From Comamonas badia DSM 17552 (GTDB lineage: Bacteria; Pseudomonadota; Gammaproteobacteria; Burkholderiales; Burkholderiaceae_C), in the NCBI RefSeq assembly GCF_000484635.1, contig NZ_AXVM01000002.1:186001-250000 (forward strand): DNA of 64,000 bases. The letters are read 5' to 3'. Every line of letters starts with the position of its first letter. Position 1 is the stretch's first letter. Position numbers and translations under genes: made by a program. The notes under the pieces were generated by a model, which was not told the origin of the DNA, ran no database searches, and saw only the letters and a list, made by a program, of their open reading frames with translations. Of the stretch, positions 1 through 64,000 are shown piece after piece.

Positions 1-942
1 GAACAGATCCACGTCGGCAACCTTCCAGCCGGTGCGCGCAAGCACCTTGCGCGAAGCCGGGACCGGCCCCATGCCCATGGTCGCGGGGTCCAGCCCGGTG
101 ATGCCGTAGGCCGCGATGCGCGCCAGCGGCGTGAGGCCCAGCGCCGCCGCCTTCTTCGCCGTCATCACCACCACGGCGGCCGCGCCGTCGTTGATGCCGG
201 AAGCGTTGCCGGCCGTGACCGTGCCCGCCTTGTCAAACGCCGGACGCAGGTGCGCCAGCACGTCGCCGTTGGTCTTGCGGTTGATGAACTCGTCGGCGCT
301 GAAGACGATGGGATCACCCTTTTTCTGCGCCATGCTGACGGGCACGATTTCCTTGATGAAGTGCCCGGCATCCTGCGCCGCAGCGGCCTTCTGCTGGCTG
401 GCCAGCGCCAGCGCATCCTGCATCTCACGCGTGATGCCATGCGCCTTGGCGACGTTCTCCGCCGTGATGCCCATGTGGTACTGGTTGTACACGTCCCAGA
501 GGCCGTCGACGATCATGGTATCCGTCATCTTCCAGTCGCCCATGCGCTGGCCGTTGCGCGAGCCATTGAGCACGTGGGGCGACAGGCTCATGCTTTCCTG
601 CCCGCCGGCAACCACGATCTCGCTGTCACCCGTGGCCACCGCCTGGGCCGCGAGAATGACGGCCTTCAGGCCCGAGCCGCAGACGGCATTGATGGTGAGC
701 GCCGGCGTTTCCTTGGCAACGCCCGCCTTCATCATCGCCTGGCGCGCCGGATTCTGGCCGCAGCCCGCTGCCAGCACCTGCCCCATGATGACTTCGCCCA
801 CCTGGTCCAGGCCCACCTTGGCGCGGGCCAGCGCCTCCTTGATGACGATGGAGCCCAGCTCCGTCGCCGGCGTGTGCGCAAGCGCGCCGCCGAATTTGCC
901 GACAGGCGTGCGGACGGCAGAAACAATGACGATGTCTTCCAT
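1..942 (-). CDS. phaA: acetyl-CoA acetyltransferase (beta-ketothiolase), 3' end cut by the window edge
   Basis: Condenses two acetyl-CoA to acetoacetyl-CoA, the first step of polyhydroxybutyrate synthesis. The frame stays open from an ATG at 942 (MEDIVIVSAVRTPVGKFGG) to base 1 without a stop, giving 314 residues of a family that is usually about 392. The nucleophilic cysteine is at residue 88 in NAVCGSGLKA, and the GGQESMS segment typical of thiolases is present. The second catalytic Cys and the His near the C-terminus lie outside the window. It starts 71 bp after the stop of phaC on the same strand, so the two are probably one transcript. The family call is firm; the alternative is another thiolase of the same superfamily, but the phaC neighbour favours PhaA. 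Confidence 0.93.
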   Translation of the reverse strand, partial: MEDIVIVSAVRTPVGKFGGALAHTPATELGSIVIKEALARAKVGLDQVGEVIMGQVLAAGCGQNPARQAMMKAGVAKETPALTINAVCGSGLKAVILAAQAVATGDSEIVVAGGQESMSLSPHVLNGSRNGQRMGDWKMTDTMIVDGLWDVYNQYHMGITAENVAKAHGITREMQDALALASQQKAAAAQDAGHFIKEIVPVSMAQKKGDPIVFSADEFINRKTNGDVLAHLRPAFDKAGTVTAGNASGINDGAAAVVVMTAKKAAALGLTPLARIAAYGITGLDPATMGMGPVPASRKVLARTGWKVADVDLF

Positions 943-1013
943 GATCAACCTTTCACTTTGAAAAAATCGGTGCACGCCTGCAGTGTCCTGCAGGTGTATT
1001 GACCAGATACAGC

Positions 1014-2741
1014 TTAAGCCTTTTGCCGCACGTAGCTGCCCGGCGCGGTTTCCAGCGCCTTGAACTGCGGTGCTCGGCCATAGCCCTTGGGCGCGGCGAT
1101 CTGCTTGCCGGCATGGCCTTTGAGCCAGGCGGCCCAGTCGTCCCACCAGCTGCCGGGCTGCTCGGTGGCGCCAGCGATCCAGTCCTCCACCTTGGCGGGG
1201 AATTTGCCATCCTCGCGCAGCCAGTGGCTGCGCTTCTTCTTGGCGGGCGGATTGATCACGCCGGCGATGTGGCCCGAAGCGCCCATCACGAAGCGCTTCT
1301 TGCCCGGCAGCACCTGGGTGGAGGCGTAGGCACCGCCGATCGGCACGATGTGGTCTTCGCGCGAGCCGTAGACGTAGACCGGAAGCTCGACCTGGCGCAG
1401 ATCGAGCTTTTCGCCGCAGACCGTGACGCCGCCGGGCTGGACCAGCCTGTTTTCCAGATAGAAATTGCGCAGGTACCAGGCGTAGTAGGGGCCCGGCAGG
1501 TTGGTGCTGTCGCAGTTCCAGTAGAGCAGGTCGAAGGCCGGCGGCGTTTCGCCCTTGAGGTAGTTGCCCACGACGTAGTTCCAGACCAGATCGTTGGGCC
1601 GCAGGAAGCTGAAGGTGGAGGCCAGATCCTGCCCCGCCATCAGGCCGCCCTGCCCCATCTGCATCTCGCGCAGGCGCACAAAGTTCTCGTCGATGAAGAC
1701 ATCCAGGATGCCGGTCTCGGTGAAGTCGATCAGCGTGGTGAGGAAAGTGGCGCTGGCGACTGAATCATCACCGCGCGCGGCGAGCACGGCCAGGCCGTTG
1801 GAGAGCATGGTGCCGCCGACGCAAAAGCCCAGGGTGTTGATCTGCCTGGCGCCGGCGATGTCCTTGACCGTCGCGATGGCCTTGAGGATCGCATCCTCGA
1901 TGTAGTCGTCCCAGGTCTTGCCCGCCAGCGACATGTCGGGGTTGCGCCAGCTCACGACAAAGGTGCGGTGGCCCTGCGCCACCGCATTGCGGATGAAGGA
2001 GTTGTCCGGCTGCAGATCAAGGATGTAGTACTTGTTGATGCACGGCGGCACCATCAGGAACGGCTTTTCATAAACCTTGGCGGTCAGCGGCTTGTATTCG
2101 ATGAGCTGGAACAGCTCGTTCTGGAACACCACCGCGCCCTCGGTGGTGGCGACGTTCCTGCCGACTTCAAACCGGCTTTCGTCGGTCATGGAGATGTGGC
2201 CCTGCTGGATGTCCTTGAGCAGGTTGGCCATGCCGGCCGCCAGGCTCTCGCCATGGGTTTCGAGCGCCTTCTTCTGCGCCTCGACATTGAACGCGAGGAA
2301 ATTGCTCGGCGCACTCGCCGCCAGGAACTGCTCCACGCTGAAGCGAATGCGCGCACGGGTCTTTTCATCCGCCTGCACCGCATCGGCCATGGCGTTCAAT
2401 GTGCGCGCCTGCAATTCGTAGGCGGCCACGCTGAACGCCGAAAGCGGGTTCTTGCCCCACTCTTCGGCCGCAAACCGCCGGTCGCCGCGCCCGCCGGCTT
2501 CCGTCTTGCTGCCGGCGCCCCAGCTCTGGTTCCAGAGCGCATGCACGCCGTCAAGGTACTGCTGCTGCAACTGCGCCAGCCGCTCGGGGGAAAAGCCGAC
2601 CGCCTGCAGCGGCTTCATGCTGGTGGCAACCGCACTCACATCCACCGGCTTGAAGGCCTGCAGCATCTGGCCCCAGGCATTGGTCCACATCTGCTGCATT
2701 TTTTGCGCCGTATCCTGCGCCTGCTTGGTATCGAAATTCAT
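1014..2741 (-). CDS. phaC: class I poly(3-hydroxyalkanoate) synthase
   Basis: Polymerises (R)-3-hydroxyacyl-CoA into storage polyester on the granule surface. The 575-residue product has the PhaC lipase-like box GFCVGG with the nucleophile Cys307. The remaining catalytic residues are Asp463 (GSREDHIVP) and His491 (GASGHIAGV). The N-terminal third is the variable helical domain of class I enzymes. The chosen ATG at 2741 (MNFDTKQAQ) has GGAGG seven bases upstream; a longer in-frame start at 2759 lacks this and would cover the ribosome site. It is followed on the same strand by the thiolase gene. No phasin or reductase gene is visible in the window. Confidence 0.96.
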   Translation of the reverse strand: MNFDTKQAQDTAQKMQQMWTNAWGQMLQAFKPVDVSAVATSMKPLQAVGFSPERLAQLQQQYLDGVHALWNQSWGAGSKTEAGGRGDRRFAAEEWGKNPLSAFSVAAYELQARTLNAMADAVQADEKTRARIRFSVEQFLAASAPSNFLAFNVEAQKKALETHGESLAAGMANLLKDIQQGHISMTDESRFEVGRNVATTEGAVVFQNELFQLIEYKPLTAKVYEKPFLMVPPCINKYYILDLQPDNSFIRNAVAQGHRTFVVSWRNPDMSLAGKTWDDYIEDAILKAIATVKDIAGARQINTLGFCVGGTMLSNGLAVLAARGDDSVASATFLTTLIDFTETGILDVFIDENFVRLREMQMGQGGLMAGQDLASTFSFLRPNDLVWNYVVGNYLKGETPPAFDLLYWNCDSTNLPGPYYAWYLRNFYLENRLVQPGGVTVCGEKLDLRQVELPVYVYGSREDHIVPIGGAYASTQVLPGKKRFVMGASGHIAGVINPPAKKKRSHWLREDGKFPAKVEDWIAGATEQPGSWWDDWAAWLKGHAGKQIAAPKGYGRAPQFKALETAPGSYVRQKA

Positions 2742-2822
2742 GCTGCCTCCGTTTTCCATTCACACATGCTGGATTGCCGAAGTATTGTCACCCATGCGTC
2801 ATGTGGTCACCAGCACAATCGC

Positions 2823-3161
2823 ATGATGTATCTGATTCTGACCGCCTGGATTTACGTCACTCTGCTGATGGGCGTGGCCGAGGCCACGGCGCCCGGCGGA
2901 ACGCTGCTGGGCGGCGCCGGCACCTTCGTGTTCTACGGGCTGCTGCCCGCCGCGCTGCTGGGCTACATTCTTGGCGCACCCGCCCGCAAACGGGCACGCC
3001 GCGCCAGGGCTGAAGCCGCATCCCCGGGCGATGCGGCGATGCCGGGCTCAGCCGAGCCGCCAGATGCTGGCGGCCATGCGGCCGCTGGCGCCGAGCCGGG
3101 AGGCATCGCGCCGGTGGGAGAAGAAGCGGGCCGGGTTGGCAACCGTGCACCACCGCTCTGA
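2823..3161 (+). CDS. small membrane protein, function unknown
   Basis: A 112-residue product beginning MMYLILTAWIYVTLLMGVAE. Two hydrophobic stretches at about residues 3-20 and 33-50 are followed by a basic patch (PARKRARRARAEA) and then a low-complexity Ala/Gly/Pro/Glu tail. The hydrophobic half looks like a small inner-membrane protein common beside phaC in related bacteria, as far as I recall. It starts 81 bp from the divergent phaC start. The last 114 bp overlap the 3' end of pgeF on the other strand, and the tail composition may just reflect that overlap. The N-terminal part is credible; the true C-terminus is less certain. Confidence 0.6.
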   Translation: MMYLILTAWIYVTLLMGVAEATAPGGTLLGGAGTFVFYGLLPAALLGYILGAPARKRARRARAEAASPGDAAMPGSAEPPDAGGHAAAGAEPGGIAPVGEEAGRVGNRAPPL

Positions 3162-3854
3162 GCCATCGTTGCCATGAACCCGGGAGAGGCCCGCGGCCGC
3201 CAGCCGCCTGCGCGCCAGCGCCGCCAGGTCGGCGTGGTATTTCCCCTCGCGCCCCGACGCGGCAAAGCAGATGGCGGCGCCAGGATCCGCCCGCGTGAAT
3301 GCCGCAAACACATCGCCGCCGACCTCGAACGCCGCCTTGCCTATGCACGGCCCCAGCCAGGCGATGACTTCTGATTTGATAGCTGGAGGCGCTTCACCGT
3401 CTTGCGCTAAAGGCCAAAAACACTGCAATGCTGCTTCCAGCACCCCCGCCGCCAGGCCGCGCCACCCGGCATGCGCCGCGGCCACGCGCGTGCCGGTCCT
3501 GTCGGTAAGGAGCACGGGCAGGCAGTCGGCCACCATCACCGTGCACGCCACACCGGCCGTGGTGCTGGTGCAGCCATCCGCCTCGGTTCCATCGGGTGTG
3601 CCGCGGTCGATGGCGAGCACCCGCGTGCCATGCACCTGGCGCAGAAAGACCGGCCGCACATCGCCTCGCCTGCCCTGCAGCACCTCGGCGAACCGGGCGC
3701 GATTGGCCCGCACGGCGCCAGGCGCATCCCCGACGTGGTCGCCCAGATTGCAGCGGTCCCACGGGGCCGCGCTGACCCCGCCGCTGCGCGTGCTGCACAG
3801 CGCCTGCACGCACGCGGGCGCGGGCCAGTCGGGGATGATCCAGTCGTGCGACAC
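3048..3854 (-). CDS. pgeF: peptidoglycan editing factor / laccase-domain protein (YfiH family)
   Basis: YfiH/PgeF-family protein, reported to act on misincorporated peptidoglycan precursors and, in other studies, as a purine nucleoside phosphorylase. The metal ligands are visible as His75 (RQVHGTRV), Cys111 (ADCLPVLL) and His128 (AAHAGWRG), at almost the same positions as in the E. coli protein. The start is taken as GTG at 3854 (VSHDWIIPDW); an upstream ATG at 3917 would run into the divergent FAH-family gene. A segment around residues 144-160 is unusual: it is encoded by a copy of the dispersed repeat at 3373-3421 and appears to add a loop before the conserved WLGPCIG motif. Its 3' end overlaps the convergent small membrane gene. 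Confidence 0.9.
   Translation of the reverse strand: MSHDWIIPDWPAPACVQALCSTRSGGVSAAPWDRCNLGDHVGDAPGAVRANRARFAEVLQGRRGDVRPVFLRQVHGTRVLAIDRGTPDGTEADGCTSTTAGVACTVMVADCLPVLLTDRTGTRVAAAHAGWRGLAAGVLEAALQCFWPLAQDGEAPPAIKSEVIAWLGPCIGKAAFEVGGDVFAAFTRADPGAAICFAASGREGKYHADLAALARRRLAAAGLSRVHGNDGSERWCTVANPARFFSHRRDASRLGASGRMAASIWRLG
3373..3421 (+). repeat. dispersed palindromic element, copy inside pgeF
   Basis: Imperfect palindrome with left end TGATTTGATAGCTGG, core GCGCTT...TTGCGCT and right end AGGCCAAAAA. It matches the other copies at 12054, 27171, 31461 and elsewhere. It lies in frame inside pgeF and is translated on the minus strand to about 16 residues that ordinary family members seem to lack. 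Confidence 0.65.
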
Positions 3855-3915
3855 GGCACTAGGATACCCGCCGTGGCACACTGCGCGTCTTGAACCAGCA
3901 CCACAAGGCGCACGC

Positions 3916-4611
3916 ATGCCCTACGTTCTTCCTCCTGCTGCTCCTGCGAGCCTCTCCGTCTGCGGGTCGGACCAGCGCTTTGCGGTTCACCGCATCTACT
4001 GCGTAGGGCGCAATTACGCCGAGCACGCCAGGGAGATGGGCAGCACCGGGCGCGAGGCGCCGTTCTTCTTCATGAAACCGGCCGACGCGGTGGTGCCCGT
4101 AGCCGCCGGACAAACCGGATCGGTGCCCTACCCCAGCCTGACGAACAACTACCACCATGAGCTCGAACTGGTGGTGGCCATGGGGCGCGGCGGTGCCGAT
4201 ATCGCCGTCGACAGTGCGCTGGAGCATGTCTGGGGCTATGCCGTGGGCCTGGACATGACGCGGCGCGATCTGCAAAGCGAAGCCAAGCAGAAGGGCCGCC
4301 CATGGAGCATCGCCAAGGGCTTTGACGCCAGTGCGCCCATCGGGCCTCTCACGCCCGCCGCGCAGGCCCAGGGCATCGCCCGGGCCGGCATCGCCCTGAC
4401 GGTCAACGGCAGCGAGAGGCAGAAGAGCACCATCGCAGACATGATCTGGAGCGTGCCCGAAATCATCGCGCATCTCTCGCGCGCATGGCTGCTGGCACCG
4501 GGCGACCTGATCTTCACCGGCACGCCCGCCGGGGTGGGCGCCGTGGTGCGCGGCGACCTGCTGGCGGGCCACATTGACGGTCTTGAGCCCCTGCGGGTCA
4601 AGATCGCCTGA
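3916..4611 (+). CDS. fumarylacetoacetate hydrolase family protein (fumarylpyruvate hydrolase-like)
   Basis: A single-domain FAH-fold hydrolase of 231 residues, the size of enzymes that cleave fumarylpyruvate or related acylpyruvates in gentisate-type pathways. The metal-binding acidic residues are visible in HHELELVVAMG and in GYAVGLDMTRRD. The signature segments KGFDASAPIGP and GDLIFTGTPAGVG are intact. The start is ATG at 3916, 61 bp from the divergent pgeF start. A NUDIX gene follows after 38 bp on the same strand. No other aromatic-degradation gene is nearby, so the true substrate cannot be fixed; oxaloacetate decarboxylase activity is also known in this family. Confidence 0.88.
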   Translation: MPYVLPPAAPASLSVCGSDQRFAVHRIYCVGRNYAEHAREMGSTGREAPFFFMKPADAVVPVAAGQTGSVPYPSLTNNYHHELELVVAMGRGGADIAVDSALEHVWGYAVGLDMTRRDLQSEAKQKGRPWSIAKGFDASAPIGPLTPAAQAQGIARAGIALTVNGSERQKSTIADMIWSVPEIIAHLSRAWLLAPGDLIFTGTPAGVGAVVRGDLLAGHIDGLEPLRVKIA

Positions 4612-4649
4612 CACGAAAAAACCCTCCCGTTCCGCCGCACAGCCTGTTC

Positions 4650-5198
4650 ATGTTTCCACGCCGCCCCATCAAGCACTGCCGCGAATGCGGCGCACCGGTC
4701 GTCTACCGCATCCCCGATGACGGCGACACGCACCCGCGCGCCGTCTGCACGCAATGCCACACCATCCACTACGAAAACCCGCTGATGGTGGTCGGCACCA
4801 TTCCGGCGCGGGGTGATCGCGTGCTGCTGTGCAAACGCGCCATCGAGCCGCGCCGCGGATTGTGGACACTGCCTGCCGGGTTCATGGAATTGCAGGAAAC
4901 CACCGCGCAGGGCGCCGCGCGCGAGACCGATGAGGAAGCCGGCGCCGACATCGCCATGGGGCCGCTGTTCACGCTGCTCAACGTCACCCACGTGGGCCAG
5001 GTGCACCTGTTCTACCGCGCCACGCTGCAAAGCGAACAGTTCAACCCGGGCATAGAGACGCTGGAAGCCCGCCTTTTCACCGAAGCCGAAATTCCCTGGG
5101 AGCAACTGGCGTTTCGCACCGTCAGCAAGACGCTGGAATGCTATTTCGCCGACCGCCGCAAAGACAGCTTCGGCTTTCACTGCATCGACCTTTCCTGA
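4650..5198 (+). CDS. NUDIX hydrolase with N-terminal zinc ribbon
   Basis: A 182-residue cytosolic hydrolase of nucleoside diphosphate-linked substrates. A zinc ribbon is formed by Cys10, Cys13, Cys33 and Cys36 (CREC and CTQC). The NUDIX box follows the canonical spacing from Gly77 through Arg91-Glu92 to Glu95-Glu96 and Gly98 (RETDEEAGA). The zinc ribbon plus NUDIX layout recalls NudC-like NADH or ADP-ribose pyrophosphatases, but the C-terminal NudC motif SQPWPF is not present, so ADP-ribose or a related compound is only a guess. It lies 38 bp after the FAH-family gene and 82 bp before the deacetylase gene. Confidence 0.88.
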   Translation: MFPRRPIKHCRECGAPVVYRIPDDGDTHPRAVCTQCHTIHYENPLMVVGTIPARGDRVLLCKRAIEPRRGLWTLPAGFMELQETTAQGAARETDEEAGADIAMGPLFTLLNVTHVGQVHLFYRATLQSEQFNPGIETLEARLFTEAEIPWEQLAFRTVSKTLECYFADRRKDSFGFHCIDLS

Positions 5199-5280
5199 AA
5201 ACCCATGGAACGCCGGCTGCCTCGCCCTGAGCGGCAGCCGGCGGACGTGCCGGCACGCCCGCCGGCTGCCGCAACCTGCC

Positions 5281-6150
5281 ATGACGCCCCAACAACCTGC
5301 CACCCAAGCCAAGCCGCTGGTGCTGTGCGCCGACGACTACGCGCAAAGCGCCGGCATCAGCCAGGCGATCCAGGAACTGGCGCACGCCGGGCGGCTGAGC
5401 GCAACCAGCGCCATGGTGCTCTCGCCGCGCTGGCCCGAGGATGCGGCCGCGCTGCAGACGGAGCGCGGGCGCATCGACGTCGGGCTGCACCTGGACTGGA
5501 CCAGCCCGTTCGCGCGGGCGGCGGGCCACGGCATGGGGCTGGGCGCCGCCATGCTGCGGGCGCTTGCCGGCGGCCTCAAGCGCCGCCAGGCGCGCGACGC
5601 CATCGAGCGCCAGCTGGATCTGTTTGAAGCCCACTGGCATGCCGCCCCGGACCATGTCGACGGGCACCAGCATGTGCAGCAATTCGCCGGCATCCGCGAG
5701 CCGCTGGTGGAACTGCTGGCGCAGCGCTACGGCGCCCGCGGGCCCTGGCTGCGGCTGTCGCGCGTCCCGGCCGGCCAGACCAATCTCAAAAGCCGCGTGA
5801 TCGCCGCGATGGGTGCGGGCAGTCTTGAAACGATAGCTGCCAACGCAGGCGTGGCATGCGCTGGAGCCTTGTCTGGCGTTTATGATTTCGATGGCGATCA
5901 GGCCCGGTATGCCCGGCGCATGGCGCGCTGGCTGGGGCTGTCGCCCGCCGCCTGCGTACTGATGTGCCACCCGGGCAGGCCCGCGCCGGATGCCGGCGCC
6001 CCGCCCGACCCCATCGCCGCCGCGCGCGAATGGGAATGGGAGCATCTGCGCGGCAGCCATTTTGCCGACCAGCTTGCCGCCAGCCACGTGGCGCTGGTGC
6101 GCGGCAGCCACCTTTTTTGCAGCACCTCCCGACTTGCGCACCGCACGTGA
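5281..6150 (+). CDS. YdjC/ChbG-family carbohydrate deacetylase (NaxD/HpnK-like)
   Basis: Removes N-acetyl groups from amino sugars, either free disaccharides or lipid-linked sugars. The 289-residue protein has the metal site of the family: Asp18-Asp19 in LCADDYAQS, His70 in GLHLDW, and His129/His131 in DGHQHV. The next gene, an ArnT-like lipid-linked sugar transferase, starts in a GTGA overlap with this stop, so the two are translationally coupled. That partnership resembles NaxD of Francisella and LgmC of Bordetella, which deacetylate undecaprenyl-linked amino sugar before transfer to lipid A. A repeat-like stretch lies inside the gene at 5829-5874. The family call is firm and the lipid A role is inferred. 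Confidence 0.87.
   Translation: MTPQQPATQAKPLVLCADDYAQSAGISQAIQELAHAGRLSATSAMVLSPRWPEDAAALQTERGRIDVGLHLDWTSPFARAAGHGMGLGAAMLRALAGGLKRRQARDAIERQLDLFEAHWHAAPDHVDGHQHVQQFAGIREPLVELLAQRYGARGPWLRLSRVPAGQTNLKSRVIAAMGAGSLETIAANAGVACAGALSGVYDFDGDQARYARRMARWLGLSPAACVLMCHPGRPAPDAGAPPDPIAAAREWEWEHLRGSHFADQLAASHVALVRGSHLFCSTSRLAHRT
5829..5874 (+). repeat. dispersed palindromic element, diverged copy inside the deacetylase gene
   Basis: Contains GATAGCTGCCA, then GGCATGCGCTGGAGCC, matching the two arms of the element seen at 43092 and 31461, but the first GCGCTT arm is degraded. It is read in frame (residues about 184-198) and does not obviously lengthen the protein. Confidence 0.45.
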
Positions 6151-7724
6151 CCTCCGATCCATCGCCCGGCCCAGGCCGCAATACCTCCCTCCCGTTCTGG
6201 CGCTGGCTGGCGCTGCTGCTGGCGCTGCTGCTCGTGCTGGCAGCCCTGCGCCCGCTGAGCGTGCCCGACGAAGGCCGCTACGCAGAGATCAGCCGCTGGA
6301 TGCTGGTCTCGGGCGACTGGCTGGTGCCGCGCCTAGACGGCCTGCCGTTCTTTCACAAGCCGCCGCTGATGCACTGGCTGCAGGCCGGCGCCATGGCGGC
6401 GTTCGGCGCCACGCCCTGGGCCGCCCGGCTGGTGCCGGCGGCGGCCGCGCTGCTGATGGTCTGCGGCCTGTACCTGGCCGCCAGGCGCCTGACAACGGCC
6501 GCCCTGGCGCGGCGCGCGGCGCTGATGCTGGCCGCCAGCGGCGCCTTCCTGATAGGCGGGCAGTACGTCAACCACGACATGCTTGTGGCCGCCTTCATCG
6601 CCAGCACCATCTGGTGCTTTGCGCTCAGCCTGCTGCACGGCGAGCGGCCACACGCCACGCTGGCCCGCGCCGGCTTTGCCTTCGGCGCCCTCGGCCTGCT
6701 CACCAAGGGGCTGATCGGCGTGGCGCTGCCCGGCCTGGTGCTGCTGGCGTGGATCAGCTGGACGCGCCAGTGGCGCAAGGTGCTGCGCCTGCCGTGGGTC
6801 AGCGGCCTGCTCCTTTTTGCACTGCTGGCGCTGCCGTGGTTCGTGCTGGCCGGTGAGCGCTACCCGGGGCTGTGGAACTACCTCTTCGGCGTTCAGCAGT
6901 TCGGGCGCTACACCGGCACCACCTTCAACAACCGGCATGGCGAATGGTTCTATCCGGTCGTGCTGGCGGTGATGCTGCTGCCATGGACATTTTTCATTCC
7001 ATTTTCAGCGCCAGCCCGCAACCAGACCGTGCCAAATGCTTTCATACCAATAGCGGGCCCGGTTCGATCCCTCTGCTGGATCTGGCTGCTCGCCATCCTG
7101 CTGTTTTTCTCCATTCCGGCGTCCAAGCTGACGGGCTACATCCTGCCGGTGCTGCCGCCGCTGGCGCTGCTCGCCGCGCTCGGCTGGGAGCGCGTGATGC
7201 CGGGCCGCAGGCATGCGGAGCGCTGGTTTGCACTGCTGGCGCTGGTTCCCGTGGGCGGCGTATTGGTCCTGACCATCACCGTCGGCCTCAACCACCGGAT
7301 GCTCAGCATCGACGTGGCCGCCACGCTTGCCGCCGAAAGAAAGCCCGGCGAACCGGTCTACGCCTGCGGCGGCTATCCCTACGACCTGCCCTTCACGGCC
7401 CGGCTGCGGCAGCCGATCATCGTGGTGCAGGACTGGCCCGGCCTGCGCGCCAGCGCCAGCGACAACTGGCAGCGCGAACTCTTCGAGGCGGGTGACTTCG
7501 AGCCGGACACGGCACGCGCCATCCTCCAACGGCCCGGCCGGCTCAAAACCGCGGCGCAGCACGGCGGCGCCTGGCTGGTGACGCCCGCCAGGACCAGCGC
7601 GCCGCCCGGCTGGAAGAAGGTGCAGCAAGGCGAATCGTGGAGCCTGTACGCCTCAGGCGCGAAAGGCCCAGTAGCGGCTGAGAACGAAGGTCTGCCCCGC
7701 TGCTACGGCCATGGCGAGGAATAG
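6147..7724 (+). CDS. ArnT-like polyprenyl-phosphate-sugar transferase, multi-spanning membrane protein
   Basis: A 525-residue integral membrane glycosyltransferase of the ArnT/PMT (GT39/GT83) type, which moves a sugar from undecaprenyl phosphate to an acceptor such as lipid A in the periplasm. The catalytic first loop reads VPDEGRYAEISRWM, matching the DE-RYAE signature of ArnT. About ten hydrophobic segments follow, and KLTGYILPVLPPLALL is typical of the last ones. The start is GTG at 6147, overlapping the deacetylase stop as GTGA. The last 72 bases overlap the convergent GtrA gene. A segment around residues 285-310 looks longer than usual. The sugar and acceptor are inferred from neighbours only. 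Confidence 0.85.
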   Translation: MTSDPSPGPGRNTSLPFWRWLALLLALLLVLAALRPLSVPDEGRYAEISRWMLVSGDWLVPRLDGLPFFHKPPLMHWLQAGAMAAFGATPWAARLVPAAAALLMVCGLYLAARRLTTAALARRAALMLAASGAFLIGGQYVNHDMLVAAFIASTIWCFALSLLHGERPHATLARAGFAFGALGLLTKGLIGVALPGLVLLAWISWTRQWRKVLRLPWVSGLLLFALLALPWFVLAGERYPGLWNYLFGVQQFGRYTGTTFNNRHGEWFYPVVLAVMLLPWTFFIPFSAPARNQTVPNAFIPIAGPVRSLCWIWLLAILLFFSIPASKLTGYILPVLPPLALLAALGWERVMPGRRHAERWFALLALVPVGGVLVLTITVGLNHRMLSIDVAATLAAERKPGEPVYACGGYPYDLPFTARLRQPIIVVQDWPGLRASASDNWQRELFEAGDFEPDTARAILQRPGRLKTAAQHGGAWLVTPARTSAPPGWKKVQQGESWSLYASGAKGPVAAENEGLPRCYGHGEE

Positions 7725-8033
7725 CGCGAGCCATGACGGCCAGCCGGCCCCGCGCAGCAGCAGCGCAAAGACGATCTCGTTGACCGCAAAGCCCGCCAGG
7801 GCGGTCGTGGCGAAGCGCAGCAGACTTTGCCCCACGCCCGTCGCCGCACCGCGGAAACTCAGCCAGCGGTGGCCGGCAAAGCTCACGAAAAACGCCACCG
7901 CGAAGCCCAGCGCATTGGCCAGTTCGGCCAGCATGGCGTGCTGCGCCAGCCAGAACACCGCCGCATGCGTAGCCGCCGCCGCGCCGCCCACGCCGATGAA
8001 CCACAGGCCCTGGCCGGCCCCCTGCACTCTCAT
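7653..8033 (-). CDS. GtrA-family membrane protein (putative lipid-linked sugar flippase)
   Basis: A 126-residue protein with four predicted hydrophobic helices, the normal layout of GtrA proteins, which are thought to flip polyprenyl-phosphate-linked sugars across the inner membrane. The recognisable features are FFVSFAGHRWLSF between helices two and three and VLSRYWAF at the C-terminus. Its ATG overlaps the stop of the upstream GT2 gene as ATGA, so the two are coupled, as gtrA and gtrB are elsewhere. Its 3' end overlaps the ArnT-like gene by 72 bases on the opposite strand. Confidence 0.88.
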   Translation of the reverse strand: MRVQGAGQGLWFIGVGGAAAATHAAVFWLAQHAMLAELANALGFAVAFFVSFAGHRWLSFRGAATGVGQSLLRFATTALAGFAVNEIVFALLLRGAGWPSWLALFLAMAVAAGQTFVLSRYWAFRA

Positions 8034-9007
8034 GAACCGGGCTGCCCGTCCTGAGCCAGGCCGCTGCCCGCCTCATCGGCCACCAGGTACAGCGGGCGCT
8101 GCTTGACCTCGTCATAGATGCGTGCCACATATTCCGACAGCAGCCCTATGGACACCAGCTGCACCCCGCTCAGGAACATCATGCCCACCACCAGCGTGGC
8201 ATAGCCCGGCACATCGATGCCGTTGAAGAAGTAATCCAGCACCACCCACAGGCCGTAGCCCATGGCCGAAACCGCCAGCACCACCCCCAGCAGCCCCAGC
8301 AGGCGCAGCGGCACGGCGGTGAACGCGAACAGCCCGGTGGTGCCCAGGCGCAGCGCGCCGCGCAGGCCGAAGCTGCTGTGCCCCGCGGCGCGCGGCAGCG
8401 GGTCGTAATCGAGCGCCACGCTGGGAAAGCCGACCCAGGCGTAGAGCCCCTTCATGAAGCGGTGGCGCTCGGGCAGCTTGAGCAGCGCATCGACCACGCG
8501 CCGGTCCATGAGCCGGAAATCCCCCGCATCGCGCGGAATGCGCACCCGGCTGCCCCAGTTGACGATGTCGTAGAACCACGGCACCAGCTTGCGGTGCAGC
8601 CCTGACTGGTCTTCCCGCGTGCGCCGCACCGCATACACCACGTCCGCCCCCTGCTGCCAGTGGCGCAGCATGTCGGCCAGCAGCGCCGTCGGGTGCTGGC
8701 CATCGGCATCCATCAGCACCACCACCTCGCCGCGCGCGGCGGCGATGCCGGCGGTCAGCGCCGCCTCCTTGCCGAAATTGCGCGACAGCTGCACCAGGCG
8801 CAGCGCGGGTTCGCTGGCGCACAGGCCGCGGACCACGGATTCGGTAGCGTCACGGCTGCCGTCGTTGACCACCACCAGTTCCACCCGCGGCGAGAGCGCC
8901 CGCAGGGCGGCCAGGGTCTGCGCCGCCACCGCCGGCAGCGATGCCGCCTCGTTGTACGCCGGCATGACGCAGGAAATGGAAGGAAGCTGCTGCGCGCGTG
9001 GGGACAT
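8030..9007 (-). CDS. family 2 glycosyltransferase, polyprenyl-phosphate sugar synthase type
   Basis: Transfers a sugar from a nucleotide donor to undecaprenyl phosphate on the cytoplasmic face (GtrB/ArnC/DPM1 type). The 325-residue protein has the GT-A motifs MPAYNEAASLP, VVVNDGSRD and the metal-binding VLMDADGQHP. Two C-terminal transmembrane helices follow, as in GtrB and ArnC. The ATG at 9007 has AAGGTG just upstream, and the protein then starts directly before the conserved ISCVMPAYNE strand. It is coupled to the GtrA gene by an ATGA overlap. With the deacetylase and ArnT-like genes it would complete a set for making, flipping and transferring a lipid-linked sugar. Confidence 0.88.
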   Translation of the reverse strand: MSPRAQQLPSISCVMPAYNEAASLPAVAAQTLAALRALSPRVELVVVNDGSRDATESVVRGLCASEPALRLVQLSRNFGKEAALTAGIAAARGEVVVLMDADGQHPTALLADMLRHWQQGADVVYAVRRTREDQSGLHRKLVPWFYDIVNWGSRVRIPRDAGDFRLMDRRVVDALLKLPERHRFMKGLYAWVGFPSVALDYDPLPRAAGHSSFGLRGALRLGTTGLFAFTAVPLRLLGLLGVVLAVSAMGYGLWVVLDYFFNGIDVPGYATLVVGMMFLSGVQLVSIGLLSEYVARIYDEVKQRPLYLVADEAGSGLAQDGQPGS

Positions 9008-9663
9008 CGAACACCTTGAACGGACTCGGTCCGCGCCACCGTGCGCGAACCAATGGCCGATTTTCACCGAGTCAGGCGCGCGCAATGCGCCAGCCCCTCT
9101 GCAATCCACACGGAAATTGCGGCCTGCAGCACTTTGGAATGGCCGATCGACGGGACGCCATGCACTGCCCGCGCGGGGATGCCACTGCGCCATCGCGCAA
9201 AAACCAAGTTCCGTGCGCGGATTTATTTTTGCCACCTCAGACACGTTTTTTATAATGGTTGCGTGTTTTACAACCTGCGCAGCAGGTAATCCGGCCCGGT
9301 TCAACAGGTTCTGACGCGGGCTGGAACACGGCAGGGCACAGCATCCCGCGGATGCGCCGCACCTGCCACGGCCGAAGTTTCGGCCTCGATGCCCAGGATG
9401 GACGGCATGGCGCTCGTGCCCCGTTTTCATCCGCGCACCGGCTCTTGCGCACCATTTCCCGCGTGCCATCCGAGCCGCCCGGCCGCCCCGGAAGGCGGCC
9501 AACTTCCCCGGCAACGTCCGCCGTGTGCGTCCCTTTTGCGGGCAGGCACTTTGGGCGATGTCACTGCATCGGGGTTGTGTGTTTTTTGCACGCTTCGGCC
9601 ATCGTGCCCCGCGCGCCTGCATGGCCGCGGGGTGAGTTCAATCCACAGGAAAGAACCCACCAG
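9008..9663. other. gene-free 656-bp region between the GT2 gene and proV
   Basis: No convincing gene is seen on either strand. It contains a strong promoter-like sequence at 9229-9256 pointing to proV and about 400 bases of leader. Two perfect hairpins lie in that leader: 9370-9385 (GGCCGA stem, AGTT loop) and 9481-9500 (GGCCGCC stem). The part nearest the GT2 gene (9008-9228) should carry its promoter, but no clear hexamers stand out. Confidence 0.6.
9229..9256 (+). promoter_or_regulatory. sigma-70 promoter candidate for the proVWX block
   Basis: TTGCCA at 9229-9234, a 16-base spacer, and a perfect TATAAT at 9251-9256 within an AT-rich island. Transcription would begin near 9263, leaving a leader of about 400 bases before the proV ATG at 9664. 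Confidence 0.6.
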
Positions 9664-10953
9664 ATGGCCAAATCGATCACCATCGACAAGGTATACAAAA
9701 TTTTCGGCGAAACGCCGGATGAAGCGCTGCGCCTGGCGCGCGAAGGCGTCTCCAAGCAGGAAATCCTGGAGCGCACCGGCCAATCCATCGGCGTCTTCAA
9801 TGCGAGCTTTCGCATAGAGGCCGGTGAAATCTTCGTCGTCATGGGCCTCTCCGGCTCGGGCAAGTCGACGCTGGTGCGCCTGCTCAACCGCCTGATCGCA
9901 CCGACAGCCGGACGCATCTTCGTCAACGACCAGAACATCCTCGATCTTGACGAACGCCAGTTGCGCCAGCTGCGGCGCAAGGACATCTCCATGGTGTTCC
10001 AGTCGTTCGCGCTGATGCCGCATCTGTCGGTGCTGGAGAACACTGCCTTCGGGCTGGAGTTGGCGGGCGTGGACAAGGCAGCGCGCGAGAGCGCCGCCAG
10101 GGAGGCGCTGGCGCAGGTGGGCCTGGCGGGCTGGGAGGCAAGCTACCCCGATGAACTCTCGGGCGGCATGCAGCAGCGCGTGGGCCTGGCCAGGGCGCTG
10201 GCGGCGGACCCTTCCATTTTGCTGATGGACGAGGCCTTCTCGGCACTCGACCCCATCATCCGCACCGAGATGCAGAGCGAGCTGCTGCGCCTGCAGGAAG
10301 CCAGGCGCCGCACCATCGTCTTCATCTCGCACGACCTGGACGAGGCGATGCGCATCGGCGACCACATCGCCATCATGAAGGACGGGCAGGTGGTGCAGGT
10401 CGGCACGCCGGATGAAATCCTGCGCGCTCCGGCCAACGACTATGTGCGCGAATTCGTGCGTGGCGTGGATGCGGCCGCGGTCTTCAAGGCGCGCGACATC
10501 GCGCGCCAGTCGCTCACGGTGATTTCCGAACAGGGCGACCGCGGCTGCCGCGCGGCGCTGCGCATCCTGGAGGATTCCGACCGCGACGTGGCCTATGTGC
10601 TCAGCCCGCGCAAGCAGTACCTGGGCGCCGTCTCGTCGCAATCGCTGCGCGATGCGCTGCGCGGGCACCAGGGCCCGCTGGGGCTGAAACATGCCTATCT
10701 CAAGGACGCACCGCCCCTGCCCGCGGACACGCCGGTGGCCGAGCTGTACGGCGCGATGACCAACGCGCCCTGCCCGCTGCCGGTGGTGGACGAGGCCGGG
10801 CAGTACCTCGGCGTGGTGAGCCGCACGACGCTGATGCGCTTTCTCGACCGCGACACGCCGCCGATGCTGCCGCTGCAGCCCGAAGTGGCGCCGCTGCAGC
10901 TCAACCCGCACTACCCGCACCAGGCGGCCGATCCGGTCGTCAAGGCGGCGTGA
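9664..10953 (+). CDS. proV: glycine betaine/proline ABC transporter ATP-binding subunit
   Basis: The ATPase of a ProU-type osmoprotectant importer, acting on the inner face of the membrane with ProW. The 429-residue protein has Walker [10 protein letters not shown] at about residues 61-69, the ABC signature LSGGMQQR at 165-172 and Walker [13 protein letters not shown] near 186. The C-terminal third (about 275-405) is a pair of CBS-like repeats, the part that senses ionic strength in OpuA. The N-terminal [11 protein letters not shown] helix is the usual ProV extension. The ATG at 9664 follows CAGGAAAG. proW starts 17 bases after the stop. A promoter with a long leader lies upstream. Confidence 0.95.
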
Positions 10954-10970
10954 CACGCAAAGGAATCACC

Positions 10971-12059
10971 ATGGCCACCGAAGCCTCCTCTGATCCATGG
11001 AGCGCCGCCAGCACACCGGCGGCCCCTGCCGATCCTTCCGCAACCACCGACGCCTGGGGTGCCGCCACCGAAGGCACCCAGGGCGGCGCCAGCTGGCTCG
11101 ATTCCAGCGCCAGCGCGGCGCCGCCCGATGGCGACGGCGGCGGCCTCGCCGCGCTCTGGCACCAGATCACCACCGACGGCCTGCCGGTGCAGGGCCCCAT
11201 CAACGACGGCCTGGCGTGGGTCGTCGATCATTTCCGCCCCTTCTTTCAGGCCGTTCGCACGCCCATCGACGCCATTCTTTCGGGCATTTCGGATGGTCTG
11301 CTGGCCGTACCCTGGCCATTGATGGTGCTGCTCATCGCGCTCATCGCCTGGCAGTTTGCCGGGCGCTGGCTGGCGCTGGCCACGGCCGTCTCGCTGCTGG
11401 CCGTGGCGCTGCTCGGCATCTGGAACGACACCATGGTCACGCTGGCGCTGGTGTTCACCTCGCTGCTGTTCTGCGTGCTCATCGGCCTGCCGCTGGGCGT
11501 GTGGCTCGCGGCCAGCGAGCGCGCGCAGCGCATCACGCGCCCGATCCTGGATGCGATGCAGACCACGCCGGCCTTCGTCTACCTGGTGCCCGTCGTCATG
11601 CTGTTCGGCATCGGCAACGTGCCGGGCGTGATCGTCACCATCGTCTTCGCGCTGCCGCCGCTGGTGCGCCTGACCAACCTCGGCATCCGCCAGGTGCGGC
11701 CCGACCTGATCGAGGCCAGCCGCGCCTACGGCGCCTCGCCCGCGCAGCTGCTGCTGAAGGTGCAGCTGCCGCTGGCCATGCCGTCCATCATGGCCGGCAT
11801 CAACCAGTCGCTGATGCTCAGTCTCTCCATGGTCGTCATCGCTTCGATGATCGCCGTCGGCGGCCTGGGACAGATGGTGCTGCGCGGCATCGGGCGCCTG
11901 GACATGGGCCTGGCGACCGTCGGCGGCCTGGGCATCGTGCTGCTGGCCATCGTGCTCGACCGCATCACGCAGGCCATGGGCGAGCCGCAGCGCGGCGGCC
12001 AGCGCTGGTGGCACGGCGGACCGTTGGGCGCGCTGCTGCGCATTACCCATAAACCATAG
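10971..12059 (+). CDS. proW: glycine betaine/proline ABC transporter permease
   Basis: The membrane-spanning subunit of the ProU importer. The 362-residue protein has a Ser/Ala-rich hydrophilic N-terminus of about 60 residues and then the permease core, with the coupling EAA-type motif [14 protein letters not shown] near residue 245. The ATG at 10971 has AAAGGA six bases upstream and is preferred to an in-frame ATG at 10950. The TAG stop is part of a copy of the dispersed repeat (ATAGCT), so the last few residues may be repeat-derived. It sits between proV and proX in one transcription direction. Confidence 0.94.
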
Positions 12060-12110
12060 CTTTCAGCGCTTGTCCAGCAAGCGTTACAACCACTTTTCAT
12101 TCAAATTTTT
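12054..12110 (+). repeat. dispersed palindromic element between proW and proX
   Basis: Left end ATAGCTTTCAGCGCTTG, loop TCCAG, then CAAGCG, with right end CACTTTTCATTCAAATT. The right end is almost identical to the copy at 61981. The TAG in ATAGCT is the stop codon of proW, and the element fills nearly all of the proW-proX gap. Confidence 0.75.
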
Positions 12111-12126
12111 GCCCAAGGAGAACACC

Positions 12127-13137
12127 ATGTTCCAACCCTCCCGCATCCGCCGCCTGCTGGTGCTTGCCACCCTGGCCAGCACCTTCGCCGTCGCGGCCAG
12201 CGCGGCCGACCTGCCCGGCAAGGGCGTGAAGGTGCTGCCGCTCAAGAGCTCGATCGCCGAGGAGACCTTCCAGACGCTGCTGGTGATGAAGGCACTCACC
12301 CAGCTCGGCTACGACGTGCAGCCGATCAAGGAGGTGGAATACCCCACGGCGCACATCGCCATCGGCAACGGCGACGCCACCTTCCTGGCCGACCACTGGA
12401 ACCCGCTGCATGCCGATTACTACAAGAACGCCGGCGGCGACGCCAAGCTGTTTCGCGAGGGCATCTTCTCGCCCAATGCCGCGCAGGGCTATCTGATCGA
12501 CAAGAAGACCGCCGACGAATACAAAATCACCAACATCGGCCAGCTCAAGGACCCCAAGCTCGCCCAGCTGTTCGACAGCGATGGTGACGGCAAGGCGGAC
12601 CTGACCGGCTGCAACCCGGGCTGGGGCTGCGAAGCGGTGATCGAGCACCAGCTCACCGCCTTCGATCTGCGCAAGACGGTGACGCACCAGCAGGGCAGCT
12701 ATTCGGCGCTGATCGCCGACACCATCACGCGCCACAAGGCCGGCAAGCCCATCCTCTACTACACCTGGACGCCCTACTGGGTGAGCAACGTGCTCAAGCC
12801 CGGCCAGGACGTGGTGTGGCTGGAGGTGCCGTTCTCGTCGCTCCCCGGTGAGCAGAAAGACATCGACACCAAGCTGCCCAACGGCAAGAACTACGGCTTC
12901 GTGGTGAACAACCAGCAGATCGTCGCCAACAAGGCCTGGTGCGAGGCCAACCCGGCGGCGGCCAAGCTGTTCTCGATCATGGAGCTGCCGATCGCCGACA
13001 TCAATGCCGAGAACTACCTGATGAGCCAGGGCCAGAACAAGGCCGCGGATATCGAACGCCACACCGACCAGTGGATCAAGGCGCACCAGCAGACCTGGGA
13101 CGGCTGGCTCAAGCAGGCGCGCGCGGCGGCCAGGTAA
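12127..13137 (+). CDS. proX: glycine betaine/proline ABC transporter substrate-binding protein, first copy
   Basis: The periplasmic binding protein that delivers betaine or proline to ProVW. The 336-residue precursor has a Sec signal peptide ending near residue 26 (AASA). The mature part shows the family features [20 protein letters not shown] and TWTPYWV, with aromatic residues that usually form the betaine cage. Just before the last Cys-rich motif is DSDGDGKAD, which fits the DxDxDG pattern of calcium loops. AAGGAG precedes the ATG by eight bases. A second copy lies at 14780-15832; a 240-bp block in the middle of the two differs at only four bases. Confidence 0.94.
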
Positions 13138-13205
13138 GCCCTCCACAACCATCGCGAGACATCTGAAACACCCGCCTCGCCGCACGCGAGACTTCAAGGA
13201 CCGAT

Positions 13206-14672
13206 ATGGATTTCAATGCCTTCACCCATGCCCTGCAGCAAGCGCTGGGGTCGCAGACCCCGCAGGTGCTCGGCGCCCTGGCCATCCTGGTGGTGGGCTG
13301 GCTGCTCGCCGTCATCGTGCGCGCCGCCACGCGCCGCGGACTCAGGATGCTGCGCGTCAATGAACGCATCAGCGCCGGCACCCACGCCACCCTCCGCATG
13401 GAGGAGGCCGCCGCCACCGGCGTCTTCTGGCTCGTCCTGCTGGCCACCCTGGTCGCCACGCTCAATTCGCTGGACCTGACGCTGCTGTCCGCGCCACTGG
13501 CGCAGATCGTGCAGGACGTGGTGGGCTACGTGCCGCACCTGGCCGCCGGCGCGGTGCTGGCGCTGGTCGCCTGGCTGCTGGCCACGCTGCTGCGCGCCAT
13601 GGCCGCCAAGGCCCTGGGCGCCACCACGCTGGACGAGCGCCTGTCACAGGAAGCCGGCATGGCGCCCATGAGCCGCCATGCGGCCAACGTGCTGTTCTGG
13701 CTGGTGATGCTGTTCTTCCTGCCGGCCATCCTGGGCGCCCTGCGTCTGGAGGGTGTGCTGGAGCCGGTGCGCAGCCTGCTGGCCCAGCTCCTCGGCTACC
13801 TGCCCAATGCCTTTGGCGCGGCGATGATCGCGCTCGCCGGCTACGCCGTGGCCCGCATCCTGCGGGCGCTGGTGGGCAACCTGCTGGCCGCGGCGGGCGC
13901 GCAGCGGCTGAACGGCAGCATCGGTCTGGACAAGAGCGTGCAATTGCCCCGCCTGGGCGGCACGCTGGTGTTCCTCCTGGTTTTCGTGCCCTCGCTGATC
14001 GCCGCGCTGGATGCGCTCAGGATAGACGCCATCTCGCGCCCGGCCACGCAGGTGCTGGAGCAGGTGCTGGGCGCCACGCCGCACCTGCTCGCGGCCTGCA
14101 TCATCCTGCTGCTGACCTGGTACGTGGCGCGCTTTGCCGCCGGCCTGCTCGCCCGCCTGCTGGCCAGCGCCGGGGCCGACGCCCTGCCCGGCAAGCTCGG
14201 GCTGGGCGAAGCGCTGTCCGGCGCATTGCGCCCATCGCAGCTGGCCGGCCGGCTGGTGATGTTCTTCGCCCTGCTGTTCGCCGCGGTGGAGGCCGCCTCG
14301 CAACTGGGGTTCGACCAGGTCAGCGAGGTGGTGACCACCTTCATCGGCTTTGGCGGCGACATCATCCTCGGCAGCGCCATTCTGATGGCCGGTTTCTGGC
14401 TCTCCAGCCTGGCCGCCAGCGCCATTGCACGCACCGGCAAGGAAGGCAGCACCTTTGCCGCCCATCTGGCGCGTTTTGCCATCCTGGGCCTGGTCACCGC
14501 CATGGGCCTGCGCGCCATGGGTATCGCCAATGAAATCGTGCAACTGGCCTTCGGCCTGACGCTGGGCGCCGTGGCCGTGGCCTTCGCCCTGGCCTTTGGC
14601 CTGGGCGGACGCCAGGCCGCCGCCACGCTGCTGGAGCATGGCGTCACCCGGCTGCTGCGCAAGAAGGATTAG
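13206..14672 (+). CDS. mechanosensitive channel-type membrane protein with TM-helix repeats
   Basis: A 488-residue protein made of repeated hydrophobic units, each with the pattern of a helix followed by an amphipathic stretch (for example AILVVGWLLAVIVR near the start and TLGAVAVAFALAFGLGG near the end). This matches the conserved TM-helix repeat family related to mechanosensitive ion channels. The final segment, LAFGLTLGAVAVAFALAFG followed by GGRQAA, resembles the pore helix of MscS. Lying between two proX genes, it could vent solute on down-shock, the reverse of what ProU does. A strong hairpin terminator follows the stop. Confidence 0.8.
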   Translation: MDFNAFTHALQQALGSQTPQVLGALAILVVGWLLAVIVRAATRRGLRMLRVNERISAGTHATLRMEEAAATGVFWLVLLATLVATLNSLDLTLLSAPLAQIVQDVVGYVPHLAAGAVLALVAWLLATLLRAMAAKALGATTLDERLSQEAGMAPMSRHAANVLFWLVMLFFLPAILGALRLEGVLEPVRSLLAQLLGYLPNAFGAAMIALAGYAVARILRALVGNLLAAAGAQRLNGSIGLDKSVQLPRLGGTLVFLLVFVPSLIAALDALRIDAISRPATQVLEQVLGATPHLLAACIILLLTWYVARFAAGLLARLLASAGADALPGKLGLGEALSGALRPSQLAGRLVMFFALLFAAVEAASQLGFDQVSEVVTTFIGFGGDIILGSAILMAGFWLSSLAASAIARTGKEGSTFAAHLARFAILGLVTAMGLRAMGIANEIVQLAFGLTLGAVAVAFALAFGLGGRQAAATLLEHGVTRLLRKKD

Positions 14673-14685
14673 GCGTTCCATCCCC

Positions 14686-14713
14686 GGCGTTGCCCGCGCG
14701 GGCAACGCCTTTC
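14686..14713 (+). terminator. rho-independent terminator after the channel gene
   Basis: A perfect 10-bp stem GGCGTTGCCC/GGGCAACGCC with a GCGC loop (14686-14709) followed by TTTCCC. It separates the proVWX-channel unit from the second proX. Confidence 0.75.
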
Positions 14714-14779
14714 CCTGGGCGCCGCGCGCGCCCGCCGTCGACCTCGCCGACCCGTTCGGCATGAAAGGAAGCACCCCGC

Positions 14780-15832
14780 ATGCACCTGCTTTTGCAGAGA
14801 AACCCATCCCCGTCATTTTTTCTTCAGCCGCTGCGCCCCAGCCTGCTGGCCGGCGCCTTGGCGCTGGGCATGGCCCTGGGCGGCGGCGCCAGCTTCGCCG
14901 CGGATCAGCCCGGCAAGGGCATCCAGGTGCAGCCGGTCAAAAGCTCGGTGGCCGAAGAGCTGTTCCAGCACATCGTGGTGTTCAAGGCGCTCGAAGCACT
15001 GGGCTACGAAGTGCTGCCCTACAAGGAGGTGGACTACCCCACCGCCTACATGTCGATCGCCAACGGCGACGCCACCTTCATCGCCACCCACTGGAACCCG
15101 CTGCACGCCGATTACTACAAGAACGCCGGCGGCGACGCCAAGCTGTTTCGCGAGGGCATCTTCTCGCCCAATGCCGCGCAGGGCTATCTGATCGACAAGA
15201 AGACCGCCGACGAATACAAAATCACCAACATCGGTCAGCTCAAGGACCCCAAGCTAGCCCAGCTGTTCGACAGCGATGGCGACGGCAAGGCGGACCTGAC
15301 CGGCTGCAACCCGGGCTGGGGCTGCGAGGGTGTGATCGAACACCAGCTCACCGCCTTCGACCTGCGCAAGACGGTGACGCACCAGCAGGGCAACTACTCG
15401 GCGCTGATCGCGGACACCGTGGCGCGCCACAACGCAGGCAAGCCCGTCTTCTACTACACCTGGACGCCGTACTGGGTCAGCAACGTCATGAAGCCCGGCA
15501 AGGACGTGGTGTGGCTGGAGGTGCCGTTTTCCTCCCTGCCGGGCGAGGGCAAGGGCACCGACACCAGGCTGCCCAACGGCAAGAACTACGGCTTCACCGT
15601 CAACAACCAGCAAATCGTCGCCAACAAGGCATGGTGCGAAGCCAATCCGGCGGCGGCCAGGCTGTTTGCCATCATGCAAATCCCGCTGGCCGACATCAAC
15701 GCCGAGAACTACCTGATGAGCCAGGGCGAAGCCAAGCCCGCGGACATCCAGCGCCACGCAGAACAGTGGATCAAGGCCAACCAGAAAACGGTGGACGGCT
15801 GGCTGGCGCAGGCGCGCGCCGCCGCGCAATAG
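14780..15832 (+). CDS. glycine betaine/proline ABC transporter substrate-binding protein, second copy
   Basis: A paralogue of the ProX at 12127-13137, 350 residues, with a longer signal peptide ending near residue 40 (GASFA). All binding motifs of the first copy are present, including [29 protein letters not shown] and TWTPYWV. It is preceded by a terminator, so it is probably transcribed apart from proVW and may supply ProVW with a protein of different affinity. The N-terminal 80 residues and the signal peptide differ clearly from the first copy, while bases 15088-15327 are nearly identical to 12393-12632, which points to gene conversion. GGAAG lies upstream of the ATG. Confidence 0.92.
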
Positions 15833-15876
15833 CCCGCCCACGGCACCGTTTTCCCTGAAAAAAAGGAGTCCCATCC

Positions 15877-16869
15877 ATGCACACGCATACCAACATCCTC
15901 CGCACGCTCCCGCTCTGCGCGGCGGCGCTCCTGCTCGGCCTGCCCGGTGCGGCATCGGCCCAGTCACAGGTCCGGCTCAGCGGCTTTCTGGACGTCGGCG
16001 TCTACCACGGCTTTGACCGCGCCACGCATGTCGGCACCATCCAGCGCAGCAACGTCGCCCTGTCGGGCAGCGAAGACCTGGGCGGCGGCCTGAAGGCCGG
16101 TTTCCGCTTCAGTTCGCGCTTTGAAATGGGCACCGGCGCCATCGAGGGCGACGGCGCCAAGCCGTTCTGGCACGACGAAGCCACCCTGGGCCTGAGCGGC
16201 AGCTGGGGCAGCCTGCGCATGGGCCGCGCCCTGACCGCCCTGTGGGCCTACGACTGGGAGTTCGACCCCTGGGCCAACTTCAACCGCATCGCCTCGCCCG
16301 CCTGGTACTACTGGCACGCTCTGGCGCCGACGGACCGCGTGAGCAACAACGGCAGCGCCGAATACGGCCGCATGAACAACGGGTTTTTCTATGATTCGCC
16401 CGCGTTTTCCGGCGTGACGCTGCACCTGAGCGCAAGCCCTGACCGCACCGCGGCGCCGGGCAGCCAGGGGCGCGGGTATTCGGCAGCCATGCGCTACCAC
16501 GGCGGTCCCATCGCCGCCATGCTGGCGCATGAGCGCAACGGCAGCGGCGACAAGGCCACCTTCCTCGGCGGCAAATACGCGGCCGGCGCCTTTGCCGTGA
16601 TGGCGGCCTTGGACTATTCCCGTACCGGCGGTGGCGGCGCCAGCGCACGCGCCCTGACGCTGGGCGCCACTTACGCGACGGGCGCCACCACCCTCAAGGC
16701 AGGCTACGGCCGCCAGCGCACGGGTGGCGTCACCAACCATTTCGCTTCGCTGGGCGCAGACTACGCCCTGTCCAAGCGCAGCACCGCATACGTGAGCCTG
16801 GGCCACCAGAAGCCCTCCGGCGCACGTTCAGCGACCGCCTTCGGCGTTGGTCTGTCTCACGCGTTCTGA
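15877..16869 (+). CDS. outer-membrane porin, Gram-negative trimeric type
   Basis: A 330-residue precursor with a signal peptide ending near residue 28 (AASA), followed by VRLSGFLDVGVY, the usual first strand of Burkholderiales porins. The chain alternates hydrophobic and polar residues through many beta strands and ends in a phenylalanine (GVGLSHAF), the signal for outer-membrane insertion. The GRALTALWAYDWEFDP segment corresponds to the constriction-loop region. AAAGGAG lies 14 bases before the ATG. Its position directly after the second proX, with a 44-bp gap, suggests co-transcription and a route for the osmoprotectant across the outer membrane, which is inference. Confidence 0.9.
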   Translation: MHTHTNILRTLPLCAAALLLGLPGAASAQSQVRLSGFLDVGVYHGFDRATHVGTIQRSNVALSGSEDLGGGLKAGFRFSSRFEMGTGAIEGDGAKPFWHDEATLGLSGSWGSLRMGRALTALWAYDWEFDPWANFNRIASPAWYYWHALAPTDRVSNNGSAEYGRMNNGFFYDSPAFSGVTLHLSASPDRTAAPGSQGRGYSAAMRYHGGPIAAMLAHERNGSGDKATFLGGKYAAGAFAVMAALDYSRTGGGGASARALTLGATYATGATTLKAGYGRQRTGGVTNHFASLGADYALSKRSTAYVSLGHQKPSGARSATAFGVGLSHAF

Positions 16870-16917
16870 CCCGGTTCCGTGCATTGCCGCCATCCCCAGT
16901 TGAAGGAATCCATCCCA

Positions 16918-17382
16918 GTGTTTCAATTGTTCTCCCACCTGTGCCGTTCGTGGCTGCTCGCGCTGGTCGCCACGGTGTGCCTGCTGCCCTTGCAGGCCCA
17001 TGCCGCAAGCTATGTGAGCGTCAAAGGCGCCACCGTGAACGTGCGCGCGCAGCCCACCACCCGGGCTGCCGTGCAATGGCAGCTTGATCGCGGCTACCCG
17101 CTGCGCGTGCTGCAAAAGAAAGGGCAATGGCTGCAGGTGGCCGACTACGAGGCCACGCTGGGCTGGCTCTTCGCGCCGCTGGCAAGCACCACGCCACACC
17201 GCATCGTGACCGCACCCAAGGCGCGCCTGCGGGCAGGGCCCGGCACCAGCCACCGCATCCTGACCACCTTGCAGCAAGGCGAAATCCTGCGCACGCTGGA
17301 AACCCGCAAGGGCTGGGTGCTGGTACGGCTCGCCGGTGGAACGCAGGGGTGGATGGCGCGCAGTCTGACGTGGGGTTGGTAG
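16918..17382 (+). CDS. secreted protein with two bacterial SH3 domains
   Basis: A 154-residue protein with a signal peptide ending near residue 29 (LQAHA). Two SH3b domains follow: the first contains VNVRAQPTTRAAV and GWLFAPL, the second KARLRAGPGTSHRIL and GWMARSLTW. Such periplasmic proteins are usually thought to bind peptidoglycan or partner proteins; no catalytic domain is present. The start is GTG at 16918 because GAAGGA lies nine bases upstream and the signal peptide begins there; a GTG at 16879 would add 13 residues that do not fit a signal peptide. The neighbours give no clue to its function. Confidence 0.8.
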   Translation: MFQLFSHLCRSWLLALVATVCLLPLQAHAASYVSVKGATVNVRAQPTTRAAVQWQLDRGYPLRVLQKKGQWLQVADYEATLGWLFAPLASTTPHRIVTAPKARLRAGPGTSHRILTTLQQGEILRTLETRKGWVLVRLAGGTQGWMARSLTWGW

Positions 17383-17546
17383 CCCACGGCGAGGTGCTGC
17401 ATTTCGCCAAGTTCCTTGCCTTGCGCAACGCCCCTTCCGCCGCCCAACAGGCGGTAAAACAGGACGCCGCCACCTCCCACGCACGCCATCAGGCTGATCT
17501 GTCCGGCTACCGCTTCGACCGCGACGAGGCCAATACCCGTTGAGGC

Positions 17547-17864
17547 TCAGAACCCGCTGAGCACGGTGTCCATGGCCCCCATGATCTCCGCCGAACGATG
17601 GGCCAGCGATCCGGCTGGCTTTTTCAGGAGCCGCAAGGACAAGGGCGCTGCCAGATGCGGCATGAGCACCAGCGGCTCGCCCGCCACTTCCAGGAGAGGG
17701 CACAGATTGAGCGGCAGCCGCGCCTGCCGCAACCCCACACGCGACAGCGGCATCACCAGCCGGGTGCCGAGCTGGTCGATCAGCGCGCTCTGCACATCCA
17801 GCACGTAGGGCACGAAGCGGCGCGAATCCGGCTGCGGGTTGGCATAGACATCGAACTGCGCCAT
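17547..17864 (-). CDS. ccdB: CcdB-family toxin of a toxin-antitoxin pair
   Basis: A 105-residue protein clearly of the CcdB family, whose F-plasmid member poisons DNA gyrase. The recognisable parts are FVPYVLDVQSALID, TRLVMPLSRVGL and a C-terminal helix. The F-plasmid protein ends in Trp-Gly-Ile, residues important for gyrase poisoning; here the end is Ser-Gly-Phe, as in some chromosomal homologues that also lack the Trp, so activity cannot be assumed. The ATG follows the antitoxin stop with no spacing. The preceding gene is an unusual Phd-like antitoxin. Gyrase as target is inferred from the family. Confidence 0.85.
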   Translation of the reverse strand: MAQFDVYANPQPDSRRFVPYVLDVQSALIDQLGTRLVMPLSRVGLRQARLPLNLCPLLEVAGEPLVLMPHLAAPLSLRLLKKPAGSLAHRSAEIMGAMDTVLSGF

Positions 17865-18146
17865 TCAGGTCGGCTCCTGCCAGGCCACCAGCCCTTCGCA
17901 CCACAGGCCATGCGCCTCGTGGTGCGCGTTCTGCTCGGCAATCCAGTCCTTGTACGTTTCGTTGAACTCGCGCTTGCGCTGCGCCAGGGTCTTCTTCTGC
18001 TCCAGCGCGGCCAGCTCGGCATAGCGCGCGGCCGACACGATGACGCCCGCCACGCGATCGTTCTTGAGCACATGCACGGGCTCGCGCTCGGCCTGGCCGA
18101 GGTAATAGCCAAAGCGGTTCTTGGCTTCGGTGGCGGTGACTTGCAT
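17865..18146 (-). CDS. antitoxin with Phd/YefM-like N-terminus and CcdA-like tail
   Basis: A 93-residue protein directly upstream of the ccdB-type toxin. Residues 1-48 (MQVTATEAKNRFGYYL and GVIVSAARYAELAAL) match the Phd/YefM DNA-binding fold, not the ribbon-helix-helix of classical CcdA. The tail from about residue 58, with WIAEQNAHHEAHGL, resembles the toxin-wrapping C-terminus of CcdA. The toxin begins immediately after this stop, the normal order for antitoxin first. Two tandem copies of a 7-mer lie upstream and may be its operator. The domain split is read by eye and needs a profile search. Confidence 0.78.
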   Translation of the reverse strand: MQVTATEAKNRFGYYLGQAEREPVHVLKNDRVAGVIVSAARYAELAALEQKKTLAQRKREFNETYKDWIAEQNAHHEAHGLWCEGLVAWQEPT

Positions 18147-18171
18147 GGCGGCTCCCGGACAGCGATTCGGA

Positions 18172-18187
18172 TAGCCATTTTAGCCAT
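18172..18187 (-). promoter_or_regulatory. possible operator of the toxin-antitoxin pair
   Basis: The 7-mer ATGGCTA (minus strand) occurs twice, at 18181-18187 and 18172-18178, nine bases apart start to start, between the aspS terminator and the antitoxin start. Such direct repeats are typical antitoxin binding sites, but nothing else supports it here. Confidence 0.35.
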
Positions 18188-18190
18188 TAC

Positions 18191-18222
18191 AAATAAACAA
18201 GGGCGCACGAGGCGCCCCTGTT
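18191..18222 (-). terminator. rho-independent terminator of the aspS operon
   Basis: Stem GGGCGC/GCGCCC (18201-18206 with 18212-18217, loop ACGAG), extended outward by AACA/TGTT across one mismatch. On the minus strand it is followed by TTTATTT. It lies 28 bp after the aspS stop. Confidence 0.75.
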
Positions 18223-18249
18223 GGTGAGGGAAATCATCCGGCCGGCGGA

Positions 18250-20052
18250 TCAGCCCGTTTTCAAAGCGTCAGGGTTGCGCAACCGGATATGCAATTCACG
18301 CAACTGCTTCTCGTCCACCGGCGACGGCGCCTGCGTCAGCAGATCCTGCGCACGCTGGGTCTTGGGGAAGGCGATCACGTCGCGGATGGATTCAGCGCCC
18401 GTCATGAGCGTGATCAGGCGATCCAGGCCGAAGGCCAGGCCGCCGTGCGGCGGCGCGCCGTACTGCAGGGCGTCGAGCAGATAGCCGAACTTGGCACGCT
18501 GGTCTTCCGGGCCGATATTGAGCGCGGCAAACACCTTGGCCTGCACGTCGGCGCGGTGGATGCGCACCGAGCCGCCGCCCAGCTCCCAGCCGTTGAGCAC
18601 CATGTCGTAGGCCTTGGCGACGCAGGCGCCGGGGTCGGTGTCCATCAGGTCTTCGTGCCCGTCCTTGGGCGAGGTGAAGGGGTGGTGCACCGCCACCCAG
18701 CGGTTTTCCTCCTCGTCGCGCTCGAACATCGGGAAATCCACCACCCACAGCGGTGCCCAGCGGTTGTCGAACAAACCGTGCGTCTTGCCGAATTCGCTCA
18801 GACCCACCTTCAGGCGCAGCGCACCAATGCTGTCGTTCACGATCTTGGCCTTGTCGGCGCCGAAGAAGATCAGGTCACCATCCTGCGCGCCGGTGCGCTG
18901 GAGGATTTCCGCAATCGCCGCATCGTGGATGTTCTTGACGATGGGCGACTGCAGGCCCTCGCGTCCCTTGGCCACTTCGTTGACCTTGATCCACGCCAGG
19001 CCCTTGGCGCCGTAGATCTTGACGAAGTCGGTGTAGCCGTCGATCTCGCCGCGCGAGATGGCAGCGCCGCCGGGCACGCGCAGCGCCACCACACGGCCGC
19101 CCGGCGTGGTCGCGGGCGTGGAAAACACCTTGAAGTCCACGTCCTTCATGACGTCGGTGAGTTCGGTGAATTCCAGCTTCACGCGCAGGTCGGGCTTGTC
19201 CGAACCAAAGCGCGCCATCGCCTCCGCATAGGGCATCACCGGGAAGTCACCCAGGTCCACCTTCAGCTGCTGCTGGAACACTTCCGTGATCAGGCGCTGG
19301 AAGATGGCGCGGATTTCCTCCTCGCCCAGGAACGAAGTCTCGCAGTCGATCTGCGTGAACTCGGGCTGGCGGTCGGCGCGCAGGTCTTCGTCGCGGAAGC
19401 ACTTGGTGATCTGGTAGTAGCGGTCGTAGCCGGCCACCATCAGCATCTGCTTGTAGAGCTGCGGCGACTGCGGCAGCGCGAAGAACTGGCCGTCATGCAC
19501 GCGGCTGGGCACCAGGTAATCGCGCGCGCCTTCGGGCGTGCTCTTGCCGAGCATGGGGGTTTCGATGTCGATGAAACCTTCCCTGTCCAGGAAGTTGCGC
19601 ACCTGCAGCGCGGTGCGGTAGCGCAGCATCATGTTGCGCTGCATCACCGGGCGGCGCAGGTCCATCACGCGGTGCGTGAGGCGCGTGGTCTCCGACAGGT
19701 TGTCGTCGTCCATCTGGAATGGCGGCGTGACCGAAGGGTTGAGCACCACCAGTTCGTGGCACAGGATTTCGATCTGGCCACTGGTGAGCTTGTCATTCGT
19801 CGTGCCCTCGGGGCGCGCGCGCACCAGGCCCTTGACCTGCAGGCAAAATTCGTTGCGTATGCCTTCGGCCACCTTGAACATCTCGGGGCGGTCGGGGTCG
19901 CAGACCACCTGCACATAGCCTTCGCGGTCGCGCAGGTCGATGAAGATCACGCCGCCATGGTCGCGGCGGCGGTTCACCCAGCCGCACAGGGTGACGGTTT
20001 GGCCCATCAGGGCTTCGGTCACGAGACCGCAGTAACTGGTACGCATGGACAT
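18250..20052 (-). CDS. aspS: aspartyl-tRNA synthetase
   Basis: Charges tRNA-Asp with aspartate. The 600-residue protein is the bacterial type: an N-terminal OB-fold anticodon-binding domain ([13 protein letters not shown]), the class II catalytic core with motif 2 [14 protein letters not shown] and motif 3 GLAFGLDRL, and the inserted GAD domain of about 110 residues in the middle. The chosen ATG at 20052 (MSMRTSYCG) has AGGAAG nine bases upstream; another ATG lies two codons later. It follows the DUF502 gene after 40 bp on the same strand and is closed by a clear terminator. Confidence 0.96.
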
Positions 20053-20092
20053 GGCTGGTTCTTCCTGCGCCCTCGCAGGGCGCCACTTCGGT

Positions 20093-20722
20093 TCAAGGGT
20101 GCAGCTGGCTGTCGGCCTGCACCGGATCGTGGGGCGCGACGACCCCCATCGAGACAATGTACTTGAGCGCTTCGTCGATGCTCATTTCCAGCTCAATGCA
20201 GTCGCTCTTGCGCATGAGCACGAAATAGCCGCTGGTCGGGTTGGGCGTGGTCGGCACGTAGACGCTGACGAATTCATCGCGCAGGTAGCCGGCCACCTCG
20301 CCGCTGGGGCTGCCGGTGACGAAGGCCACCGTCCACATGCCGTCGCGCGGCCACTGCACCAGCACGGCGGTGCGAAAGGCGTTGCCGCTTTCGGAAAACA
20401 GCGTGTCCGACACCTGCTTGACGCTGGAATAGATGGAGCGCACCACCGGAATGCGGCTCACCAGCGCATCGCCCATGGCGACGAGCTTGCGCCCGAAGAA
20501 GTTGCTCGCGATCGCGCCGACGATCAAGAGGATGAGCAGCGTGAGCACCACGCCGAAGCCCGGGACGTGAAAACCCAGCAGCTTGTCCGGCTGCCAATCG
20601 GCCGGCAGGATTTCCAGGGTTTGATCGAGCAGCCCCACCACCCAGGACAATACCCAGGCGGTGATGATCAGCGGAACAATCACCAGCAGGCCGGCGAACA
20701 GCCACTTGCGCAAGGCAGCCAT
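20093..20722 (-). CDS. DUF502-family inner-membrane protein
   Basis: A 209-residue protein of the DUF502 family, function unknown. Two hydrophobic helices occupy about residues 6-32 and 52-75, the second preceded by HVPGFGVV, and [12 protein letters not shown] follows. The soluble C-terminal half contains [14 protein letters not shown] and [13 protein letters not shown], the best conserved parts of the family. It starts immediately after the stop of the zinc-ribbon gene (no intervening base) and precedes aspS, an order I recall as common in this bacterial group. Confidence 0.9.
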
Positions 20723-21049
20723 TCAAGCCTCGGAAGTGGCTTTTGCGCTTGCTGGTGCTGCGGCAGGCGCTTCTGTTTTCGTAGTATCTGGCGCCTTGGC
20801 TGCTTCGGCCGGAGCGGCGGCTGGCGTGCCGGCCGGCGTGCTTTCGGTGGCCGGGGCGCTGCTCTTGCGCCCGCTGAAATCCGTCTCGTACCAGCCCGAG
20901 CCCTTGAGCTGGAAACCCGCTGCCGTCAGCTGCTTGACGTAGGATTCCTGCCCGCATGCCGGGCAGTGCGTGAGTGGTGCATCGGACATTTTCTGCAGCA
21001 CGTCCTGGGCATGGCCGCAGTGACTGCAGCGGTAGGCATAAATGGGCAT
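20723..21049 (-). CDS. FmdB-family zinc-ribbon regulatory protein
   Basis: A 108-residue protein. The first 60 residues are the FmdB/YgaF zinc ribbon: CSHCG at about 8-12 and CPACG at 29-33, with the GSGWYETDF segment after it. The remaining half is low-complexity Ala/Pro/Thr/Ser. Part of this tail (DNA 20741-20790) resembles the right half of the dispersed repeat, which may explain its composition. Proteins of this family have been linked to amidase or porin regulation in other species, but the function here is unknown. A TATAAT sequence lies 34 bp upstream of the start. Confidence 0.85.
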   Translation of the reverse strand: MPIYAYRCSHCGHAQDVLQKMSDAPLTHCPACGQESYVKQLTAAGFQLKGSGWYETDFSGRKSSAPATESTPAGTPAAAPAEAAKAPDTTKTEAPAAAPASAKATSEA

Positions 21050-21082
21050 TTTGGGCAGCGCGGATTTCTTGCAAAGCCCACG

Positions 21083-21088
21083 ATTATA
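21083..21088 (-). promoter_or_regulatory. -10 box candidate for the fmdB-DUF502-aspS operon
   Basis: A perfect TATAAT on the minus strand, 34 bp before the ATG. No good -35 hexamer is seen at 16-18 bp; a perfect GCCGCT/AGCGGC palindrome (21093-21106) lies in that place. Confidence 0.4.
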
Positions 21089-21125
21089 GGTAGCCGCTCA
21101 AGCGGCTGCGCCGCGGCACGGCGGT

Positions 21126-22574
21126 TCAGGCCGCCGCGGTTTCGTAATGGTGCGTGCGCCCCTTCTGGTCGGCGATGAACTGCGGCAGCAGCGAGCCGCC
21201 CAGCATGCCGGCAAACGATGCCATCAGGCCGGCAAGCTGCTGCGGAAACGCCTCGTGGAGCACCGGGCTGGCCACGAACCAGAGCCACACGCCCATGCCC
21301 ATCGCCACGGCCAGCAGTGCGCCTTGCGTCGTTGCGCGCTTCCAGTAGACGCCCATCAGCAGCGGCACGAACGCACCCACCAGCGGCACCTGATAGGCGC
21401 CCGAGACCAGCTCATAGATGGAGGAACCTTCCATGGTGATGGAGTACACCAGCACGCAGAAGGTGAACACCACCACGCTCACGCGCATGGCCTTGAGTGT
21501 CTGCTGGTCGCTCATGCCGGGCTTGAGGTTGCGCAGGATGTTTTCGACAAAGGTGGTCGAAGGCGCCAGCAGCGTGGCCGATGCGGTGGACATGATGGCC
21601 GAAAGCAGCGCGCCGAAGAACGCCACCTGCAGCCCCACCGGCATGTGCGTGAGCACCAGCGTGGGCAGCACCTTCTGCGGGTCGTCCTCCAGCAGTGCCG
21701 CCGTGCCCGGCAGCACCAGCAGCGCCGCCATCACCACGAACATGGGCACGAAGGCGAAGGCGATGTAGAGCAGGCCGCCCACGATGGGGCCATTCTGGGC
21801 CGTGTTCGAACTGTTGGAGGACATGACGCGCTGGAACACGTCCTGCTGGGGAATCGACCCCAGCATCATGGTGATCGCGGCGGCAAGGAAGAAGGTCCAC
21901 TCCTTGGCGCCGCCCGTGGGCAGGAAGCGCAGCTTGCCTTCGCTGGCCGCATAGGTCACGACCCGCTCGGCACCGCCGGCGATGTCGGCGGCGTACCAGG
22001 CAATCGCCAGGAGCCCGGCGACGATGACGATCATCTGCACGAAATCCGTGAGCGCCACCGACCACATGCCGCCGTACAGCGTATAGAGGAGCACCACCGC
22101 CGTGCCGATCACCATGCCCCAGGAGAGCGCTATCGCGCCCTGGCTCAGGATGTTGAACACTAGGCCCAGCGCGGTGATCTGCGCGCCCACCCAGCCCAGG
22201 TCGCTCAGGATGATGATGGTGGAGCACAGCACCTCCACCACGCGCCCGAAGCGGCGGCGGTAGTAATCGCCGATGGTGATGATGTTCATCGCATACAGCT
22301 TGCGCGCGAAGAACAGGCCCACCAGCACCAGGCACAGGCCGGCGCCGAACGGATCTTCCACCGTGCCGTGCAGCCCCTCCTTGACGAACTGCGCCGGCGC
22401 CCCCAGCACCGTCTCGGAGCCGAACCAGGTGGCGAAGGTGGTGGCGATCACCACCGCCAGCGGCAGGCTGCGCCCGGCGACGGCGTAGTCGGCGGTGTTC
22501 TTGACACGCCGCGCAGCCAGCAGGCCGATGGCGATCGAGGCCAGCAGATACAGGACGATGAAGGTCACCAGCAT
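21126..22574 (-). CDS. sodium:solute symporter family protein
   Basis: A 482-residue transporter of the SSS family with about 13 hydrophobic helices. Typical features are the start (VLYLLASIAIGLLAARRVKN followed by DYAVAGRSLP), ATTFATWFGSETVLG in helix two, the DFVQM segment after helix five, and LSAIMSTASATLLAPSTTF in the helix that usually holds the sodium site. The substrate cannot be read from the sequence; members carry proline, pantothenate, sugars or organic acids. It stands alone, 95 bp after ubiB on the same strand, with no binding or regulatory partner. Confidence 0.9.
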   Translation of the reverse strand: MLVTFIVLYLLASIAIGLLAARRVKNTADYAVAGRSLPLAVVIATTFATWFGSETVLGAPAQFVKEGLHGTVEDPFGAGLCLVLVGLFFARKLYAMNIITIGDYYRRRFGRVVEVLCSTIIILSDLGWVGAQITALGLVFNILSQGAIALSWGMVIGTAVVLLYTLYGGMWSVALTDFVQMIVIVAGLLAIAWYAADIAGGAERVVTYAASEGKLRFLPTGGAKEWTFFLAAAITMMLGSIPQQDVFQRVMSSNSSNTAQNGPIVGGLLYIAFAFVPMFVVMAALLVLPGTAALLEDDPQKVLPTLVLTHMPVGLQVAFFGALLSAIMSTASATLLAPSTTFVENILRNLKPGMSDQQTLKAMRVSVVVFTFCVLVYSITMEGSSIYELVSGAYQVPLVGAFVPLLMGVYWKRATTQGALLAVAMGMGVWLWFVASPVLHEAFPQQLAGLMASFAGMLGGSLLPQFIADQKGRTHHYETAAA

Positions 22575-22669
22575 GGGCGGCTCTCCGGCAAACGAGGGCT
22601 GAAAACGGCGACGCGGATTATCCGGGCAAGCCGCCGAGAAACGCTTTCACCGCACGCTTCGCGCTGTAT

Positions 22670-24235
22670 TTACAACACCCGGATGCGGATCACGAGCTGC
22701 ACCACGATGAGGCCGAGCACAAAGCCCAGACCCGAATACAGCAGGCCCTGCAGGAGCCGGTTGGTGCGCTTCTGCTCCGCCAGCAGCTGGCGGATGGGCT
22801 CGGACTGTGTCTGCTGCGGCCGGCCCAGGTAGCTGTGCAGCAGGCGCGGCAATTCCGGCAGCATCTTGGCGTAGTGCGGCCCCTGGGCCTGCAGTTCGTT
22901 CCACAGGCGCTTGGGGCCGAGCTGCTCCAGCATCCACTGCTCCAGAAACGGCTTTGCGGTGCTCCACAGATCCAGGTCAGGGTCGAGCTGGCGCCCCAGA
23001 CCTTCGATATTGAGCAGGGTCTTCTGCAGCAGCACGAGCTGCGGCTGAATCTCGACATGAAAGCGCCGGGAGGTCTGAAACAGGCGCAGCAGCACCATGC
23101 CCAGCGATATCTCCTTGAGCGGGCGGTCGAAGTACGGCTCGCAGACCGTGCGGATCGCGCCCTCCAGTTCGTTCACGCGCGTATCCGCCGGCACCCAGCC
23201 GCTTTCCACATGCAGCTCGGCGACGCGCTTGTAGTCGCGGCGAAAGAAGGCGGTGAAGTTCTGCGCCAGGTATTCCTTGTCCACCTCGGTGAGCGAGCCG
23301 ACGATGCCGAAATCGAGCGAGATGTAGCGCCCGAAGGTTTCCGGCTGCGTGCTCACCATGATGTTGCCCGGGTGCATGTCGGCGTGGAAAAAGCCGTCGC
23401 GGAACACCTGGGTGAAAAAGATGGTGACACCATCGCGCGCCAGTTTCGGAATATCCACGCCGATGTCGCGCAGGGTATCGATCTGGCTGATTGGGACGCC
23501 CTGCATGCGCTGCATCACCATCACATCGCTGTGGCACCAGTCCCAGAACACTTCGGGTATCAGCACCAGATCAAGCCCCGCCATGTTGCGCCGCAGCTGC
23601 GCCGCGTTGGCCGCTTCGCGCACCAGGTCGAGCTCATCGTGCAGATAATTGTCGAACTCGCCCACCACCTCGCGCGGCTTGAGGCGTTTGCCATCGGCCG
23701 AGAGGCGGCTGACCCAGCCCGCCACCATGTGCATCAGCGCGAGGTCTTTCTCGATCGCCGCGAGCATGCCCGGCCGCAGCACCTTGACGGCCACTTCCCG
23801 CTCCTGGCCTTCACGGTCGCGGATGACGGCAAAGTGCACCTGGGCGATCGACGCACTGGCCACCGGCGTGCGATCGAACGAGACAAAAATCTCTTCCAGA
23901 GGCTTGCGGAAGGACCGCTCTATCGTGGCCACCGCCACCTCGGGGTCAAACGGCGGCACGCGGTCCTGCAGCAGCGCAAGTTCGTCGGCGATATCCGGCG
24001 GCATGAGGTCGCGGCGCGTGGAGAGCACCTGACCGAATTTGACGAAGATCGGCCCCAGCTCTTCCAGAGCCTCGCGCAGGCGCTGGCCGCGCGGCGCATC
24101 CAGCCGCCGCCCCAGGGTCAGCAGCCGTGTCAGCGCGCGAACCCAGGGCCGCGAAAAACCCGACAGCACCAGCCCATCGAGGCCGTGGCGCAGCGCCACC
24201 CAGCAGATGGCGATTCCGCGAAAAAATCGGCTCAT
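22670..24235 (-). CDS. ubiB: ubiquinone biosynthesis atypical kinase/ATPase
   Basis: A membrane-anchored ADCK-type ATPase needed for ubiquinone synthesis. The 521-residue protein has the signature [18 protein letters not shown] near residue 70 (the KxGQ loop), the A-rich nucleotide loop ([13 protein letters not shown]), the catalytic HADMHPGN and the metal-binding DFGIVG. Two hydrophobic helices at the C-terminus ([20 protein letters not shown]) anchor it. Its ATG overlaps the ubiJ stop as ATGA, so it is coupled to ubiJ. No ribosome site of its own is needed. Confidence 0.95.
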
Positions 24236-24774
24236 GAATAAAGGTGGTCAGCCGCCCCGCGCCGGCCGGCAAAGCCGTGCAGCGCCACCAGCACACGGCG
24301 CACGCCGATGCCGATGAAGTGGGCCGGGGCATCGCCGACGATGCGCGCCAGGTCTTCCTCGATATCCCAGCGCAGGTTCTCGGCGAGCCAGTGAATGTCG
24401 CTGGCCAATTGCACATCCCCCTCAACGTGCACCTGCGGCCGATCGCCTGCCAGCGCCGAGCGCGCCAGATCGGCAGGGGAGCCCTGGAGCAGTTCGGCAC
24501 GCAGGTCGGCATCCGCGTGCGCTGGCGCCACATCCAGCAAGCCCGCCGGCGTCATCTGCAGCGCCACGACAAACTGGCGCCACTGCACTCGCGCCACGCG
24601 GCCGCTGTGGCACGCAAGGCGCTCCATGGCCTGCGGCTCCTGCATCAGCACGTGGTTGAGCAACAGCACCAGGCGGTGCTGCATGCCCTGCACCAGCCAT
24701 TGCGGGGCCTGCGGGGGGCCGGGCAGGCGGCTTGCGAGGTCTTGCAGAAAAGAAAAAGGGGACCGTGTTTTCAT
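24232..24774 (-). CDS. ubiJ: ubiquinone biosynthesis accessory factor, SCP2 domain
   Basis: A 180-residue lipid-binding accessory protein of the Ubi complex. Its place between ubiE and ubiB and the coupling to ubiB agree with E. coli ubiEJB. The N-terminal half, with [14 protein letters not shown], is the SCP2-like fold; the end of the protein ([27 protein letters not shown]) matches UbiJ proteins of this group. The start codon lies in the loop of a GC-rich hairpin that is followed by a T-rich tract, so initiation may be controlled (see the terminator entry). The family assignment rests on context and this C-terminal motif. Confidence 0.85.
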
Positions 24775-24781
24775 GGTCCCC
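24748..24781 (-). terminator. terminator-like hairpin with the ubiJ start codon in its loop
   Basis: Read on the minus strand: stem GGGGACC/GGTCCCC (24781-24775 with 24764-24758), loop ATGAAAACAC containing the ubiJ ATG, then TTTTTCTTTTC. It has the form of an intrinsic terminator for the Tim44-like gene upstream, yet its right arm and T-run are the first codons of ubiJ. Confidence 0.6.
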
Positions 24782-24801
24782 GATTATTCCCTGAATGCAG
24801 C

Positions 24802-25806
24802 TTATTGCAGCGCCTGCAGCCCCGCGACCAGCCAGCCGCTCTTGCCGTCCTTGGGCTTGGTCATGTTCCAGACCTCGCGGAAGGGGCTGGGGCCGGCCGA
24901 GGCCTCCTCGCGGATCATGCCGGAGAACTCCACGCTGGCCATGTACTCGCCGTCGAGCTCTTCAATGCCCAGCAGCTGCGCCTCGAGCATCAGCACATCG
25001 GTCTGGTTGGGCGCAGTCGCGCCGCGCTGCTGCTCGCGCTCCTTGAGCTGCGAGCGCACCTGGTCCAGCATGCCGTCGGTCATCATGGAGCGCAGCATGT
25101 CCACGTCCGATCTGTCCCAGGCCGATTGCAGCGTGGTGAAATTGCGCTTGGCCGTCTGCAGGAAGCCTTCTATATCAAACCCTGCCGGCACGCCCCAGCC
25201 CTGGGCTCCGGCCAATGCGGATCCGATGGCCACACCTGCGCCCGCGGCCGCAGGTACGCTGTCGAAATCCACGCGCGAATCCTCCCAGGGGCGGGCGGAC
25301 GCGTCATTGCCCACCTTGGCCGGGTTGTACTGGCGCGCCGCGTTCACCGGCGCCGCAGGCGTCGCGCCCGCGCCCTGGAAGGCAAAGGGCGAGGCTGCCG
25401 CCTGCGGGGATGGCTTGGGCCGCATCACCATGCGCAGCACCGCGAAGCCCACCAGCACCAGCAGCGCGATCAGCAGAAACTGGCCGAACTCGGCACCCAG
25501 GCCCAGCGAACTGGCAAGCCACGCCAGACCCAGACCTGCGGCCAGGCCGCCCAGCATCCCCGCCCACGGCTTGCGCGTTGCCGCGCCGGCGGCGTTGGCT
25601 GCGCTGGCCTGCTTGGCGGCGCTGGCGTTGTTCGCCGCATTGGGTGCCGCGCTGGGCGCTGGTGCCGGGGCACGGACGGCATCGCGTTGCGTCACATTGG
25701 CGGATTGCCGGCCGGCCGAGCGCCCGCCACCCAATCGGGCTGCCTCTGCGTCGGCGTACACCAGCGTCAGCAGCGTCACCAAAACCACAGACCACAGATT
25801 TTTCAT
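24802..25806 (-). CDS. Tim44-like domain protein, membrane-anchored
   Basis: A 334-residue protein with a signal-type hydrophobic start (residues 5-20) and a low-complexity Ala/Ser/Asn region. It continues with two hydrophobic helices around 98-135 (MLGGLAAGLGLAWLASSLG and FLLIALLVLVGFAVLRMV) and a C-terminal Tim44-like domain from about 190 (FLQTAKRNFTTLQSAWDRSD). The domain is best known from the mitochondrial import motor; bacterial members are uncharacterised. It lies between ubiE and ubiJ on the same strand, 36 bp after ubiE and 27 bp before ubiJ. A role tied to quinone synthesis is only a suggestion from that position. Confidence 0.85.
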   Translation of the reverse strand: MKNLWSVVLVTLLTLVYADAEAARLGGGRSAGRQSANVTQRDAVRAPAPAPSAAPNAANNASAAKQASAANAAGAATRKPWAGMLGGLAAGLGLAWLASSLGLGAEFGQFLLIALLVLVGFAVLRMVMRPKPSPQAAASPFAFQGAGATPAAPVNAARQYNPAKVGNDASARPWEDSRVDFDSVPAAAGAGVAIGSALAGAQGWGVPAGFDIEGFLQTAKRNFTTLQSAWDRSDVDMLRSMMTDGMLDQVRSQLKEREQQRGATAPNQTDVLMLEAQLLGIEELDGEYMASVEFSGMIREEASAGPSPFREVWNMTKPKDGKSGWLVAGLQALQ

Positions 25807-25842
25807 CGCTTCCTCATTGGTTACGTTGGTTGAAACAAAACA

Positions 25843-26574
25843 TCAGCACTTCACACCGACATGCAAGGCCACGACGCCACCCGTCATGTTGTGAAAATCC
25901 ACATGCCCGAAACCCTGATGCTGCATCAGAGTCTTTAGTTCCTCCTGGCCTGGGTGCATGCGTATCGATTCGGCGAGATAGCGGTAACTGTCTGCATCGC
26001 CTGCCACCCACTCTCCCAAACGCGGCAGCACCTGAAAGGAGTACAGATCGTAGATTTTTTTGAGCGGCGCGGCCACTTTGGAAAATTCCAGCACCAGCAG
26101 GCGCCCACGGCTTTTGAGCACGCGCGCCATCTCGGCGAGGGCCTTGTCCTTGTGCGTCATGTTGCGCAGGCCAAAGGCGACGCTCACCAGATCGAAGTGG
26201 CCGTCGGGGAACGGCAGGTGCTCGGCATCGCAGACCACCGTAGGCAGCACGACGCCCTTGTTGATGAGCCTGTCGCGCCCGGTATGCAGCATGGCTTCGT
26301 TGATGTCGGTATGCACGACTTCGCCGCTGGCGCCGACTTTTTTCGAGAATGCCAGCGCCAGGTCGCCCGTGCCGCCCGCAATGTCCAGCACCCGGTCACC
26401 CTCGCGCAGATTGGCGACCATGACGGTGTACGCCTTCCAGACCCGGTGCAGACCACCGGACATCAGGTCGTTCATCAGGTCGTAGCGCGGCGCGACGGAA
26501 TCGAAAACGCCGCGCACGCGCCGCGCCTTGTCGCGCTCATCCACCGTCTGAAATCCGAAATGCGTCGCTGTCAT
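25843..26574 (-). CDS. ubiE: bifunctional demethylmenaquinone/ubiquinone C-methyltransferase
   Basis: SAM-dependent C-methylation in ubiquinone synthesis. The 243-residue protein has the SAM-binding loop [10 protein letters not shown] near residue 66, the UbiE signatures [18 protein letters not shown] and [16 protein letters not shown], and a C-terminal [11 protein letters not shown]. It heads a run of same-strand genes: ubiE, the Tim44-like gene, ubiJ and ubiB. The DUF971 gene lies 108 bp upstream. Confidence 0.96.
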
Positions 26575-26682
26575 GGCGCAATCGTAGGCGAGACACCCGC
26601 GCCAGGCGGCATCACCCTCGGGTATCCCTCGGAAATCTGTCGCTATTTGGTTGAATTCAAGTTGTAACCGCCGTGCGGACCC

Positions 26683-27153
26683 TCAGCCACTGCAGCCGCA
26701 GCTACCATCGCCGCAGTTTTCATCGGCACCGGCATGGGCCTTCTTTTTGGTGATCGTCGTCGCGGGCTTGCCTCTCATCGCGGTATCGCGGTTCGCGCCC
26801 GCCGCCTCCAGTCGCGAGAGGTAGTCGTTCCAGAGCTCATCCTGGTCATGCCCCAGCCTGTAGAGCAGGCTCCAGGTGAACAGGCCGCTGTTGTGGCCAT
26901 CCGAGAACGTCGGGCGCACGGCGTAGTTGCCCATGGGTTCGAGTTCGGTGATCGTCACCTCGCGCTTGCCGGTCTGCAGCACCTCCTGCCCCGGGCCGTG
27001 GCCGGTGACTTCCGCCGAGGGCGAATACACGCGCATCAGCTCGAACGGGATGCGGTAGCGCTCGCCGCTGGAAAACGCGACCTCCATCGTGCGCGAGGTT
27101 TCATGCAGGGTGATTGCCGTCGGAACCGGCGCGGCGGTGGTCTGTTCAGCCAT
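26683..27153 (-). CDS. DUF971 / gamma-butyrobetaine hydroxylase N-terminal-like domain protein
   Basis: A 156-residue protein. Residues about 14-120 form the DUF971 domain, with GERYRIPFELMRVYSPSAEV, LEPMGNYAVRPTFSDGHNSG and GLFTWSLLYRLG. It ends in a Cys-rich tail (ENCGDGSCGCSG), suggesting metal or iron-sulfur binding. DUF971 proteins are linked to iron-sulfur assembly in some bacteria, but no function is proven here. It is an upstream neighbour of ubiE on the same strand and follows the HIT gene across a copy of the dispersed repeat. Confidence 0.88.
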   Translation of the reverse strand: MAEQTTAAPVPTAITLHETSRTMEVAFSSGERYRIPFELMRVYSPSAEVTGHGPGQEVLQTGKREVTITELEPMGNYAVRPTFSDGHNSGLFTWSLLYRLGHDQDELWNDYLSRLEAAGANRDTAMRGKPATTITKKKAHAGADENCGDGSCGCSG

Positions 27154-27170
27154 GGGAATGCAAAATCAGT

Positions 27171-27233
27171 TCAAGTAGCAAAAAAGCCTTTTGCGCTTAC
27201 GCAGCAAGCGCCAGCAGCTATGTATTTGATTGC
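27171..27233 (-). repeat. dispersed palindromic element between the HIT gene and the DUF971 gene
   Basis: Minus strand: CATAGCTGCTGGCGCTTG, CTGCGT, AAGCGCAAAAGGCTTTTTTG. The TAG in ATAGCT is the stop codon of the HIT-family gene. The element fills almost the whole 64-bp gap. Confidence 0.75.
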
Positions 27234-27661
27234 GATCCAGCCCAGTCCGAGAGCCGGGCACGCAGGGCATCATGCACCAGCGGCTGCTGCCGCGCCAAGG
27301 CCGCAATGCGCGCAGTGTCTTGCGCGCGCCGCGGCGGCGCCCAGACGGCATCGGGAAAGTGGCTGTCCCAGTCGAAGCGGGCGATCACATGCCAGTGCAG
27401 GTGCGCCACCTGGTTGCCCAGCGCCGCGATGTTGACCTTGGTGGGTAGAAGCTGCTCGCGCAGCACCTGTTCGACCCGCGCCACCGCCTGCATGCAGTGC
27501 GCCCGTTCCGCTTCGGAGAGATCGGTGAATTCGCCCGCGTGCGCATTCCACACCACACGGTAGAACGCGGGAAAGGCGGGCTCATCGGCCTGGATCACCC
27601 GCAGCCAGGCGCCGCGCCAAACGAGCCGGCCGCCTTCCGTCTCGCAGAGCGGGCAGGCCAT
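27218..27661 (-). CDS. HIT-family hydrolase
   Basis: A 147-residue protein with the histidine-triad motif HLHWHVIARF, the nucleotidyl-hydrolase or transferase centre of the family. N-terminal MACPLCETEGG carries a Cys pair, as in several bacterial HIT proteins. The start at 27661 is ten bases after the serA stop; a longer frame beginning inside serA has no family match. The stop is a TAG supplied by a repeat copy. The substrate is unknown; dinucleoside polyphosphates or AMP adducts are typical. Confidence 0.88.
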   Translation of the reverse strand: MACPLCETEGGRLVWRGAWLRVIQADEPAFPAFYRVVWNAHAGEFTDLSEAERAHCMQAVARVEQVLREQLLPTKVNIAALGNQVAHLHWHVIARFDWDSHFPDAVWAPPRRAQDTARIAALARQQPLVHDALRARLSDWAGSQSNT

Positions 27662-27671
27662 CGCAACCAAA

Positions 27672-28901
27672 TCAGAACAGCACGCGGGTGCGGATGGTGC
27701 CTTGCACCTTGGCGAGCTTCTCCAGCGCCATGTCCGACGAGCGCGCATCCAGATCGACCACCACATAGCCGACGTTGTCGCGCGTCTGCAGGAACTGGGC
27801 GGAGATGTTGACCTCGCCGTCCGAGAGGATGCGGTTGATCTCCGACATCACGCCCGGCACATTGCGGTGGATGTGCAGCACGCGGTGCTTGCCGGGGTGC
27901 GCGGGCAGCGCCACTTCGGGCAAGTTGACCGAGCTGGTGGAGGTGCCGGTGTCGCTGTAGGTGATGAGCTTGTGCGCCACTTCCAGGCCGATGTTGGCCT
28001 GCGCCTCCAGCGTCGAGCCGCCGATGTGCGGCGTGAGGATGACGTTGTCGAGGCCCCGCAGCGGCGAGACGAACTCGTCCTTGGTGCTCTTGGGCTCCGC
28101 CGGAAACACGTCGATCGCCGCGCCGATGATGCGCCCGGCCCGGATGGCGTCTGCCAGCGGCTCGATGCGCACCACCGTGCCGCGCGAGGCGTTGATCAGG
28201 ATGCTGTGCTCCTTCATCGCGGCAATTTCGGCCTCGCCCATCATCCACTGCGTGCTGGGCAGCTGCGGCACATGCAGCGTGACGATGTCGGATTGCGCGA
28301 GCAGCGCCTTGAGCGATTCCACCTGGCGCGCGTTGCCCAGCGGCAGCTTGGCGATCACATCATGAAAAATCACCTGCATGCCCAGGCTTTCCGCCAGCAC
28401 CGACAGCTGCGAGCCGATCGCGCCATAGCCGACGATGCCCAGCGTCTTGCCGCGCGCCTCGTGCGAGTTTTCCGCCGTCTTGAGCCAGCCGCCGCGGTGC
28501 GCCGCCGCATTGCGCGCCGGAATGCCGCGCAGCAGCAAGATCGCCTCGGCCAGCACCAGCTCAGCGACCGAGCGGGTGTTGGAATACGGCGCGTTGAACA
28601 CCGCGATGCCCTTCTCGCGCGCCGCGTTCAGGTCCACCTGGTTGGTGCCGATGCAGAAACATCCGATGGAGACCAGCTTGTTGGCATGCGCCAGCACCTC
28701 GGCGGTGAGCTGGGTGCGCGAGCGGATGCCGATGAAATGCACGTCGGCGATCTTGCTCAGCAGCTCCTGCCCCTCCAGCGCGCGCGGCAGCAGCTCCACG
28801 TTGGTGTAGCCGGCGGCATGCAATGCATCGACGGCGCATTGGTGGATGCCTTCCAGCAGCAGAAACTTGATCTTGTTCTTGTCGAGGGACGTTTTGGGCA
28901 T
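27672..28901 (-). CDS. serA: D-3-phosphoglycerate dehydrogenase
   Basis: The first step of serine synthesis: NAD-dependent oxidation of 3-phosphoglycerate. The 409-residue protein matches the length of the E. coli enzyme. The Rossmann loop GYGAIGSQ lies near residue 158, the catalytic region includes NASRGTVVRIEPL and LTPHIGGSTLEAQ, and a C-terminal ACT domain starts near 335 (RVLHIHRNVPGVMSEINRIL), where serine feedback usually acts. The ATG at 28901 (MPKTSLDKNK) is chosen because the upstream in-frame extension to 29012 has no family likeness. It diverges from the GDPD gene. Confidence 0.96.
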   Translation of the reverse strand: MPKTSLDKNKIKFLLLEGIHQCAVDALHAAGYTNVELLPRALEGQELLSKIADVHFIGIRSRTQLTAEVLAHANKLVSIGCFCIGTNQVDLNAAREKGIAVFNAPYSNTRSVAELVLAEAILLLRGIPARNAAAHRGGWLKTAENSHEARGKTLGIVGYGAIGSQLSVLAESLGMQVIFHDVIAKLPLGNARQVESLKALLAQSDIVTLHVPQLPSTQWMMGEAEIAAMKEHSILINASRGTVVRIEPLADAIRAGRIIGAAIDVFPAEPKSTKDEFVSPLRGLDNVILTPHIGGSTLEAQANIGLEVAHKLITYSDTGTSTSSVNLPEVALPAHPGKHRVLHIHRNVPGVMSEINRILSDGEVNISAQFLQTRDNVGYVVVDLDARSSDMALEKLAKVQGTIRTRVLF

Positions 28902-29052
28902 GGTGCGGGTCTCGGAAAAATGAAAGCCTGCGAAACTGCAAGCCCTATGGGGGATAACCCCGATGATTGTGCACTGCACAAAACCCTGGGGCAGACAGGG
29001 TGAATTGTGCACCTGCTGCCCATCGCCCCGCTTCTAGCCACCCGGTGCCAGA

Positions 29053-29814
29053 ATGCTCTTCATGACCATTCCTGCCCTCCCCGCCTGGCCCTATCCCTTC
29101 TGGATCGCCCACCGCGGCGCCGGCAAGCTGGCACCGGAAAACACCCTGGCAGCATTCAGGCTGGGCGCAAGCCACGGCTGGCGCATGTTCGAATGCGACG
29201 CCAAGCTCAGCCGCGATGGCGTGCTGTTTCTGCTGCACGACGATAGGCTGGAGCGCACCAGCAACGGCCAGGGGATTGCGGGCCAACAGCCCTGGGCCGC
29301 GCTCTCGCGGCTCGATGCCGGCGCCTGGCATTCGCGCCAGTACGCGGGCGAGCCGCTGCTCACGCTGGAGCGCCTGGCGCACTGGTGCCTGGCCAACCAT
29401 CTGCTGCTGAACCTGGAGATCAAACCCAGCCCCGATACGGATGCCGACACCGGCCAGGCCGTCGCGCAGGCCGTGGCGCGGCTGTGGCAGGGGCAAGGCG
29501 TCGCACCGCTGCTGAGCTCGTTTTCCACCACGGCGCTGCAGGCCGCCCGCATGGCCGCCCCGGCGCTGCCGCGCGCCCTGCTGCTGGATACCCTGCCAGC
29601 CGACTGGCTGACCCAGGCGCAGGCCCTCGGCTGCATTGCGCTGGTGGCCGAGCATGCGCTCTGGACTTCCGAAACCATGGGCGCGGCCAAGGCCGCCGGT
29701 CTGCGCACCCTGAGCTACACCGTCAACGAAGCTGCCGAGGCCGACCGCCTGAGGACGCTTGGCACCGACGGCATCATCACCGACCGCGTGGATTTTTTCA
29801 GCCCCGCGGCTTGA
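29053..29814 (+). CDS. ugpQ: glycerophosphodiester phosphodiesterase
   Basis: Hydrolyses deacylated phospholipid head groups to glycerol-3-phosphate and an alcohol. The 253-residue GDPD-type protein has IAHRGAGKLAPENTLAAF with the catalytic His, ECDAKLSRDG with metal ligands, LLHDDRLERTSNG with the second His, and LEIKPS. No signal peptide is seen, so it is cytosolic like UgpQ. The ATG at 29053 or the one three codons later (MTIPALP) could be used. It diverges from serA and is followed by a small gene on the opposite strand. Confidence 0.9.
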   Translation: MLFMTIPALPAWPYPFWIAHRGAGKLAPENTLAAFRLGASHGWRMFECDAKLSRDGVLFLLHDDRLERTSNGQGIAGQQPWAALSRLDAGAWHSRQYAGEPLLTLERLAHWCLANHLLLNLEIKPSPDTDADTGQAVAQAVARLWQGQGVAPLLSSFSTTALQAARMAAPALPRALLLDTLPADWLTQAQALGCIALVAEHALWTSETMGAAKAAGLRTLSYTVNEAAEADRLRTLGTDGIITDRVDFFSPAA

Positions 29815-29837
29815 GGATGTCCGGCATTACCCGCTGG

Positions 29838-30113
29838 TCAGCGCCAGGCGCGCAGCCAGAGCCAGTGCGCGCCGGCCGTGGCAAGCACCAGCACGCCATA
29901 GGTCAGCATCTGCCCATCCCTGCCCAACAGCAGCACGCCGCCCGCCAGAACGGTGCACCCCACTATGGAAAGCAGAGCTATTGGCACAGTCCAGCCATGC
30001 GCTACAGCCATTTTTCGCATGAATAATTGGCTGCCAGCCACCTGCAGCAGCGCCAGCACCAAAGCCGGCGCGATGAAATTCAGCAGGTGATTGATGGCGG
30101 TCAAAAAGCTCAT
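29838..30113 (-). CDS. small membrane protein, function unknown
   Basis: A 91-residue product (MSFLTAINHLLNFIAPALVL) with three hydrophobic segments at about 10-30, 42-60 and 68-86 and a short basic end (LWLRAWR). I do not recognise a family with certainty; similar short proteins occur upstream of hemA in related genomes, as far as I recall. It diverges from hemA, with 39 bp between the start codons. The middle of the gene (29973-30027) is a copy of the dispersed repeat. Confidence 0.65.
   Translation of the reverse strand: MSFLTAINHLLNFIAPALVLALLQVAGSQLFMRKMAVAHGWTVPIALLSIVGCTVLAGGVLLLGRDGQMLTYGVLVLATAGAHWLWLRAWR
29973..30027 (+). repeat. dispersed palindromic element inside the small membrane gene
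   Basis: AGCTATTGGCACAG, TCCAGC, CATGCGCTACAGCCATTTTT and then CGCATGAATAA: both arms and the right end GCCATTTTTC match the other copies. It is read in frame on the minus strand. Confidence 0.6.
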
Positions 30114-30115
30114 GG

Positions 30116-30144
30116 GCGACACAATGCGGTACAAATTTTATAAT
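30116..30144 (+). promoter_or_regulatory. hemA promoter placing the start site at the ATG
   Basis: GCGACA at 30116-30121, a 17-base spacer and TATAAT at 30139-30144. Transcription would begin about 30150-30153, at or within three bases of the hemA ATG at 30153, so the message would be nearly leaderless. Confidence 0.6.
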
Positions 30145-30152
30145 CGCTCCCC

Positions 30153-31457
30153 ATGGCAGTCTGGGCCCTGGGCATCAACCATCAAACCGCACCGCTCGAT
30201 CTGCGGGGCCGCTTTGCCTTCGCGCTCGACCAGATCGCGCCCACGCTGCAGGGGCTGCGCCAGTCGTTCGGCAGCGCGGGCACCCAGCACAGTGGCGTGG
30301 AATCGGCCATCCTCTCCACCTGCAACCGCACCGAGGTCTACTGCGCCGCCGAGCATGCGGCGCTGGACCACACCCTGCAGTGGCTGGCGCAAAGCGGCGG
30401 CATCAGCGCCCAGCAGCTGCGCCCGCACGCCTACCTGCTGCAGGGCGACGGGGCGGCGCGCCACGCCTTTCGCGTCGCCAGCGGGCTCGATTCCATGGTG
30501 CTGGGCGAGGCGCAGATCCTCGGCCAGATGAAAACCGCGGTGCGCGCGGCCGAAGGCGCGGGCGCGCTGGGCAGCACGCTCAACCAGCTCTTTCAGCGCA
30601 GCTTTGCCGTGGCCAAGGAGGTGCGCACCAGCACCGACATCGGCGCGCACAGCATCAGCATGGCCGCCGCCGCCGTGCGCCTGGCGGGGCAGCTGTTCGA
30701 AGACCTGGGCCAGATCCGCGTGCTTTTCGTCGGCGCGGGCGAGATGATCGAGCTCTGCGCCACCCACTTTGCGGCCCGCAGCCCGCGCCAGATGGTGATC
30801 GCCAACCGCACGCTGGAACGCGGCGAAAAGCTCGCCACGCGCTTTGACGCCAGCGTGATGCGCCTGGCGGAGCTGCCCGAGCACCTGCACGAATTCGACG
30901 CCGTCATCAGCTGCACCGCCAGCACCCTGCCCATCATCGGCCTGGGTGCGGTGGAGCGCGCGCTGAAAAAGCGCCGCCACCGCCCCATCTTCATGGTCGA
31001 TCTGGCCGTGCCGCGCGACATCGAGCCCGAAGTCAAGCAGCTGGCCGACGTCTACCTCTACACCGTCGATGACCTCGCCACCGTGGTGCAGACCGGTCAG
31101 GCCCAGCGCGAAGCCGCCGTGCAGCAGGCCGAGGCGATCATCGACGTCGGCGTGCAGAACTTCATGCACTGGATGGACCAGCGCGATCCGGCGGGCGGCG
31201 TGGTGCCGCTGATTCAGCAGCTCAACAGCCAGGCCGACGACTGGCGCGCGCAGGAAATCGCCCGCGCGAAAAAGCTGCTGGCCAAGGGGCAGGACATCGA
31301 CAGCGTGCTCGAAGCCCTCTCGCGCGGCCTCACGCAGAAGATGCTGCACGGCGCCATGGCCGAGCTGCACGCGGGCGACCTTGACGCGCGCACGCAGGCC
31401 GCCGATACCGTCTCGCGCCTGTTCCTGCGTTCCGCCCGCGGCCATCGCGAGCGTTAG
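30153..31457 (+). CDS. hemA: glutamyl-tRNA reductase
   Basis: NADPH-dependent reduction of glutamyl-tRNA to glutamate semialdehyde, the first committed step of tetrapyrrole synthesis. The 434-residue protein starts [19 protein letters not shown], has the nucleophilic Cys57 in STCNRTEVY, the substrate loop [20 protein letters not shown], a Rossmann domain ([11 protein letters not shown]) and a C-terminal dimerisation domain. There is no room for a ribosome site because the TATAAT box lies nine bases upstream. prfA follows after a repeat copy, so hemA-prfA-prmC are probably one unit, as in many bacteria. Confidence 0.96.
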
Positions 31458-31460
31458 CGG

Positions 31461-31523
31461 CTTAAAGCCAAATTCGCCTCCAGCGCTTGATGCACAAGCG
31501 CTGAAAGCTACTGTATTGGTAGC
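31461..31523 (-). repeat. dispersed palindromic element between hemA and prfA
   Basis: The most symmetrical copy: AGCGCTTG, loop TGCAT, CAAGCGCT, a perfect 8-bp stem on either strand. GTAGCTTTC and GGAGGCGAATTTGGC flank it on the minus strand. No T-run follows, so a strong intrinsic terminator is unlikely. Confidence 0.8.
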
Positions 31524-31541
31524 GAATCCTTCATTTCCCGC

Positions 31542-32627
31542 ATGAAACCCTTTCTCCGCCAGCAACTGCAGCGCCATGCAGAGCGTTTGAATGAACTCGA
31601 TTTCCTGCTCTCGCGCGAGGACATCATGGGCGACATGGCGCAGTACCGAGTGCTCTCGCGCGAGCATGCCGAGGTCACCGCCGTCGCCAGCCGCTGGACA
31701 CGCTACCAGCAGCGCGAAGCCGATCTTGAAGCCGCGCGGGCATTGCTGCAAGACCCCGACATGGCGGAGCTGGCCCAGGAGGAAATCGACGGCGCCGCCG
31801 AAGAAATCAGCCGGCTGGATGACGAGCTGCAGCGCCTGCTGCTGCCCAGGGATCCGGATGACGCACGCCATGCCTTCCTCGAAATCCGCGCCGGCACCGG
31901 TGGTGATGAATCCGCGCTGTTCGCCGCCGATCTGGCGCGCATGTACACCCGCTACGCCGCCACTGCCGGCTGGCGCGTGGAGGTGATGAGCGAACACGAG
32001 AGCGAGCTGGGCGGCTACAAGGAAGTGGTGCTGCGCATCGACGGTGAGAATGCCTTCGGCCGCCTGCGCTTTGAATCCGGTGGCCACCGCGTGCAGCGCG
32101 TGCCGGTGACCGAGACGCAAGGGCGCATCCACACCAGCGCCTGCACCGTCGCCGTGATGCCAGAGCCCGACGAGCACGAGGCCATCACGCTCAACCCGGC
32201 CGAGCTGCGCATAGACACCTTCCGCGCCAGCGGCGCCGGTGGCCAGCACATCAACAAGACCGATTCCGCCGTGCGCGTGGTGCATCTGCCCACCGGCATC
32301 GTCGCCGAATGCCAGGACGGGCGCAGCCAGCACGCCAACAAGGCCCAGGCGCTGCGCGTGCTGCAGGCGCGGCTGCAGGAAAAAGAGCGCAGCGAGCGCG
32401 CCGCAAAAGAGGCGGCCCTGCGCAAGGGCCTGATCGGCAGCGGCGACCGCTCCGACCGCATCCGCACCTACAACTTCCCGCAGGGGCGCCTGACGGACCA
32501 CCGCATCAACCTCACGCTCTACAAGCTGCAGATGGTGATGGATGGCGACCTGGGCGAGGTGCTGGACGCGCTGCAGCACGCCCACGAGGCTGAATTGCTG
32601 GCAGAGCTTGAAACCGCCCATGCCTGA
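31542..32627 (+). CDS. prfA: peptide chain release factor 1
   Basis: Reads UAA and UAG and triggers hydrolysis of the finished peptide. The 361-residue protein has the codon-reading tripeptide Pro-Val-Thr at 188-190 ([13 protein letters not shown], the PxT type of RF1) and the catalytic GGQ at 233-235 ([15 protein letters not shown]). The prmC gene, whose product methylates that glutamine, overlaps the last eight bases. hemA lies 84 bp upstream. Confidence 0.97.
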
Positions 32628-33474
32628 GGCCATCCCCCCGCGGCGGCTGGACGCCGCCCTCGCCTGGGCCCAGCAACTGCGCCTGCCGCGCCTGGAAGCG
32701 CAGATGCTGCTGCTGCACACGCTGGGCCGCGGCCCGCACGACCGCGCCTGGCTGCTGGCACACGACGGCGAGCCTCTGGCATCCGCGGCATGGACATCCT
32801 TCGAACACCTGTGCCGCCGGCGGCTGTCCGGAGAGCCCGTCGCCTACCTCATCGGCCACAAGGCCTTCTACGGACTGGACCTGTGCGTCAACGAACAGGT
32901 GCTCGACCCGCGCCCGGATACCGAAACGCTGGTGGACTGGGCGCTGGAAGTGCTGCAAGCACAGACAGCACCGCTCATCGTGGATCTGGGTACCGGCAGC
33001 GGCGCCATCGCCCTGGCCCTCAAGGCGCAGCGCCCGGACGCCAGCGTCACCGCCATCGACGCCAGCCCACAGGCCTTGGAAGTGGCGCGGCACAACGCCC
33101 GGCGATTGAACCTGCCCATCACCGTGCGCCAAGGCAACTGGCTTGCCGGCGATCATGGGCGCTTCGACCTCATCGCCGGCAACCCACCCTACATCGCCGA
33201 GGATGACCCGCACCTGGCCGCGCTGCGGCACGAGCCCCGCATGGCGCTTGCCAGCGGCGCCGATGGGCTGAACGCCATCCGCGCCATCATCGCGCAGGCT
33301 CCGGTGCATCTGCGCCCGGGCGGCTGGCTGTTGCTGGAACACGGCCATGAGCAGGCCTCTGCCGTCTGCCAGCTGTTGCAGGCGGCCGGCTTCACGCAGG
33401 TGCAAAGCCGATCGGACCTCGCCGGCCACGCGAGGTGCAGCGGAGGCTGCTGGATGGAATCCCCGGCGCTCTGA
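32620..33474 (+). CDS. prmC: protein-(glutamine-N5) methyltransferase, release factor-specific
   Basis: Methylates the glutamine of the GGQ motif in release factors using SAM. The 284-residue protein has an N-terminal helical domain, the SAM-binding [12 protein letters not shown] near residue 121 and the catalytic NPPY at 188-191. The ATG at 32620 lies inside the end of prfA (eight-base overlap), a strong sign of coupling. The C-terminal HARCSGGCW is typical of the family's R-C-x-G end. Confidence 0.95.
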
Positions 33475-33586
33475 AAAGATTCTGACGTTCCATGCAAGAA
33501 TGCCTGGCCCGAATCAAGAAGCGGCGGAAATGGCTGCCGCCAACGATTCAGGGATCCTTTCAACGCAAATTCAAGGAGCACGCACG

Positions 33587-33985
33587 ATGGGCGCACCAGT
33601 CATATCCGGAGATGGCGTTTTTTCGCACACCACGGTCGGGGCAAACGACCTGCAGAAATCCACCATTTTTTACGACGCAGTGCTGGCAACGCTGGGCATC
33701 AAGAATCTTGGGCCTTTTGGCGACAACTGCTTTCTCTATGGCCGTGACAAACCGGCTTTGCTCGTCCTGCGCCCGTCAGCCGGCGGCCCGGCCAGCAGCA
33801 ATGGCGTGACGATCGGCTTCGCCGCCAAAAGCACGGCAGAAGTCGATGCCTTCCACGCCGCCGGACTGAAAGCCGGCGGTGCCGACGAAGGCGCGGCCGG
33901 TGCCCGCACGCACCTGCCGGGCGCCTATGCCGGTTACCTGCGCGACCCGTCAGGCAACAAGGTCTGCGCCTACTATTTTTCCTGA
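33587..33985 (+). CDS. VOC (glyoxalase/bleomycin resistance) family protein
   Basis: A 132-residue single vicinal-oxygen-chelate domain with FSHTTVGANDLQKSTIFYDA at the start and GYLRDPSGNKVCAYYF at the end, the usual metal-site strands of the fold. AAGGAG lies eight bases before the ATG at 33587. Substrate unknown; such small proteins may be isomerases, dioxygenases or resistance factors. It is a single gene between prmC and grxD, both of which are usually closer together. Confidence 0.85.
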   Translation: MGAPVISGDGVFSHTTVGANDLQKSTIFYDAVLATLGIKNLGPFGDNCFLYGRDKPALLVLRPSAGGPASSNGVTIGFAAKSTAEVDAFHAAGLKAGGADEGAAGARTHLPGAYAGYLRDPSGNKVCAYYFS

Positions 33986-34007
33986 ACTGCAAAGCCGCAT
34001 TCCAATG

Positions 34008-34028
34008 CCCGGTTCCAACGGAGCCGGG
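34008..34028 (+). terminator. hairpin between the VOC gene and grxD
   Basis: A nine-pair stem CCCGGTTCC/GGAGCCGGG with one G-T pair and an AAC loop, 23 bp after the VOC stop. No T-run follows, so a rho-independent terminator is possible but weak. Confidence 0.3.
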
Positions 34029-34112
34029 CTGCCGAATACGCCGCAAGGCACAGGGACATGAAGAAGATGAAATAATCCGCCATCTTCACGCCTTTCTGTT
34101 TCAGGGTATCTC

Positions 34113-34436
34113 ATGAGCGACGTCCAGCAACGCATAGACCAACTGGTCAAGAACAACGACATCCTGCTTTTCATGAAGGGCGATGCGCAGTACCCGATGT
34201 GCGGCTTTTCCGGCCGCGCGGTGCAAATTCTCAAGGCCTTGGGCGTGGATCTGGAATCCCTCAAGACCGTGAACGTACTGGAGGACGAGGAAATCCGCCA
34301 GGGCGTGAAGGAATACAGCAACTGGCCGACGATCCCGCAGCTCTACGTCAAGGGCGAGCTCGTCGGCGGCGCCGACATCATGATGGAAATGTACGAATCG
34401 GGCGAGCTCAAGACCCTGCTTGCCCCGCAGGCCTGA
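34113..34436 (+). CDS. grxD: monothiol glutaredoxin, CGFS type
   Basis: Carries or transfers iron-sulfur clusters. The 107-residue protein has the CGFS active site at residue 30 (YPMCGFSGRAV), the glutathione-binding NWPTIPQLYV and the GGADIMMEM segment that ends the fold. Its length matches E. coli GrxD (115). It lies convergent with fdhD, whose stop is 17 bp away. Confidence 0.96.
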   Translation: MSDVQQRIDQLVKNNDILLFMKGDAQYPMCGFSGRAVQILKALGVDLESLKTVNVLEDEEIRQGVKEYSNWPTIPQLYVKGELVGGADIMMEMYESGELKTLLAPQA

Positions 34437-34453
34437 ACCGGCTGCCGACACAG

Positions 34454-35305
34454 CTACGCATAGCGTAGCGCGTACGGCGGGCGGCACTGCGCCCACAGGT
34501 GCATCCCGGCCTCGCGCGCCAGTTGCAGCGCCAGGGCGGTCGGCGCGGACACCGTCGCCAGCAGCGCTATATTCAGGCGCGCGCATTTGCGCACCAGCTC
34601 ATAGCTGGTGCGGCTGGTCATCACCACAAAGCCGGGTTCCTGCAGGCGCCCCGTGCGCGCAAGCCGCCCGAGCAGCTTGTCCAGCGCGTTGTGGCGACCC
34701 ACATCCTCCAGCACGTCCTGCAGCTGCCCATCGGGCGTTGCCCAGCCGGCGGCATGCAGCGCACCCGCATCGGCATTGAGCCGCTGGCGCTCGCGCAGCA
34801 CGCCAAACGGCCGCAACACCTCTGCCACACCCAAACCCCCACGCCACGCCGGCGCGGGCATGGGCACGGCGCGCAGATCCAGCGCCTGCAGGCTTTCCAC
34901 GCCGCACAGTCCGCAGCCGGTGCGGCCGGCCAGTGTCCTGCGCCGCTGCTTGAGGCGCTCGAAGTGCCGCGGCGCAATGTCGATCTCCGCCACGCACGCG
35001 GCCTCAGGCGTTCCCGCGCCGTGGTGCCGCACCTCGATGCCGCGGCATTCGCCGGGCTGATCGATGATGCCTTCGCTGAGCGCAAAACCAAGCGCGAAAT
35101 CTTCCAGATCCTGCGGCGTCGCCATCATCACCGCATGCGAGATGTCGTTGAAGACCAAGGCAACCGGCACCTCGCTGGCCACCCATGCCTCGCGGTGTGC
35201 CGGCTCTGCCGCCCCATCGGAGCACATGCGCAGCGCCTGCACTGCCGCCAGCGGCTCAATCCGTGAGCGCGATGCGTTGACCGCTCCGGGAATGTTGATG
35301 TCCAT
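34454..35305 (-). CDS. fdhD: formate dehydrogenase accessory sulfurtransferase
   Basis: Transfers sulfur from a cysteine desulfurase to the molybdenum cofactor of formate dehydrogenase. The 283-residue protein has the essential Cys pair Cys131/Cys134 in RTGCGLCGVESL, the family segment EDVGRHNALDKLLG and SRTSYELVRKCA. The stop codon lies in a palindrome (34453-34469). It is the nearest gene to the methanethiol oxidase and diverges from it across 181 bp. Formate dehydrogenase itself is not in the window; the gene would support oxidation of formate formed from formaldehyde. Confidence 0.94.
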   Translation of the reverse strand: MDINIPGAVNASRSRIEPLAAVQALRMCSDGAAEPAHREAWVASEVPVALVFNDISHAVMMATPQDLEDFALGFALSEGIIDQPGECRGIEVRHHGAGTPEAACVAEIDIAPRHFERLKQRRRTLAGRTGCGLCGVESLQALDLRAVPMPAPAWRGGLGVAEVLRPFGVLRERQRLNADAGALHAAGWATPDGQLQDVLEDVGRHNALDKLLGRLARTGRLQEPGFVVMTSRTSYELVRKCARLNIALLATVSAPTALALQLAREAGMHLWAQCRPPYALRYA

Positions 35306-35486
35306 GAAATGCCCTGAAACCTGCTCGCTTCCGATTGTGATCCAGCACGCCTGCGTGCCACCACTGTCTTGCTGGCATATAGCATAAGCAATTACGTATA
35401 AACCCTAGTTGCCCAGGAAAAAAACTGCCTTCAATATCAGGCGCAGGTGATGCTATGTCGCTCGCCACCATTTCAGGAGACCTTTC

Positions 35487-36839
35487 ATGACGTTTCCCCG
35501 AGTTCACACATTGGTCCACGCTCTGGTCATCGCGGGCCTGGCAACCCTGGGCGCTGCAGCCGTCACGAGCGCATCGGCCGACGAGACCTGCAACTCCCCC
35601 TACACCGCCAACCTGATCAAGGGGCAGGAAGACTTCGTCCACGTCTGGACCCTGGGCATCAAGGGCATGGGCGATGGCAACGACAAACTCGTCACCATAG
35701 ACGCGAATCCCAAATCGAAGCATTACGGCAAGGTCATCGACAAAATCTCCCTGCCGGGCCGCGGCGAAGCGCACCACATGGGCTTCTCCGATGACAGGCG
35801 CTACCTGTGGGGCGGACGGCTCGATGACAACAAGATCTTTGTCTTCGACCTGATCAACCCGGCCAAGCCCAAGCTGATCAAGACCATCGCCAACATCGAA
35901 TCCAAGACCGGCTTCGTCGGCCCGCACACCTTCTATGCCATGCCTGGCCGCATGCTGGTACAGGCCCTGTCCAACAACAAGGACCACGGTGGTCAGACCG
36001 GTCTGGTGATGTTCAACAACAAGGGCGACATCGTGGACAGCTACCCCATGCCCACGACCGAAATCGGCGGCGTGAAGGGCGATGGCTACGGTTACGACAT
36101 CGCCATCGACCCTGGGAAAAACGTCATGCTCACCTCCAGCTTCACCGGCTGGAACAACTACATGATGGACTTGGGCAAGATGGTCAAGGACCCGGATGCC
36201 ATGAAGCAGTTCGGCAACACCATGGCCGTATGGGACGTGAAATCCATGAAGCCCACCCAGGTACTCAGCGTACCCGGTGCGCCGCTGGAAATCCGCTGGT
36301 CGCTCAACCCCAACGACCACTGGGCCGTGACCGCCACCGCGCTCACCTCCAAGATCTGGCTCATCAAGCAGGACGCCAGCGGTCAATGGGTCGCCAAGGA
36401 CGTTGCCGACATCGGCGACCCGTCCAAGGTACCGCTGCCCGTGGACATCAGCATCACCGCCGATGGCAAAGGCCTGTGGGTCAACACCTTCCTGGATGGC
36501 AAGACACGCTACTTCGACATGACCGATCCGGAGCACCCCAAGGAAACCTACTCCATCACGACGGGCCCGCAGGTCAACATGGTCTCGCAAAGCTGGGACG
36601 GCAAGCGCGTGTACCTCACCTCCTCGCTGCTGGCCAACTGGGACAAGAAGGGCAAGGACAACGAACAGGTGCTGCGCGCCTTTGACTGGGACGGGCAGAA
36701 GCTCACCGAAAAATTCGAAGTGGATTTTGCCGCGCTCAAGCTCGGCCGCGCGCACCACATGAAGTTCAGTGCCCGCCCAGCCGGCAAGACGCTGGCGGAC
36801 CTGGGCAATCTATCGGTCGCCCAGGCACCGCAGCAGTAA
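35487..36839 (+). CDS. mtoX: methanethiol oxidase (SBP56/SELENBP1 family)
   Basis: Copper-dependent oxidation of methanethiol to formaldehyde, hydrogen sulfide and hydrogen peroxide, as shown for the Hyphomicrobium enzyme. The 450-residue precursor has a signal peptide of about 31 residues (ending near SASA), so it is periplasmic. SBP56 features are DETCNSPYTANLIKGQE with the conserved Cys35, GRGEAHHMGFSDD, GYGYDIAIDPGKNVMLTSSF, and a C-terminal GRAHHMKFS. Several His residues are likely metal ligands. The next gene overlaps the TAA by one base. The upstream 181 bp hold an AT-rich stretch with a TTGCT/AGCAA inverted pair (35369-35391), a possible regulator site. Confidence 0.93.
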   Translation: MTFPRVHTLVHALVIAGLATLGAAAVTSASADETCNSPYTANLIKGQEDFVHVWTLGIKGMGDGNDKLVTIDANPKSKHYGKVIDKISLPGRGEAHHMGFSDDRRYLWGGRLDDNKIFVFDLINPAKPKLIKTIANIESKTGFVGPHTFYAMPGRMLVQALSNNKDHGGQTGLVMFNNKGDIVDSYPMPTTEIGGVKGDGYGYDIAIDPGKNVMLTSSFTGWNNYMMDLGKMVKDPDAMKQFGNTMAVWDVKSMKPTQVLSVPGAPLEIRWSLNPNDHWAVTATALTSKIWLIKQDASGQWVAKDVADIGDPSKVPLPVDISITADGKGLWVNTFLDGKTRYFDMTDPEHPKETYSITTGPQVNMVSQSWDGKRVYLTSSLLANWDKKGKDNEQVLRAFDWDGQKLTEKFEVDFAALKLGRAHHMKFSARPAGKTLADLGNLSVAQAPQQ

Positions 36840-37522
36840 TGCTGGCTCGGCGCACGCTTCTGGGTGCCGCGGCGCTGGCCCCCTTGTGGGCGCGCGCCGC
36901 GAGCGACGCATCGAACCAGACCTTGCGTGCCGCTCCGGTCGACATCGGTGCGCTGCCGGCGCCCGGCACCTACAAGCTGGCACGCATCGACACCGCGCCC
37001 ACCGGCGCGGTACTCGATACACAGGCCCGCACGCACCAGCTCAACGCTCTGCTGCGCGGCCGCATCAGCATCGTCTCCTTCATCTACACCTACTGCCGCG
37101 ATCCGGAAGGCTGCCCGCAGGCCTGGGCGGCTCTGGAGCAACTGCGCGACTCGCTTGGCAAGGATGAGCGCCTTGCCAGACGGGCCCAGATCGTCAGCAT
37201 CAGCTTCGACCCATCGAACGACACGCCGCAGACCATGCGCCTGTTCGCCGGCGCGTACGCCACCGACCCACGCGTTCGCTGGCAGTTCTTGACGACCGCA
37301 TCCGTATCCGCCCTGTTGCCGCTGCTCGATGGCTTCGGTCAGGACGTGAGCGTGGAAATGGGCACCGATGGCAAGCCCACGCGTACGCTCAACCACCTGC
37401 TCAAGCTCTTCCTGGTGGACGCCAGGCTGCAGGTGCGCGAGATCTACAGCATCGCCACACTCGCGCCCCAGGCGCTTCTGAACGATATGCAGACCTTGCG
37501 CATGGAGGAATCCGGGGCATGA
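36839..37522 (+). CDS. SCO1/SenC-type copper chaperone
   Basis: A periplasmic thioredoxin-fold copper-delivery protein. The 227-residue precursor starts with MLARRTLLGAAALAPLWARA, a hydrophobic signal with an RR pair. The likely copper ligands are Cys86 and Cys92 in YTYCRDPEGCPQ and His186 in LNHLLKLFLVD. Classical SCO proteins have CxxxC; here the spacing is Cx5C, which is unusual. Its ATG shares a base with the mtoX stop, so it is translationally coupled and is the obvious source of copper for that enzyme, consistent with mtoX loci in other bacteria. mauG overlaps its 3' end as ATGA. Confidence 0.85.
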   Translation: MLARRTLLGAAALAPLWARAASDASNQTLRAAPVDIGALPAPGTYKLARIDTAPTGAVLDTQARTHQLNALLRGRISIVSFIYTYCRDPEGCPQAWAALEQLRDSLGKDERLARRAQIVSISFDPSNDTPQTMRLFAGAYATDPRVRWQFLTTASVSALLPLLDGFGQDVSVEMGTDGKPTRTLNHLLKLFLVDARLQVREIYSIATLAPQALLNDMQTLRMEESGA

Positions 37523-38604
37523 ACAGATACCGGTTGCTGGCCACTCTTTGCACGTCGTTTGTCCTTGTTTTTGCAGCCGCTGCGGAGAAAGTTCCAGCAC
37601 TGGGCCTGCCGCCGCTGGCCACGCCGCCTGCCGCACAGGTGGCACTGGGCAAGAAATTGTTTTTCGACCGCCGCCTGTCCATCAATGGCACGCTCTCCTG
37701 CGCCATGTGCCACGTTCCCGAGCAGGCCTTCACGGTCAACGAAATTCGTACCGCGGTCGGCATGGAAGGGGTCAGCCTGCGGCGCAGCGCGCCTTCGCTG
37801 CTGAACGTGGCTTATGCCACCTCGATGTTTCACGACGGACGCGCAAAGACGCTGGAAGACCAGGCGCTTCAGCCCATGCTCGAAGATGACGAAATGGCCA
37901 ACCCGGACATCGAAACGGTCATGCGCCGGATCAACGCGATGAAGGAATACCGCGGACCGTACAAAAAGGCCTTTGGCAGCACCCGCGCCACGCCAGAACG
38001 CACAGCGCGCGCGCTGGCCGCCTATGAGCGCACCCTGATCGCGGCCAACAGCCCGTTTGACCGCTGGCACTACGGCAAAGACGCCGGCGCCATGCCGGAA
38101 CAGGCCCGGCGCGGATTTGCCCTCTTCGTGAAAAATGGCTGCGCCAGTTGCCACACGCTGGGCGAAAGGGATGCCCTCTTCAGTGACGGGCAGTTCCACA
38201 ACACCGGGGTGCAGGCGCGTACCGAAGCGCTCAATAAGCTAAGCGTGACCTACACCCTCGTGCCGGGCCTGCAGTCCACCATGGACCCGGAAACACTGGC
38301 GCGCGTCGGCGTTCCCGACCAGGACGACCTCGGGCGCTACGAAGTCACCAAACAGCGCCGCGACCTGCGCGCGTTCAGAACACCCACCTTGCGCAACGTC
38401 GGTGTGACAGGACCCTACATGCACGACGGTTCCCTGACCACGCTGGGAGACGTTCTGGATTTCTATGCGGCGGGAGGCATCCCGTCAGACAAGGCGCAAG
38501 ACCCATTGATCCAACCCTTCGCGATGACTGTGCAAGACCGTGAAGCTATGCTTGCGTTCCTGGATGCCTTGACTTCTTCGGATGCCCGCACATTCCCGCG
38601 CTGA
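37519..38604 (+). CDS. MauG-like di-haem cytochrome c peroxidase family protein
   Basis: A periplasmic di-haem c protein of 361 residues with a signal peptide (to about residue 22) and two haem sites, Cys61-Cys64-His65 (CAMCH) and Cys208-Cys211-His212 (CASCH). The sequence also has RRSAPSLLNVAYATSMFHDGRA and FRTPTLRNVGVTGPYMHDGS, standard for the family. MauG modifies a partner enzyme's residues with peroxide; other members reduce peroxide. In mtoX loci it is thought to mature the oxidase; peroxide removal is the alternative, since the oxidase produces it. The ATGA overlap with the SCO gene shows tight coupling. Confidence 0.88.
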   Translation: MNRYRLLATLCTSFVLVFAAAAEKVPALGLPPLATPPAAQVALGKKLFFDRRLSINGTLSCAMCHVPEQAFTVNEIRTAVGMEGVSLRRSAPSLLNVAYATSMFHDGRAKTLEDQALQPMLEDDEMANPDIETVMRRINAMKEYRGPYKKAFGSTRATPERTARALAAYERTLIAANSPFDRWHYGKDAGAMPEQARRGFALFVKNGCASCHTLGERDALFSDGQFHNTGVQARTEALNKLSVTYTLVPGLQSTMDPETLARVGVPDQDDLGRYEVTKQRRDLRAFRTPTLRNVGVTGPYMHDGSLTTLGDVLDFYAAGGIPSDKAQDPLIQPFAMTVQDREAMLAFLDALTSSDARTFPR

Positions 38605-38659
38605 ATATCCGCGCGCGCGGTTCTCCCGCATCGCGACCATGATCGAAAGCCTTTGAGCC

Positions 38660-39367
38660 ATGCGCCTGAATGCAGATGTTTCCCGGCGTGCCGTTGTCCA
38701 CTCGGCAGAACTGCCCTGGCTCGCGTCCCCCTTGCCCGGGGTGGAGCGCCGCATGCTGGCGCGCGACGGCGACGAAGTGGCTGTAGCCACCTCCATGGTC
38801 CGCTACGCCCCGGGCTCACGGTTCTCGCGGCACGTGCACGAGCTGGGGGAGGAATTCTTCGTGCTGGAAGGCGAGTTCTGCGACGAGGCGGGCAACTACG
38901 GCCCAGGCACCTATGTGCGCAATCCGCACGGCTCGTCGCATGCGCCCTGGTCGGTCACTGGCTGCACCATTTTCGTGAAGCTGCGGCAGATGCTGGCGCA
39001 CGATCAGCAACGGGTGGTGGTCGATACGCGTACCGCGCAATGGCAACCCGGCCTGGTCCCCGGCCTCGCCGTGATGCCTCTCGCCACTTTCGAGACGCGC
39101 CACACGGCCCTGGTGCGCTGGGCGCCCGGGACGCAATTTCAATCGCATCGGCATTTGGGCGGTGAGGAAATTCTGGTACTGGCCGGTGTCTTCGAGGACG
39201 AGCATGGCTGTTATCCTCAAGGCACCTGGCTGCGCAACCCGCATCTGAGCGAGCACCGCCCTTTCAGCGCGCAAGGCTGCACCATTCTGGTCAAGACCGG
39301 GCACCTGGCTCAGGCTGCCAATGGCAAACCCGGCACCGACGGTCACGCCTACGCAGCCAGCCGCTGA
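38660..39367 (+). CDS. two-domain cupin protein, ChrR-cupin-like
   Basis: A 235-residue cytosolic protein made of two related cupin domains. Each has a histidine-rich motif: SRHVHELGEEFFVLEG and SHRHLGGEEILVLAG. Each ends with a similar RNPH plus GCTI segment, so an ancient duplication is visible. The cupins resemble the C-terminal domain of ChrR, the anti-sigma factor that senses singlet oxygen or peroxide, but the zinc-binding anti-sigma domain is missing. It follows mauG by 55 bp and precedes frmA by 33 bp on the same strand. A redox-sensing or enzyme role is unproven. Confidence 0.8.
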   Translation: MRLNADVSRRAVVHSAELPWLASPLPGVERRMLARDGDEVAVATSMVRYAPGSRFSRHVHELGEEFFVLEGEFCDEAGNYGPGTYVRNPHGSSHAPWSVTGCTIFVKLRQMLAHDQQRVVVDTRTAQWQPGLVPGLAVMPLATFETRHTALVRWAPGTQFQSHRHLGGEEILVLAGVFEDEHGCYPQGTWLRNPHLSEHRPFSAQGCTILVKTGHLAQAANGKPGTDGHAYAASR

Positions 39368-40513
<1,146 letters not shown>

Positions 40514-40580
40514 TGGCGCCCGCGCGAGAGGTGCGGCGGCGCCCCTCGCGCGCAATGCTGGACGAACTCCGCCGTGACGG

Positions 40581-40745
40581 CTATTCAGGCATGGAGCAAT
40601 GTCCGCCCTTGGTCGCCTGGCCCGATCCGGCGGCAATGGGCGCAAGCTCCCAGCGCAAATCCACCGTCGGTGATACCTTGTAATCCCAGACAATGAAAGT
40701 CGAAAAAAGCACCCAGAAAATGGTGCGCAGCATCGCGGGTTTCAT
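40581..40745 (-). CDS. 54-residue membrane-anchored peptide after the sulfur transporter gene
   Basis: A short frame of 54 codons from ATG at 40745 to TAG at 40581. The product starts MKPAMLRTIFWVLFSTFIVW, a clear hydrophobic helix of about 16 residues after a basic start, and has a hydrophilic tail ending HCSMPE. It begins 14 bases after the YeeE/YedE stop on the same strand, with TGGGGG as a possible ribosome site six bases upstream, so it may be translated with the transporter. No known family is recognised. It could be a small transporter subunit or a secreted metal-binding peptide. Confidence 0.5.
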   Translation of the reverse strand: MKPAMLRTIFWVLFSTFIVWDYKVSPTVDLRWELAPIAAGSGQATKGGHCSMPE

Positions 40746-40759
40746 TGCTTAGCCCCCAC

Positions 40760-41857
40760 TCAGTAGCCCAGCCGCCGGCGGATGCGCAGGCCGAAAACGG
40801 TGCCCGCAAAGGCCATTGGCGCCCAGATCCAGCCGTGAATCGAACCGGTGGAAATGCCGGAGAACATCGCGCCGATATTGCAGCCAAACGCCAGGCGCGA
40901 GCTGTAGCCCAGCAAAAGCCCGGCACACAGTGCCACGGCCCATTGCTTGCCCGTCATGGCCTTGTGCGACGCGGGTTTGCCGGCACCCACCCACAGCGCA
41001 CCGGCAAGGAGGCCGATGTTGGTGACCGTGGTCACGTCCAGCAGCACCGTCTGTTGCAGGATGGCCGCGTTGTCGGGCAGGCTCCAGAACCAGTTGTGGG
41101 CAGGATCGATCACGCCCGCAGAATCGGCGATCTTCGCGACCCACAGCCCCGGGCCGTAGATGATGCCCCAGGGGTTGCCCGAGACGAACAGGGCCAGGGC
41201 GGCAAACACCGCAATCAGGATGGCACCCACGACCCACTTGCGCGTGAACAGCCTTGGCGCCACCGCCCCACGCGATCGGTGCCAGAACCGCGTGTACCAG
41301 GCTACACCCGCGCCAATCAGGGCCAGGGCCGCCAGCGTGCCCGCCAGCGCCTTCTGCCAGCCCCATTCGGTGACGAAGCCCACAGGATCGGTGTGCCCCA
41401 AATCGAGCCACCAGCCCAGATGCCAGCTCCCCAGGAAACTCCCGATGCAGAACAGCGGCAGGATGGCGGTATTGAGCGGTATGCCCAGGCCCGCCTTGTA
41501 GAACACGCCGCTGCCGCAGCCATCGGCCACCTGCATGCACAGACCGAAGACGAAGGCGCCCACGAGCAAACTCACACTCGGGGGGCCGAGCGCCGCCGTC
41601 AGCTCCGGGTAATACCCCAGCAGCGGCATGCAAAGAATAGCCGCGAGACCGAACGCGATGAGCTGCCCGATGACACCGCTCGGGTTCTTGTCCTCCACGA
41701 GGATGCGCCACGCGGTGGTAAAACCAAAGCGCTGGCCGGCCAGCGCCACGCCCAAGCCTATGCCGACGAGGAACAGCAGCGCCTGGCGCATGGAAACCGC
41801 CCAGAGCATCCAGGCAAAGAAAGCCGCCATCATGGCGACGAGCGGAAGGCGTTTCAT
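40760..41857 (-). CDS. YeeE/YedE-family sulfur (thiosulfate-type) transporter
   Basis: A 365-residue inner-membrane protein with about 10 hydrophobic helices. YeeE/YedE signatures with key cysteines are visible: FGLCMQVADGCGSGVFYKAG and FGCNIGAMFSG. In TsuA such cysteines relay thiosulfate through the channel; these features are conserved here. Its ATG overlaps the stop of the upstream periplasmic sulfurtransferase gene as ATGA, so a sulfur species handled by that enzyme is the likely substrate. Thiosulfate is the best guess; sulfite or polysulfide are possible. Confidence 0.87.
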   Translation of the reverse strand: MKRLPLVAMMAAFFAWMLWAVSMRQALLFLVGIGLGVALAGQRFGFTTAWRILVEDKNPSGVIGQLIAFGLAAILCMPLLGYYPELTAALGPPSVSLLVGAFVFGLCMQVADGCGSGVFYKAGLGIPLNTAILPLFCIGSFLGSWHLGWWLDLGHTDPVGFVTEWGWQKALAGTLAALALIGAGVAWYTRFWHRSRGAVAPRLFTRKWVVGAILIAVFAALALFVSGNPWGIIYGPGLWVAKIADSAGVIDPAHNWFWSLPDNAAILQQTVLLDVTTVTNIGLLAGALWVGAGKPASHKAMTGKQWAVALCAGLLLGYSSRLAFGCNIGAMFSGISTGSIHGWIWAPMAFAGTVFGLRIRRRLGY

Positions 41858-42789
41858 TGCTTGAGATTCTTCCAGGCCCGCTCAAATGCCTGCGCGATCT
41901 GCGTGCGGCGGCTGGGGGCGTTGAGCATGGGCAGCGGCTCGGGTGCCTGCACCCAATCGACCATGGAGCCCGGGTAGATTTTCACGTCCTTGATGCCCAG
42001 CACCTCGTGCATCTCGAACCAGACGAGCGCCGACCACACGCCGGTATTGCAGAACAGCACCAGATCCTGTCCCTCGGGGCGTTTGATCTCGCTGGCAAGC
42101 GCGCGCGCGGCGTCTGTCGATACCGCGTTGGCCGAACCGTTTTGCACCCAGCGGGTGAAATCCTGCTGCACCGCCCCCGCAATCGTGCCCGCCATAAGCG
42201 CCATCGGCGCCTTGAACCGGCCTTCGTAAAAGTTCTCGGGGCGCACATCCAGCAGCACCGCATCGTGCTTCCTGACATGCTCCAGCACCTGCTCGCGCGT
42301 CGCGGTCCACCGGTCGCTGAAGCGGGGCTGCCAGTCGGTCCTTGCCTGCGCCGCCACGGATTTGGTGGTCTCCTTGCCATCGAAATCCCAGGACTGCATG
42401 CCGCCATCGAGAATGAAGAGCTCTTTCACACCGAGTGACTTGAGCATCCAGTACACCCGCGCGGCGGCGCCAAAATCCGTTCCGTCGCTGCCTGCGGAGA
42501 TCACGGCCACAGGGTTGTCCGGCGTCAGACCCAGGCGCTGCACCAGCGCCACCATGGCCTGCGCGGGCGGCAGGATGCCAAAATTTTCAGGCGGGCCCAG
42601 CCATTCGTTGTAGGGGGCATTCTGCGCACCCTCGATATGCCCACCCGCAAAGCTCTGTGCATCGCGGATATCGACAATGCGCATCCGCGGATTGGAAAGC
42701 AGTGGCTCCAGTCCATCCGAAGTCAGCAGTGGCGGCGCTGCGGCGGCAGCGCCGCACCAGAGAAACAACGCGAAAATCCAATACTTCAT
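41854..42789 (-). CDS. periplasmic double-rhodanese sulfurtransferase
   Basis: A 311-residue precursor with a signal peptide ending near residue 18. Two rhodanese-like domains follow (about 25-140 and 160-300). Only the second has an active cysteine: Cys247 in [11 protein letters not shown], a CNTG loop that I associate with periplasmic sulfurtransferases next to YeeE/YedE genes. The equivalent place in the first domain is Ser98 (ISAGSDGTD), so that half is likely structural, as in thiosulfate sulfurtransferases. Coupled by ATGA to the transporter gene. It may take sulfide or polysulfide formed from methanethiol in the periplasm; that link is inference. Confidence 0.85.
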
Positions 42790-42860
42790 GCTGGTATGGC
42801 CCCGGATCGGCCTTCCATTGTCCGACAGGGGAAGCGGACCATCAACGACATTTTCCTGTT

Positions 42861-43088
42861 ATGCATATGACTGAAACGCCTGAAAACACACCAAACCCAC
42901 CGATCACCGTGCCCTGCCCCACCTGTGGCCGTCCCGCGCTCTTCGCCCGTTCCAACCGCTACCGGCCCTTCTGCGGCGAACGCTGCAAGCAGATCGATCT
43001 GGGTGCCTGGGCGGCGGAGGACTTTCGCATACCGACTGAAGCACCGCCCGATGATGCGCCTTACGGCGACCCGAAGCAGCAACCGTAA
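42861..43088 (+). CDS. yacG: DNA gyrase inhibitor, zinc-ribbon protein
   Basis: A 75-residue protein with the YacG zinc site: Cys19, Cys22, Cys38 and Cys42 (CPTCGRPAL and [17 protein letters not shown]). YacG binds gyrase B and limits its DNA binding. Two starts are possible, ATG at 42861 or 42867 (MTETPENT); neither has a clear ribosome site. It diverges from the sulfurtransferase gene with 71 bp between. In relatives, coaE and zapD usually lie next to yacG, but here the sulfur genes do, suggesting a rearrangement at this point. Confidence 0.92.
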
Positions 43089-43091
43089 ATT

Positions 43092-43150
43092 CTAGAAAGA
43101 TACGGCTCCAGCGCTTATCCAGCATGCGAGAACAGCTATTTTTTCAGGAG
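43092..43150 (-). repeat. dispersed palindromic element between yacG and the NUDIX gene
   Basis: Minus strand: CTCCTGAAAAAATAGCTG, then GCATGCTGGATAAGCGCTGG and AGCCGTATCTTTC. The TAG in AATAGCT is the stop codon of the NUDIX gene, and the preceding CTCCTGAAAAAA encodes its last residues Leu-Leu-Lys-Lys. Confidence 0.75.
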
Positions 43151-43582
43151 AATTCGCGCCCCCAGCGCCGCCGCATCAAAAGGCACGCCCCACTCCTCTG
43201 CCAGCATTTCAAGCACCGGAAATGCCCCCGGCAGCAGCGGACGCACCGTGGGTGGCCAGGCCTGCCAGGCCATGCGCTGGCCTTCGCGCATCTCGAACTC
43301 GCCCTGCCAGGCCAACACCTTGCACCAGTGCAGACGCACGAGCGCATGCGGGTAATCGTGCTCGGTCACCTTCCAGGGGTGGGCCGCCGCGATCGTGATG
43401 CCCAGTTCCTCCTGCAGCTCGCGGCGCAGTGCCTGTTCCACGCTCTCGCCCGCCTCCAGCTTGCCCCCTGGAAATTCCCAATAGCCTGCATAGGCCTTGC
43501 CTTCAGGGCGCGAGGTCAGCAGCATGGTGCGATCGGCCCCGAGCAGAATGCCCGCGGCCACCTCGGTGTAGCCGCGCGTCAC
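43136..43582 (-). CDS. MutT-like NUDIX hydrolase
   Basis: A 148-residue single-domain hydrolase with the NUDIX box GKLEAGESVEQALRRELQEELG and the preceding GYWEFPGG, the layout of MutT, which clears 8-oxo-dGTP. The start is GTG at 43582 (VTRGYTEVAAG), overlapping the ATPase stop as GTGA. The C-terminal residues ILLKK and the stop are encoded by the end of a repeat copy. MutT-like activity is likely but a relaxed-specificity hydrolase is possible. Confidence 0.88.
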   Translation of the reverse strand: MTRGYTEVAAGILLGADRTMLLTSRPEGKAYAGYWEFPGGKLEAGESVEQALRRELQEELGITIAAAHPWKVTEHDYPHALVRLHWCKVLAWQGEFEMREGQRMAWQAWPPTVRPLLPGAFPVLEMLAEEWGVPFDAAALGARILLKK

Positions 43583-44448
43583 TGCGCGCGCCCCGCATAG
43601 TCGCGCGCGAACTGGTAGGCCACGCGGCCGCTGCGCGAGCCGCGCTCCAGGGCCCAGAGCAGCGCCTCGGCCCGCGCCGCCTCGATCGCGGCAGGCGCCG
43701 CGCCAAAATGCGTGAGCCACTGCGCGGCAATCGCGAGGTATTCGTCCTGGTTGAAGGGATAGAAGCTCACCCACAAACCAAAGCGCTCGGAAAGCGAGAT
43801 CTTTTCCTCCACCACCTCGCCCGGATGCACCTCGCCATCGTCGGTGTGGGTGTAGGTGAGGTTTTCCTTCATGTACTCCGGCAGCAGGTGGCGCCGGTTG
43901 CTCGTGGCGTAGATCAGCACATTGGGCGTGGCCGCCGCCACCGAGCCGTCCAGGATGCTCTTGAGCGCCTTGTAGCCCGGCTCGCCCTCGTCAAAACTCA
44001 GATCGTCGCAGAAGACGATGAATTTTTCGGGACGCTCGGCCACCACTTCCACAATGTCCGGCAGATCCGTCAAATCGGCCTTGTCCACCTCGATCAGACG
44101 CAGGCCACGGGCCGCATAGGTGTTGAGGCAGGCCTTGATGAGCGAAGATTTGCCCGTGCCGCGTGCGCCGGTGAGCAGTACGTTGTTCGCGGGTTTGCCC
44201 GCGACGAACTGTTCGGTGTTGCGCTGGATCTTTTCCTTCTGCGGCTCGATTTCCTTCAGGTCGGCCAGCTGCAGGTTCGCCACGTGGCGCACCGGTTCGA
44301 GCGCGCTGCCGCCGCTGGCACGGCGCCGGTAGCGCCAGGCGATCGAGGCGTTCCAGTCGGGGGCGCCTAGGGGCTTGGGAAGGATGGCCTCGATGCGTGC
44401 GATGAGCTGATCGGCACGCGCGATGAGAAGATCCAGTTTATCTGTCAT
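43579..44448 (-). CDS. DUF815-family AAA-type ATPase
   Basis: A 289-residue P-loop ATPase with Walker A GARGTGKSS at about 94-102, Walker B FIVFCDDLSF and a sensor region IYATSNRRHLLPEYM. The DUF815 family has no firm function. The start is taken at ATG 44448 (MTDKLDLLIARADQ); a TTG four codons earlier lies inside the adjoining repeat. It is coupled to the NUDIX gene by a GTGA overlap and sits downstream of argJ in the usual order secA, argJ, ATPase, NUDIX. Confidence 0.9.
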   Translation of the reverse strand: MTDKLDLLIARADQLIARIEAILPKPLGAPDWNASIAWRYRRRASGGSALEPVRHVANLQLADLKEIEPQKEKIQRNTEQFVAGKPANNVLLTGARGTGKSSLIKACLNTYAARGLRLIEVDKADLTDLPDIVEVVAERPEKFIVFCDDLSFDEGEPGYKALKSILDGSVAAATPNVLIYATSNRRHLLPEYMKENLTYTHTDDGEVHPGEVVEEKISLSERFGLWVSFYPFNQDEYLAIAAQWLTHFGAAPAAIEAARAEALLWALERGSRSGRVAYQFARDYAGRAQ

Positions 44449-44500
44449 TTTGGCTTGCAAAGCATACCAGGCAAGCGCCGGCAGCTATTGATTCAGGAAC
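44446..44500 (-). repeat. dispersed palindromic element between argJ and the ATPase gene
   Basis: Minus strand: TCCTGAATCAATAGCTGC, CGGCGCTTG, CCTGGTATGC and TTTGCAAGCC. The TGA in TCCTGA is the stop codon of argJ, and the right end reaches the ATPase start codon. Confidence 0.7.
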
Positions 44501-45734
44501 GGTAATCGGCGTTGATGGTGACGTAGTCGTGGCTCAGATCGCACGTCCAAACGGTATCCACCGCCGCTCCACGTCCCAACTGCACGCGCACCGTGATCTC
44601 GCTTTGCCGCATCACGCGCTGACCGTCTTCCTCGCGGTAAGCCGGGTTGCGCCCGCCGCGCGTGGCCACGTGCACATCGTCCAGGAAGAGTTCGATCTTC
44701 GTCTGGTCCAGATCGGCAATGCCCGCATAGCCCACGGCCGCGAGAATGCGGCCCAGATTCGGGTCGCTGGCGAAGAAGGCGGTTTTCACCAGCGGCGAAT
44801 GGGCAATCGCATAGCCCGCCCTCAGGCATTCCTCCACGCTGGAGCCCTGCTCCACGCGGATGGTGATGAACTTGGTCGCTCCCTCGCCATCGCGCACGAT
44901 GGCCTGCGCCAGCCGCTGCGCCACGCTGCGCAAGACGGCCATCAGCGCCTGTCCATCGGCGCTTTCCAGCGACGTGATGGGCGCATGCGCCGCTTTGCCC
45001 GTCGCCATCAGAATGAAGGAATCGTTGGTGGAGGTGTCGCCGTCCACGGTCACGCGATTGAAGGACTGGTCGGCCAGGGTGCGCACCGCCTGCTGCAGCA
45101 ATTCGGGCGCCATCGCGGCATCCGTCGCGACAAAACCCAGCATGGTCGCCATGTTGGGGTGGATCATGCCCGCACCCTTGGCGATGCCCGTCACGGTCAC
45201 CGTGGCGCCGCCAATCACTGCCTGCGCGCTGAAGGCCTTGGGTACGGTGTCCGTCGTCATGATGGCTTCGGCCGCGCGCAGCCAATGATCGGCCTTCGCA
45301 TCGGCAATCGCGGCAGGCAGGCCCGCCACGATGCGATCGACCGGCAGCGGCTCCATGATCACGCCAGTGGAAAACGGCAGGATCTGCTGCGGCTGCACGC
45401 CCAGTTGCGCGGCAAGCTCCAGGCAGGTGCGGCGCGCATCCAGCAAGCCCTGCTCACCCGTGCCCGCGTTGGCCACGCCGGTGTTGACCACCAGCGCACG
45501 GATGCCGCCGCCCGATCCATTGCCTGATGCCAGATGCTCGCGGCAGACCTGCACCGGCGCCGCGCAAAAGCGGTTTTGCGTGAACACGCCCGCAACGGCG
45601 GCGCCCTCCTCCAGCAGAAACACCGTCACATCCTTGCGATGGACCTTGCGCACGCCCGCTTCGGTACTGCCGATGCGCAGTCCCGCCACGGCATGCAGAT
45701 GCTCGGCCACGGGGGCCTTCAGATTCACGGGCAC
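44493..45734 (-). CDS. argJ: glutamate N-acetyltransferase / amino-acid acetyltransferase
   Basis: Recycles the acetyl group in arginine synthesis. The 413-residue precursor splits itself into two chains at Ala-Thr in [10 protein letters not shown]; the new N-terminal Thr197 is the nucleophile. [12 protein letters not shown] and TKFITIRVE are further family segments. The start is GTG at 45734 because AGAGGAA lies six bases upstream; the ATG at 45770 would begin inside the secA gene and adds residues foreign to the family. secA ends 14 bp upstream. The TGA stop belongs to a repeat copy. Confidence 0.94.
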
Positions 45735-45748
45735 GGTGTTCCTCTCGA

Positions 45749-48502
45749 TCAGGCCAGCTTGCCGTGGCAATGCTTGTATTTTTTGCCGCTGCCGCAGGGG
45801 CAGGGATCGTTGCGTCCGACGCGCGGAAACTCCGCCGCCGCAACAGCGCCGGCAGTGGCCGCCGCCGTCACCTGCGCCTCGCCGGTTTCACCCGGAGCGC
45901 TGTAGGTCACGTTGGTGACGTTCTCGCTGCGGGCACTGACCGCCTGCGCCGCCTCGTCCACCTGCGTGGGGGACTGCACCTGCACCGTCATCATCACGCG
46001 CGTGACTTCGTTGCGGATGTGGTCCAGCAACTGGCGGAACATCTCGAACGATTCGCGCTTGTACTCCTGCTTGGGCTGCACCTGCGCGTAGCTGCGCAGA
46101 TGGATGCCCTGGCGCAGGTAATCCAGCGCCGTGAGGTGGTCGCGCCAGCTGGTGTCCATGCTCTGCAGGAGCACGGCCCGCTCAAAGCGCTGGAAGTTCT
46201 CCACACCCACCAGGGCCACCTTGGCATCAAAGGACTCGCGGGCTGCCGTCACCACCTTCTCGACGATGTCTTCCTCCGAGAGAATTTCGGAGGCATGCAC
46301 CTCCTTCACCAGTGGAATCGCAAGCTGCCAATTGCCCGCCAGGTCCTTTTCCAGCCCTGCCAGGTCCCACTGCTCCTCCACCGACTCGGCGGGCACGTAC
46401 TGGCGCACCACGTCGGTGAGGCTGGAATCGCGCATCGCGGCGATCATGCCCGAGAGGTCGGCGGCGTCCAGGATCTCGTTGCGCTGCTGGTAGATCACCT
46501 TGCGCTGCTCGTTGGCCACGTCGTCGTATTCGAGCAGCTGCTTGCGCATGTCGAAATTGCGGCCCTCGACCTTGCGCTGCGCGCTCTCGATGCTGCGCGT
46601 GACCATGCCCGCCTCGATGGCTTCGCCGTCGGGCATCTTCAGGCGCTCCATGATGGCCTTGACGCGGTCGCCTGCGAAGATGCGCATCAGCGGGTCGTCC
46701 AGGCTCAGGTAGAAGCGCGAAGACCCCGGGTCGCCCTGCCGGCCGGAACGGCCACGCAGCTGGTTGTCGATGCGCCGGCTCTCGTGGCGCTCCGTGGCGA
46801 TGATGCGCAGGCCGCCGAGTGCCACCACCTTTTCGTTGCTGGCTTTCCATTCGGCACGCAGGTCGGCAATCTTGCGCTCGCGCTCCGCTGGCGCGAGGGA
46901 CTCATCGGCCTGCAGCGCGGCGACACGCTTCTCGACATTGCCCCCGAGCACGATGTCGGTGCCGCGCCCCGCCATGTTGGTGGCGATCGTGATGGCGCCC
47001 GGCTGCCCCGCCTGCGCGATGATGTCCGCCTCGCGCTCGTGCTGCTTGGCGTTGAGCACCTGGTGGGGCAGCTTGGCTTTGACGAGCAGGTCGTCGATGA
47101 TCTCCGAATTCTCGATCGACGACGTACCCACCAGCACCGGCTGGCCTTTTTCGTGGCACTCGCGGATGTCGGCGATCGCCGCCTCGTATTTCTCGCGCGT
47201 GGTCTTGTACACCCGGTCCAGCTGGTCGTCGCGCCTGCTCGGCTTGTTCGGCGGAATGATCACGGTTTCCAGACCGTAGATGTCCTGGAATTCGTAGGCC
47301 TCGGTATCGGCCGTGCCGGTCATGCCCGAGAGCTTGGTGTAGAGGCGGAAATAATTCTGGAACGTGATGGAAGCCAGCGTCTGGTTCTCGGCCTGGATGT
47401 TCGCCCCTTCCTTGGCCTCGACGGCCTGGTGCAGACCTTCGCTCCAGCGCCGTCCCGACATCAGACGGCCGGTGAACTCATCGACGATGACGACTTCGCC
47501 ATCCTGCACCACATAGTGCTCATCCCGATGGAACAGATGGTGCGCGCGCAGGGCCGCGTAGAGGTGATGCACCAGCGAAATATTGGAAGCGGCATACAGC
47601 GACTGGCCATCGCCAATCAAACCCTGGCTGGCCAGAATGCGCTCGGCATTTTCAAAGCCCTGCTCGGTCAGCGTCACCTGCCGCTGCTTCTCGTCCACGG
47701 TGAAATCGCCCGGCGTGACCACGCCCTCGCCGGTACGCGCGTTGGCCTCGCCTTCCTGGCGCTTGAGCAGCGGCACCACCTTGTCCATCGCCACGTAGAG
47801 CGCGGTGTGGTCTTCCGCCTGGCCACTGATGATGAGCGGCGTGCGCGCCTCGTCGATCAGGATCGAGTCAACCTCGTCAACAATGGCGTAATTCAGGCTG
47901 CGCTGCACCCTGTCCTGCGTCTCATACACCATGTTGTCGCGCAGGTAGTCAAAACCGTACTCGTTGTTCGTGCCGTAGGTGATGTCGGCGTTATAGGCTG
48001 CCTGCTTTTCCTCGCGCGGCATGTTGGGCAGGTTGATGCCCACCGAGAGGCCCAGGAAGTTGTACAGCTGCCCCATCCACTGCGCGTCACGACCGGCAAG
48101 GTAGTCATTCACCGTGACCACGTGCACGCCCTTGCCCGCCAGGGCATTCAGATACACCGCCAGCGTCGCCGTCAGCGTCTTGCCTTCGCCCGTGCGCATC
48201 TCGGCGATCTTGCCGTAGTGCAGCACCATGCCGCCGATGAGCTGCACATCGAAATGGCGCATTTTCATGACGCGCTTGGAACCCTCGCGTACCACCGCAA
48301 ACGCTTCGGGCAGCAAGGCGTCCAGCGTCTCGCCCTTGGCCAGGCGGTCACGAAACTCCTGCGTCTTGCCCTGCAGGGCCTCGTCGCTCAACTTTTCATG
48401 TTCCGCCTCCATCACGTTGATGCGCTGGACCGTCTTGCGGTATTGCTTGAGCAGCCTGTCATTGCGGCTGCCGATGATTCTGGTGAAAAAGTTGGTGCCC
48501 AT
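45749..48502 (-). CDS. secA: preprotein translocase ATPase
   Basis: The motor that drives proteins through SecYEG. The 917-residue protein has DEAD-type motifs: Walker [13 protein letters not shown] near residue 102, [19 protein letters not shown], and GTSSIENSE and [16 protein letters not shown] in the second half. It ends in the zinc-binding SEC-C motif [14 protein letters not shown], which binds SecB. The ATG at 48502 ([14 protein letters not shown]) is the conserved start. An M23 peptidase gene lies 147 bp upstream and argJ 14 bp downstream, the usual Burkholderiales order. Confidence 0.97.
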
Positions 48503-48649
48503 GCGAATCCGACCACGCCCACACGCCATGCGGCGGCAACGCGGTCTTTGACCTCAAAGAGAAAACGAGCGCAGATGCAGGCTGTTGGCGCCAATTGCAA
48601 GTGTCTGCAAAGGGTGCTCGCCAACCAAACAACGCCCAAACGGCGCATT

Positions 48650-49603
48650 TTACTGTCGCGGCGCGTCTACCAGATGTTCGCGTCCCGCCACCATCTGTAC
48701 CGGTGCCCTGCCGCGCCCGCCAAACAGGAAATCGCCCGGGTTCTGCCACGCACCGTCCTTGAGCACCTCAAAATGCAGATGGGGCCCGGTGACCCGTCCG
48801 GTGGATCCGACCTCGGCAATCTTTTGCCCCTGCCGGACCAGATCGCCAGCCTTGACGAATACCCTGGACGCGTGGGCGTAACGGGTGATCAGCCCGCTCC
48901 CATGGGCGATCTCCACCATGTTGCCGTACTCGCGATGGAATTCCTGCGTGACCACGACACCGCCTGCAGCCGCCGAAATCACGGTACCCGTCGGTGCAGG
49001 GAAATCCAATCCGGTATGCCGCGCCGCATGCCCGCTGATGGGGTCGATGCGCGTGCCATACGGCGAACCCACGGGCCTATCCTGAACGGGCGGCAGCGAA
49101 GGCACCAATGCGGTGCGGACCTGCCGATCCACCAGGCGCGACTCAATGGTGAGCATGCGATCGTGCTGCGCCTTGGCGCGCGCACCCAAATCATCGAGCA
49201 CGCCGCCCAATTCCTGCCTCGACAGCGGCCTGTCGTCCAACAGGACGCCACCCTGTCCGGCACGCGGCTCCCATTTCACGGGTGGCAGGCCCGCGAGCCC
49301 ACGCACCCGCTCATCCAGCGATTCCAGTTGCATCAGCCGCGCCTGCATCTCGCCCACCTTGCGCGCCATGGCATCGATGCTGCTGCGCACGGCCTTTTCC
49401 TGCTGCTCCATCAGCCGATCCGGAGACGGCCAGCGTGCGACGGCGCGATCGATCACGGTCTGCGGCAAAACAGCGGCCCTGGGCATGAGCCAGGCCAGCG
49501 TGGCAGAGAGCGTGAGCAGCAGCACGACGGCCAGCACATGGGCCCAACCCACGCGCAGCACGCGGCTACGGGCCATGCGGACATCGGTAATGATCAGGTG
49601 CAC
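48650..49603 (-). CDS. M23-family murein endopeptidase, membrane-anchored
   Basis: A 317-residue protein with one N-terminal transmembrane helix (VLAVVLLLTLSATLAWL) and a coiled-coil-like stretch to about residue 160 (QEKAVRSSIDAMARKVGEM). A C-terminal LytM/M23 domain follows with the zinc ligands HTGLDF and GPHLHFEV and a middle YGTRIDPISG. Both metal motifs are intact, so it is likely active on peptidoglycan cross-links. The start is GTG at 49603, with AAGGAG eight bases upstream. It diverges from dciA across only 33 bp. Confidence 0.9.
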   Translation of the reverse strand: MHLIITDVRMARSRVLRVGWAHVLAVVLLLTLSATLAWLMPRAAVLPQTVIDRAVARWPSPDRLMEQQEKAVRSSIDAMARKVGEMQARLMQLESLDERVRGLAGLPPVKWEPRAGQGGVLLDDRPLSRQELGGVLDDLGARAKAQHDRMLTIESRLVDRQVRTALVPSLPPVQDRPVGSPYGTRIDPISGHAARHTGLDFPAPTGTVISAAAGGVVVTQEFHREYGNMVEIAHGSGLITRYAHASRVFVKAGDLVRQGQKIAEVGSTGRVTGPHLHFEVLKDGAWQNPGDFLFGGRGRAPVQMVAGREHLVDAPRQ

Positions 49604-49636
49604 AATGCACGCTCCTTGCAGTCCATTCGAGCCACA

Positions 49637-49957
49637 ATGCAACGTCGCCACCACGCGGTCACCCTGGAGCAAGCCAGCGAAGAATCGCCGGTGCTCGCCC
49701 GGCTGGCCGGCCTGGCGCGCGAATCTGGCGCCCGCCTGCAATCGTTGAAGGCCTTGATTCCCGCCCCACTGCACTCGCAAATTGCGCCAGGGCCCATTGA
49801 AGGCGACGCTTGGTGCCTGCTGGTCAACGGCAACGCCGCCGCCACCAAAATCAGGCAGCTAGCCCCTGCACTGGTCACGCATCTGCAGGGACAAGGGTGC
49901 GAGATTAACGCGATCCGGGTAAAAATTCAATCCATGGCTCCGCCCGGCCGCCCATGA
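49637..49957 (+). CDS. dciA: DciA-like (DUF721) DNA helicase loader
   Basis: A 106-residue protein (MQRRHHAVTLEQASEESPVL) of the DUF721/DciA family, which brings the replicative helicase to DNA in bacteria lacking DnaC. The conserved core includes LIPAPLHSQIAPG and a later AWCLLVNGNAAATKIRQL strand-helix. It lies at the end of a long chance frame opposite secA, so the ATG at 49637 is decisive: it is 33 bp from the divergent M23 start and gives the family length. tRNA-Thr follows on the other strand. Confidence 0.85.
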   Translation: MQRRHHAVTLEQASEESPVLARLAGLARESGARLQSLKALIPAPLHSQIAPGPIEGDAWCLLVNGNAAATKIRQLAPALVTHLQGQGCEINAIRVKIQSMAPPGRP

Positions 49958-49966
49958 AATCCAGGC

Positions 49967-50042
49967 TGGTGCCGGTTGTCTGGCTCGAACAGACGACCTT
50001 CCGCTTACAAGGCGGGTGCTCTACCAACTGAGCTAAACCGGC
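49967..50042 (-). tRNA. tRNA-Thr (anticodon TGT)
   Basis: A 76-base cloverleaf with CCA encoded. The acceptor arm GCCGGTT pairs with AACCGGC, the D arm holds AGTTGGTAGA, the anticodon loop is CTTGTAA with TGT in the middle, and the T arm is GTCTG-TTCGAGC-CAGAC. It lies after sspB on the same strand and is probably transcribed separately. Confidence 0.97.
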
Positions 50043-50088
50043 AGGTGGCGCATTTTATCTGGCGCCAGCAGTGCAAAATGCCGCAGAA

Positions 50089-50568
50089 CTACTTGATGCG
50101 CTTGAGCGCTGGACGGCGGCCATGGGGGTCGGAAGGCTTGGGCGGATCACCCTGCGGCTTGGTTGGTGCCTTGGTGTCTTTCACCGATTGCAGGCCTGCG
50201 GGTTGCGGCAAGGCATCCGGCGTCTGCTGCAGCAACGCTGGCCCCTCTTCCACGGGGAACGCCATGCCTTGCCCGTTTTCCCGTGCGTAAATGGCTGATA
50301 CACGGCCTATCGGCACGGCAATGTCACGCGGCTTACCACCGAAACGCGCCTTGAACACGACGAATTCGTTGGAAATCTGCAAGGCACTCGTCGCTTCATC
50401 GCTGACGTTCAGCACGATCTCCCCGTCCGTCACGTATTCGCGCGGCACCTGGACGGAGTCGTCGACACGCACCACGATGTAGGGCGTCAGACCACTGTCG
50501 GAACACCACTCATGCAATGCCCGCAAAAGATAAGGGCGTGTGGATACATCCTTCGCATCGCCATCCAT
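50089..50568 (-). CDS. sspB: ClpXP protease specificity-enhancing factor
   Basis: Binds ssrA-tagged peptides and hands them to ClpXP. The 159-residue protein has STRPYLLRALHEWCSDSGLTPY, EIVLNVSDEAT and a central ISNEFVVFKARFGGKP, all typical of the substrate-binding fold. A flexible Pro/Gln-rich tail ends in RRPALKRIK, the position of the ClpX-binding motif. It follows sspA by 13 bp on the same strand, the usual pair. Confidence 0.95.
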   Translation of the reverse strand: MDGDAKDVSTRPYLLRALHEWCSDSGLTPYIVVRVDDSVQVPREYVTDGEIVLNVSDEATSALQISNEFVVFKARFGGKPRDIAVPIGRVSAIYARENGQGMAFPVEEGPALLQQTPDALPQPAGLQSVKDTKAPTKPQGDPPKPSDPHGRRPALKRIK

Positions 50569-50581
50569 GGTGCAGCCCCCG

Positions 50582-51193
50582 TTATTTGCGCATGACCTTT
50601 TCCGAGGGCGTCAATGCCTCGATGTAGGCTGGCCTCGAAAACACGCGCTCTGCATATTTCAGCAAGGGCGCCGCGTTCTTGGAGAGCTCGATGCCGTAGT
50701 AATCAAGGCGCCAGAGCAAGGGTGCGATCGCCACGTCAAGCATCGAAAAGCCATCGCCCAGCATGTATTTGTTTTTCAGGAATACCGGCGCAAGCTGCGT
50801 GAGCCTGTCCCGAATATGCCCGCGCGCCTTCTCCAGGGCTTTCTCGTTACCCTTGGAAGCACGCGATTCAAGCGTATGCACGTGCACGAACAATTCTTTT
50901 TCAAAATTCAGCAGAAACAAGCGCACGCGCGCCCTGTCCACCGGATCGCCCGGCATGAGTTGCGGGTGCGGGAAACGCTCGTCAATGTACTCATTGATGA
51001 TGTTCGATTCGTACAGGATCAGGTCCCGCTCCACCAGGATAGGCACCTGACCGTACGGATTCATCACGCCGATGTCTTCCGGCTTGTTGTACAGATCAAC
51101 ATCCCGAATCTCGAAATCCATGCCCTTTTCGAACAAGACGAAACGGCAGCGGTGTGAGAACGGGCAGGTCGTACCCGAATAAAGCACCATCAT
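50582..51193 (-). CDS. sspA: stringent starvation protein A, glutathione S-transferase fold
   Basis: An RNA polymerase-associated regulator with a GST fold but no enzymatic activity. The 203-residue protein has MMVLYSGTTCPFSHRCRF at the N-terminus, ILYESNIINEYIDERFPHP and the helical C-terminal domain. The ATG at 51193 follows GAGGAG by nine bases; a second ATG is the next codon. A strong terminator hairpin ends about 16 bp upstream, so little space is left for a promoter of its own. Confidence 0.94.
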   Translation of the reverse strand: MMVLYSGTTCPFSHRCRFVLFEKGMDFEIRDVDLYNKPEDIGVMNPYGQVPILVERDLILYESNIINEYIDERFPHPQLMPGDPVDRARVRLFLLNFEKELFVHVHTLESRASKGNEKALEKARGHIRDRLTQLAPVFLKNKYMLGDGFSMLDVAIAPLLWRLDYYGIELSKNAAPLLKYAERVFSRPAYIEALTPSEKVMRK

Positions 51194-51208
51194 GTGCGCA
51201 AACTCCTC

Positions 51209-51242
51209 AAAATCAAAAGAGTGGGCACGCCGGTGCCCACTC
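51209..51242 (-). terminator. rho-independent terminator of the petABC operon, next to sspA
   Basis: A perfect 10-bp stem GAGTGGGCAC/GTGCCCACTC with loop CGGC (51219-51242), followed on the minus strand by TTTTGATTTTG. The sspA ribosome site begins in this same T-rich tail. Confidence 0.8.
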
Positions 51243-51283
51243 CCCATTCATGCAATTTTCCGTGCAAATACGCGCACAGGCCG

Positions 51284-52039
51284 TTATTTGACGTCTTTCC
51301 AGTACGCGGCATTCAGGCGCCACGCGATCAGAATGAACAGTGCGATGAACATCAGCACCCAGACGCCTACGCGCACGCGCGTCCGCTGCGCCGGTTCACC
51401 CATCCACTGAAGGTAGTTGACCAGGTCGCCCACGGTCTGGTCGTACTGGAGATTCGTTTGCGTGCCCGGCGTCAGCTGCTGCCAGCCCTTGAAGGCATGC
51501 ACCTTCTCACCGTGGTGCTCGACTTCTTCATAGACGGGGCCGCGCTCGCCCTGCAATTCCCACAGCACATGCGGCATGCCGACGCTGGGGAACACCATGT
51601 TGTTCCAACCCGTCGCCTTGGTGTCATCCCGATAGAAGGTGCGAAGGAAGGTATAGAGGTAATCGGCGCCGGAGCCGCCGTTGCCGGCGCGCGAACGTGC
51701 GATGACCGTCAAGTCTGGCGGATTGCCTCCAAACCAGTCCTTGGCTTCCTTGGGGTTGATCGCCGCCACCATGGTGTCACCCACCTTTTCGGTGGTGATC
51801 AAAAGGTTGTCCTTGATCTGCTGCTCGGTCAGGCCAATGTCGGTCAACCGGTTGTAGCGCATGTAAGCGGCCGAATGGCAGCTCAGGCAGTAGTTGACGA
51901 AAGTGCGGGCGCCGCGCTGCAGCGAGGCATTGTCCGTCAGATTCACCGGCGCCTTGTCGAGAGGGAACCCGCCAGTGGACGCCTGGACGCCTGCAGCCAA
52001 GCCGATGGTTGCGATCAATGCAAGAATGAATTTTTTCAT
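51284..52039 (-). CDS. petC: cytochrome c1 of the bc1 complex
   Basis: The membrane-anchored haem c subunit of complex III. The 251-residue precursor has a signal peptide ending near residue 20, the haem site Cys51-Cys54-His55 (CLSCH), the axial-ligand region FPSVGMPHVLWEL and a C-terminal helix (VWVLMFIALFILIAW) that holds it in the membrane. It is the last gene of petABC, 14 bp after petB, and is followed by a strong terminator. Confidence 0.96.
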   Translation of the reverse strand: MKKFILALIATIGLAAGVQASTGGFPLDKAPVNLTDNASLQRGARTFVNYCLSCHSAAYMRYNRLTDIGLTEQQIKDNLLITTEKVGDTMVAAINPKEAKDWFGGNPPDLTVIARSRAGNGGSGADYLYTFLRTFYRDDTKATGWNNMVFPSVGMPHVLWELQGERGPVYEEVEHHGEKVHAFKGWQQLTPGTQTNLQYDQTVGDLVNYLQWMGEPAQRTRVRVGVWVLMFIALFILIAWRLNAAYWKDVK

Positions 52040-52053
52040 TGTCTTTCTCCAGC

Positions 52054-53475
52054 TCAGTGCGCAACAAAGTTGATGCGCTCAGGCACTGGCTTGGATTCGC
52101 CCAGGCGGCTCCACCATGGCATCAGCAGGAAGAAACCGAAGTAAAAGAGCGTCCCCACCTGGGATACGCGCTCGCCCAGCGGAAAGGGCGCCAGCATTCC
52201 GAGGTAGCCCAGAACGAAGAAAACGATGACGAAGATCACATACAGCCACTTGTGCCAGCTTGGCCGGTAGCGAATGGAGCGTGCCGGGCTGCAGTCAAGC
52301 CAGGGCAGGAAGAACAGGATGACCACGGCAGCACCCATCGTCACCACACCCCAGAACTTGGCGTCGATGGTCAGCATCAGTGCAATCACGATGACGCCTG
52401 CCACCGCCACTGCGCCCTTGAGCACCCCGGCCAGTTTGGACTTCAACACGCCATAACCCACACCCAGCACCACGCAGGCGATGAGCGCATACATCATTTC
52501 GCTGGTCACGGCACGCAGCATCGAATAGAAAGGCGTGAAGTACCAGACCGGCGCGATATGCGACGGCGTCTTCAGCGGATCGGCCGGAATGAAGTTGTTG
52601 GCCTCCAGGAAATAGCCACCCATTTCGGGCGCCAGGAACACGATGGCCGAGAAGACAAACAGGAACAACCCGACGCCGAAGATGTCGTGCACCGTGTAAT
52701 ACGGATGGAAAGGCACGCCATCGAGCGGATGCCCCTTTTCATCCATCGGCTTGCCCGGGCCCTTGATCTCTATGCCGTCAGGGTTGTTGGAGCCCACGTC
52801 ATGCAGCGCCAGCAAATGCGCCACCACCAGGCCCAGCAGCACCAGCGGCACGGCGATCACGTGGAAGCTGAAGAAGCGGTTCAGCGTGGCATCCCCCACC
52901 ACGTAATCGCCGCGGATGAAGATGGACAGATCGGGGCCGATGAACGGGATGGCGGAGAACAGGTTCACGATCACCTGGGCGCCCCAGTACGACATCTGGC
53001 CCCAGGGCAACAGGTAGCCCATGAAGGCCTCGCCCATCAGCGCCAGGAAGATCGCGCAGCCAAACAGCCAGACCAGTTCACGCGGCTTGCGGTAGCTGCC
53101 GTAGAGCAGGCCGCGGAACATGTGCAGATACACCACCACGAAGAAGGCCGATGCTCCGGTGGAGTGCATGTAGCGGATCAGCCAGCCCCAGGGCACGTCG
53201 CGCATGATGTATTCGACCGACTCGAACGCCTTGGCGGCATCCGGCTTGTAGTGCATCACGAGGAAGATGCCGGTGACGATCTGGATCACCAGCACCAGCA
53301 GCGCAAGTGAACCGAAGATGTACCAGAAGTTGAAATTCTTCGGAGCGTAGTACTCCGACATGTGCACCTTGTAGGCGTCAAACGCCGTCGGGAAACGGTT
53401 TTCCAGCCAGTTGGTGAGCTTCGCCGTCGCAGAGGCGTTGGGCGAAATTTGCTTGAATTCGCGATAAGCAGCCAT
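52054..53475 (-). CDS. petB: cytochrome b of the bc1 complex
   Basis: The quinol-oxidising membrane core of complex III. The 473-residue protein has eight or more helices, the paired haem-ligand histidines (VMHYKP and SFHVIAVPLVL regions), the Qo-site PVWYFTPFYSMLRA, and SYWGAQVIVNLFS. The ATG at 53475 (MAAYREFKQ) has GAGGGG six bases upstream; a longer frame begins in the end of petA. Order petA, petB, petC with gaps of 10 and 14 bp. Confidence 0.96.
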   Translation of the reverse strand: MAAYREFKQISPNASATAKLTNWLENRFPTAFDAYKVHMSEYYAPKNFNFWYIFGSLALLVLVIQIVTGIFLVMHYKPDAAKAFESVEYIMRDVPWGWLIRYMHSTGASAFFVVVYLHMFRGLLYGSYRKPRELVWLFGCAIFLALMGEAFMGYLLPWGQMSYWGAQVIVNLFSAIPFIGPDLSIFIRGDYVVGDATLNRFFSFHVIAVPLVLLGLVVAHLLALHDVGSNNPDGIEIKGPGKPMDEKGHPLDGVPFHPYYTVHDIFGVGLFLFVFSAIVFLAPEMGGYFLEANNFIPADPLKTPSHIAPVWYFTPFYSMLRAVTSEMMYALIACVVLGVGYGVLKSKLAGVLKGAVAVAGVIVIALMLTIDAKFWGVVTMGAAVVILFFLPWLDCSPARSIRYRPSWHKWLYVIFVIVFFVLGYLGMLAPFPLGERVSQVGTLFYFGFFLLMPWWSRLGESKPVPERINFVAH

Positions 53476-53485
53476 GTGTATCCCC

Positions 53486-54088
53486 TCAAGCCTTCTTCGT
53501 GTCGTCACCAATCAGAAGCCTGGTGTCCGACAGGTACATATGCGGAGGCACCGGCAGATTGTCCGGCGACGGCTTGTTCTTGAAAACACGGCCGGCCAGG
53601 TCGAACGTGGAGCCGTGGCACGGACACAGCCAGCCGCCCGGCCAGTCGTTGGGCAGCGAGGGCTGCGCGCCGGTGGTGAACTTATCGGTGGGAGAGCATC
53701 CCAAATGGGGGCAGATGCCAATCACCACCAGGTATTCGGGCTTGATGGAGCGCCATTCGTTGCGCGCATAGGGCGGCGTGAATTCGTCCGGATGGCGCTT
53801 GGATTCCGGGTCGGCCAGTTCGCCATCGTGCTTGGGCAGCGCATCAAGCTCTTCCTTGGTGCGCTTGACGATCCATACCGGCTTGCCACGCCATTCGACG
53901 GTGAGCTTCTCGCCCTCTTTCATGGCCGAAATATCGACCTCCACCGCAGCACCGGCGGCCTTGGCCTTCTCTGAAGGCTCAAAACTGCTCACGAAAGGAA
54001 CGGCTGTGGCCACGCCACCCACCGCGCCAGCGCAACTGGTAGCGATCAGCCAAGTGCGCTTGCTGGAGTCGATCGGAGTTTCACTCAT
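53486..54088 (-). CDS. petA: Rieske iron-sulfur subunit of the bc1 complex
   Basis: Carries the 2Fe-2S cluster that takes electrons from quinol to cytochrome c1. The 200-residue protein has an N-terminal helix ([20 protein letters not shown]) that acts as an uncleaved signal-anchor. The two cluster motifs are CPHLGC and CPCHGS, with two Cys and two His ligands. The ATG at 54088 ([11 protein letters not shown]) follows AAGGA. It is the first gene of the petABC operon, and the 153-bp region to the divergent mscL should hold its promoter. Confidence 0.96.
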
Positions 54089-54241
54089 GGGATTCCTTGC
54101 TGTACGTCGACCTGCGTGCATCAATCTGTATGCCGGTCAACCGTAAATTGTAGCGGACGCTGCTGCCCGTTCCGGCGCTATCAAAGTTCCAAAGACGCGC
54201 GATACTTCACCCCCCGGAACCACCACAAGGAGTCACACACC

Positions 54242-54664
54242 ATGAGCATGATGCAGGAATTCAAAGAATTCGCCGTCAAGGGCAACGCGATCGATCTCGC
54301 CGTCGGTGTCATCGTCGGCGCCGCATTCGGCAAGATCGTCGATTCGATCGTCGGCGACCTGATCATGCCGCTGGTCGGCAAGGCCACGGGCGGACTGGAC
54401 TTTTCAAATTACTACATTGCCCTGGCCGGACAGGCTGCCGGCCTGACGCTGGAAGAAGCCAAGAAAGGCGGTGCCGTCTTCGCCTATGGCAGCTTCATCA
54501 CCATACTCGTGAATTTCATCATCCTAGCGTTCATCATTTTCATGATGGTCAAGCAGATCAACCGGCTCAAGAAAGAGGCACCCGCGGCCCCGGCGGAGCC
54601 AGTTCCGACACCCGAGGACGTCGTGCTGCTGCGCGAAATCCGGGACAGCCTGAAGAAAAGCTGA
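54242..54664 (+). CDS. mscL: large-conductance mechanosensitive channel
   Basis: Opens under strong membrane tension to release solutes after osmotic down-shock. The 140-residue protein has the N-terminal [20 protein letters not shown], the pore helix [17 protein letters not shown], a periplasmic loop and a second helix ([18 protein letters not shown]), followed by a charged helix ending in [17 protein letters not shown] lies ten bases before the ATG. It diverges from petA and converges with pdxA. Confidence 0.96.
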
Positions 54665-54701
54665 GCGCCGAGCGTCGGACGTTGCGCGTTGCCGCCAACG
54701 T

Positions 54702-55751
54702 TCAGGGCCGAGCGCTCAGGGCCCTGGCCATTCTCACCGCCTCGATCAGGCTGCCGGCATCGGCAATCCCCTTGCCGGCAATATCAAAGGCGGTGCCGTG
54801 ATCGGGGCTGGTGCGCACCAGCGGCAACCCCAGCGTGACATTCACGCCGCGCTCGACGCCCAGATACTTGACCGGGATCAGCCCCTGGTCGTGGTACATC
54901 GCCACCACCACGTCGAATTCACCCTGCCGATCCATGGCGTGGCGCGCGCGCATGAAAACGGTATCCGGTGCAAAGGGGCCGTCGGCACATATTCCATCTG
55001 CCCTGGCAGCTTCAATTGCAGGAGCAATCACGTCGATTTCCTCGCGGCCGAACAGGCCTCCTTCGCCCGCGTGGGGATTGAGGCCGGCCACGCCAATGCG
55101 CGGTGCGTGGCCCAGGCTCCTGCTGAGTGCAGCATGGGTGATGCGCAAGGTCTGCAGCACGTTTTCCCGCGTCACGGCGGCGATGGCATCGCGCAGGGAA
55201 ACATGGATGCTCACCAGGACGGTGCGTAACTCATCATTGGCCAGCATCATGCGTACCGGCATCTGCGCCAGTGCCACGCCCGCATGGCGGGCGGCCTCTG
55301 CCTGCAGCAGTTCGGTATGCCCTGGGTAGGCCACCCCTGCGGCGGCAAGTGATTCCTTGTTCAACGGGGCCGTCACCATCGCCGCCACTTCGCCGCGCAG
55401 CGCGGCGCGCGCCGCCCAGACCACGCAGGCAGCCGCATCGCCGCCTGCCTGTGCACTGCTGCGCCCCCACTGAGCACCGCCATGCAAGCCTGCCAGAGGC
55501 CACACCGGCAGGCAGCGCGGCGGCATCTCTCCCGCTTCTGCCAATGAGTCCAAAACGGCGACGGGCAGCGAAGGCGCGCCGGATCGCTCAATGCAGGCTG
55601 CCGCACGCCGCAGGCACGCCACAGTGCCGACGGCGAAGCAGCCGGCCAGCAGGTCTGGCGCATCGCGAAACGCCTTGGCGATGATTTCCGGCCCTATGCC
55701 TGCGGGATCACCCTGAGTGATGGCGATGGGGAACGTCGGCTTGCGGTGCAT
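54702..55751 (-). CDS. pdxA: 4-hydroxythreonine-4-phosphate dehydrogenase
   Basis: An NAD-dependent step of pyridoxal phosphate synthesis. The 349-residue protein starts with ITQGDPAGIGPEIIAK and has AMVTAPLNKESLAAAGVAYPGHTELLQ, VAGLNPHAGEGGLFGREE with metal-binding His, and a C-terminal RTSPDHGTAFDIAGKG. It follows the NIF3-like gene by three bases on the same strand. The stretch at 54978-55027 resembles the left end of the dispersed repeat, weakly. Confidence 0.95.
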   Translation of the reverse strand: MHRKPTFPIAITQGDPAGIGPEIIAKAFRDAPDLLAGCFAVGTVACLRRAAACIERSGAPSLPVAVLDSLAEAGEMPPRCLPVWPLAGLHGGAQWGRSSAQAGGDAAACVVWAARAALRGEVAAMVTAPLNKESLAAAGVAYPGHTELLQAEAARHAGVALAQMPVRMMLANDELRTVLVSIHVSLRDAIAAVTRENVLQTLRITHAALSRSLGHAPRIGVAGLNPHAGEGGLFGREEIDVIAPAIEAARADGICADGPFAPDTVFMRARHAMDRQGEFDVVVAMYHDQGLIPVKYLGVERGVNVTLGLPLVRTSPDHGTAFDIAGKGIADAGSLIEAVRMARALSARP

Positions 55752-55754
55752 GGC

Positions 55755-56507
55755 TCAGGCCGGATTGGCGATGTCGATGAATTCGTGCGCAAGCCCGAGC
55801 CGTTCAGCCACATGGCTCGCCACCGCGGGCGCGCCGTAACGCTCCGTCGCATGGTGGCCGGCAGCGATGAAGGCCACGCCGGTTTCGCGCGCCAGATGAA
55901 CCTGGGGTTCCGAAATTTCGCCCGTCACGAAAGCATCGGCACCCGCTGCGATGGCGGCCTCGAAAAAGCCCTGGGCGCCACCGGTGCACCACGCAATGCG
56001 GCGCACCGGCCGCAGCCCGGACGGCGCCACCAACAACACCTGGCGCGCCAGCACCTGCTGCAGATGGCTGGACAGCGCCGCCGCATCGGCATAAGCCGCC
56101 ACGCCAACGCAGCCCAAGTCCTGATCGCCAAAATGCGCCTCTGTCCGCCAACCCAGGCGCAAGCCGAGCTGCGCGTTGTTTCCCAGCTCCGGATGGGCAT
56201 CCAGCGGCAGGTGGTAGGCAAACAGATTGATGTCGTGCGCTAGCAGGCGCTGCAGACGCTCTTTCATCCAGCCGACGATGCGGCCATCCTGGCCGCGCCA
56301 GAACAGACCGTGGTGCACGAACAAGGCATCGGCGCGAGCGGCTATCGCCGCGTCAATCAGCGCGCGGCTAGCGGTTACGCCGCTCACGACGCGCTCGATG
56401 CGCGCCTTGCCTTCCACCTGCAGGCCATTGGGCCCGTAGTCCTTGAAGCGTGCGGGCTGCAGTAGCGCATCAAAATGCGCCAGCAGTTCCTGTCGATCAA
56501 TGCTCAT
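55755..56507 (-). CDS. NIF3-like dinuclear metal protein
   Basis: A 250-residue protein of the NIF3/YbgI family, with metal ligands in DALFVHHGLFW and near the end in FIAAGHHATERYG. Ring-forming family; GTP cyclohydrolase type I activity has been proposed for some members, but the role here is unknown. The start is ATG 56507 (MSIDRQELLAHF); another ATG three codons earlier (56516) lies after GGGGG. It diverges from the protease gene across 60 bp and precedes pdxA by three bases. Confidence 0.88.
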   Translation of the reverse strand: MSIDRQELLAHFDALLQPARFKDYGPNGLQVEGKARIERVVSGVTASRALIDAAIAARADALFVHHGLFWRGQDGRIVGWMKERLQRLLAHDINLFAYHLPLDAHPELGNNAQLGLRLGWRTEAHFGDQDLGCVGVAAYADAAALSSHLQQVLARQVLLVAPSGLRPVRRIAWCTGGAQGFFEAAIAAGADAFVTGEISEPQVHLARETGVAFIAAGHHATERYGAPAVASHVAERLGLAHEFIDIANPA

Positions 56508-56567
56508 GCGGGGCATTGTGCCCCCGGAAACCCGCGACAATGCGGGTTTGACATACCGGCGTGCTCG

Positions 56568-57704
56568 ATGAAGCGTTTGTGGCTCCTCTTTTCCCAGGCC
56601 GTGACGGTCTGCATGGCCGTCTGGTTTGTCATTGCCACATTGCAACCGGCCTGGCTCGGGCGCGGCGCGGTTCACCAGACCAGCGGCATCACGCTGCACG
56701 AGGCACCGAGAGAGCCCCATGCCGGGCAGGAAGCGGCGCCCGGGAGCTTCAGCCCCGCTGCACGCAAAGCATCGCCAGGCGTGGTCAGCATCATGACCAG
56801 CAAGGAAGTGCGGATTCCGTTCAACGGCGACCCCTTGTTCCAGCGCCGGTTCGGCAATCAAACCCAAACCGGACTGGGCAGCGGGGTCATCGTGAGCCCG
56901 GACGGGTACATCCTGACCAACAACCATGTGGTGAAGGACGCCGACGAAATTCAAGTGGCGCTCGCCGACAGCCGCCACGCCCAGGCCCGCGTCATCGGCA
57001 CGGACCCGGAGACCGATCTTGCGATCCTCAAGATCGACCTGGAGAGCCTGCCGGTCATGGTGCTGGGCGATTCGGACGCGCTGGCGGTTGGCGACCGGGT
57101 GCTGGCGATCGGCAACCCGTTCGGCGTAGGGCAGACAGTCACCAGCGGCATCGTCTCCGCACTCGGGCGCAGCGAGCTGGGCATCAACACCTTCGAGAAC
57201 TTCATCCAGACCGATGCCGCCATCAATCCCGGCAATTCAGGCGGCGCGCTGGTGGATGTGAATGGCAATCTGATGGGCATCAACACCGCCATCTATTCAC
57301 GCACCGGCGGCAGCCTGGGCATAGGCTTTGCCATTCCGGTCTCGACGGCCAGACAGGTGCTGGAGAGCATCGTGCGCGACGGCCAGGTGACGCGCGGCTG
57401 GATCGGCGTGGAGCCCAACGAGCTCTCGCCCGAGCTGGCGCAAACCTTCGGCGTGCACGCCAGCGAGGGGGTGATCATCACCGGCGTGCTGCACAGCGGG
57501 CCCGCCGCGCAGGCCGGCATCCTGCCCGGCGATGTGATCGAGCAGGTGGCCGGCAAGCCGGTGCACTCGGTGCCGCAGCTGCTGTCCGTGGTCGCCGGGC
57601 TCAAGCCAGGCGCTGCAGTGGAATTTCAGGTGCAGCGCGGAGACAGGCAGTTGCAGCTGGCGGTCACGCCGGTGAAAAGACCGCGCCAGCTTTCACGCCG
57701 CTGA
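56568..57704 (+). CDS. DegS/AlgW-type periplasmic serine protease, single PDZ
   Basis: A 378-residue trypsin-like envelope protease. It has an N-terminal anchor helix (SQAVTVCMAVWFVIATL), a protease domain with His120 (TNNHVV), Asp150 (ETDLAIL) and Ser224 (GNSGGALVD), and one PDZ domain from about 275 (GWIGVEPNELSPELAQ). One PDZ plus an anchor fits DegS/AlgW, which start the envelope-stress cascade, rather than DegP/DegQ, which have two. In this group it commonly lies beside tatC, with which it converges here across 18 bp. Confidence 0.92.
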   Translation: MKRLWLLFSQAVTVCMAVWFVIATLQPAWLGRGAVHQTSGITLHEAPREPHAGQEAAPGSFSPAARKASPGVVSIMTSKEVRIPFNGDPLFQRRFGNQTQTGLGSGVIVSPDGYILTNNHVVKDADEIQVALADSRHAQARVIGTDPETDLAILKIDLESLPVMVLGDSDALAVGDRVLAIGNPFGVGQTVTSGIVSALGRSELGINTFENFIQTDAAINPGNSGGALVDVNGNLMGINTAIYSRTGGSLGIGFAIPVSTARQVLESIVRDGQVTRGWIGVEPNELSPELAQTFGVHASEGVIITGVLHSGPAAQAGILPGDVIEQVAGKPVHSVPQLLSVVAGLKPGAAVEFQVQRGDRQLQLAVTPVKRPRQLSRR

Positions 57705-57722
57705 ACCGCGCAGCCGCACCTT

Positions 57723-58523
57723 TCAAGTGGCCGATTCCGAGTTCTTTTCGGCGTCGGGCTCTTCCTTGGGATGGTTGCGCACAAACAGCTGCGCCGCCCA
57801 GATGCCGAGTTCGTAGAGCAGGCACATGGGAATCGCCAGCGCCAATTGCGAAACCACATCAGGCGGTGTGATGATGGCGGCGATGATGAAGGATGCGACC
57901 ACGAAATAGCCGCGCGCCTGCTTGAGCTTTTCGACGCTGATCACGCCCAGGCGCACGAGCACCACCACCGCGATGGGCACTTCGAACGCCACGCCGAACG
58001 CCAGAAACATCGTCATCACAAAGCCCAGATAGGCCTCGATATCCGGTGCTGCCGTGATGCTCTTGGGCGCAAAGCTCTGGATGAAGGCGAAAACCCGCCC
58101 GAAGACGAAAAAATAGCAGAACGCCACCCCGAGAAAAAACAAAATGGTGCTCGATACCACCAGCGGCAGCACCATCTTCTTTTCGTTGGAATAGAGCCCG
58201 GGCGCCACAAACGCCCAGATCTGGTAGAGCACCACGGGCAGCGCCACCAGGAAGGCCGCCATCAGCAGGATTTTGAGCGGAACCATGAACGGCGAGATCA
58301 CCGAGGTGGCGATCATCGTCGCGCCCTGCGGCAGGTGCGCCACCAGCGGTGCGGCCAGAAAGTCGTAGAGCGCGCCAGGACCTGGGTAGAGAAAGAGCAC
58401 GCCAGCCACCACGCCTACCGCCAGAACCGCCTTGATCAAGCGGTCGCGCAGCTCCATCAAGTGCTCGACAAAGGGCTGTTCTGTGCCGGCAAGTTCGTCT
58501 TCGGAATTGGGGGTCTGGGCCAT
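57723..58523 (-). CDS. tatC: twin-arginine translocase subunit TatC
   Basis: The receptor for twin-arginine signal peptides. The 266-residue protein has six hydrophobic helices and the conserved first loop EQPFVEHLMELRDRLIKAV, FVAPGLYSNEKKMV, and AFGVAFEVPIAVVVLVRLGV. It follows tatB by 71 bp on the same strand. The hydrophilic tail is rich in Glu and Lys. Confidence 0.96.
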   Translation of the reverse strand: MAQTPNSEDELAGTEQPFVEHLMELRDRLIKAVLAVGVVAGVLFLYPGPGALYDFLAAPLVAHLPQGATMIATSVISPFMVPLKILLMAAFLVALPVVLYQIWAFVAPGLYSNEKKMVLPLVVSSTILFFLGVAFCYFFVFGRVFAFIQSFAPKSITAAPDIEAYLGFVMTMFLAFGVAFEVPIAVVVLVRLGVISVEKLKQARGYFVVASFIIAAIITPPDVVSQLALAIPMCLLYELGIWAAQLFVRNHPKEEPDAEKNSESAT

Positions 58524-58594
58524 GGGGTCTCAGGTGATGCGCCAGCGCGCATCAAAATTGCCAGGCATGCAGGCAAACGCGGCCTGGCAAAAAA

Positions 58595-59080
58595 TCAATA
58601 GGGCTTGGGCGGACGAAAGCGCGCCACCCGCGCAGCGCCCGACTGCACTCGCGCGCGCATGCCAGTGCGCGCCTTGTACCAGTGCGGCACGGCGCCGCGC
58701 CTGGCGCGCCAGTGCTTGTCCGGACGCTTGTAAGCAGGCACGACCAGCGCCAGGGCCGCGGGATCGTCGGGCAACGGGTCGGCCGAAGAATCCGCGAGGC
58801 CCGCGGTGGCATCCTTCCAGTCCTTTTCAAAATCGCTGGCGGTGGTCGCCACGCTTTTTTCCACATCGCGCGCGGCGTTTTCCACCGTGTCCTTCATCTT
58901 GCGCAGCTCATCAAGCTCCATGGAGCGGTTGACTTCCGCCTTGACGTCCGCCACGTAGCGCTGCGCCTTGCCCAGCAAGGTGCCTACCGTGCGCGCCACG
59001 CGCGGCAATTTTTCGGGGCCGATGACGACAAGCGCCACCACCCCGATGAGCGCCATCTTGGACAGGCCGATATCCAGCAT
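58595..59080 (-). CDS. tatB: twin-arginine translocase subunit TatB
   Basis: Partner of TatC in signal recognition. The 161-residue protein has [20 protein letters not shown] followed by [13 protein letters not shown], the TatB helix and hinge. An amphipathic, charged region then continues with a coiled-coil-like stretch. The C-terminal third is basic and ends [11 protein letters not shown]. It lies 20 bp after tatA and before tatC. Confidence 0.95.
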
Positions 59081-59100
59081 CGCCGGCGATCCGTGGCGGC

Positions 59101-59346
59101 TCAGCTCTTTTGCCTGGCCTCGACGTCTATCGTGGTCTTTTCGGCAGCAGCCGCATTCGTGACCTGCCCGGCGGGCGCTGCCGCGGCACTGTCGTCGCCG
59201 CTGTTGCCGCCTTCCTTCATGCCGTCCTTGAAGCCCTTGACCGCACCGCCCAGATCGGAGCCGATGTTCTTGAGCTTCTTGGTGCCGAAGACCATGACGA
59301 CGATGAGCAGCACGATCAGCCAGTGCCAGATGGAAAACGAACCCAT
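59101..59346 (-). CDS. tatA: twin-arginine translocase subunit TatA
   Basis: The pore-forming subunit of the Tat system. The 81-residue protein starts [21 protein letters not shown], then [20 protein letters not shown], the FGTKKL hinge and amphipathic helix of the family, and ends in an Ala/Ser-rich tail. First in tatABC, 60 bp after the HIT gene. Confidence 0.96.
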
Positions 59347-59406
59347 TGCAAAACTCCTGAGGTGAGAGGATGATTTTAGGTCAAGCCCGATGCGAGCAAT
59401 GCCGCT

Positions 59407-59766
59407 TCACGCCTTGAACCAGGGGCGCGAGCCACCCACGACGTGCAGGTGCAGGTGATAGACCTCCTGACCGCCCTCGGCGCCGGTATTGATCTGCAGC
59501 CGGTAGCCGCCTGCCGGATACGGATTGCAGCCCTGCTCTTTCGCCAGCCTGGGCGCCAGCAGCAGCATGTGGGCCAGGAGCTTTTCATGCTGCGGGCCCG
59601 CCTGCTCCATGGACGCGAAATGTTCCTTGGGCACGATGAGAAAGTGCACGGGCGCCCACGGATGGATGTCCTTGAAGGCGTACACGAGCTCGTCCTCATG
59701 TACTTTTTGCGAGGGGATCTTGCCTTCGATGATCTTGCAGAAAATGCAATCCGGATCGTGGTGCAT
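59407..59766 (-). CDS. HIT-family purine nucleoside phosphoramidase-like protein
   Basis: A 119-residue HinT-like hydrolase. The N-terminal DPDCIFCKIIEGKIPS, middle HPWAPVHFLIVPKEH and C-terminal histidine triad HLHLHVVGG are intact. HinT proteins split AMP-lysine and similar phosphoramidates. It sits 22 bp after the patatin-like gene and before tatA. Confidence 0.93.
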   Translation of the reverse strand: MHHDPDCIFCKIIEGKIPSQKVHEDELVYAFKDIHPWAPVHFLIVPKEHFASMEQAGPQHEKLLAHMLLLAPRLAKEQGCNPYPAGGYRLQINTGAEGGQEVYHLHLHVVGGSRPWFKA

Positions 59767-59788
59767 TGTGTGTCTCCAGAAATTGCCG

Positions 59789-60814
59789 TCAGGCGTCGTC
59801 CGCCGATTTCACGGTGCAGCGCACACCCACATCGTGGCCGTGGGCGTGCAGCCAGCGCTTGCCCTCTTCGCGCCCGAGACCGAAGAGCTGGCGCAGGAAC
59901 ATGAGGTCCGCGCGCGTCTTGCTGGCCGCGCCGAAGGGCGCAAGGGACGCGCCGCCATCGATGCGGTGCACGCGCATGTCCTTGTAGCGCTTGGGGTCGA
60001 GCTTGCCTTCGGCCAGCAGCCGGCGCACGAATTCGATGGCGCGCAGTTCGGCCAGCAGACTGGCGTTGAACGTGACTTCGTTCATCCGGTCCATGATGTC
60101 GCTGGCGTTGTCCGGCACGGCCTTGTGCTGCACCGGGTTGATCTGCACCAGCAGCACATCGCTGGACTGCGTGCGGTAGATGAGCGGGTGCAGCGCCGGA
60201 TTGCCGGAGTAGCCGCCATCCCAGTAATACTCGCCCTCGATCTGCACCGCCTGGAACATCATCGGCAGGCAGGCCGACGCCATCACCGATTCCATGCACA
60301 ACCGCTTGCCGGTGAAGATTTCACCCCGCCCGGTACGCACATTGGTGGCGCAGACAAAGACCTTGGGCACATGCGCGGCCTCATGCGCCAGCAGTCCGAA
60401 ATCCACCGTGTCGCGCAGCAGATTGCGCAAAGGGTTGATGTCCAGCGGGTTGGTCTGGTAGGGCGAGAACCACTGCGTCATCAGGCTCACCAGCGGATTG
60501 CCCTGCAGCGGCACACCCCACATGAGAGCGCCGAGGGCGCCGACACCTTCCCAGAGCTTGCGCAGCGTGTCGCGGGCCAGCGCGCAGCCGTTGACGTGGA
60601 TTTCCTCGCGCTCCTTGCCCCGGCTTGCCGCCAGCGCGAAGCCGTGGGCGAGCGCCACGGCATTCATCGCGCCGGCGCTGGTGCCGCTGATGCCATCCAG
60701 GTCAAACCGCCCATCTTCCAGCAGTGCATCCAGCACGCCCCAGGTGAACGCACCATGCGAGCCCCCGCCCTGCAGGGCCAGATTCAGGGGTTGCCGCGGC
60801 TTGCGCTCAGGCAT
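59789..60814 (-). CDS. patatin-like phospholipase (RssA/NTE family)
   Basis: A 341-residue cytosolic or membrane-associated lipid acyl hydrolase. The oxyanion loop is GGGSHGAF near residue 17, the nucleophile Ser46 lies in GTSAGAMNA, and the catalytic Asp is in WDGGYSGNP. The start at 60814 (MPERKPRQPL) is chosen because AAAGGCGG lies four bases upstream; a second ATG lies five codons earlier. It overlaps the stop of the upstream membrane gene by eight bases. Confidence 0.88.
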   Translation of the reverse strand: MPERKPRQPLNLALQGGGSHGAFTWGVLDALLEDGRFDLDGISGTSAGAMNAVALAHGFALAASRGKEREEIHVNGCALARDTLRKLWEGVGALGALMWGVPLQGNPLVSLMTQWFSPYQTNPLDINPLRNLLRDTVDFGLLAHEAAHVPKVFVCATNVRTGRGEIFTGKRLCMESVMASACLPMMFQAVQIEGEYYWDGGYSGNPALHPLIYRTQSSDVLLVQINPVQHKAVPDNASDIMDRMNEVTFNASLLAELRAIEFVRRLLAEGKLDPKRYKDMRVHRIDGGASLAPFGAASKTRADLMFLRQLFGLGREEGKRWLHAHGHDVGVRCTVKSADDA

Positions 60815-61193
60815 TGACCGCCTTTGCATCGTTCATCGCCACCATGCCGCGCACGATGCGGTACAGGAACCAGATCGACACCACACCCCAGGCCAGCATG
60901 CCGGGCAGCAGGAAGAAAAACCACAGCGGGCTCGTCACCAGGTACCAGAAGCCGGCCCACAGCACACTGCGGATGCGCCACGAAAAATGGCTGGCCTGCC
61001 AGGTTCCCTCGGCGTCGCCCTTCTTCACCAGGTCGATCACCAGGGCCAGCAGCAGCAGCGCCAAACTGGGCTGCGCGCCCGGCACCACCGCGGCAATCGC
61101 CACGATCACGTGCAGCACATAGCTGACCCAGCCCCAGGCCTTGAGGCCCTCGGCACGCGGATCCGGTCCCACGTCGATGATGTCGTCGCCCAT
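60807..61193 (-). CDS. small multi-helix membrane protein (DUF4870-like)
   Basis: A 128-residue protein with about three hydrophobic helices: AWGWVSYVLHVIVAIAAVV, LALLLLALVIDLV and LWFFFLLPGMLAWGVV. The combination AEGTWQASHFSWRIRS between helices and FLYRIVRGMVAMND at the end matches small membrane proteins (DUF4870-like) found next to hisE in this group. Function unknown. The ATG at 61193 is one base after the hisE stop. It overlaps the patatin gene start. Confidence 0.8.
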   Translation of the reverse strand: MGDDIIDVGPDPRAEGLKAWGWVSYVLHVIVAIAAVVPGAQPSLALLLLALVIDLVKKGDAEGTWQASHFSWRIRSVLWAGFWYLVTSPLWFFFLLPGMLAWGVVSIWFLYRIVRGMVAMNDAKAVNA

Positions 61194-61194
61194 G

Positions 61195-61575
61195 TCAGCT
61201 CCCTTCCTCCTGCGCGCGCCGCGCCTGTTTGCGCAACGCCTTTTCCTCAAGCCCGCTCACGCCTTCGCGCCGCTCCAGCTCTTTGACGACATCCGCGGGC
61301 GCAAGTTCGAAATACGCCAGTGCCACCATGCAGTGAAACCACAGATCGGCCATTTCATAGACCAGCTTGCCGCGGTCTGCGCCCTGCGCCACGTCCTTGG
61401 CCGCCATCACCACTTCGGTGGCTTCCTCGCCCACCTTCTTGAGAAAGCCATCCGGCCCCTTGGCCAGCAGACGCGCCACATAGCTTTTTTCAGGGTTGCC
61501 GCCGTTGGCCGGCTTGCGGCTCTCGATCACCGCCGCGAGGCGTTCGAGTGCATCGTTGCTTGTCATGGGTTTCAT
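61195..61575 (-). CDS. hisE: phosphoribosyl-ATP pyrophosphatase
   Basis: The second step of histidine synthesis. The 126-residue helical protein has [15 protein letters not shown] and [17 protein letters not shown], the metal-binding motifs of the MazG-like fold. The ATG at 61575 overlaps the hisI stop as ATGA, so they are translated together; another ATG lies three codons later. In E. coli, hisI and hisE are one fused gene; here they are separate. Confidence 0.95.
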
Positions 61576-61976
61576 TTGTAGATGCTGGACGGGTCTTTCA
61601 AGACCGGATCGACGGCCTGCCACTCGCCATCCCTGAGCAGGCTGAAAAAGCAGCTGTGCCGCCCGGTATGGCAGGCGATGCCTGGCTCATGCCCCGTCTG
61701 CGTGACCTTGAGCAGCACCACGTCCTGGTCGCAATCGAGGCGGATTTCATGCACCAGCTGTACGTGGCCCGACTCCTCGCCCTTGTACCAGAGCCGGCCG
61801 CGCGAGCGGCTGTAATACACCGCCTGCCCGGTAGCGGCCGTCTGCGCCAGCGCCTCGCGGTTCATCCACGCCAGCATCAGCACGTCGCCCGTGCCGGCCT
61901 CCTGCGCAATCGCCGGCACCAGGCCTTGCGCGTCCCAGCGCACCTGGGCCAGCCAATCGGTATTCAATTCAGCCAT
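61572..61976 (-). CDS. hisI: phosphoribosyl-AMP cyclohydrolase
   Basis: The third step of histidine synthesis. The 134-residue protein has [29 protein letters not shown] and the zinc and magnesium ligands in [11 protein letters not shown] and [11 protein letters not shown]. The start at 61976 ([11 protein letters not shown]) is the conserved one. hisF lies upstream across a repeat copy, in the order hisF, hisI, hisE. Confidence 0.96.
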
Positions 61977-61980
61977 GCAA

Positions 61981-62037
61981 ATTTCAAAAATAGGAGCTGA
62001 CCGCACTTTTATATCAAGCGCTACAGCCTTTTTTCAT

Positions 62038-62045
<8 letters not shown>
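61981..62045 (+). repeat. dispersed palindromic element between hisI and hisF
   Basis: AAAAATAGGAGCTGACCG, CACTTTTATATCAAGCGCTA and CAGCCTTTTTTCATTCAAAT. The right end is almost identical to that of the copy at 12054. On the minus strand the TGA in TTTGAATGAA is the stop codon of hisF. Confidence 0.7.
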
Positions 62046-62817
<772 letters not shown>

Positions 62818-62951
62818 GTGAATTGGCACAAAAGGGGTGCGCAAGATACCACGCATGGCGCTCCTTGCGCGCAAACCGCCTCTGCGCTGGGTATATTCCC
62901 CGGCTGCGCGCCATAAGTCCCCGATAGTGCGCAACACTACACTGACGTCCG

Positions 62952-64000
62952 ATGGTTCCCCCTGAAGCAAGCGACAGCCCCCCTCTTCCCTCCGAAACTT
63001 CCGCCCCCTGGCTACCCTCGCATTACCAGCGCGCCGTGCTTGCGGTCTGCGAGCGCTGCGTCGTGACCACGCGGGAGGCGGTCTACACCACCAGGGACGC
63101 CAAGCTGGTGGGTGCCGGTACCCGGATGACGCCAGCGCTGTTCGAGCGCCTGATGAAGCACGAATTGCGCACGCCGCTGGAGCATCTGCTGGCCATGGAC
63201 GGCATGGTCAGCCAGGCATCGCTGGCGGCACAGGCCCATCAGATGTGCCTGCAGGATCCCCCCATCGAACTGCTGGTGCAGGACGACGCCGGCGGCGTCG
63301 CCGCCGCCACGCTCGCCGCCCCCCTGCACGCCATCAGCCTGCCTGCCGCACTGGCCTTCATGCTGACGGTGATGCGCGAACTGGCGCCCGCACAGCTCGC
63401 GCATGGTCTTCGGGCAGCGCTCGTCGCCACCTACCTGGGCATGCGCCGCGGCTGGAACAAGAGCGAATGCACCCGGCTGGCGGCCGCCGGCCTGCTGCAC
63501 GACATCGGCCTCCTGCATCTGGACCCGGCCTGGCGCGACACGGCCCGCCCCATGGCGGCCAGCGAGCGCCAGCAACTGGCCGCCCACCCCACCCTTGCCG
63601 CGCGGCTGGTGCACGGCTGGGAGGTTTACCCCCAGTCGGTGGCCGTTGCCATCCTCGAACACCACGAACGCATGGATGGCAGCGGCTACCCGCGCGGCAT
63701 CCGCGGCGAGCAGATTTCCGACATGGGCCAGATGCTGCTGCTGGCCGAAGTGGTGTCTGCCTTTTTCGAGAAATATGCCAATGATGGCGCCTCGGTGCGC
63801 CTTTCGCTGGCGCTGCGCATGGACCGCCAGAAATTTCCGGAGTCGCTTGCAGCGCTGCTGCTGCCCCTGCTGCAATCGAGCGCCATCCAGCCGGGCCATG
63901 CGGGCGATCTGGCGGAAATTCGCGGCGCAAGCAGCCGCCTGGCCCAGGCACTGCGGCACTGGAGCACGCTGCAGGCAGCCCTGCCCGCCGGCGACCCGCC
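62952..64000 (+). CDS. HD-GYP domain protein (putative cyclic-di-GMP phosphodiesterase), 3' end cut by the window edge
   Basis: An open frame from ATG 62952 to the last base, 349 codons, with no stop in the window. Residues about 20-140 have no recognised domain. The HD-GYP domain follows, with the metal-binding HD pair at 183-184 ([12 protein letters not shown]) and the GYP loop [14 protein letters not shown] at about 237-250. In the standard motif HDIGK the last residue is Lys; here it is Leu187, so the domain may be altered. The rest of the protein may lie past the edge. It diverges from hisF. Confidence 0.8.

Follow-up and report, generated by a model that had tools for sequence, protein, structure and literature searches.

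The window, a 64,000-nucleotide stretch of the Comamonas badia DSM 17552 genome, carries genes for a predicted methanethiol oxidase beside genes for a rhodanese and a YeeE/YedE-family transporter, and the question arises whether these form one pathway, with sulfur released by the oxidase leaving through its neighbours, or are separate units that adjoin. An earlier note, made from the DNA letters, had read eight genes here as one methanethiol-degradation island with its own exits for carbon and sulfur. The positions and strands it gave for all eight were right, their families agree with Pfam and NCBIfam matches, and the overlaps it claimed were found (1 base for mtoX/sco, 4 for sco/mauG and 4 for rhodanese/yeeE); it missed a ninth gene, which starts 14 bases past the yeeE stop (Table 1). 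We consider it probable that the locus consists of two separate modules side by side, an inserted methanethiol block and an older operon of rhodanese, yeeE and a small one-cysteine protein gene (smallC). This reading separates genes that arrived together from genes already present, and removes a tempting, unsupported pathway.

Table 1. Genes of the methanethiol block and the adjoining operon (positions in the window)
Feature	Position	Strand	Family and features
fdhD, formate dehydrogenase accessory sulfurtransferase	34454..35305	-	PF02634; left edge of inserted block
mtoX (SBP56), predicted methanethiol oxidase	35487..36839	+	NF052453
sco, SCO1/SenC-like copper chaperone	36839..37522	+	PF02630
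MauG/MbnH-like di-haem protein	37519..38604	+	PF03150; two CxxCH
Double ChrR-type cupin	38660..39367	+	PF12973, two stretches
frmA, S-(hydroxymethyl)glutathione dehydrogenase	39401..40513	+	TIGR02818; right edge of inserted block
Small one-cysteine protein gene, 54 aa	40581..40745	-	third gene of rhodanese-yeeE operon
YeeE/YedE-family sulfur transporter (Sulf_transp)	40760..41857	-	PF04143; Gly45, Cys114, Cys326
Two-domain rhodanese	41854..42789	-	PF00581, two stretches; Cys247 in second domain

Methanethiol oxidase genes and their known counterparts

The predicted MtoX scored above the curated cut-off of its family (NF052453, 755.4 bits versus 650). All four copper-ligand histidines are present, as is the cysteine of cluster 2 (TCxSPY), and these residues (Cys35, His96, His97, His147 and His423) are kept in 38–40 of 40 aligned mtoX products; the histidines were paired with His89/90/140/412 of Hyphomicrobium by order and motif. 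Its N-terminus resembles a signal peptide by eye. The SCO protein, which had a Pfam match only and none in NCBIfam, contains a CX5C motif (Cys86 and Cys92) and His186, conserved in 39/39, the motif being two residues longer than that of two solved SCO proteins aligned with it. The CxxCH residues of the MauG-like protein are conserved in 36–37 of 37, and its scores lie below the curated cut-offs of MauG and of MbnH alike (TIGR04039, 230.1 versus 362.85; TIGR03791, 217.4 versus 443.85).

The neighbourhood of mtoX was compared across loci of varying length (3.5–20 kb); among 29 places found, the window's own and one cut by a contig end (G833) were set aside and 27 were fetched. Of 38 other mtoX loci, 35 have both sco and mauG nearby, the exceptions being L136, which has neither, and the contig-end loci L040 and L046, which have sco only. 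This recurrence is more than chance would give, and the methanethiol oxidase with SCO and MauG-like partners described by the earlier note is supported. Two loci, L124 and L127, show weak rhodanese-domain matches some 4 kb away from mtoX, and L128 and L131 show weak dehydrogenase matches. Five plasmid records match mtoX at E≤1e-100, each with less than 60% identity.

The mtoX-sco-mauG order is a published arrangement, the same as that of the mtoX-SCO1-mauG loci of Hyphomicrobium sp. VS and Ruegeria pomeroyi DSS-3 (PMC5739008). In R. pomeroyi (NC_006569.1) the next gene encodes a class III alcohol dehydrogenase (frmA), as in the block studied here; by gene order it would be SPOA0272 of the predicted operon SPOA0268-0272. 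Compared with these two loci, the window has no IclR gene beside mtoX, a ChrR-type cupin gene stands between mauG and frmA, and fdhD is divergent. The mto-clusters described for Methylophaga thiooxydans likewise contain mtoX and SCO1/MauG along with genes that deal with the sulfur set free, but the sulfur genes reported inside them (persulfide dioxygenase, SqrB and SulP; PMC6548844) are found neither in the block nor in the operon, and unlike in those clusters the sulfur operon of the window is older than its mtoX block.

The probably inserted block and the older operon

The block of about 6 kb, fdhD and the divergent mtoX-sco-mauG-cupin-frmA, sits between grxD and yeeE; grxD was named by family search, and the flanking names prfA, hemK, mutT, argJ and secA were assigned by eye. 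The earlier note had grouped frmA and fdhD with mtoX, and rightly so, as both lie in this block and each is the genome's single match (fdhD at E≤0.001, TIGR00129 157.9 bits with a cut-off of 140.9; frmA at E≤1e-100, TIGR02818 716 bits versus 544). The cupin scored below the cut-off of TIGR02451 (57.7 versus 124.5 bits). Promoter and terminator scans gave values close to those of shuffled sequence.

Among nine genomes of the genus, the site is filled in two sister species (the window's genome, G000, and G300) and empty in six (G095, G196, G270, G301, G302 and G303), with fdhD missing at all six empty-site loci; it could not be judged in G299, where the contig stops shortly past yeeE and the rhodanese-YeeE pair groups with other genera. 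The rhodanese-yeeE operon thus occurs without the block in 6 of the 8 other genus genomes. The two carriers form one branch with support 1.000 in an unrooted tree, and in a tree of rhodanese plus YeeE rooted with four family relatives they are nested inside the empty-site genomes (supports 0.816–1.000). The case for insertion rests on this synteny and this tree.

An alternative that we regard as quite unlikely is that the block is ancestral in the genus and was lost in the other species, the neighbourhood being old. Features compatible with it are that no repeat joining the two block edges was seen among those listed (20 of 39 direct and 25 of 36 inverted), that no tRNA lies near the block (the window has a single tRNA, at 49967), and that its GC content is like that of its surroundings, with no clear step. 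However, the rooted tree, in which some supports are moderate (0.816 and 0.886), would require the six genes to have been lost cleanly from this spot on about four separate occasions, and the mtoX of the empty-site genome G302, with 65% identity and branching apart from the clade that unites the family's other mtoX genes, is by its sequence a different lineage of the gene.

Insertion beside the operon leaves the joint use of the two modules to be considered, i.e. that in this lineage the inserted oxidase supplies the neighbouring rhodanese and YeeE with sulfane sulfur set free in the periplasm, as the earlier note had supposed. The methanethiol oxidase of Ruegeria is reported to yield sulfane sulfur, not sulfide (PMC10936201), which makes a rhodanese substrate plausible; MtoX and the rhodanese both look exported, and in both carriers the block and the operon are immediate neighbours. 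Against this, a sample of 299 family genomes contained strong mtoX in 11 and the rhodanese (E≤1e-50, more distant rhodaneses falling outside this count) in 32, and both only in the window's genome. The rhodanese of the operon is present in 31 of the 298 others, none with an mtoX match, and is absent from the 10 other strong-mtoX genomes. Any mtoX match was found in 24 of the 299 genomes; the 13 with weaker SBP56-like matches (≤137.6 bits) were excluded from the mtoX count and all lie outside the 32 rhodanese genomes. The overlap in the other sampled genomes (0 versus 1.04 expected) is not significant, and with just 10 other mtoX genomes sampled, a weak association would be compatible with these counts.

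Outside the sample, two members of the genus have both, the sister G300, in which they are adjacent, and G302, in which they are on different contigs, so that among the genomes examined the modules adjoin only in G000 and G300. The co-occurrence by which the earlier note proposed to judge its sulfur exit therefore held at the locus of one sister species and failed beyond it. The comparison of gene order that it had also proposed found a yeeE of this kind at none of the 38 other mtoX loci, nor fdhD or the cupin gene of the block. Given the lack of family co-occurrence, the empty sites and the absence of yeeE from these loci, we reject the joined island as a conserved unit and consider its use as a pathway in this lineage alone unlikely. 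From these comparisons of genomes, the rhodanese-yeeE pair is an older operon and not a conserved partner of mtoX.

Rhodanese, YeeE and the small one-cysteine protein

Most carriers of the rhodanese-yeeE-smallC operon are without mtoX; Paracoccus alcaliphilus is one carrier. Of 28 loci from family members of other genera, 27 have yeeE after the rhodanese, more than chance would give; at L078 neither yeeE nor the small protein accompanies the rhodanese. The rhodanese aligns to solved rhodaneses, and the cysteine of its second domain, Cys247, is conserved in 56/56; its N-terminus is signal-peptide-like by eye. Among the 14 largest clusters of neighbours at 40 rhodanese-yeeE loci, those present at more than 8 loci were the rhodanese and yeeE themselves, together with reading frames that overlap these genes.

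The AlphaFold model of YeeE (pLDDT 92.3) has the YeeE/YedE fold, and its best PDB match is 6leo (Foldseek E 2.8e-9, TM 0.71 by query length), although with 38 bits it is far below the curated TsuA score (NF052577, cut-off 400). TsuA-TsuB (YeeE-YeeD) is a thiosulfate uptake system (PMC11073785; PDB 6leo and 8k1r). By profile match to 6leo, Cys114 and Cys326 correspond to C91 and C293 of TsuA, whereas the third, cytoplasmic-side relay cysteine (C22) is replaced by Gly45; Gly45, Cys114 and Cys326 are present in 55/55, so that two of the three relay cysteines are kept. In control YeeE proteins (24 alignable of the best-scoring 30 loci), cysteine occupies the Gly45 position in 23/24. Control L170 has glycine there and the small protein is not nearby, and control L176 keeps the cysteine with a rhodanese nearby. 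In place of the YeeD described for TsuA, the partners here are the signal-like rhodanese and the small protein, with no YeeD/TusA gene among the operon genes. The SoxT1A module described for Hyphomicrobium denitrificans also groups a YeeE-like importer with a sulfurtransferase and a membrane protein of 56 aa; in that description, however, SoxT keeps three cysteines, the rhodanese-like Rhd442 is cytoplasmic and the small protein has no cysteine (PMC11582611).

The small protein has one hydrophobic stretch and a GxG...GHC tail containing Cys50, which is invariant (30/30 in alignment A1) and is kept in four alphaproteobacterial members that were translated. It had no convincing Pfam or NCBIfam match. 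A profile built from A1 detected it at 54 of 54 other rhodanese-yeeE loci and at 0 of 39 other mtoX loci; 29 of the 30 A1 rows stem from the tested loci, and the 13 loci neither in A1 nor found by profile (6 family, 7 plasmid) all matched. More K/R residues precede the helix than follow it in only 12 of 34 small proteins, so that this positive-inside count does not fix the topology.

The following course is proposed, in which we infer the direction of sulfur, its substrate and every transfer step. The insertion of the block, between grxD and the older operon, would have taken place in an ancestor that this species shares with its sister. The CX5C SCO protein would mature the copper site of MtoX, the MauG-like protein perhaps providing a tryptophan-derived cofactor, and MtoX would split periplasmic methanethiol, yielding formaldehyde together with either sulfane sulfur or sulfide. 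Formaldehyde would be taken by FrmA in the cytoplasm, and FdhD would support a formate dehydrogenase encoded elsewhere, as the literature also suggests for these steps. In the operon, the periplasmic rhodanese may carry sulfane sulfur on Cys247, the single cysteine of the small protein may pass it on, and YeeE may move it across the membrane with Cys326 facing the periplasm, Cys114 in the middle and glycine in place of the third cysteine.

Two roles of the small protein may be weighed, each a tentative reading. It could be a membrane-associated sulfur-carrying arm whose cysteine, lying outside the channel protein, replaces the relay cysteine missing from this YeeE branch, bringing rhodanese persulfide into or out of YeeE in the absence of an adjacently encoded TusA-type partner. 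It could instead be a subunit for assembly or stability of YeeE, its cysteine being structural. Small single-helix proteins often stabilise transporters, which favours a subunit, as does the cysteine-free membrane protein reported beside soxT1A in Hyphomicrobium (PMC11582611). The invariance of Cys50, extending to the alphaproteobacterial members, argues against a subunit, and so does the fact that presence of the small protein tracks the loss of one YeeE cysteine. A stand-in for a periplasmic YeeE cysteine was dropped, since C22 is the cytoplasmic-side one.

For the sulfur-carrying arm, the joint occurrence of the small protein and glycine at the third YeeE cysteine suggests that rhodanese, YeeE and small protein constitute a new, tripartite type of YeeE-based sulfur transfer. 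With a one-cysteine microprotein always beside a channel short of one cysteine, the cargo of YeeE proteins and the handover of sulfane sulfur without free polysulfide become directly testable. Outside the family, the profile found at least 12 places, and in 12/12 the rhodanese and yeeE lie beside the small protein, which is apparently an undescribed YeeE partner occurring in two bacterial classes.

Genes of the methanethiol block and their conserved residues

The eight genes of a methanethiol-degradation island proposed in the earlier note were confirmed in coordinates and strands by a gene check of the window and in family by Pfam/NCBIfam profiles, as were the overlaps (mtoX/sco, 1 base; sco/mauG, 4; rhodanese/yeeE, 4). 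With the curated model for methanethiol oxidase, whose cut-off is 650 bits, MtoX reached 755. The di-haem protein scored slightly higher with MbnH (230 bits) than with MauG (217 bits); as it falls under both curated cut-offs, it is named here MauG/MbnH-like, and its product on MtoX may be other than the TTQ proposed in the literature. The cupin resembles only the ChrR cupin domain.

Coordinates of features in the window
Feature	Position	Strand	Remarks
SCO-like partner	36839-37522		CX5C motif
MauG/MbnH-like di-haem protein	37519-38604		
Double ChrR-type cupin	38660-39367		between mauG and frmA; at 0/38 other mtoX loci
Small-protein gene	40581-40745	minus	third operon gene, downstream of yeeE; 54 aa

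MtoX residues His96, His97, His147, His423 and Cys35, kept in 38–40 of 40 aligned sequences, follow the order of ligands and cysteine given in excerpts of PMC5739008 and PMC10936201. This conservation agrees with MtoX being a functional copper enzyme. In the SCO partner, CxDxxGC (Cys86 and Cys92) and His186 are conserved in 39/39 sequences, with an inter-cysteine spacing two residues longer than in the two best-matching solved SCO proteins. This CX5C form (CxDxxGCP) was present in all 39 SCO-like partners (the window and mtoX loci L037-L046, L059, L099 and L110-L135). It could be the signature of a copper chaperone dedicated to MtoX; no mention of it was found in excerpts of papers on mtoX, SCO1 and MauG.

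Co-occurrence with mtoX and probable insertion of the block

A sample of 299 family genomes contained 11 with a strong mtoX match (10 above the cut-off, plus G211), 13 more with weaker SBP56-like matches, and 32 with the rhodanese (E≤1e-50). Only the window's own genome, G000, had strong mtoX and rhodanese together. Co-occurrence of the two, a check set by the earlier note, was thus absent from the 298 other genomes, where 10 with mtoX and 31 with rhodanese gave an overlap of 0 against 1.04 expected; there is no association, and the numbers are too small to claim avoidance. Beyond this sample, two members of the genus hold both, adjacent in the sister species G300 and unlinked in G302.

At 38 other mtoX loci (10 in the family, that of G302 and 27 class places), sco and mauG were both nearby in 35, and yeeE, fdhD or cupin genes of the window kinds in none. 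An frmA with 63% identity occurred at one (L110), weak dehydrogenase matches at two, and weak rhodanese-domain matches about 4 kb away at two. The carbon exit of the joined pathway has a precedent in Ruegeria pomeroyi, since its locus runs mtoX-SCO-cytochrome c peroxidase-class III alcohol dehydrogenase; its predicted operon, SPOA0268-0272, is reportedly enhanced by DMSP (excerpt of PMC5739008). The proposed rhodanese-YeeE sulfur exit found no precedent among the loci examined. According to part of PMC6548844, mtoX clusters of Methylophaga thiooxydans hold persulfide dioxygenase, SqrB and SulP, and a sulfur exit at mtoX is therefore already known, with other genes.

All nine searchable genomes of the genus contain the rhodanese, and three of the five named relatives matched through it are Comamonas MAGs. 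Six genomes (G095, G196, G270, G301, G302 and G303) have an empty site, with hemK-grxD followed by yeeE-rhodanese-mutT-ATPase-argJ-secA; the matches to grxD and yeeE lie 206–310 bases apart, leaving space for the small-protein gene only. In G000 and G300 this gap holds fdhD-mtoX-sco-mauG-cupin-frmA; G299 was left out because of a contig end. These two genomes formed one branch in an unrooted five-protein tree (support 1.000), and a rhodanese plus YeeE tree, rooted with four family relatives, nested them among the empty-site genomes (supports 0.816–1.000). The simplest account is one insertion of the block in their common ancestor, next to the older rhodanese-yeeE operon, whereas its presence in the ancestor of the genus would require about four losses.

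Within the genus, mtoX, frmA and fdhD are found in 3, 5 and 4 of the nine genomes, respectively, and all three with mtoX also carry the other two genes. In G302 they lie on three different contigs; its mtoX (65% identity) branches outside other family mtoX and was therefore probably acquired separately. This block-free species has a different mtoX-sco-mauG set on another contig (L099, G302:C34). The rhodanese-YeeE pair of G299 (L066, G299:C24) groups with those of other genera rather than its own; its origin or binning is odd.

The three-gene unit and its YeeE branch

The small protein contains a single hydrophobic segment and, at its C-terminus, a GxG...GHC tail; W11, D21, S25, E33, G40, G42, H49 and C50 are invariant in 30 aligned sequences. 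None of these 30 gave a convincing Pfam/NCBIfam match (best E values, 0.019 in two and 0.087 in one). Profile searches found it at all 54 yeeE-bearing loci among 55 non-window rhodanese loci, the remaining one (L078) lacking both yeeE and the small protein, and did not find it at 39 other mtoX loci or in two other YeeE regions of G000. These 54 comprise 42 found via the rhodanese and 12 via the profile, the latter being hits outside the family (10/13 in the order sample and 2/5 in the phylum sample); the profile was partly built from tested loci, and 13 loci that did not contribute to it (6 family, 7 plasmid) also match. In all seven rhodanese-bearing plasmid records, from Rhodobacterales, YeeE is followed by a small 'hypothetical protein'; four of these, translated, keep the cysteine, and the preceding histidine not always. 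Thus, the unit spans Alphaproteobacteria, the family of the window and other families of its order. No description of it was found among the listed titles and abstract beginnings of open-licence PubMed Central articles on YeeE/YedE. The nearest system found there, from part of PMC11582611, is a 56-aa membrane protein adjoining soxT1A, which differs in being cysteine-free; YedE1E2, of a different branch, is a zero-valent sulfur importer (excerpt of PMC10812762).

A second rhodanese in G000 (L047, G000:C6:264354-267404; 33% identity) lies about 1 kb from two half-size, PmpAB-like YeeE genes; a profile search did not find the small protein there.

The YeeE model (pLDDT 92.3) best matched the thiosulfate transporter TsuA (6leo; E 2.8e-9, TM 0.71). 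The 55 aligned YeeE partners, that of the window among them, all have Cys114, Cys326 and, at position 45, Gly; in a profile alignment these correspond to TsuA C91, C293 and C22, respectively. YeeE proteins of other kinds from the window's bacterial family have Cys at the position of Gly45 in 23 of 24 alignable cases, including L176 with a rhodanese nearby, and the small protein was found within 1.5 kb of 0/30 control YeeE loci. It follows that a YeeE branch without the third relay cysteine travels with the one-cysteine protein wherever it was found here alongside the rhodanese. Cys247 of the rhodanese is invariant (56/56), and the three proteins might pass sulfur among themselves. Charge counts of the small protein favour neither side of the membrane, and in some members the hydrophobic stretch, judged by eye, ends in A-x-A, which would favour a periplasmic cysteine.

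The exception among the 24, L170 (G042:C27), has Gly at the third cysteine position with the small protein not nearby. It shares its genome with L078, and a breakdown or split of the three-gene unit is possible there.
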